Below, piece after piece: positions 1 through 37,347 of a DNA stretch of 37,347 nt (the first letter of the stretch is position 1; each line of letters begins with the position of its first letter). The notes below the pieces were generated by a model. It saw nothing but the letters and a program-made list of their open reading frames with translations, was not told where the DNA came from and made no database searches. Made by a program: the position numbers and the translations under genes. The DNA comes from Planctomycetales bacterium (GTDB taxonomy: Bacteria > Planctomycetota > Planctomycetia > Isosphaerales > Isosphaeraceae), in the NCBI GenBank assembly GCA_027451885.1, contig DAIDHX010000061.1, forward strand, positions 1 through 37,347, written 5' to 3'.

Positions 1-1
1 T

Positions 2-739
2 CGCCAGCCGCTCAAGGTCTCGAAGGCGTGGATCGAGCAAAAGCTCAACCTGCCCGGCTGGGTCGCCAAGGCCCGCGAACGCCTGCAAAGCCTGAGCTGG
101 TTCATGAAGTGCCTGAAGGAGCCGCTCTCCCGCATGGCGAACCGCCAGGACGAGACCCGCGGGGCGTTCTTCGAGGGCCGCTTCAAGAGCATCGCGGTGC
201 TCGATGAAGAAGCGCTGCTGTCGATGTGCACATATATCGACCTTAACCCTGTCGCGGCGGGGGCAGCGCTCACGCCGGAGTCGAGCCCGCACACGTCGAT
301 CAAGGAGCGGGTCGATCATGTGAAAGCGCAGGGGCGTGTACAGGACCTGAAAGCCGCCGAGGGGGGCAGCGTGGCGGGCTCGAAGGCCAGCAAGGGGCTT
401 GAGGAGAAGCTCTGGCTCTGCCCGATCGAGGATCGCCACCGGTTCGACTCGAAGCGTTACGGCATGATCGAGGGCCTTTCGCTCGGCAGTTACCTGCTGC
501 TCGTCGACTACACGGGCCGTATCTACCGCAACGGCAAGGCGACGATTTCGCGCGAGCTTTCGGGTGTTTTCGAGCGGCTCGGGAGCTCTCCCGAGACGTG
601 GCAGATGCGGCTTGAGAAGCTGCGTAAGAAGCATTTCTTCGGCCGATTCTTCGCGGCCACACGTCAGAAGCTGAAGGACGTCGCCGCGCGGGTCGGCCTC
701 CGGCGCGTGCCGAACTTCTGCGGCTGCCCTGCGCCTTGA
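2..739 (+). CDS. Y1/REP-associated-type transposase, 5' end outside window
   Basis: The open frame enters from the left edge, so the N-terminal half, which would carry the HUH motif, is not visible. The visible part holds the C-terminal signature of the transposase IS200-like (Y1_Tnp) family: RGAFFEGRFKS followed by YIDLNPVAAG and a terminal SIKERV helix. After it comes a roughly 110-residue extension ending in a basic helix and FCGCPAP. Where E. coli RAYT proteins carry the nucleophilic tyrosine (a ...RRYVQYIN... helix before GTLWEGR), this protein reads KEPLSRMAN, so the tyrosine position appears to be Leu. Family members single-strand cut and join DNA and are often linked to REP palindromes; palindromic repeats begin 50 bp downstream here. 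It may be a catalytically altered or domesticated relative. The family call is firm, the activity uncertain. Confidence 0.8.
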   Translation, partial: RQPLKVSKAWIEQKLNLPGWVAKARERLQSLSWFMKCLKEPLSRMANRQDETRGAFFEGRFKSIAVLDEEALLSMCTYIDLNPVAAGAALTPESSPHTSIKERVDHVKAQGRVQDLKAAEGGSVAGSKASKGLEEKLWLCPIEDRHRFDSKRYGMIEGLSLGSYLLLVDYTGRIYRNGKATISRELSGVFERLGSSPETWQMRLEKLRKKHFFGRFFAATRQKLKDVAARVGLRRVPNFCGCPAP

Positions 740-786
740 TCCGGGGCCTGGCCGACGTCGAGATCGCATCAAAACCTCCCCGTCCA

Positions 787-1245
787 GGCGAATCCCCGCG
801 CTGAGGCGGCGGAAAAGACGCCAATCTCGCCCTTTCCGCCGGTGAAGGCCGCTCTCCGTGGCCATTTTCGACGCATTTTGCCCCGCCGAGGCCGAGAGCG
901 GGGTGAGGCAACGTCCATGGACGACGAAGGGAAGCAATCCAGTATCACAACGACTGTCCTTTATACAGGATATTGCCCCGCCGAGACGGTGAGCGGGGTG
1001 AAGCAACGTCCATGGACGACGAAGAGAAGCAATCCAGCATCACAACGACTGTCCTTTATACAGGATGCGCGGCGAATCCCCGCGCTGAGGCGGCGGAAAA
1101 GACGCGAATCTCGCCCTTTCCGCCGGCAAAGGCCGCTCTCCGTGGCCATTTTCGACGCCTTTTGCCCCGCCGAGGCAGTGAGCGGGGTGAAGCAACGTCT
1201 GCGCACGATGAAGAGAAGCCATCTAGCATCACAACGACTGTCCTT
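787..1245. repeat. Imperfect tandem array of palindromic ~90-bp repeats (A-B-B-A-B)
   Basis: Two unit types alternate. Unit A (787-880 and 1071-1164, 94 bp each, colinear without gaps) carries the inverted repeat GGCGGAAA...TTTCCGCC. Unit B (881-970, 976-1065 and a diverged 1165-1245) opens with a CCCCGC...GCGGGG inverted repeat around an 11-nt loop. Unit B then continues through a shared tract containing CATCACAACGACTGTCCTT. The order is A1-B1-B2-A2-B3. Open frames through the array differ between copies and do not look coding. The position directly after a REP-associated-type transposase suggests REP/BIME-like DNA, but copies elsewhere in the genome cannot be seen from here. Confidence 0.85.
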
Positions 1246-1666
1246 CGAGAATCACATCAGCAGCTCCGAACATGACCCCGGCTGGTCACTGCTACAGTGG
1301 CTATACCTCTACATTGCACTGTTCTTTCTACTTGCGATTGCCTCCGTGATGTTACGCGTCAATCGTCCCGCGGAACTCTGCGTGGCCTCCCTACTTTGGA
1401 TCAGCGGTCATCACACTGTGTATTCCGATAGCTTCACCGAGACAAACTTCCTGAAAATATCGGTTGGGATGAGCTCCGATGATGTCATCCGCCTCATCGG
1501 GGAGCCGCTCTCCCGGTCTAAATGGTGTGCCGGCCAGGACGGTCCCCTCGGAGACGTCTGGTCTTATACAGGACCTTCCCGACCAGGGGGATCTTATCGG
1601 CTGAAGGAGGTGCTGCTGATGGATGGCCGGGTGGTCAAGGTTCAGGACGGATTCTATCTCGATTAG
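1208..1666 (+). CDS. Small membrane-anchored protein with a BamE/SmpA-like domain
   Basis: A 152-residue protein from the ATG at 1208. Residues about 26-50 form a hydrophobic segment (LLQWLYLYIALFFLLAIASV), followed by a second weakly hydrophobic stretch. The C-terminal half reads ISVGMSSDDVIRLIGEPLSR, then W-Y, then LLMDGRVVKV. This is the layout of SmpA/OmlA/BamE-type small beta-lactamase-inhibitor-like folds, where the GMs-xx-V-xx-xxGEP helix precedes a short sheet. The frame stays open upstream to 842 through the repeat array, but that part reads as repeat DNA, so the downstream ATG was chosen. No clear ribosome binding site is seen. The first dozen residues are encoded by the last repeat copy. 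Function is unknown; a role in envelope integrity is only an analogy. Confidence 0.6.
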   Translation: MKRSHLASQRLSFENHISSSEHDPGWSLLQWLYLYIALFFLLAIASVMLRVNRPAELCVASLLWISGHHTVYSDSFTETNFLKISVGMSSDDVIRLIGEPLSRSKWCAGQDGPLGDVWSYTGPSRPGGSYRLKEVLLMDGRVVKVQDGFYLD

Positions 1667-1839
1667 CAATTCTTCAGCCCACAACGCATGTCATGTATAC
1701 GTGTTTCTTTGTTGATCTTCCCTGGCGGCCGCGCTCGACCTGGGAATCCACCCGTTCTCCGCACCGATGTTTTGGAGGCTGGCGCGAAGACGCAAACGCG
1801 GGCGCGCACTCCTTGGTTGAAAACGGCGCCTCTTCACCG
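1667..1839. other. Intergenic stretch, no gene seen
   Basis: Between the BamE-like gene and the radical SAM gene's promoter I see no convincing coding frame, repeat or hairpin. Confidence 0.5.
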
Positions 1840-1867
1840 TTGACGAAATACGATTCGCATGTATAGT
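1840..1867 (+). promoter_or_regulatory. Sigma-70-type promoter for the radical SAM gene
   Basis: TTGACG (1840-1845), a 16-bp spacer and TATAGT (1862-1867) lie about 40 bp before the start codon, in an AT-richer patch of otherwise GC-rich DNA. Confidence 0.55.
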
Positions 1868-1908
1868 ATTAGCTGAAGGGTCGTGAATCCCAAGGATCGA
1901 GGTCCAGG

Positions 1909-2997
1909 ATGTCTGAGCGTGAGCCCAGGCCGCGTGGTCGGGGCGCGGGGGGCAACCCGCGCAACCGTTTTGAATCGACTCATCACGAGGTCGACTGGGG
2001 CCTTGTGGAGGATGACCCAGAGTATCTGGAATCGGCCAGCCGAGTGCCGACCGAGCTCATCCCGGATCGGTCGCGTTCCATCATCGCCACCAACGAGAGC
2101 CCGGATGTCGGCTTTGACGCGAGCATCAACCCCTATCGCGGCTGCGAGCACGGCTGTATTTATTGTTATGCGCGGCCGTCGCACGAGTATTTGGGGTATT
2201 CGGCGGGCGTTGATTTCGAGAGCAAGATCCTGGTCAAGCACGATGCGCCTGCCCTTTTGCGGAAGGAGCTCGACTCTCCGCGGTGGAATCCGAAGATGCT
2301 TGGGCTGTCGGGCGTGACGGATCCGTATCAGCCGATCGAGCGCGGGCTCAGGCTCACGCGTGAGTGTCTTCTGGTGCTGGCGGAATATCGCCAGGCGGTT
2401 TCGATTATTACCAAGAATCGCCTGGTTGTGCGTGATCTCGATGTGCTTTTGAAGTTGGCTGAGCATGCCGCGGCGGGGGTTTTCCTGTCGATCACGTCGC
2501 TCGACGATGAGCTGGTGGGGAAGCTCGAGCCACGGACGTCGCGTCCGCGAGCCCGGTTGGCGGCGATCCACCAGCTTGCGGAGGCTGGGATTCCGGTCGG
2601 CGTGATGGTGGCGCCTGTGATTCCCGGGCTGAACGAGAGCGAGATCCCGGCGATTGTGAAGGCGGCGGCCGCCGCGGGTGCGACGCATGCGGGCTATACG
2701 ATGCTTCGGCTTCCGCTGGGAGTTGCCGACCTGTTCACGGGCTGGCTTGAGGCCCATTTCCCTGGCCGAAAGGACAAGATACTGGGCCGCATCCGTGCAG
2801 CGCGGGGCGGCAAGCTCAATGAGTCACGCTTCAGAGTCAGAATGCGTGGCGAGGGCGCAGGGGCTGAGATCATCTCCCGGCTGTTTCACGCTTCGGTCCG
2901 CCGGGCTGGGCTCAATCTGAAGCCCTGGCCGGTGTCGTCCGCGGCGTTCCGGAGGCCGCACCAGGGCCCGAAACAGGGGCTGCTCTTCGAGGCCTGA
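1909..2997 (+). CDS. PA0069-family radical SAM protein
   Basis: The 362-residue protein carries the radical SAM cluster motif CxxxCxxC at C79, C83 and C86 (NPYRGCEHGCIYCYARP), which binds a 4Fe-4S cluster and S-adenosylmethionine. The motif setting, the following HEYLG and FESKILVK segments and the SGVTDPYQPIE stretch match the PA0069/Rv2578c group, distant relatives of spore photoproduct lyase (SplB-like). The TIM-barrel body (ITKNRLVVRD, SITSLDD, LEPRTSRPRARL, APVIPGLNE) is complete. The substrate of this group is not established; a DNA repair role is only suggested by SplB similarity. The start at 1909 has a GAGG 9-10 nt upstream and a promoter at 1840-1867. It is convergent with the next gene, with only 14 bp between them. 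Confidence 0.9.
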   Translation: MSEREPRPRGRGAGGNPRNRFESTHHEVDWGLVEDDPEYLESASRVPTELIPDRSRSIIATNESPDVGFDASINPYRGCEHGCIYCYARPSHEYLGYSAGVDFESKILVKHDAPALLRKELDSPRWNPKMLGLSGVTDPYQPIERGLRLTRECLLVLAEYRQAVSIITKNRLVVRDLDVLLKLAEHAAAGVFLSITSLDDELVGKLEPRTSRPRARLAAIHQLAEAGIPVGVMVAPVIPGLNESEIPAIVKAAAAAGATHAGYTMLRLPLGVADLFTGWLEAHFPGRKDKILGRIRAARGGKLNESRFRVRMRGEGAGAEIISRLFHASVRRAGLNLKPWPVSSAAFRRPHQGPKQGLLFEA

Positions 2998-3011
2998 CGC
3001 GTTGCGATTTC

Positions 3012-3635
3012 TTAACTTAGGTAGATCCGCAGGCCAACCACGAACGCGTAGATCGCTCCCAGGCAGCCGACGGCCAGCACCACGTTCCCCATCCCCGGCC
3101 TGCGCCTTTCGATGATCTCCGCAAGGACGATGACGAACGCGATCACGGAGAACTTGAATCCGACCATCCCGGCCATGTTCCAGCGCGCGTAAAACCATTG
3201 AGCGACCGGGTTTGACTCGAAGAACGCGGGTCCTCTGCGGAGGAGCGAGTGAGTCATGAAGAGGTCCGCGGCGCTCAAGGCGAGCAGGCAAACGCTCATA
3301 CCCTGGAGCTTGCTGTCTGCGAAAAACGCGCCTTGAATGAAGCTCGGCCGCGTCCTGCCAGGGCGTTGGGACGGCTGCGGGGAAGTGACGGTTTCCGTTG
3401 GCGGGCTGGGACAAGGGGTGATGGGTGCGGGCTCAAGGTTGTACCCGCCAGGGCCTGGCGTGTTCGATTCTGGAGGCGAGGACTCGGGAAGCCGCTGAAT
3501 GGTTCCACAACCCGGACAGCGCGCGCGGCGGCCCGCGAGCCGAACATCCACCAGCGTGGAGCGGCCGCACCACACGCAATGGAACCGAAACGCGCTCACA
3601 CGTACCAGCCTAATGCTCACGTCGCACCTTCGCAA
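3012..3635 (-). CDS. Zinc-ribbon plus DUF5658 membrane protein
   Basis: A 207-residue protein. The N-terminus has a CxxC...CxxC zinc ribbon (C20, C23, C40, C43). A Pro-rich low-complexity linker (about residues 50-95) follows, then a membrane domain with about three helices: LSAADLFMTHSLLRRG, a short ...ESNPVAQWFYARW... loop, and two more hydrophobic segments ending VVGLRIYLS. The ADLFxTxxLLxxG...E-NP pattern is that of DUF5658, common in planctomycetes and proteobacteria, function unknown. The zinc ribbon may be a small sensor or interaction module. Overlapping frames on the plus strand were rejected because only this frame has membrane helices and the paired cysteines. Confidence 0.75.
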   Translation of the reverse strand: MRRCDVSIRLVRVSAFRFHCVWCGRSTLVDVRLAGRRARCPGCGTIQRLPESSPPESNTPGPGGYNLEPAPITPCPSPPTETVTSPQPSQRPGRTRPSFIQGAFFADSKLQGMSVCLLALSAADLFMTHSLLRRGPAFFESNPVAQWFYARWNMAGMVGFKFSVIAFVIVLAEIIERRRPGMGNVVLAVGCLGAIYAFVVGLRIYLS

Positions 3636-3747
3636 AGCAAAAAACCGGCGTCCAGCCTGGTGACTGGGCGGCCCACGGTGAAGACAGGAGCCACAAGCAG
3701 GTCAGGCACGCGCGCCCAAGTTCGGGCAAGACCCTGGGCACCTCGTT

Positions 3748-3768
3748 CACTCATGTAATTATTGAGTG
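3748..3768. promoter_or_regulatory. Palindrome CACTCA-N9-TGAGTG, possible operator
   Basis: A perfect 6-bp inverted repeat with a 9-bp AT-rich centre lies in the AT-rich intergenic patch between two divergent genes. The shape fits a dimeric regulator site; no binding protein is identified. Confidence 0.3.
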
Positions 3769-4065
3769 CACATAGGATTATCTAATATTTTCATGTTGCA
3801 CTTTTCAGGGCGTGTCTCCCTGGGGGATTTTGCCGCGCGGTGAATCGAGGCGGAGGCAGCCACGCACGCACGCGTTCGCTTTCAAACTGATGTTGGCGGT
3901 TTTGGCGATTTTCATTAAAGTTCGCCGGCCTGGATTGCGACGGAGCTCGCGTCTGGGCCCGCGTTGTGGCCGATGGTTCTTCGGCACGAGTCGCATCTCA
4001 AGACGGCCGATGCGGTTGGCGTTCGCCACCTGGTCTCGAATCAAGGATGAATGGGGTTCATTTCG

Positions 4066-4081
4066 CCCGCGGAAGCGCGGG
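4066..4081 (+). other. Small stem-loop upstream of the lipoprotein gene
   Basis: CCCGCG-GAAG-CGCGGG is a perfect 6-bp GC stem with a tetraloop. It ends 29 nt before the start codon at 4111, so it would sit in the 5' leader. Confidence 0.35.
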
Positions 4082-4110
4082 TATCCTGGCCCCAGGCGCG
4101 AGGATCCGCC

Positions 4111-4503
4111 ATGCATCAGGCTTGCACAAACAGGACCCGACCGCGTCGGATCGCCTGCATGGCGATTGCCGCGACGGGTTTTTTGCTGGGTCAGGGCTGC
4201 CACCAGCATTATCATTACTATAATTCGCCCGCGTGCCCGCCGACCGGAGCGGTTGCGCCGAGCTCGATTGAGTATGGTGCGACGTGTGACGTGCCTGTCG
4301 AGGAATTTGAGTCTGGGAACGTCGATTCGCGAGTGTCGCCGCGGTCGACCTCGATCTCCGGCACGCGTCGAAGCGACCGAGTTGTTGTCAGCCAACCCCG
4401 TCAGTCGTCGTCGGCGCTAAGCTGGCGGCGCAGCGATCCGGACGGGCCGGTCGCGACCACGAGCGTTGAGGGGAGCCTCGAAGACAACACGGTGAAGCAG
4501 TAG
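4111..4503 (+). CDS. Small putative lipoprotein, His/Tyr-rich after the cysteine
   Basis: 130 residues from the ATG at 4111, which has GAGG 8 nt upstream. A basic n-region (TNRTRPRR) and a hydrophobic core (IACMAIAATGFLL) lead to GQGC, a loose lipobox. The putative mature protein starts CHQHYHYYNSPACPP, a His/Tyr/Cys-rich stretch that could bind metal. The rest is Ser/Arg/Thr-rich and low in hydrophobics, so likely disordered. No family recognised. The frame also opens at 4051, but the upstream codons lack a ribosome site. The gene ends 12 bp from the end of the convergent kinase gene. Confidence 0.6.
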   Translation: MHQACTNRTRPRRIACMAIAATGFLLGQGCHQHYHYYNSPACPPTGAVAPSSIEYGATCDVPVEEFESGNVDSRVSPRSTSISGTRRSDRVVVSQPRQSSSALSWRRSDPDGPVATTSVEGSLEDNTVKQ

Positions 4504-4515
4504 GCCGGGCGCATG

Positions 4516-5829
4516 CTAGCAGAACGGCTTGAGCGCCTGGCGCATTGAGGCGGCGTCGGGATAGCGTTGCTCGGGATCGCGTGCCAGGCAGCGTCCGAGA
4601 ACGTCGGCGAGCGCGCGTGGAACATCCTTGCGCCGATCGCGAATTGGGATCGACGGCTCCTCGAGCAGCATCCGGATCAGATCGCCGCCGCTGGAATCAT
4701 CATAGATATACGCACACGTAAGCAAATAATAGAGCGTGGCGGCTGTGGCGTAGAGATCGGCGAGCGGGGTGACGGTCTTGAAGTCGAGCATCTGCTCGGG
4801 GGGCATGAAGGGGACGGTACCGCGCATCTCCCCGGAAAAGGTCAGCCCTGAGAGTCCGACGCCGCGGAAGTTCTTGGCCAGTCCGAAGTCGGAGATCTTG
4901 ACTGTGAGTCCCTGGGCGGTCTGGCTGATCAGGATGTTTTCGGGCTTGATGTCGCGATGCACGAAGCCGAGCTTGTGGGCCTGTTCGAGCCCTTTCAAGA
5001 TCTGGCAGGTGAGCCGGCAAGCCTGGTTGGTGGGGTAGCGGCCGGGCTCGGCCTTGGCGAGCGCCTCGAGATTTGAGCCGGCGACATATTCCATTGCGAA
5101 CCAGAACTGCCCGCGGGTCATCCCCTGCTCGTACCATTCAACGATGTTGGGGTGACGGAGCTGGCTGATGACCGACATTTCGCGCAGGAAGCGATCGATG
5201 GCTGCGCGGGTGGTTGCGGTCTCGGGCATGATCAGCTTGAGTGCGACCATCTGCCCGGTGGTATTATGCCGCCCCTGGTAGACGACGCCCATCGCGCCCC
5301 GGCCGAGCTCACGGAGGGTGGTGTAATGCGGCACAAGCTGGGGCAAGGCAGAGGCTTCGGATCGGCAAAGCCCGCACCACCATTCCACGGCCTCGGTACC
5401 GTCGCTGCCGGGACCGCCCAGGATTGTGAGATTCGGCGGCGCCTGGGCTCCACAACCTGTGCAGCGGATCCCGGTCTGTAGCAGTCGATCCCGGCTGGTT
5501 GACGAATCTTCGTTCCCCCGAAGGCTCTCCGCCGATTCCACCTGCACCCGGAATACGCTCTGGCCGGCGGAGATCAGATCGCCGGTATTGAGCCGGGCGC
5601 GGTCCACTCGCACGTTGTTGAGATAGGTGCCGTTCGTGCTGCCGAGATCGCGAAGCTCGCAAAGCGGTGGATGCACCTCGACCAGAAAATGGTCGCGGGA
5701 AAGCGCGACGTCTTCTGGCATGGGGCAATGCACGTGCCGCGAACGGCCGACGATAAACGTCTCGTGCCGGTCGAAGACGAACGAACGGCCCTTGCGAGGG
5801 CCATCCAGAACATCCAGAATCACACGCAT
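4516..5829 (-). CDS. FHA - zinc ribbon - Ser/Thr protein kinase
   Basis: A 437-residue cytosolic protein with no transmembrane segment. An N-terminal FHA domain (about 1-97) has the phosphothreonine-binding residues GRS (28-30), S44-x-x-H47 and GSTNGT (63-68). A CxxC...CxxC pair (C123, C126, C152, C155) follows, likely a zinc ribbon. Residues about 169-437 are a Hanks-type kinase: GRGAMG P-loop (176-181), K198, catalytic HRD (291-293) in VHRDIKPEN, and DFG (314-316). The activation segment is followed by PPEQ instead of APE. All catalytic residues are present, so activity is expected. Most bacterial kinases of this type are membrane-anchored; this one probably works in the cytoplasm, with FHA reading phosphorylated partners or itself. 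Targets are unknown. Confidence 0.93.
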   Translation of the reverse strand: MRVILDVLDGPRKGRSFVFDRHETFIVGRSRHVHCPMPEDVALSRDHFLVEVHPPLCELRDLGSTNGTYLNNVRVDRARLNTGDLISAGQSVFRVQVESAESLRGNEDSSTSRDRLLQTGIRCTGCGAQAPPNLTILGGPGSDGTEAVEWWCGLCRSEASALPQLVPHYTTLRELGRGAMGVVYQGRHNTTGQMVALKLIMPETATTRAAIDRFLREMSVISQLRHPNIVEWYEQGMTRGQFWFAMEYVAGSNLEALAKAEPGRYPTNQACRLTCQILKGLEQAHKLGFVHRDIKPENILISQTAQGLTVKISDFGLAKNFRGVGLSGLTFSGEMRGTVPFMPPEQMLDFKTVTPLADLYATAATLYYLLTCAYIYDDSSGGDLIRMLLEEPSIPIRDRRKDVPRALADVLGRCLARDPEQRYPDAASMRQALKPFC

Positions 5830-6024
5830 CGCAGCTTGTGGACCTCAGAGTTTCCCTTGCAAGTTCGGGATCGGCCGCACCTGTCCGCTCTCGAGCGCAA
5901 GCTCGGGAATTCTACGCCCCGGACCTGGGTTTTGTGCCAGGAACCTGGAAAAAAGCGGAGAACTTCGCAGTCTGCGTCCATGCAAGCTTCGCTGCCGCGG
6001 CGCGTGGCGACCGTTGCTTTGTGA

Positions 6025-7704
6025 TCAGCGGTTGCTGGGGGGTGTTGGCTTTTGCTCATGGAGTTCAAAGGACTTGATCACCGATTCGGCCATCAGGCGA
6101 AAGGGAATGTGGGGGTCCTGGCTCGTGATCGCGAAGACCGTCAGCACCTGCTTCGAGGGAAAGACGACGAGATAGTCATCGAGGTAGAGTCGGACCTTGT
6201 CTGGCTCCTCGGCCTTGCCGCCCGTTCCCGCCTCGATCCGATGGACCTTGCGGTTGGAGGCGGCCCAATCGGCCTCGGGCAGCCATCCCTGGGGACCGAC
6301 GGTCACAGGCGCCCCCGAGCGTTTCCAACCCGATCGGGCTTCCTTGAGATGGTTGTGTTCTGGGTCCAGCAAGACTTGAGCGCTTTCGCTGACGGACCTC
6401 AGAACGAAATCGATGTTCATATCGCTCGTCGAACTGACGAGCGGAATGAAGGCGGGCAGGAGCTGCTTGTCGTCGATCTGGAGCTCCTGGGGATGGAGGA
6501 AGTGGAATCGGTCCTGGGGGTCGTCGTAGCGGATCCAGGTATTGGCCTGGGTTGGCTGGGGTGGTGTTTCGGGGATGGGGATGGGTCCCTTGCTATTGGG
6601 TCCGGCGGGCGGTGTGGGCCTGCGTGCGACATGGATTTCGTAGCTGACGGTGCTCTGGACCCGTCCCTCATCGCCGGGCGCGACCATCCTGGTGACGAGC
6701 GCCATGCGGAGCTCGACGATCCTCCCAGGCGCTTCCACGATGCCAAGATCGCGTGAACGTGCGGTGGGTGACCGCTGTGCAACGTTTGAACGCTGCACGG
6801 GAATGAAGTCGAAGACGATCATCGCGTTCACCGCGCTGGGGCCATTGGGCAGGTCCAGTTGACCGGTGATTTGCATCTTCGCCCGCAAGCTCTGGCCGTC
6901 GGCTTGCTTCCGAACCTCGACCAGCCTTCCCTCCAGGTCGTACTGCTCGGCCTCCGGCATGTAGCCCAGCAGTGCAGCCGCCTCCTGGATGGGCACTTTC
7001 CAGGTGTCATCGACCCGGCATGCAAGCGGCGGCAGCAGGCCCTTCATGCGCGGCAGCCAGATCAGCTTGCTCATCGAGAAATATTCGGCCTCGCGGACCT
7101 GGCGCCCTTCCGTCAGGTTGATCATGAGCGGGGGCTGGCCAGGACGATAATTGAGCCACATCACCAGCCCCTCGAGCATGCCGCGATAATTTGCAGCCTG
7201 CGCCTCCGCCTGCGGATCTCGCATCTTGAAGTTGAATCGATCGTACCGCCTCAGGATGCTCACGGGCTCGCCCAGCCGGCCCGCCCTGGCCACCTGCTCG
7301 GTGTAAATGGTCTGCCGCTGCGTCTCGTTCGTCACGGTCGAGCCAGTCTGGGCCTTCTGGGTGAGCTTGTACACCTCGCGCACGCCCACCTGGTAGTCGG
7401 TGATATATTCCGGATGCCTGGGATCAGGCGCTGCGGCGTAGCGCTCGGAGAATCGATAACGCACGCTCAAGCCCTCGGCGGCGTCCACCTCGCGGCCTGA
7501 CGACTCCCCCCGCGGCGCTTCGGCCTTCGTCTGCGGCGCTTCGGCCTTGCCAGCCGCACCCTGCCCGCGGGCGTCCGCGCAGGCCGCCAGCCCCAGCATG
7601 AGCAGGCTCGGCAGCAACGCGGTGAGAAGGCGATGATCTCGCCGCGGCGCCCGCACACGGTAGATAGCGATTCTGGGCTGACCAATCAACTGGTGCTGGG
7701 CCAT
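6025..7704 (-). CDS. Secreted lipoprotein of unknown function
   Basis: 559 residues from the ATG at 7704, which has GGGAG 9 nt upstream; in-frame starts at 7743 and 7785 lack one, and the best promoter would start RNA near 7748. The signal peptide (RRDHRLLTALLPSLLMLGLAAC) ends in a good lipobox LAAC, followed by an Ala/Glu/Lys-rich linker. The body contains a segment DTWKVPIQEAAALLGYMPEAE, then beta-rich sequence, a Pro-rich linker near residue 400 and a C-terminal domain (RFHFLHPQELQ...) resembling a PsbP/DUF1795-like fold in pattern only. The segment layout resembles the upstream neighbour, so the two may be an old tandem duplication. No family recognised. Confidence 0.7.
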   Translation of the reverse strand: MAQHQLIGQPRIAIYRVRAPRRDHRLLTALLPSLLMLGLAACADARGQGAAGKAEAPQTKAEAPRGESSGREVDAAEGLSVRYRFSERYAAAPDPRHPEYITDYQVGVREVYKLTQKAQTGSTVTNETQRQTIYTEQVARAGRLGEPVSILRRYDRFNFKMRDPQAEAQAANYRGMLEGLVMWLNYRPGQPPLMINLTEGRQVREAEYFSMSKLIWLPRMKGLLPPLACRVDDTWKVPIQEAAALLGYMPEAEQYDLEGRLVEVRKQADGQSLRAKMQITGQLDLPNGPSAVNAMIVFDFIPVQRSNVAQRSPTARSRDLGIVEAPGRIVELRMALVTRMVAPGDEGRVQSTVSYEIHVARRPTPPAGPNSKGPIPIPETPPQPTQANTWIRYDDPQDRFHFLHPQELQIDDKQLLPAFIPLVSSTSDMNIDFVLRSVSESAQVLLDPEHNHLKEARSGWKRSGAPVTVGPQGWLPEADWAASNRKVHRIEAGTGGKAEEPDKVRLYLDDYLVVFPSKQVLTVFAITSQDPHIPFRLMAESVIKSFELHEQKPTPPSNR

Positions 7705-7755
7705 GGATGGGAGCTCCCGGGCGTCGATCTTGAGACGGCGCATCGCGCTTGCGGT

Positions 7756-7785
7756 ATTAGTAGAGCATACTCCCGGGACGAGCAA
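7756..7785 (-). promoter_or_regulatory. Possible promoter for the 7704 gene
   Basis: On the minus strand TTGCTC (7780-7785), 18 bp and ACTAAT (7756-7761). The spacing is one base over ideal and both boxes are imperfect. It would give a leader of roughly 45 nt to the ATG at 7704. Confidence 0.35.
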
Positions 7786-7860
7786 GAAACGAGCCGCGGC
7801 GTTCGAATCAGCAGGGCTGCAAATCGCGGCCAGCCGTCAATTCTTGCCCCACGCGCCTGG

Positions 7861-9333
7861 TCAGTTGCGTCTGGGGTTCTGGGCCGGCCGAGATCCCACC
7901 GGCGCGCCTTGAGGCGGGCGAGTGGCGGTGGATTCGAAGCGGAACGAGCCCATGATGAGCTCATCCTCGCGCCCGATCGCGGGGGCGTCGTCCGCGGGCA
8001 GCGCAAAGGTGCCGACGACCTGATCCCCCTGCGGGTTCGAGGCCAGGTAATAGTACCAGAGGATGGCCAGACTTCCCTCGCGCCCCAGAACCCCCACCTT
8101 GAGCAGCCGGGCGACCGAGGGATCACCGGCGACCTCGCCCATGCCCACCAGGCGTGAGAAGCGGTCCTTGAGCGCTTTCTTCACGTCTTCCTGGAACTGG
8201 GCGGGCTCCTGGGCCCGGCCGGGTCCAAGCGACGGACCCTGCGAGAGATTGAGCTGGGCGATCACGCGTTCCCCTTCCAGCCGCTTGAGCACAACGACGC
8301 GCGGATCTTCCCAGAATACATGCCAGCGGCGGTCATGCAGCAAGCTCGATTTGCCCCCTGGCCCAGCCTGGCGCAACAGCAGTCGCGAGGGGGTCATGGC
8401 CAGGGAAACCGCCGAGAGACTGGCGTCAGAAAGGGTCGCCGGGGGGCTCGCCTGCTCGCGTTTCATGCTCAGCGTGCTTTTGACGTCGAGCCCCGCCTCG
8501 ATGGGACCGGGCTCGCGGACCTCGGCACGGTTCACCTCGAGACGGTCGAGCCACTTCCTGCGCCTGTCGTAGGTCACGTAACCGTTGCACATCATGGCGC
8601 CTGCGCCTCCCAGCGCGCGGCCCTCGATCCGGCCCGAGAATTGCACCCTGGCCGTTTGCGCATCGAAAGAAACCAGGGTTGCCTCGACCTTGCTCGCCGT
8701 CACCACGTCGTAGCCCGAGATGGCCGCCGCGCCGGCCAGGCTCACCTTGTACCGATCCCCCTGCGCCAGCGCCCGGCCAGGCATCAGGTCGATAAGCGAG
8801 AGCGGATCGCCAGGCCCCTCCACGAGCTCAAGCTCAGAGCGCGACAGGGGTCCGCGCAAGCTGGCGACGACCACGGGTGCGTCCCTGGGCTTTTCCGCGA
8901 TCAGCAGCCCTAGCTCAGGCGCGAGCGCGGTCGCCGCCGGCCGAATCTCCCCATTGATCGCCGAGGCCGCCTGAATCAGTTGCCGCACAATCCGGGGCGA
9001 TCCCGCCGACGCCTCGCCGCCAGCCACAACCCGTCCATCCCGGCCCACAACCACCACCCGCTCGTGGAAGATCAGCCGCGTCTCCACCTCCAGCATGAGC
9101 GGTTTGGGCATCTTCCTCTCAGCGCCACCACCACCGGGAGGCAAACCTGGCCGAAACAGGCCATGCGCCTTGAGCTCAATCCGGACCCGAGACGCCTCCC
9201 CAGCCCAAGGCCGCGCATCCAGCACAACCGTCTGGCCGCCATCGCACGCATCGACCGTCCCTGAAACCAGGCACATGCACGCAATCGCCAACGCGACGCA
9301 CGCGCACAAACGCCCAGAACTACGGCACGCCAT
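7861..9333 (-). CDS. Secreted protein of unknown function
   Basis: 490 residues from the ATG at 9333, chosen because a perfect AAGGAGG lies 5 nt upstream; the open frame to 9384 has no such site. The signal peptide is LCACVALAIACMCLVSGTVDAC, with cleavage near SGTVDA or lipidation at the Cys. The rest is soluble, beta-rich and without recognised domains. The segment GDRYKVSLAGAAAISGY and the following strands parallel DTWKVPIQEAAALLGY in the next gene, and both proteins end in a domain terminating in a short F-E segment (GSFRFES here, IKSFELHE there). It probably works in the periplasm or at the cell surface; nothing more can be said. It has its own strong promoter at 9383-9410. Confidence 0.7.
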   Translation of the reverse strand: MACRSSGRLCACVALAIACMCLVSGTVDACDGGQTVVLDARPWAGEASRVRIELKAHGLFRPGLPPGGGGAERKMPKPLMLEVETRLIFHERVVVVGRDGRVVAGGEASAGSPRIVRQLIQAASAINGEIRPAATALAPELGLLIAEKPRDAPVVVASLRGPLSRSELELVEGPGDPLSLIDLMPGRALAQGDRYKVSLAGAAAISGYDVVTASKVEATLVSFDAQTARVQFSGRIEGRALGGAGAMMCNGYVTYDRRRKWLDRLEVNRAEVREPGPIEAGLDVKSTLSMKREQASPPATLSDASLSAVSLAMTPSRLLLRQAGPGGKSSLLHDRRWHVFWEDPRVVVLKRLEGERVIAQLNLSQGPSLGPGRAQEPAQFQEDVKKALKDRFSRLVGMGEVAGDPSVARLLKVGVLGREGSLAILWYYYLASNPQGDQVVGTFALPADDAPAIGREDELIMGSFRFESTATRPPQGAPVGSRPAQNPRRN

Positions 9334-9382
9334 CGATGCCTCCTTGATCATTCGAGGACGTCCTCCCAAAAATCCGGCAGGC

Positions 9383-9410
9383 ATTATGGGCTCCCTGCCG
9401 ATCCTGTCAA
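9383..9410 (-). promoter_or_regulatory. Strong sigma-70-type promoter for the 9333 gene
   Basis: On the minus strand a consensus TTGACA (9405-9410), a 16-bp spacer and CATAAT (9383-9388), about 50 bp before the start codon. Confidence 0.65.
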
Positions 9411-9412
9411 TT

Positions 9413-9429
9413 TGTCAGAGCGACTGACA
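9413..9429. promoter_or_regulatory. Operator-like inverted repeat just upstream of the -35
   Basis: TGTCAG-AGCGA-CTGACA is a perfect 6-bp inverted repeat that starts 2 bp from the -35 box of the promoter at 9383-9410. This is the place where an activator would bind. The binding protein is unknown. Confidence 0.4.
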
Positions 9430-10184
9430 CGGAACTTCCCACCTGAATGCACCCATTCATCTCTTCCGAGGACCATGTCAAACTTCTCCGCTGCCGACCA
9501 AATCCGTTACACGCGTGCCTGCAATCTTGTTAGGATGAAGCGACTAAAGCGCTGACCCTGCCGCACCAGGCGAGGACTTGTCGACATTCTCGCGAGGGCT
9601 CCAATTGCTGACGTTTTTATTGTCAAGGAAATGACTTATGGCTTTTTGAGGAAGGTCGCGAGCCTCCGCCACGGAGGGAATGTCGGAACGGTAGATCCAA
9701 GAAACCCGCGAATTGGGCGAACAACTTCCAGGATTCAAACGTCTGTTTGAAACGGGCGTTTGGTTCGGTGGGTAAAACAACCGGGTGGGACGGAGACGAG
9801 ATTGGTCGGGAATCGAGGGGGTGCAAGGGAGGGCTGGCCTGGGAGAAGGCAGAGACCCCGCGGAACTGGCTGCATGCATGGCCCCAGACTGGTTTAACGA
9901 ACGTCTTCTAGAATGAACGGGGATTGGCGCGAGGCTTGCTTAAGGATTCTGGAGAACCGAAGAGGCCCGACAAACGTCCAAGATGGTGGTCGGTGGGAAT
10001 TCTGGTCACGGGGAACGGCGATCCGACGTTGTTCGGAGGGCGTATAAGAAGAGAGCGGAGCTGTCGGCGGGTGGAATTTGGCCGCCTGCGAGGAATAGGA
10101 AAGGTCGTCGCAAGTTTGCGGGAAATGACGATTGAATCAGCAACCGGATGACCGCGAGGAAGGGATCGCGAGGAGCAATTGGGG
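9430..10184. other. Long non-coding region upstream of the sigma factor gene
   Basis: About 755 bp with no credible gene on either strand; the frames that stay open give Arg/Ser/Pro-rich products without domains. The centre (9590-9780) is AT-richer than its surroundings. It holds a 5-bp stem CCTCC...GGAGG (9663-9677) and the palindrome at 9734-9751. TATAAG occurs near 10042, but no -35 box stands at the right distance. It may contain a long leader, a small RNA or decayed sequence. Confidence 0.45.
9734..9751. promoter_or_regulatory. Palindrome TTCAAAC-GTCT-GTTTGAA
   Basis: A perfect 7-bp inverted repeat with a 4-nt centre in AT-rich non-coding DNA. It could be an operator or a small hairpin. 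Confidence 0.3.
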
Positions 10185-11864
10185 ATGAGCAAGGGGTACC
10201 GCCATCCAGCGATGAAGCAGCTCAAGGACCAGCAGGCGCGGTACGCGCCTCGCGAGCGTCGCCTGGAGCAGGTGGAGCGGGCGGAGCAACTCCTGGGGGA
10301 GATCGAGTCATCCAAGCGTTATCCGTATGAGTATCTGTGTTTTCGGATTACCGGGTATCGCCCGGAAGGGTCGCCTGCGCTGGTACTTGACGGCGACGAT
10401 GTGACGCATGATTTGCGGCTTTTTGTGGAGGACCTGTCGGCCACGGCGCGGCAGTCTGTGGAGCAGGTCGATGAACCTGTGCTCACGGTTGAAGAAGTGG
10501 GCAAGCGATACAACGTGTCGACGCGAACGGTGACGCGGTGGCGGGACAGGGGTCTCGTGGCGCGGCGGTTCGTGATCGGCGGTCGGACCAAGGTTGGTTT
10601 CCTGGAGTCGAGCCTGAATCGCTTCGTGTCTGCGAATCAAGGGCAGGTGGAGCGGGGGTCGCGATTTCGTCAGCTTACCGAGGCCGAGCGCGAGGAGATT
10701 ATTCGTCGCGCTCGCCGCATGGCGCAGTTTCGCCCGGGCCAGGTCGGCCTGATCGAGGCAGCGCGGAGGATTGCCAGAACCATGTCACGTTCAACCGAGA
10801 CCATCCGCACGACCTTGAAGGCGTATGACCGGGACCATCCCGAGCAGCCGATCTTCCCGACGGTGCAGGCCCCGCTGGATGAGGAGGCCAAGTCGCAGAT
10901 TTACCTGCGTTACCGCATGGGGGTGTCGGCCGAGATGCTGGCCCGCCAGTACGGGCGGACGCGTTCGAGCATCTACCGCCTGATCAACGAGATGCGGGCC
11001 AGGCGGCTGCTCGAAACCAAGCTGGAATTCATCGACCACGAAAGCTTCCGGAACCCCGAGGAAGCCGCGGCGATCATGGCGCCTGTGCCGGAACCGGCCA
11101 GCGGCAAGGCCCCGCGGCGAACCAAACCCCCCAAGGGTCTGCCCCCTTATCTGGCGAGCCTTTACGAGGTCCCCCTGCTCGACCGCGATCAGGAAGCGCA
11201 TCTGTTCCGCCAGATGAATTATCTGAAGTACCAGGCGCACACGTTGCGCGCCCAGCTCGACCCGACCCGTGCGAAGACCGCGGAGCTCGACGAGATCGAG
11301 CGGCTCCAGGAGGAGGCGCTCGCACGCAAGAACCAGATCATCCGCGCCAACCTGCGGCTCGTGGTCTCGATTGCCAAACGGCACGTCGGCCCCACGAACA
11401 ACTTCTTCGAGCTCGTCTCCGACGGCAACATGTCGCTGATCCGCGCGGTCGAGAAATTCGACTACTCGCGGGGCAACAAGTTCAGCACCTACGCGTCGTG
11501 GGCGATCATGAAGAACTTCGCCCGCACCATCCCTGAAGAAAACCACCGCCGCGACCGGTTTGTCACCGGCCACGAGGAGATGTTCGAATCCGCGGCCGAC
11601 ACCCGCGCGGACGAGCACGAGTATGAATCAGCGGTGAAGCGCATGCAGGAAGTGGTGCGCGGCATGCTGGGCCGGCTCGACGACCGCGAGCGCAAGATCA
11701 TCGTCAGCCGCTTCGGGCTCGGCGGCGCCAGCGAGCAAACCCTGGAGCAGCTTGGGCGCGAGCTGGGCATCACCAAGGAGCGCGTGCGGCAGATCGAATC
11801 CCGCGCCCAGGACAAACTGCGCCGGTTCGCGAGCGAGGAAAAGCTCGAGCTCCCCATGCTTTAA
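10185..11864 (+). CDS. Sigma-70 family factor with N-terminal HTH modules and no region 3
   Basis: 559 residues from the ATG at 10185, with GAGGAG 9 nt upstream. The first 315 residues are not sigma-like: a helical N-terminus, then an excisionase/MerR-like HTH (about 97-147, LTVEEVGKRYNVSTRTVTRW), a second helical HTH-like segment (186-213) and a third HTH (236-277, SAEMLARQYGRTRSSIYRLI). A linker leads to a region 1.2-like segment (318-345), sigma region 2 (about 384-450, RANLRLVVSIAKRHV, DGNMSLIRAVEKFDYSRG, FSTYASWAI) and region 4 (493-550, ERKIIVSRFGL...ITKERVRQIESRA). Only about 40 residues separate regions 2 and 4, so region 3 is missing. It directs RNA polymerase to promoters; which ones is unknown. 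The next gene starts 3 bp after its stop. Confidence 0.9.
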   Translation: MSKGYRHPAMKQLKDQQARYAPRERRLEQVERAEQLLGEIESSKRYPYEYLCFRITGYRPEGSPALVLDGDDVTHDLRLFVEDLSATARQSVEQVDEPVLTVEEVGKRYNVSTRTVTRWRDRGLVARRFVIGGRTKVGFLESSLNRFVSANQGQVERGSRFRQLTEAEREEIIRRARRMAQFRPGQVGLIEAARRIARTMSRSTETIRTTLKAYDRDHPEQPIFPTVQAPLDEEAKSQIYLRYRMGVSAEMLARQYGRTRSSIYRLINEMRARRLLETKLEFIDHESFRNPEEAAAIMAPVPEPASGKAPRRTKPPKGLPPYLASLYEVPLLDRDQEAHLFRQMNYLKYQAHTLRAQLDPTRAKTAELDEIERLQEEALARKNQIIRANLRLVVSIAKRHVGPTNNFFELVSDGNMSLIRAVEKFDYSRGNKFSTYASWAIMKNFARTIPEENHRRDRFVTGHEEMFESAADTRADEHEYESAVKRMQEVVRGMLGRLDDRERKIIVSRFGLGGASEQTLEQLGRELGITKERVRQIESRAQDKLRRFASEEKLELPML

Positions 11865-11867
11865 GCC

Positions 11868-12857
11868 ATGGGCGGCCCCTCCCTCTTCGAGGATGAACTG
11901 TCCCCCCAGGCGGCCCGGCTCGCACCCAGACTGCGCGCCCTCGCCGCCCGGGGGATCTTTTTTGGCACGAGCTCGTGGAAGTACGAAGGCTGGCTGGGCT
12001 CGATCTATTCGCCGGATCTCTACCAGACCCGGGGGCGATTCTCGAAGCCGCGTTTTGAACGCGAATGCTTGCGCGAATATGCACGCATCTTTCCCACCGT
12101 TTGCGGCGACTTCAGCTTCTACCAGTTCCCCACCGCTGAAACCTGGCGCAAGCTTTTCGAGGAAACGCCTGCCTCGCTCCAGTTCGCGTTCAAGGCGCCC
12201 GAGGAAATCACCGTGGCGCGCTGGCCCTCGCATGCGCGCTACGGCGGCCGAGGCGGCCAGCTCAATCCCTCGTTTCTCGACCCAGCGCTTTTTGCCCGCG
12301 GCTTCCTGGAGCCGCTGGAACGCTATCGCCACCGCGTGAACGCCGTGATCCTGGAATTTGGCGCCTTCGCACGCGCGGAGATCTCAGGCGCGGCCGATTT
12401 CGCCAGCCGGCTCGATCGATTCCTGGCCGAAACGCCCCCCATCACCCGGCTCGCCGTCGAGGTGCGCAACCGCGAATTCCTCGCCGATCCCTACTTCGAA
12501 ACCCTGACCCGGCACAGCGCGGCCCACGTCTACAACGCCTGGACCCGCATGCCCGAGCTCGACATCCAGGCCCACGACCCCCGCACCCTCACCGCCGACT
12601 TCACCGTCGTCCGCGCACTCCTGTCCCACGGCCGCAGCTACGAACAGGCCGTCCGCCAGCTCCAGCCCTACGATCGCGTCAAATCCCCCGATCCCAAAAC
12701 CCGCGCTGCCCTCGCCGCCATCGCCAACCACGCCCACGCCTCACACCGCTCGGCCTTCATCTACGTCAACAACCGCCTCGAAGGCAACGCCCCCACCACC
12801 ATCGAAGCCGTCGCCGACTCCCTCGAACATCACGATCCCGCCCACGAATCCCCTTGA
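11868..12857 (+). CDS. DUF72 (YecE-like) TIM-barrel protein
   Basis: 329 residues. Typical DUF72 blocks occur in order: FFGTSSWKYEGWLGSIY, an FPTVCGDFSFYQFPT block, FAFKAPEEIT, a VILEFGAF block, LAVEVRNREFL and a C-terminal FIYVNNRLEGNAPTT. This matches the full family length and carries the conserved N-N-R/EGNAP ending. The family folds as a TIM barrel; its enzymatic role is not established. The start codon is 3 bp after the sigma factor stop, so the two are almost certainly cotranscribed, perhaps translationally coupled. The gene is followed by a hairpin and the promoter of the tRNA-tuf operon. Confidence 0.9.
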   Translation: MGGPSLFEDELSPQAARLAPRLRALAARGIFFGTSSWKYEGWLGSIYSPDLYQTRGRFSKPRFERECLREYARIFPTVCGDFSFYQFPTAETWRKLFEETPASLQFAFKAPEEITVARWPSHARYGGRGGQLNPSFLDPALFARGFLEPLERYRHRVNAVILEFGAFARAEISGAADFASRLDRFLAETPPITRLAVEVRNREFLADPYFETLTRHSAAHVYNAWTRMPELDIQAHDPRTLTADFTVVRALLSHGRSYEQAVRQLQPYDRVKSPDPKTRAALAAIANHAHASHRSAFIYVNNRLEGNAPTTIEAVADSLEHHDPAHESP

Positions 12858-12922
12858 TCCAACCCGATCCCGATCGTTATTCTCTTGTCGCCGGGTTCGC
12901 TCCGCGCCCTGAGCAAATTTTC

Positions 12923-12943
12923 AATCGGCCTTGCTGGCCGGTT
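12923..12943 (+). terminator. Weak hairpin after the DUF72 gene
   Basis: AATCGGCC-TTGCT-GGCCGGTT gives an 8-bp stem with one G-T pair. There is no T-tract after it, so it may slow or mark the 3' end rather than act as a classical terminator. Confidence 0.35.
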
Positions 12944-12947
12944 GCCC

Positions 12948-12975
12948 TTGCCAAGACGCGATCGGCGAATATACT
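12948..12975 (+). promoter_or_regulatory. Promoter of the tRNA-tuf operon
   Basis: TTGCCA (12948-12953), 16 bp, TATACT (12970-12975). RNA would start near 12982, about 16 nt before the first tRNA. Confidence 0.7.
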
Positions 12976-12997
12976 AGAAGGCTTCACAGTCCGATTC

Positions 12998-13070
12998 GCT
13001 GGTGTAGCTCAATCGGTAGAGCATCGGTTTTGTAAACCGAGGGTTGAGAGTTCAAGTCTCTCCGCCAGCT
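12998..13070 (+). tRNA. tRNA-Thr (anticodon TGT)
   Basis: A 73-nt cloverleaf. Acceptor GCTGGTG pairs with CGCCAGC (one G-T pair), the T arm is GAGAG-TTCAAGT-CTCTC, and the anticodon loop TTTGTAA contains TGT. CCA is not encoded. It matches the position and anticodon of E. coli thrU. Confidence 0.97.
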
Positions 13071-13135
13071 CTGTGGGCGAGCGACCGGGGCGCTCATCGG
13101 CGCGTTGTGTCGGCTGGATGGCGCAAGCGAGATTC

Positions 13136-13217
13136 GGGTGGATACCCAAGCGGCCAAAGGGGCCAGACTGTAAATCTGGTGGCTATGCCTTCGCAGGTTC
13201 GAATCCTGCTCCACCCA
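13136..13217 (+). tRNA. tRNA-Tyr (anticodon GTA)
   Basis: An 82-nt class II tRNA with a long variable arm. Acceptor GGGTGGA pairs with TCCACCC, the anticodon loop CTGTAAA contains GTA, and the T arm is GCAGG-TTCGAAT-CCTGC. CCA is not encoded. It matches E. coli tyrU in position. Confidence 0.97.
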
Positions 13218-13392
13218 TGTCGATCCCTGTCGGGATGGATGGGGTTCGGATCCCGCTCAACCAACATTGCCGGCAAGCCGGATCGGACTCGTGGGACGAG
13301 AAAACGAAACAACGCCAGGAGAAACGCACCGAGAACCGCCTCAACCAAGCACTGACCGGAGCGTAGGCGGACTCGAGCCGTGTACGAAGATC

Positions 13393-13463
13393 GCGGGTGT
13401 AACTCAATGGTAGAGTACCTGCCTTCCAAGCAGGCTACGTGGGTTCGATTCCCATCACCCGCT
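13393..13463 (+). tRNA. tRNA-Gly (anticodon TCC)
   Basis: A 71-nt tRNA. Acceptor GCGGGTG pairs with CACCCGC, and the anticodon loop CTTCCAA contains TCC. CCA is not encoded. It matches E. coli glyT in position and anticodon. Confidence 0.97.
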
Positions 13464-13590
13464 TCGGTCTCTCGAGCAAGCTGGGGCGAATTTGAACCGT
13501 GCAGTTTGGAATGAGGAAACCCGAGGGAAGACCCGCCTTGATCGGCCTGGTGTGACAATGGGCCGAGGGGCTTGCTTGAGAAACGTTCGT

Positions 13591-13663
<73 letters not shown>

Positions 13664-13796
13664 TGAGGGGCTCGTGGCCCGGATGTGTGTCTGAGATCGA
13701 GCGAGGCGAGCGATTCCGTGCGGAAACGAGCCTTGCCTAGAACTTCGCCAGGCCGCCTAGCTCGGCCATGACAACCAGGAGACGACGGGAGATAAG

Positions 13797-15008
<1,212 letters not shown>

Positions 15009-15020
15009 CGCCGGCAGCAC

Positions 15021-15053
15021 GCTCGAGGGGCGCGGCAAAGCGCCCCCGCGAGC
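15021..15053 (+). terminator. GC-rich hairpin after tuf
   Basis: An outer stem GCTCG/CGAGC and an inner perfect stem GGGGCGC-GGCAAA-GCGCCCC are separated by a small internal loop, 12 nt past the tuf stop. No T-tract follows, so it may be a processing or stabilising element rather than a full stop. Confidence 0.45.
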
Positions 15054-15068
15054 AGGCCCGCCATCAGC

Positions 15069-15091
15069 CCCGGGTGGGAACCACACCCGGG
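15069..15091 (+). terminator. Second hairpin in the tuf-rpmG gap
   Basis: CCCGGGTG-GGAACCA-CACCCGGG is a perfect 8-bp stem with no T-tract. A third, weaker inverted repeat, GGATTT...AAATCC, lies at 15159-15178. The remaining bases to rpmG show nothing else. Confidence 0.4.
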
Positions 15092-15267
15092 TGATTCCAG
15101 AGCCGAATTTGACGACCTAGCGGGCGCGTGCTCGACCCCGATTCCGAGCGACGCGCCTGGATTTTTTGAGAGAAATCCGGTTGCGCGGGGGCCGGAGACT
15201 CGATCCGTAGAGCACCTGGCGGGTTGCCGCCAGCCCCAACCGCCCAGGATCGCGACAGGAGCAAACC

Positions 15268-15420
15268 ATGAGAGAATACGTCTGGCTCGAGTGCACCGTG
15301 TGCGGCGAAAAGAATTACCGCGTCCAGAAGGAAACCCGGGGCGCGAACCGGCTTGATCTCAAGAAGTATTGCCGGCGGGAGCGCAAGCACACCTCCCACA
15401 AGGAATCCCGCAAGAAGTAA
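15268..15420 (+). CDS. rpmG: 50S ribosomal protein bL33
   Basis: 50 residues beginning MREYVWLECTVCGEKNY and ending KKYCRRERKHTSHKESRKK, typical bL33 of normal length. A GGAGC lies 6-10 nt before the ATG. It sits between tuf and tRNA-Trp/secE as in many bacteria. The first zinc pair (CTVC) is intact, but the second CxxC has decayed to CRRE, so only three of four cysteines remain. This is an intermediate between the zinc-binding and zinc-free forms. Confidence 0.96.
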   Translation: MREYVWLECTVCGEKNYRVQKETRGANRLDLKKYCRRERKHTSHKESRKK

Positions 15421-15534
15421 AATGCCGCAAGCCGTGGCGGAATCGCGCTGGGTGGCGCCTTGCCCTGGTTTCCGCGGCGCGGTCCGCGAGATTCAGACTT
15501 CTGGCGTCCGGTGATTCCGAAAGGATTCGCGTTT

Positions 15535-15607
15535 ACGAGCGTAGCTCAACTGGTAGAGCACCGGTCTCCAAAACCGGCGGTTGGGGGTTCGATTCCCTCC
15601 GCTCGTG
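15535..15607 (+). tRNA. tRNA-Trp (anticodon CCA)
   Basis: A 73-nt tRNA. Acceptor ACGAGCG pairs with CGCTCGT, and the anticodon loop CTCCAAA contains CCA. The T arm is GGGGG-TTCGATT-CCCTC with one G-T pair. The 3' CCA is not encoded. The place between rpmG and secE is common in bacteria. Confidence 0.97.
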
Positions 15608-15784
15608 CTGCAGGCAGAGGAGTTTCGAAATCCTGGCACCGCCCGCCGCCAGGAAGTCGAGCCGAGCGGGCGAAGAGGCGGCAGGTGGGGCGGTCCAAAC
15701 GAGCGACGAACGAGCTGCGGCGGTGAGCATCTTGCGTGTGCAAAACGGGGTCGCCGGCCCAGCGGGGCAGAAAGATTCGCGAAC

Positions 15785-16306
15785 ATGGGGAATGTGAAAG
15801 ACGAAACGGCTGCGGCAAAGCCCAGGAGCGCCAGGAGCGGCTCGGCCCCATCCAGGGTGGGCGCGCTTGCCCCGTTTCTCCAGAACCTGACGACCGCCCA
15901 GCTCTACAAGCCGTTGCAGGGCTGGTACGCCCGGCTCTACACGGCCATCGGCCTGGGCGTGATCGCGGCTGTCGGCACCCAGCGGGTTTACGAGATCGCC
16001 AAGGAATATTCCTTGCTCTGGCACTATGGCGCACCCGCCGTGGTGGGAGGTCTGCTGGCCTGGTTCATTTTCCGGCTGGTGCACTATCCGCAATTCGCGG
16101 AGTTCCTGATCGCCACCGAAGCGGAAATGAACAAGGTCTCCTGGACGAGCAAATCCGACCTGATTCGGGCGACGACGGTGGTGCTCGCCACGGTGGTGCT
16201 GATGGCCTCGTTCCTGTTTCTGGTGGATCGGCTCTGGACGTTCATTCTGGCTCGGATCGGCGTCCTTCAGTTCGGCGGCGGCGGCGGATTCGGGTCGACC
16301 GCCTGA
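15785..16306 (+). CDS. secE: Preprotein translocase subunit SecE
   Basis: 173 residues from the ATG at 15785. The frame is open further upstream through the tRNA gene, but those codons are not coding. The C-terminal domain is the SecE signature: ATEAEMNKVSWTSKSDLIRAT followed by the conserved transmembrane helix (TVVLATVVLMASFLFLVDRLW, 131-151). Two further hydrophobic segments at about 52-66 and 80-100 give a three-helix SecE as in E. coli, where single-helix forms are common elsewhere. A basic Ser/Ala-rich N-terminus of about 30 residues precedes them. SecE clamps SecY in the translocon. The Shine-Dalgarno sequence is weak. It is followed by nusG as in nearly all bacteria. Confidence 0.95.
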   Translation: MGNVKDETAAAKPRSARSGSAPSRVGALAPFLQNLTTAQLYKPLQGWYARLYTAIGLGVIAAVGTQRVYEIAKEYSLLWHYGAPAVVGGLLAWFIFRLVHYPQFAEFLIATEAEMNKVSWTSKSDLIRATTVVLATVVLMASFLFLVDRLWTFILARIGVLQFGGGGGFGSTA

Positions 16307-16438
16307 TGGTCGAGAAGCGCATCGACCCGCGCTTTTGCCTGGCTGTGCCTGGCGACGACGAGACTCGAACGAGCAACTGGCAAGGGTCAGAGTCGAACCA
16401 GGCGTGATCCCCCGGCAGAGATTTGACGGACGGCATTC

Positions 16439-17137
16439 ATGACGATCGAATCAATCGAATCCACTCCCGAGGCGGGCGAGTCGCCCGCGAACGCCCCCGA
16501 TCCGGTCGCGCAGGAAGAACCGCGCCCGACCCCGGCGGCGGCCGAGCCGGCCGCGGCCCCAGCACCTGCCGCGGCTGCCGGCGACGACGAGGAACCGGCT
16601 CCGGAGCTCGTCTGGTACGTCCTCAAGGTCCAGAGCTCGCGCGAAGATACCATTCGCGATGCGCTGGCGCGCAGAGTCAAGATCCAGGGCCTGGGCCGCT
16701 TTTTCGGCCAGATCGTGGTGCCCACCGAGAAGATCACCGAGATCCGCAACAACAAGAAGCGCATCGTCGAGCGCAAGACCTACCCCGGCTACATCATGGT
16801 CCAGATGGAGCTCAACGAGAAAACCTGGTTCCTGGTGCGCGAGACGCCGGGCGTGGGGGACTTCGTGGGCGCGCACGGCACGCCCACCAAGATGACCGAC
16901 GCCGAGGTCAACCAGATGCTCCACCAGGAGGAAGAGAAGACCACGGCCGAGACCCCGAAGGTCCGCATCGACGTCGAGCGCGGCGATCGCGTGAAGATCA
17001 AGGACGGGCCGTTCGAGAACTTCGAGGGGACGGTCGAGGAAGTCATCGAGGGCCGCGGGCTGGTGAAGGTGATGCTGATCAACTTCAATCGCCCCACGCC
17101 GGTCGACCTGGAGTACTGGCAGCTCGAGCGGATCTAG
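16439..17137 (+). CDS. nusG: Transcription elongation/antitermination factor NusG
   Basis: 232 residues. Residues 1-55 are an acidic, Ala/Pro/Glu-rich, probably disordered extension. The NGN domain follows (ELVWYVLKVQSSRED, then VVPTEKITEI, RKTYPGYIMVQM, TPGVGDFVG) and the KOW motif (GDRVKIKDGPFENFEGTVEE, about 182-201). NusG binds the RNA polymerase clamp, raises processivity and links to Rho and the ribosome. There is no clear ribosome site. It is upstream of rplK in the usual order. Confidence 0.97.
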   Translation: MTIESIESTPEAGESPANAPDPVAQEEPRPTPAAAEPAAAPAPAAAAGDDEEPAPELVWYVLKVQSSREDTIRDALARRVKIQGLGRFFGQIVVPTEKITEIRNNKKRIVERKTYPGYIMVQMELNEKTWFLVRETPGVGDFVGAHGTPTKMTDAEVNQMLHQEEEKTTAETPKVRIDVERGDRVKIKDGPFENFEGTVEEVIEGRGLVKVMLINFNRPTPVDLEYWQLERI

Positions 17138-17261
17138 CAGGGCTTAAGCCCGAGCGCGGCGATGGGCAGGCGAGCGCTCGTGTCGCCCTGCCCGCTCAGC
17201 CCGGCTGAGGAATCACAGGTTTTCTGGTATTCGCGAGCGAACGAGAGGCGAGGGGTAAGCG

Positions 17262-17687
17262 ATGGCGAAAGTGATGACCGCGAAAGTCAAGCTCCAATGG
17301 CCGGGCGGGCAGGCGACACCCGCGCCTCCGGTCGGCCCCGCGCTCGGTCAGCACGGCGTGAACATCGGCCAGTTCGTGACCCAGTTCAACGAGCGCACCA
17401 AGGAGATGAAGGGAACGACCATCCCGGTCGAGATCACCATCTACTCCGACCGCTCGTTCGAGTTCATCACCAAGAGCCCCCCCGCGGCCGTGCTGCTCAA
17501 GCAGGCGGCGGGCATCGCCGCCGGCGCAGCCGAACCGCACAAGACCAAGGTCGGCACCGTGACCGCCGATCAGGTCCGCAAGATCGCCGAGACCAAGTTC
17601 GCGGATCTGAACGCCCGTGACGTCGAGCACGCGTGCCGGATCATCGCCGGTACCGCGCGGAGCATGGGAGTGGAAATCAAGGGCTAG
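17262..17687 (+). CDS. rplK: 50S ribosomal protein uL11
   Basis: 141 residues, the standard length. The N-terminal domain has the Pro-rich block ([18 protein letters not shown]) and the C-terminal rRNA-binding domain ends [20 protein letters not shown]. It forms the GTPase-associated stalk base and is the target of stringent-response sensing. A G-rich sequence lies before the ATG. Confidence 0.98.
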
Positions 17688-17833
17688 CGCCCTCGGCCGG
17701 CTTGCCCCCCCGCATGGGTTCGGGCATGCCCCGGCGCGGTTGAGCTGGAAAGATGGAGACTCGCGCGACCGCCCGCGAATTCTCCTGGACGCCTTCGAGC
17801 ATGGCGGCAGCCCTGTTTCACAGGAGCGCGAGA

Positions 17834-18511
17834 ATGCAGCACTCGAAACGCTACCGAGCGTTACGCGAGAAGATCAGGACGGCTGACCCGGTCCCGCTGG
17901 CCGAGGCCGTGCGGATCTTGAAGCAGTTCAACACGACCAAGTTCAACCAGACGGTCGAGGTTTCGACCCACCTCGGCATCGATCCCAAGCAGACGGATCA
18001 GAACGTGCGCGGGTCGGTGGCCCTGCCGCACGGCATCGGCAAGACGGTCCGCGTGGCCGTTTTCGCCCAGGGAGAAAACGCCGAGAAGGCCCGCGCGGCC
18101 GGCGCGGATCTGGTCGGCGCGGACGACCTGGCCCAGCAGGTCAAGGCGGGGCAGATGGATTTCGACGTGGCCCTCGCCACGCCCGACATCATGGGGCTCG
18201 TGGGTCCGCTCGGCCGCGTGCTCGGCCCCCGCGGGCTCATGCCCTCGCCCCGCGCGGGCACCGTGGCGGTCGACATCGCCTCCGCCGTGCGCGAGTTCAA
18301 GGCCGGCAAGATCGAATTCCGCAACGACAAGGGGGGCAACGTCGCCGTGGCGGTGGGCAAGCTCTCCTTCTCCGAGCAGCAACTTGCCGAGAACATCGCC
18401 GCGTTCCTCACCTACCTGCGCGGGATCAAACCCGCCACGGCCAAGGGAACGTACATCCGCTCGATCACAATTTCGGCCACCATGAGCCCGGGCGTTCCGG
18501 TCTCGGCCTAG
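17834..18511 (+). CDS. rplA: 50S ribosomal protein uL1
   Basis: 225 residues from the ATG at 17834, with AGGAG 8 nt upstream. The frame extends to 17753, but homologues begin near MQHSKRYRAL. The conserved block MGLVGPLGRVLGPRGLMPSPRAGTV is split across the body in the usual place. L1 binds 23S rRNA at the E-site stalk and can repress the rplK-rplA operon by binding its leader in other bacteria; no leader mimic was identified here. Confidence 0.97.
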   Translation: MQHSKRYRALREKIRTADPVPLAEAVRILKQFNTTKFNQTVEVSTHLGIDPKQTDQNVRGSVALPHGIGKTVRVAVFAQGENAEKARAAGADLVGADDLAQQVKAGQMDFDVALATPDIMGLVGPLGRVLGPRGLMPSPRAGTVAVDIASAVREFKAGKIEFRNDKGGNVAVAVGKLSFSEQQLAENIAAFLTYLRGIKPATAKGTYIRSITISATMSPGVPVSA

Positions 18512-18575
18512 TTCTTCGATCGCCGCTCCAGGGCGGCTGGATCCCAATTACAAGGCCGGATACCCGGAGAACTCC

Positions 18576-19112
18576 ATGAGTAAATATGTCAAAGAATTGA
18601 TGATGGACCAGTTGCGGTCGGATCTCGACGGCAGCCGGTCGGTGCTCATCGTCGATCTGAAGGATCTGGACGCGATCGGCGAGTACCAGCTCAGGCGCGA
18701 CCTGCGCAAGAAGTCGATCCGGCTGCGGGTGCTGAAGAACTCGCTGGCGCGGCGGGTTTTCGCCGAGATGGGGCTCGAGGGGCTGTCGCAGTTTCTCGAG
18801 GGTCCGTCGGCGATCGCCTGGGGCGGCGAAGGGGTCGCCGAGCTCGCCAAGGAGGTCTCGAACCAGGTCAAGACTCTCAAGAAGCCGGTGATCAAGGGGG
18901 GCGCGGTCGACGGCATGGTCGTCGGGCCGCAGCAGGTCGAGGAGATCACCAAGCTGCCGAGCCGGGAGGCGCTCATCGCCGAGGTGCTCGCGCTTGTGCT
19001 TGGCCCCGCGCGGCAGGTGCTTTCCCTGCTGTCGTCGCCGGCCACGACGCTCATCGGCCAGCTTGAAGCCCGGGGCAAGGCCGACGGGGAGGAGGCTGCT
19101 CCATCGACATGA
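18576..19112 (+). CDS. rplJ: 50S ribosomal protein uL10
   Basis: 178 residues with GGAG upstream of the ATG. The N-terminal rRNA-binding domain ([35 protein letters not shown]) and the C-terminal helix that binds L7/L12 dimers ([20 protein letters not shown]) are both present. It anchors the stalk. Confidence 0.97.
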
Positions 19113-19287
19113 CTCCCTCGCGTGCGGCTCGATCGCGCGGCGGATGGACCGAACGGGTCCCGGCCGCCCCGACAGGCTGCGAACCACGCTAACGACAGGC
19201 TCGCCGGCAGCGGCGCGGCCGCAGACACGACCGGAACACAGGTTATTACCCGAACTTCATCGTTTCGAAGAAAGGAACGCATCGATC

Positions 19288-19689
19288 ATGTCGACGGAAA
19301 CCGCCTTCGCGGAAGGCATCAAGACCCTGGGCGACTCGCTGGTGAACATGAAGGTCCTCGAAGTGCTTCAGCTCACGAAGTACCTCAAGGAAGCGTACGG
19401 GCTCGAGGCGGCGGCCGTGGCCGTTGCCGGCCCCGCCCCCGCCGCGGGAGGCGCAGCAGCCGAGGCCGCGCCCCCCAAGACCGAGTTCGACGTTGTGCTT
19501 GAAGAGATCGGACCCAACAAGGTGCAGGTCATCAAGGTGGTCCGCGCGGTCACGTCGCTCGGCCTCAAGGAAGCCAAGGACCTGGTCGAGGCCGCTCCCA
19601 AGGAGGTCAAGGCCGGCATTTCCAAGGACGACGCCGAGAAGCTCAAGAAGGAGCTCGAAGAGGCCGGCGCCAAGGCCAAGATCAAGTAA
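19288..19689 (+). CDS. rplL: 50S ribosomal protein bL12 (L7/L12)
   Basis: 133 residues from the ATG at 19288; the in-frame extension upstream to 18994 overlaps rplJ and is not coding. It has the N-terminal dimerisation domain, an Ala/Pro-rich hinge ([15 protein letters not shown]) and a C-terminal domain ([22 protein letters not shown]...[10 protein letters not shown]...[16 protein letters not shown]) that contacts translation factors. Confidence 0.98.
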
Positions 19690-19706
19690 GTTTGGCTCGA
19701 TTTCCA

Positions 19707-19738
19707 CCGCGGACCGGTCCTCGAAGACCGGTCGGCGG
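19707..19738 (+). promoter_or_regulatory. Long hairpin in the rplL-rpoB gap
   Basis: GACCGGTC-CTCGAA-GACCGGTC (19712-19733) is a perfect 8-bp stem. It extends outward by CCGC/GCGG with one G-G mismatch to about 12 paired bases. It lies 22 nt after rplL with no T-tract. In E. coli this gap holds an attenuator and an RNase III site, so a similar processing or attenuation role is possible by analogy. Confidence 0.5.
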
Positions 19739-19988
19739 TTGGCGGTTCGAGCCTGCGATGGCCGGTCCTTCCTGGGTCCGGCCGATCGCGTTGTGACAGG
19801 GAGCGCGCCACGGCCTGCGGGCAGGCGCGGGAGCGGCAGGTCGCACACCATGGTGCAGCGCCGGCCTCCCAGGATCGACCGGCCGACTCCATGGCGCAGC
19901 AAGCGCCATGGCGCGGGCCCCGCCCCGGCCCACACCGTCCGCCCTGCCGGTACGCGGATTCCCAGCACCCAACGAGGAGCGCGAACCC

Positions 19989-23702
<3,714 letters not shown>

Positions 23703-23716
23703 CGCCAACCCCAAAC

Positions 23717-23743
23717 CTCCGCCGCCAGGCCCAGGCGGCGGAG
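23717..23743 (+). terminator. Perfect hairpin just after rpoB
   Basis: CTCCGCCGCC-AGGCCCA-GGCGGCGGAG is a perfect 10-bp GC stem starting 14 nt past the rpoB stop. No T-tract follows directly, though a T6 run occurs about 45 nt later. Confidence 0.4.
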
Positions 23744-23834
23744 CAAGCGGCAGAGGCTCGAAATCAGCCTCGCCCGCCCTTGTCAAGAGAGCATTCTGGT
23801 TTTTTGCTTGGTTTTCATTCAAGGATCGCGTACC

Positions 23835-24011
23835 ATGGACAAGATGAGCCGGATTCCGAGTTTGCGAACGCGCGCGATGCGTGAATGCGGCAGCGATCCG
23901 GCTCGTTTGCGCGCAGTCGATCTCATCCATGATCGCGATCAGGGAGGGCGCGAAGTGGACCAGGCTGCATATTCTGGGGCAACTCGAACCGCGACCATCA
24001 CCCGGGCCTAA
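23835..24011 (+). CDS. Candidate small ORF between rpoB and rpoC
   Basis: A 58-residue frame beginning [19 protein letters not shown], basic and hydrophilic, with no recognised domain. It has an AAGGA 9 nt before the ATG. Its TAA stop lies in the loop of the terminator hairpin at 23989-24043. Third-position GC is lower than in the neighbouring genes, which argues against an old, strongly expressed gene. It could be a real small protein, a leader peptide for rpoC or a chance frame. Confidence 0.3.
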
Positions 24012-24043
24012 ACCTCCCGGAGACTGGCATCGCGGCTTTTTTT
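23989..24043 (+). terminator. Intrinsic terminator between rpoB and rpoC
   Basis: A nested hairpin: CCGCGA / TCGCGG outside, CCA / TGG next, a symmetric 4-nt internal loop, CCGGG / CCCGG inside with a 9-nt loop, then C and a run of seven T (24037-24043). It is oriented for plus-strand transcription, 193 bp before the rpoC start. A classical terminator inside the rpoBC unit implies read-through control or a separate rpoC promoter downstream, though no good promoter is visible in 24044-24220. Confidence 0.65.
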
Positions 24044-24053
24044 GTTATGCAGT

Positions 24054-24220
24054 GGAGCCGGCTCGGGGCTCCCAGACGCAGATGATGAGCAGCGAACAGC
24101 CTTGCGAGCGAACGCCGTCGACGGCCCAATCGCAACGCAGGATCAATCAATCAGGGCCGGCCGTTTGAAGGCCGCGGAATCAGCCTCCCACCACCCCGCT
24201 AGGGCACGTGCCGATCGTGC
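24054..24220 (+). other. Hairpin-rich rpoC leader
   Basis: Past the terminator the leader holds GGAGCC-GGCTCGG-GGCTCC (24054-24072) and GGCACG-TGCCGAT-CGTGCC (about 24203-24221), the last ending right at the GAGGAG of rpoC, which could affect ribosome access. No convincing -35/-10 pair was found. Confidence 0.35.
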
Positions 24221-24235
24221 CGAGGAGTGTGTCTC

Positions 24236-28495
<4,260 letters not shown>

Positions 28496-28522
28496 TCCTT
28501 CCCAGTCCTGCCGGCTCCCCAC

Positions 28523-28559
28523 GGGCCTCCGCTCGAGGATCTCCCCGAGCGCGAGGCCC
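28523..28559 (+). terminator. Hairpin downstream of rpoC
   Basis: GGGCCTCCGCTCG pairs with CGAGCG-C-GAGGCCC (13 bp, one bulged C) around a 10-nt loop, 27 nt past the rpoC stop. No T-tract. It is likely the 3' end of the operon. Confidence 0.5.
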
Positions 28560-28579
28560 GATTCATACCTACCGCCCTC

Positions 28580-28613
28580 CCGCGCGCGAAGACTCCAAAG
28601 CGCGCGAAACCCC
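28580..28613 (-). terminator. Hairpin downstream of the glycoside hydrolase gene
   Basis: GCGCGC ... GCGCGC arms around a purine-rich loop lie about 45 nt past the stop of the minus-strand gene at 28654. It may end that transcript; weak because there is no T-tract. Confidence 0.3.
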
Positions 28614-28653
28614 GGGCGGGTCACCCCCCCTCCCCGCCCGAACGTTCCCTGGC

Positions 28654-31389
28654 TCACCGCGACCGCAGCAGATACCAGTGCGTTCCCTTCGGGGTCGGCA
28701 ACTCGAACCGAATCGTGTCGCCCGTGCGCTCCACCGCAACGTGCTCGACCGCCATGTGAGTCCGCGACAACGAGACAAGCTCGAGATCCTTCACGCTCGA
28801 CCGGAGCGAAATCTGGCAATACACAGGCTCGGAAAGATACCGTGCCCCCACCTTGGGGGCCGGCTTGGGGTCAGGAATTGCACGCGCGATCGCCGTGACC
28901 AGAATGAACCGCGATTCCGCCAGCGGCTTATCATCAATACTTGTCAGCGCAAGCGCGGCTTTCTTTGTTTTGCAGGTAAAGGAAGCGTCGTGCGTGGCCA
29001 GGGTTTCGCCGCCGATCCAGCCGCTCACAGCCTGCGTTTTGGGCGTGTCGATCGTCTGGATTCCCTTGGTCCAGTTACGCGTGAGCTCCCCCGTGTCGGA
29101 ACGGACAAAGTCCTGATCCCTGGGGATGAAATCGCGATCCAGGTCCGAGACGACGATGGCGTCTTTCTCAGGTAAGATCGGCTTGAGCCAGGGGAGCTCG
29201 GGGGTCGGCGGAATGCCGATGGTCAGTCGGCTCTGTTCCGAAAGCGTACGAACCGTGGTCGAGGTTTGCGGTGTGATTGCGCGACCAAAGAACGTCCTGG
29301 AATCCAGCATGAGGCAGTAGGTCTTCTTCGCCTCCGCCACGTGATTCTTGCGATACATGAGCGCAGCGGCCGGCATGAGCCCGGTGAGCGCAGGGTCATA
29401 ATAGGTTGACCACTTCTCGGTGGCGTTGCCGCGATTGAAGTTCCCCTGCGAGTACGCGAAAATCATCGGGGCATCCCAGCCCTGAAATGCCGCCTGGCTG
29501 GCGATCCAGAGCGGACCAACAAATCGATCATCCGTGGGGAATTCGATATTCCACTCCGTGATCGAGAGCGGCCGGTTGGAGACCTGCCCCATGGCGATCC
29601 AGTCAGCGAACGTCCCCTCATGATGGGGGTTATGCGACAGCTCTTCGGCCTTGCCGTAAGTATGGACGTCGATCCATTCGCCGTCCGTCAAGGGTGCAAG
29701 GCAATAGAGCGGGTCCTCGCCCCAACTGCTGGTGGTCACCAGCGGCGTCGAAACGCCCTGGCGCCGCAGGTCGCCGATCAACGACTGATTGAAAAGATGC
29801 TCTGATTCCGCCAGGTAAAGCTTGGAAGGGCCAGGCTCCCACGTCTTGTACACCTCACCAGGCGTCAGCCCATGCTCTTGCGCAAAACGCTTGTAGCCCT
29901 GCGTCCAGACCGCGCTGTGGTAAAGAAACTTGTAATTGGGAAGCATCAGATTACCGTTATGCTGCATCAGGTCGTTCTCGTTCGTCAGCAAAAGCCCAAC
30001 GAGCGCAGGATCATCGCGGTAAGCGAGCTTGGTGTACCGGTTCACATGGGAAAGATACTGTTCCTGAAACTCCTTCATGAGGTCCTGGATCTGCGTGTTG
30101 TAATAGCAGAATGCCTTGAGTAAACCCTTCTTCTTCTGAAGGTCCTCCGCGCCTTCGGTGACACGATCAGCGGGTGTGATGGTGCGTAAGACTTCGAAGT
30201 CAAGCCAGACGTAGATACCCTCGTCCTTCAGGCATTTGATCCACCAGTCGAGCGTGTCGAGCGCTTTAGGATCGAGCTTGCGGGTGGTCGGGGACCTCAT
30301 CCCAAAGACATTGGGGTGCACCCACTCCGTATCGTGGTGGTGAATCCGCATCAGGTTGTAGCCGAGCCGAGCCATGCGCTTGGCCTGAATCGAGATCTCG
30401 TTGCGTGGGACGGCGAAAATGGCAAAAGCAGCGATGTTGCTGCCCCAGAATCGCGCAACGGTACCATCCTCGAAGACCATCCGATTCCCGTCCGCGTGGA
30501 TCCGGCCATGCTTGCCAGCCGGCCGATCGTCGCGGTTCAGGAAGCTCAGATCGACGGGCGAATCCTCGTCGTCGAGTGCATGATGAAACCAGTTCGCGGC
30601 TCTGGCGGGCTCGTAACGCTCCGAGGGATCCAGCTTGCGGGTTCCACCCTCGGGAAGCTCGAGCGTGATGTGATAGGTCCGCGAACCGGCCGCAAGCTGA
30701 TCCGAGATCAAGAAGGTCCGGACCGTGTTTTTCTGGTTTCGTTCGAAGTAGACCTTGGCCGCCCCCTCCGCAACGCGAAACGAGATCGCTTGACCCGGGC
30801 CCACGGGCCAGGTCCAGCCTCGGTTCTCCGGCAAGAGCTGGGGATCAGGCGCTCGTCCGCTGAAGGCCGGTGAGTCGAGCTTGAAATCCCACTGCCAGCC
30901 GCCGCCCACGACCTCAGGGAGCGAGTCGCTCGCCATCAGGTTGAGCTCGAGCTCGAGCTGATTCGTCGCGGGCGTACGAGCCGCGCCCGTGAACGTCACC
31001 TTGAAGTCGCGCACGCCTCCGCTGAGGGACCAAAGCCCGTTCCCTTCAGGCTTCAGATCCAGTTTCGAACCCGCGTATGTCGCGAATTTTGCTCCGAAGA
31101 AATGCATCTGGGTGGATGCAACAATCGTTCCCTTGTAGAGCAGAAACATCCGGCCCTGGGGGGTGATCTGCATGCTCCAGTCTGAACCGTCGGTCCTGGC
31201 CAGAGTTTGCGAGGCACTGGCCCCGCCCGCCGCTGATTGCGCGGGTGGTGTCGATTCCGAGGCGCGGCTGCCCTCCGCGCCTGGCTTGGCCCCTGCCCGC
31301 TTGAGCGCGGGTCTTGTGGCCGCGACCAGAACGCAGATCGCCAGCACCATGCCGATCAGAATCACCCCGGTTCGACGCTTGAGCATCAT
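28654..31389 (-). CDS. Secreted clan-A-type glycoside hydrolase (cellulase-like)
   Basis: 911 residues. An N-terminal signal or anchor (RRTGVILIGMVLAICVLVAATR) is followed by a Ser/Ala/Gly-rich linker and a beta-rich domain (about 65-310). A TIM-barrel region (about 310-720) starts FWGSNIAAFAIF and RMARLGYNLMRIHHHD. The acid/base Glu is probably E471 (LLLTNENDL) and the nucleophile E612 (LSITEWNIEFP), the pattern of GH5/GH-A enzymes. A C-terminal beta-rich part follows. It probably hydrolyses a polysaccharide outside the cytoplasm; the substrate cannot be told. GAGG lies about 9 nt before the ATG. The upstream neighbour on the same strand is a glycosyltransferase, 179 bp away. Confidence 0.75.
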   Translation of the reverse strand: MMLKRRTGVILIGMVLAICVLVAATRPALKRAGAKPGAEGSRASESTPPAQSAAGGASASQTLARTDGSDWSMQITPQGRMFLLYKGTIVASTQMHFFGAKFATYAGSKLDLKPEGNGLWSLSGGVRDFKVTFTGAARTPATNQLELELNLMASDSLPEVVGGGWQWDFKLDSPAFSGRAPDPQLLPENRGWTWPVGPGQAISFRVAEGAAKVYFERNQKNTVRTFLISDQLAAGSRTYHITLELPEGGTRKLDPSERYEPARAANWFHHALDDEDSPVDLSFLNRDDRPAGKHGRIHADGNRMVFEDGTVARFWGSNIAAFAIFAVPRNEISIQAKRMARLGYNLMRIHHHDTEWVHPNVFGMRSPTTRKLDPKALDTLDWWIKCLKDEGIYVWLDFEVLRTITPADRVTEGAEDLQKKKGLLKAFCYYNTQIQDLMKEFQEQYLSHVNRYTKLAYRDDPALVGLLLTNENDLMQHNGNLMLPNYKFLYHSAVWTQGYKRFAQEHGLTPGEVYKTWEPGPSKLYLAESEHLFNQSLIGDLRRQGVSTPLVTTSSWGEDPLYCLAPLTDGEWIDVHTYGKAEELSHNPHHEGTFADWIAMGQVSNRPLSITEWNIEFPTDDRFVGPLWIASQAAFQGWDAPMIFAYSQGNFNRGNATEKWSTYYDPALTGLMPAAALMYRKNHVAEAKKTYCLMLDSRTFFGRAITPQTSTTVRTLSEQSRLTIGIPPTPELPWLKPILPEKDAIVVSDLDRDFIPRDQDFVRSDTGELTRNWTKGIQTIDTPKTQAVSGWIGGETLATHDASFTCKTKKAALALTSIDDKPLAESRFILVTAIARAIPDPKPAPKVGARYLSEPVYCQISLRSSVKDLELVSLSRTHMAVEHVAVERTGDTIRFELPTPKGTHWYLLRSR

Positions 31390-31568
31390 GGGAAATGGCC
31401 TCGAGTCGAATGCAATCGCCAGGCGCGCTTGAGATTCTCTTCATGCATCCGATCATAGGGCAGGATTGCTCGTCAAGCGTGTGGCAACGGCCCGCGGCGC
31501 GCGCAGGCCCAGCCGCTGGCAACCGCGCTCGAATCTCCGAGAGAATTCGCTGCGCGCGCCAGATGCCT

Positions 31569-32705
31569 TCAAACTTGATCGCCGTCGCGAACGAGCGCAC
31601 GCACCAGCAGATCGTTCGAGCTCGCCCAGCGATAGTGCCCGGCGATCATCTTCCCCAGGGCGCACCTGCGCGCGCGTTCCGCCGAGTCATCCAGCAGGCG
31701 GCGGATCGCCTGGGTGATCTGCTCCCCATTCTCAGGGTTGAAATACCAGCCGGCGTCGCCCCCGATCTCCGGAAGCGCGCTTGAGTCCGCAAGCGCAACA
31801 GGCACGCCCTGCGCCATCGCCTCGACCGCGGGGATGCCAAAACTCTCGCACAGCGAGGGAAAAACCAGGGCCTCCGCACAGGCGTAAATCGCTCGCAAGG
31901 CAACGCCCTGGCGATACCCTGGCAGCCGCACTACCACGCGCGGACCAAGCTTCGCCGCCGCCTCGCGAATCGGCAACGACGCGTCCTCGCTCCCCGCGCC
32001 CACCAGCACAAGCGCAAGCGCGCCACGAGCAAACTCCGCCAGATTCCCCACCGCCTCGATCAGCCGAACCAGATTCTTCCGCGGCTGAAAACTCGCCACC
32101 GAAAGCAAGTACGGCATACCCTCCGGCAACCCCAGATCGGCGTGAACCTGCTCACGCTCGTGCGCCGCGGCAGGCTCAAAAAACAGGTCATCCGCCCCGT
32201 TCGGCACATACGAAACACGGCCACGCGCAAACGGAAACGCATCCAGAAGACGCTGCGTGTTGAAATGAGAGACCGACAATATGCGATCCGCCTCGGCCAG
32301 CACCTTCCCCAGAAGCTCACGCCGCCGCGGCGGCTCAAACCGCAACGTCTGCAGCACATCGTGGCTGGTCACCGCCTTGCGCCCAGAACGGCTCACCAGC
32401 CCAAACTCGGCCGGGCAATAGACCCAGTCAACCTCCCCCGTCCACCAGTCGAGCGGCGGCCAGGGCTTGATCCGCCACCACCGCAGAATGTCACGCGTAC
32501 GCAGCGGCAGCTCCCTGCGCGCAAGACCCTCCAGCGTCTCCCAGTACGCCAGGCCGTCAGGATGCGTGATCCGACCCGAGATCACCTGAAGCTCGATCTC
32601 AGGCCGCCGCGCAAGCCCCGCAAGCTGCGCCAGCGCATGCCGGGTCACCCCCGTCGGCTCGCGGCACGCGTCCATGTCATAAAAGTACGCGATCCGACAC
32701 GCCAC
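31569..32705 (-). CDS. GT4-family glycosyltransferase
   Basis: 378 residues from the GTG at 32705, which has GGAGG 10 nt upstream; the frame also opens at a TTG at 32732. It is a GT-B fold with the usual GT4 blocks: PTGVTRHALAQL near the N-terminus, VTSHDVL, ADRILSVSHFNTQRL, VPNGADDLFF, SVASFQPRKNLVRLIEA, VRLPGYRQGVALRAIYACAEALVFPSLCESFGIPAVEAMAQGVPV (given in pieces) and the EX7E motif (E287, E295). It transfers a sugar from a nucleotide donor to a glycan or lipid acceptor in the cytoplasm; donor and acceptor are unknown. It has its own promoter at 32766-32794 and may be cotranscribed with the downstream hydrolase. Confidence 0.9.
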   Translation of the reverse strand: MACRIAYFYDMDACREPTGVTRHALAQLAGLARRPEIELQVISGRITHPDGLAYWETLEGLARRELPLRTRDILRWWRIKPWPPLDWWTGEVDWVYCPAEFGLVSRSGRKAVTSHDVLQTLRFEPPRRRELLGKVLAEADRILSVSHFNTQRLLDAFPFARGRVSYVPNGADDLFFEPAAAHEREQVHADLGLPEGMPYLLSVASFQPRKNLVRLIEAVGNLAEFARGALALVLVGAGSEDASLPIREAAAKLGPRVVVRLPGYRQGVALRAIYACAEALVFPSLCESFGIPAVEAMAQGVPVALADSSALPEIGGDAGWYFNPENGEQITQAIRRLLDDSAERARRCALGKMIAGHYRWASSNDLLVRALVRDGDQV

Positions 32706-32765
32706 GCGAACCACACCCTCCGCTCGCTCCAACCCGCACCAGAACCCATACCCTCATGGCTCGAG

Positions 32766-32794
32766 ATCCTAGGTGAGCTCCCAGACACTGTCAA
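32766..32794 (-). promoter_or_regulatory. Strong sigma-70-type promoter for the glycosyltransferase
   Basis: On the minus strand TTGACA (32789-32794), exactly 17 bp, TAGGAT (32766-32771), about 60 bp before the start codon. Confidence 0.65.
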
Positions 32795-32954
32795 TCGGGC
32801 GAGTCCAGCACTTCCTCACACCAACCTGGCCAAAGTCATCCAGCCTGATGGCTTGCGATCCAGGGCACGTTTGTTGCAAGATAGATGTGCGCGGTAATTC
32901 CCCAGACCACGAACCCCGGATGTTCCCGAGCAGCACAGCTCGAGAGGGGGAAAA

Positions 32955-33695
32955 ATGCAGCCTGGTCGCTCGGACCATCGACCGCTCGAGCCCTCTCGCC
33001 GTGTGGTCGACCAGGCACCTGGACGGCACGCCATCCGCGACCAGGAAATGCTCTGGGCGGACTTCATCGCCCTGGCAAACGGTGTCGTCGATAGCGTGGC
33101 CAAGAGCGTCCTGGCGCTTTGCGAAGGACGGGCAGACGCGGAGGCTGAGGTCAAATCATTCGAGCTCGAGAGTGATCGCGAGGAAGAGCGCATCGAGCGC
33201 CAGTGCATGCGCGTGCTCGCCCTGTTCGAGCCGGTTGCTTCCGACCTGCGGCGGCTGGCGACAATCCTCAAGGTCAGCCGCGACTGGGAGCGCATCGCCG
33301 ATCTCGCGGCCCGCATCGCCCGCCGAGCCGCAAAGCTGGCCAGCTCCGGCGATCGCGCAGCCGTCCCCGAACGCCTCAAACTCCTCGCCCACGCTGTCCT
33401 CGAGCACGTCACCCTCACACGCGACGCCCTGGTCGCTCGCGATGCCGCCCGTGCCCGCGCTGTCCTCGAGGGCGAAGCCTCCATCGACCGAATGCACCGC
33501 CGCGTACGCAAAGAAATCAAGGAATCGCTCCGCCCCAATCCGGAGACGATCGATCTCTGGCTCCAGATGCTCAGCACCGCCCGAAACCTCGAGCGCGTCG
33601 CCGACCATGCCGCCGATATCGCACGCACCGTGGTCTATCTCGAAGAAGGGATCATGATGCCGCATGATCCCAGCCTGTCCTCCATCTCCGACTGA
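32955..33695 (+). CDS. phoU: PhoU-like phosphate regulator
   Basis: 246 residues, two repeated three-helix bundles typical of PhoU. The first bundle (about 35-125) holds ESDREEERIERQCMRVLALF and LRRLATILKVSRDWERIADLA. The second (about 130-230) holds ASIDRMHRRVRKEIKESL and LQMLSTARNLERVADHAADIARTVVYL. The E/DxxxD metal-site pattern appears in both. The first 28 residues, basic and unlike usual PhoU starts, may not be translated, although GAGAGGGGG stands just before the ATG at 32955. PhoU restrains PhoR/Pst signalling in other bacteria. No pst or phoBR gene is nearby, so this copy stands alone. Confidence 0.85.
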   Translation: MQPGRSDHRPLEPSRRVVDQAPGRHAIRDQEMLWADFIALANGVVDSVAKSVLALCEGRADAEAEVKSFELESDREEERIERQCMRVLALFEPVASDLRRLATILKVSRDWERIADLAARIARRAAKLASSGDRAAVPERLKLLAHAVLEHVTLTRDALVARDAARARAVLEGEASIDRMHRRVRKEIKESLRPNPETIDLWLQMLSTARNLERVADHAADIARTVVYLEEGIMMPHDPSLSSISD

Positions 33696-33707
33696 TTTCC
33701 CGCCCAC

Positions 33708-34139
33708 TCACAGGCCAGGATCAACCGTTTCCCTGCCCCTTCGCCCACGCCCAGGCACGCGCGGAGGCGCAAACACAAACGCCGCGACCACCGCCACGCC
33801 AAAGAGCACATATCCAAGCGTGAACACCCATCGCTCGGCGTTGAAGAAAAACAACTTGTGCATCCAGTAGGCCACGAAGTCACCCGTGTAGCCGGCCTGC
33901 CCTGCCTCAAGCCGGAGCCGTTTTTCCAGGATCGTCAGCGGGCACGGAATCTCCGTGACCGACTCCAGCACAACCAGGCCGATCGCCGCCAGGTGCACAA
34001 ATCGAAACACCGGGTTTCTCACCCAGCGCCAGCGTAGCGCGACACCAATCAAGATCGCCGCGAGCCCCAGCACGACGAACACGACGTACATCACGTGCAA
34101 AATCACAACAAGGTTCGCGAGCGCGCGAGCCCAGGGCAT
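33708..34139 (-). CDS. DUF2784 membrane protein
   Basis: 143 residues from the ATG at 34139, with CAGGAT 7-8 nt upstream; the frame reads on into galK but that part is not coding. Three or four transmembrane helices: LANLVVILHVMYVVFVVLGLA, FVHLAAIGLVVLESV, and TLGYVLFGVAVVAAFVF. The conserved DUF2784 centre is ESVTEIPCPLTILEKRLR, followed by EAGQAGYTGDFVAYWMHKLFF. Function unknown. It starts 31 bp after galK on the same strand and is probably cotranscribed. Confidence 0.85.
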   Translation of the reverse strand: MPWARALANLVVILHVMYVVFVVLGLAAILIGVALRWRWVRNPVFRFVHLAAIGLVVLESVTEIPCPLTILEKRLRLEAGQAGYTGDFVAYWMHKLFFFNAERWVFTLGYVLFGVAVVAAFVFAPPRVPGRGRRGRETVDPGL

Positions 34140-34170
34140 CAAATCGATCCTGATCGCGAAGCAAGCGCGG

Positions 34171-35388
34171 TTAGAGCTCGATCGCCGAAGCACCTTCGGC
34201 CGTGCGACAGACATGAACAAGCGGGTCCAGCCCACTCGCCTGATTGTATCTCGCCTTGACCGATTCCGCGAAGGGCTCGGCCAGATCCGCCCGCACCAGG
34301 TTGATGGTACAGCCGGCCCAGCCCGCGCCCGACAGTTTGCCGCCGATAAAGCCGGGCGATTCGCGTGCGGACTCAATCAGGAGATCGAGGGCCTGGGAGC
34401 TGTTCTCGAAATCCTCGCGGCTCGAAGCGTGCGACTCGGACATCAACCGCCCAAAGGTCGCCAGGTCACCCGCCTCGAGCGCATGTGCCCCGCGCTGAAC
34501 TCGATCGTTTTCGGAGAGGACATGCCGCGCCCGCTTCCAGCGCGCGGTTTCGGGCTCCTCCCGGTGGGCGGAAAGCTCCTCGAGCCTGAATTCCGAAAGC
34601 CGCTCGGCACCTCGGCCTGTGAGCTGCCGGAGCCGGTCGAGCCCAGCCTCGCACTCACCGCGGCGAATGTCGTACATCCCATCCGCCAGCCGCCTCGATG
34701 TACGCGAGTCGCACACCACAAGCGCAACCTCGCCGAGCGGAATCCGCCGCGTCTCATACGTCGAGCAATCGAGATACACCGCGTGATCCTTGCGCCCGAA
34801 CAGGCACGAAACCTGGTCCAGCAGCCCCGATCCCACCCCCACAAATTCGTTCTCGGACCGATTCAGGACCCGCGCCAGCGCAAATCGACCGGCATCCGTC
34901 CGCAGACCAGGGTACTCATCCCCAGCCGGCGGCCGAATCACGCCCAGCGAAAGCAAGAACGCCCCAAGCGCCGATTGCAAACTCGCCGAGCTCGAAAGCC
35001 CCGCGCCCAGCGGCACATCCCCAATCACAAAGGCGTTGAAACCACCCTCAAAACCACCGCAGGTCGCGGCCATCGCCCAGCAAACCCCACGCACATACGT
35101 CGTCCACGATGACCTCGGACCCGCCTCGATCGCGCCGAGTCCAAATTCATCCACCCCATCGAAATGGGCGGACGCCACGCGAGCCACACGCTCCGGGCTC
35201 GGGCCGCCCACGATGATCGTCTCGCGATCAATCGCCGCGGCCATCACCAGCCCGCCGTTATAGTCGGTGTGATTGCCCAGAAGCTCGACCCGCGCAGGGG
35301 CGCGGGCCAAAACCCGGGGCGCAGAACCATAAAGCGCCTGGAACCGGTCGCAAGCCTCGCGGATGCGCACGCTCAAGGCGCCTGGCAT
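34171..35388 (-). CDS. galK: Galactokinase (GHMP kinase family)
   Basis: 405 residues from the ATG at 35388, with GAGG 9 nt upstream; a GTG one codon earlier is equally possible. GalK motifs: RVELLGNHTDYNGG (about 33-46), the GHMP ATP loop PLGAGLSSSASLQSALG, and the C-terminal SGAGWAGCTINLV. It phosphorylates galactose at O1 in the Leloir pathway. No galT or galE is nearby, so a related sugar substrate is possible. It starts 22 bp after the end of metK on the same strand. Confidence 0.9.
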   Translation of the reverse strand: MPGALSVRIREACDRFQALYGSAPRVLARAPARVELLGNHTDYNGGLVMAAAIDRETIIVGGPSPERVARVASAHFDGVDEFGLGAIEAGPRSSWTTYVRGVCWAMAATCGGFEGGFNAFVIGDVPLGAGLSSSASLQSALGAFLLSLGVIRPPAGDEYPGLRTDAGRFALARVLNRSENEFVGVGSGLLDQVSCLFGRKDHAVYLDCSTYETRRIPLGEVALVVCDSRTSRRLADGMYDIRRGECEAGLDRLRQLTGRGAERLSEFRLEELSAHREEPETARWKRARHVLSENDRVQRGAHALEAGDLATFGRLMSESHASSREDFENSSQALDLLIESARESPGFIGGKLSGAGWAGCTINLVRADLAEPFAESVKARYNQASGLDPLVHVCRTAEGASAIEL

Positions 35389-35410
35389 CACTGTGGACCT
35401 CGTTCGCGGG

Positions 35411-36607
35411 TCAAACGATCGTCGAGGTCTGGGTCAGCGCGTTCGCGGCCTCACGCAGAACGTTGGCCTTGTCGGTCCGCTCCCAGGTGAACTCTGGCTC
35501 CGACCGGCCGAAGTGCCCGCCCGACGCCGTCTTGCGATAGATCGGCCGCAGCAGGTCAAGATGCTTGATAATCCCCGCCGGCGTGAGCTTGAAGTGCTTC
35601 CGCAGCAGGTCGGCGATCAGGAGATCCGGAAGCTGGCCCGTGCCCTGGGTGTCAACGTGCACGCTCACCGGCTCGGAGACCCCGATCGCATACGCAAGCT
35701 GGATCTCGCAGCGCTCCGCCAGGCCCGAGGCCACCACGTTCTTGGCAAGATGACGCGCCATGTACGCCGCCGAACGGTCCACCTTGGTGGGATCCTTGCC
35801 GCTAAACGCGCCGCCGCCATGCCGGCCCATGCCGCCATAGGTATCCACAATGATCTTCCGGCCCGTCACGCCCGAATCGCCGTGCGGACCGCCAATCACA
35901 AAATTCCCCGTCGGATTGATGTGGAACTTGATCTTGTCGCCCACCAGGTCCGCCGGAAGCACCGGCTTGACCGCCTCGTTCAAAATCGACTCCACAATCT
36001 CACCGTGGCTGATCCCCGGATCGTGTTGCGACGAAACCACAACCGTGTCAATTCGCAACGGCGTGAACCCGTCGTACTCGATCGTCACCTGGCTCTTCGA
36101 ATCGGGCCGAAGCCACGGAATCGCCTTCTCCTGCCGCAGCTCGGTCAGCCGTGCGATAATCCGGTGCGCAAGCGCGATCGGCAACGGCATCAGCTCCGGC
36201 GTCTCGTTGCACGCAAACCCAAACATCATCCCCTGATCGCCCGCGCCGATCTCCTTGCCCGCGCCCGAGTCCTCATCCACCCCACGCGCAATGTCCGGCG
36301 ACTGCTTCCCAAGCGCAACCATCACCGCACACGTCGTCGCGTCAAAACCCATGTCGCTCGATGTGTAGCCAATCTCCCGCACAATCCTCCGCACGACCGC
36401 GGGATAATCCACCATCGCCTTCGTCGTGATCTCCCCCGCCAGGCACACAAGACCCGTGGTGAGAAGCGTCTCGCACGCAACCCGGGCGAGCGGATCTTGC
36501 TCCAGAATCGCGTCAAGAACGCCGTCGGAGATCTGGTCAGCCATCTTGTCGGGATGGCCCATCGAAACAGATTCGCTTGTGAATAGATAACGATCTGATT
36601 GGTTCAC
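35411..36607 (-). CDS. metK: S-adenosylmethionine synthetase
   Basis: 398 residues from the GTG at 36607, which has GAGG 8 nt upstream; the frame stays open to another GTG at 36640 without a ribosome site. Signature blocks: [21 protein letters not shown] near the N-terminus (given in pieces; the common E before GHPDK is M here), [16 protein letters not shown], and the glycine loop [18 protein letters not shown]. It makes S-adenosylmethionine from methionine and ATP. No SAM riboswitch was recognised in the leader. Confidence 0.97.
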
Positions 36608-37100
36608 GGAAAGGGCCTCGCTTGCCAGTCGCGGGATCACAAGGGGTCAACACAACTCAAGGGACGCTCATCCGCGCCTTGGCGGTCCTGGAGCATTCAC
36701 TTTCGCGAATCGCCAGTTTAACAAGCCAGAGCCGCTTTCTTGAAGCGGAGTTGAACGAAAACTTCAAATCGCCCGCAAGGGGTTGGTCCCTGGTCGCTGA
36801 TCCGGGCTCCTGTCCGTGCTCGCGCGGCCCCCGCACGCACGCCCCTGCTGGTCAATCACTGCCCCTCGCCAGCCGCTGGGTTACTCCTTCCCTTTCCGCC
36901 CGCGGTCTGTGGGGCGTGCCCGACTCGTCCAGACGCCACTCCCGGATCGGGATCTCCCTTGCGGTCGTTGATCTAAACCGCGGCTAGACCCTTGCGATTC
37001 AAATCAAGGATCGCTGCCCGATTAGCCTCGTCCTCGCCGAAAGACCCGCAAAAAGTATGAGACAAGCAATACGAATGGCCTTCCACGACGTGATCCGAGA
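36608..37100. other. Region upstream of metK, no gene seen
   Basis: No credible gene on either strand. A small hairpin CCGCTT-TCTTG-AAGCGG sits at 36732-36748, inside what would be the metK leader if RNA starts further upstream. No -35/-10 pair with good spacing was found. Confidence 0.45.
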
Positions 37101-37104
37101 GCGC

Positions 37105-37347
37105 GCGCTTCGGGCTCGCATCGGCACTGACAACGCGATGGCGGCGAGGGCGGACCAGGCACGAATTCGCGAACGAGCGTGCGCTTCGGGCTCGTATTGA
37201 CACTGGTAACTACGAGCCCGAAGCGCGCGCGAGTGTGTCTGATTTAGCGTGGCGGATTGCAGGTGAGAGGCGGATCGGGACGGCCAGGCGGGCAAGACGG
37301 ACGAGCGTACGCAACGAGCTTGTATTGGCACCGATTACGCGATGGCG
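37105..37347. repeat. Dispersed GC-rich repeat with a perfect 16-bp inverted repeat
   Basis: The core GCGCTTCGGGCTCG occurs at 37105-37118 and 37181-37194, and inverted at 37213-37226. The arms 37181-37196 and 37211-37226 are perfectly complementary over 16 bp around a 14-nt loop. A second shared element, ACGCGATGGCG preceded by a similar T/C-GGCAC tract, follows the first copy (37121-37143) and ends the window (37325-37347). Open frames across it are repeat-driven and not coding. It looks like an intergenic repeat family. Confidence 0.7.

Follow-up and report, generated by a model that had tools for sequence, protein, structure and literature searches.

The sigma gene and its surroundings

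The stretch of DNA analyzed here (37,347 nucleotides, hereafter the window) carries on its forward strand an open reading frame that begins with an ATG at 10185, ends with its stop codon at 11864, and encodes a sigma70-family protein of 559 amino acids. The features assigned to this protein and to its upstream region are collected in Table 1.

Table 1. Features of the sigma gene and its upstream region, in window coordinates
Feature	Residues	Position	Strand	Basis
Conserved GCGAACAA, operator-adjacent on the sigma side		9717..9724	+	Upstream-region comparison
Operator AAAC-N4-GTTT-N-AAAC-N4-GTTT, 25 bp, AAACGTCTGTTTGAAACGGGCGTTT		9737..9761	.	Sequence type shared with the predicted autoregulatory site of the CecR-type TetR on contig C58
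Whole protein (sigma70 family), HTH arm followed by sigma 1.2/2/4, without sigma-3		10185..11864	+	Pfam, AlphaFold
Helical N-terminal domain, conserved, unknown fold	1-90	10185..10454	+	AlphaFold2, orthologue alignment
Winged HTH, MerR/excisionase/BldC type	99-150	10479..10634	+	Pfam HTH_17, BldC profile match, Foldseek
Second HTH, three helices, HTH_38-like	166-217	10680..10835	+	Pfam, AlphaFold2
Third HTH, HTH_28/29-like	233-277	10881..11015	+	Pfam, AlphaFold2
Family motif preceding region 1.2	270-292	10992..11060	+	Common to short cellular paralogues and phage homologues
Region 1.2-like	319-366	11139..11282	+	Alignment with actinobacterial SigA/HrdB
Region 2, with altered 2.4 (ASWAIMKNFAR, 437-447)	383-448	11331..11528	+	Pfam, alignment
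Short disordered linker in place of sigma-3	449-475	11529..11609	+	PF04539 search, AlphaFold2
Region 4, RpoD-like recognition helix TKERVRQIE	485-549	11637..11831	+	Pfam, alignment

The first-pass annotation had proposed a C-terminal part composed of sigma regions 1.2, 2, and 4, preceded by three HTH-like modules, and both parts of this layout were confirmed. Matches above the curated Pfam cut-offs included HTH_17 at residues 99-150 and HTH_29/28 at 238-274. Sigma70_r2 (PF04542) was found at 386-442 (E 1.2e-13), with the core- and -10-binding residues of sigma2 present, and Sigma70_r4 (PF04545) at 495-546 (E 1.3e-18), with the -35 HTH of sigma4 present; the sigma70-ECF superfamily model TIGR02937 covers 383-547. 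The region 1.2-like segment, placed by alignment, was not matched by PF00140 in the Pfam search of the protein.

Neighboring genes were then compared across related loci. A divergent gene at 7861-9384 (-) encodes a 507-aa protein with a signal-like N-terminus and no Pfam or NCBIfam match; in 60 of 94 loci, it sits beside the sigma gene. Farther upstream, 4516-5829 (-) encodes an FHA domain together with a serine/threonine kinase. On the other side, the sigma gene precedes tRNAs-tuf-secE-nusG-(rplKAJL-rpoBC) in 36 of 72 loci. We rejected this synteny as a clue to function; it gives no regulon, because the tRNA-tuf unit has its own conserved, ordinary promoter (TTGC-N16/17-TATAwT). That tRNA-Thr/Tyr/Gly/Thr-tuf promoter (window 12908-13070; loci L051-L093) is itself a candidate planctomycete housekeeping consensus. 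DUF72 was likewise rejected as a partner, being a same-strand neighbor in only 4 of 72 loci.

The sigma core and the N-terminal arm

We examined the segment between regions 2 and 4, where region 3 had been reported missing. In a whole-genome search with Sigma70_r3 (PF04539), this gene went unmatched even at E ≤ 1; the same model scored over its cut-off at the RpoD of the genome (contig C71) and at four other sigma genes. The full-length AlphaFold2 model (69 sequences, mean pLDDT 84.3), which matches primary sigma factors with E ~1e-8, has a helix at 433-448 that closes region 2.4, pLDDT below 50 at 450-475, and a further helix at 476-496, so that the region 4 helices start from 476 and no sigma-3 bundle is seen. 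Search and model thus both bear out the absence of region 3. Part of the linker (DRF..E.F..D.R) looks like the region 3.2 "finger" of RpoD, and hhalign gave no confident extension into it.

The unusual region 2.4 was also borne out, with W439, A440, I441, M442, K443, N444, A446, and R447 invariant across 69 orthologues. In E. coli sigma70, F427, Y430, and W433 form the -11A pocket, and W434, Q437, and T440 lie on the -12 side. The equivalents of the first set are retained as F433/Y436/W439, and those of the second are replaced by A440/K443/A446. The region 4.2 recognition helix, TKERVRQIE, is near-identical to TRERIRQIE of RpoD. Among 108 class members checked, equivalents of F427/Y430/W433 and of region 4.2 T530/K531/E532/R535/Q536 were kept in every one, and the -12 positions were uniformly A/K/A; all 18 tabulated key residues were identical in 106, and the remaining two members differed at HTH3 positions only. 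Intact members farther away keep A440 (with one exception each way) and have K or R at position 443. Conservation within the protein peaks in region 2. Judged from these residues, -35 reading would be RpoD-like and -11A capture normal, with -12 reading changed and the extended -10 contact lost.

Turning to the arm, Pfam searches of 52 N-terminal orthologues returned HTH_17 and HTH_23 in all 52, HTH_29 in 51, and HTH_38 in 46. An AlphaFold2 model of residues 1-300 (pLDDT 86.8) comprised a helical domain (8-88) followed by a winged HTH (99-150) and two units of three helices each (166-217 and 233-277); the placement of domains relative to one another is unreliable in the AlphaFold2 models (pTM 0.46-0.56). 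The modules are therefore modeled as HTH domains, and the first, initially described as excisionase/MerR-like, is a winged HTH. Its profile search matched the BldC structures 6ama (E 0.0024) and 6amk, and Foldseek with residues 99-150 gave BldC 6ama_B as the best match (probability 0.99, TMt 0.67, but E 0.27). The whole arm had no significant Foldseek match (best E 0.27). Residues Y5, L13, Q29, E34, L36, G70, and D76 of the N-terminal helical domain are invariant. The arm is basic (pI 10), and the basic residues of the recognition helices in its HTH units are conserved.

Distribution, relatives, and a predicted TetR switch

A survey of the architecture across planctomycetes recovered full-length orthologues in 40 of 40 sampled genomes of Planctomycetia, at 45-57% identity and in one case divided between two contigs; at E ≤ 1e-40, a further 31 genomes from other classes had one as well. 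As such orthologues occur across the phylum, the architecture is not a product of chance. The N-terminal profile matches 90 of 392 genomes. This is a core gene of the class Planctomycetia, patchy in the rest of the phylum, and its full-length form is single-copy per genome. None of the 40 sampled class members departs from this fusion or its domain order, which distant classes share.

The source genome also encodes a separate, canonical RpoD. This genome yields 59 matches to sigma region 2, vs just five to region 3 that pass the cut-off. Many genomes additionally encode 300-400-aa paralogues beginning at about query residue 270 and devoid of the HTH arm; in Planctomycetia, these carry the same region-3-less sigma core. 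Large phages also encode arm-less, region-3-less sigma factors of this branch (~310 aa). The phage homologues lie on viral contigs of ~44-533 kb, two of which have clear terminase matches, and one homologue adjoins a T4-type RNA ligase/tail-fiber attachment gene. The hosts of these phages are probably planctomycetes. In a maximum-likelihood tree, full-length, short, and phage proteins form one clade (98/98) with RpoD next (85/91); the ECF rows of this tree are long-branched and unreliable. Within that clade, the short forms cluster (95/73), as do the phage forms (100/99), which are sister to the short planctomycete paralogues. The existence of these short paralogues and phage relatives indicates that the sigma core can work without the arm.

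The reverse situation was also found. In genomes of families f67, f7, f89, and f96, the arm is recognizable, and the proteins have either lost region 4 or no longer carry the key residues of the two sigma modules. The HTH-unit residues R118, R208, and R265 are retained in nearly all of these lineages. Since these residues persist where the sigma core has decayed, the arm has a function independent of that core and is selected for itself. Such lineages look as if a sigma factor were becoming a simple regulator.

The 800-bp intergenic region upstream of the sigma gene contains the operator-like AAACGTCTGTTTGAAACGGGCGTTT. The pattern AAAC-N4-GTTT-N-AAAC-N4-GTT occurs with zero mismatches at exactly two sites in the 6.18-Mb genome, and shuffling predicted no occurrence in the window. 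The second site (contig C58, 17264-17288) lies directly before a tetR gene whose product has both TetR_N (PF00440) and CecR_C (PF09209), placing it among CecR-type regulators, and which heads an efflux operon of FtsX-like permease, ABC ATPase, and HlyD. Eight other Isosphaeraceae genomes all have the pattern before the sigma gene, seven of them also before the tetR orthologue (51-70% identity), and none has it in any other context, with zero control matches. Across a 99-genome sample of the class, every exact site with a fetched locus adjoins a gene homologous to this tetR (36-100% identity), one of them in another family; some Isosphaeraceae have no operator site (e.g., loci L051, L052, and L061). 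Because the two-site operator is paired with tetR and recurs in related Isosphaeraceae, a TetR-to-sigma circuit is predicted, in which the CecR-type repressor would control the sigma gene in these genomes. Possibly, the operator instead serves the divergent gene. On the tetR side, a TTGAC-N17-TACAnT promoter precedes the operator; the sigma side has no promoter of that type and instead carries the conserved GCGAACAA, which might be a non-canonical promoter element. The arrangement GCGAACAA-N17-CGTC upstream of the sigma gene is at most suggestive of an ECF-like promoter.

Proposed role and comparison with known sigma factors

On the basis of the computed domain layout, the missing sigma3, the conserved residues, the distribution, the arm's independent retention, and the two-site operator, we propose that the protein is an alternative sigma factor whose built-in HTH arm replaces sigma3 and anchors it to promoters, placed in Isosphaeraceae under CecR-type TetR control; we give this proposal an even chance of being correct. 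The protein would belong to a planctomycete-specific sigma70 branch closest to RpoD, with sigma2 and sigma4 presumably binding core RNA polymerase. Its reading of the -35 element would resemble that of RpoD, and the -10 element would be met by the usual -11A capture but a different -12 reading. With the domain that contacts the extended -10 gone, the basic three-HTH arm, its first unit BldC/MerR-like, may touch additional promoter DNA and so restore the anchoring and specificity lost with sigma3, giving a holoenzyme with its own sequence-specific tether. In Isosphaeraceae, the TetR protein would repress both the sigma gene and its own ABC/HlyD efflux operon. Of the first-pass interpretation, the domain layout, the lack of region 3, and the changes in region 2.4 have stood; neither outcome named there as refuting it arose, as no normal region 3 was seen and the N-terminal modules were modeled as HTH domains. 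Its further idea of sigma and activator in one protein is carried forward as plausible, because the arm has a pI of 10, its recognition-helix residues are conserved, and it is retained in sigma-decayed lineages.

Other roles for the arm were also weighed. It might mainly be autoinhibitory or a protein-interaction platform (cf. region 1.1 and fused ECF domains), masking sigma2 and sigma4 until a partner or DNA releases them and leaving promoter choice to the sigma core alone. Arm-less paralogues and phage homologues exist, and regulatory extensions of sigma factors are documented to act through conformational change or protein interaction (PMC8999054). We nevertheless regard this as unlikely, though a serious contender, given an arm of three HTH units with conserved basic recognition-helix residues and a pI of 10, kept even where the sigma core has decayed and nothing is left to inhibit. 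The lineages without region 4, or with both sigma modules degraded, must act, if at all, via the arm alone, and so raise the thought of two separate jobs: a trans regulator at some loci and an alternative sigma factor elsewhere, the halves never meeting at one promoter. This seems rather improbable, as the preservation of fusion and order in 40 of 40 class members sampled and in distant classes favors coupled use. A degenerate protein that has kept its binding to core RNA polymerase but lost the ability to drive transcription would fit the missing sigma3, the altered -12 contacts, and the decay in related lineages; with the functional residues of sigma2 and sigma4 strictly conserved in 108 class members and region 2 the most conserved part, we consider it very improbable.

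Returning to the promoter-anchoring proposal, a wider picture can be drawn tentatively, somewhat less likely than not to be right. A separate sigma70 branch would have replaced sigma3 with a three-HTH array, making sigma factor and sequence-specific activator one polypeptide; it would be a core gene of Planctomycetia with a dedicated TetR switch and arm-less relatives in large phages, and some lineages would be turning it into a plain DNA-binding regulator by losing the sigma half. In bacteria, sigma factor and activator are as a rule two different proteins. Here, one protein may both locate its target genes and start their transcription; such a conserved fusion would stand midway between sigma factors and classical regulators, and would provide a natural setting in which to ask whether DNA contacts made through a tether can stand in for the extended -10 contact. 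Little is known of transcription in Planctomycetia, where the gene is core; the TetR operator provides a handle on when the sigma factor acts, and, to judge from the phage relatives, large phages seem to exploit this sigma branch too. Planctopirus limnophila, a model genetic system with a TraDIS library (PMC10632474), makes the protein directly testable.

The open-access literature that we searched (subscription papers lying outside the search) contained no description of a three-HTH arm joined to a region-3-less sigma factor; papers there on planctomycete sigma factors are about those of the ECF and WD40 kinds, or name a "specialized sigma factor" in general terms. The family therefore appears to be undescribed so far. 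One such "specialized sigma factor" is Rhodopirellula baltica RB12251 (567 aa, pI 9.4), repressed by heat, cold, and salt alongside ribosomal genes (PMC2754498). Its length and pI fit the present family (pI 9.1-9.4) and make it a candidate orthologue, but related genomes hold a second RpoD-like ORF of ~567 aa.

Among characterized proteins, BldC and other MerR/excisionase winged HTHs resemble residues 99-150 through HTH_17 and 6ama/6amk; here, however, the HTH is one module within a sigma factor, and its 24 bits against a BldC family cut-off of 77 bits denote a resemblance of fold only. The sigma part gave its top NCBIfam score, 149 bits, to MzaA (MZA anti-phage sigma, NF041931), far under the 800-bit equivalog cut-off and with an alignment limited to that part. 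The phage homologues of the region-3-less core belong, with a low score, to phrog_351 (phage RNA polymerase sigma factor), and these phage proteins differ in lacking the HTH arm.

The protein appears to fit none of sigma70 groups 1-4 in the usual grouping (PMC4598750). The absence of sigma3 speaks against groups 1 to 3, group 3 being usually defined by sigma2, sigma3, and sigma4 (PMC4598750). It resembles group 4 (ECF) factors in joining sigma2 to sigma4 via a short linker without sigma3. An ECF assignment is opposed by the region 1.2-like segment, by RpoD-like sequence in regions 2 and 4, and by tree position, the ECFs of the genome branching elsewhere (on long branches); the protein is also ~560 aa vs ~200. 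Against a definition of ECF factors as "only sigma2 and sigma4," the picture is mixed, with sigma3 absent but the region 1.2-like segment and a 315-aa HTH arm present. RpoD/SigA/HrdB (group 1/2) is closer: the 1.2-like, 2, and 4 regions align best with actinobacterial SigA/HrdB, the region 4.2 recognition helix is almost identical, and this group is the nearest outgroup in the tree. Unlike those factors, the planctomycete protein has neither sigma-1.1 nor sigma-3, its -12 contacts are replaced, and a three-HTH arm has been added.
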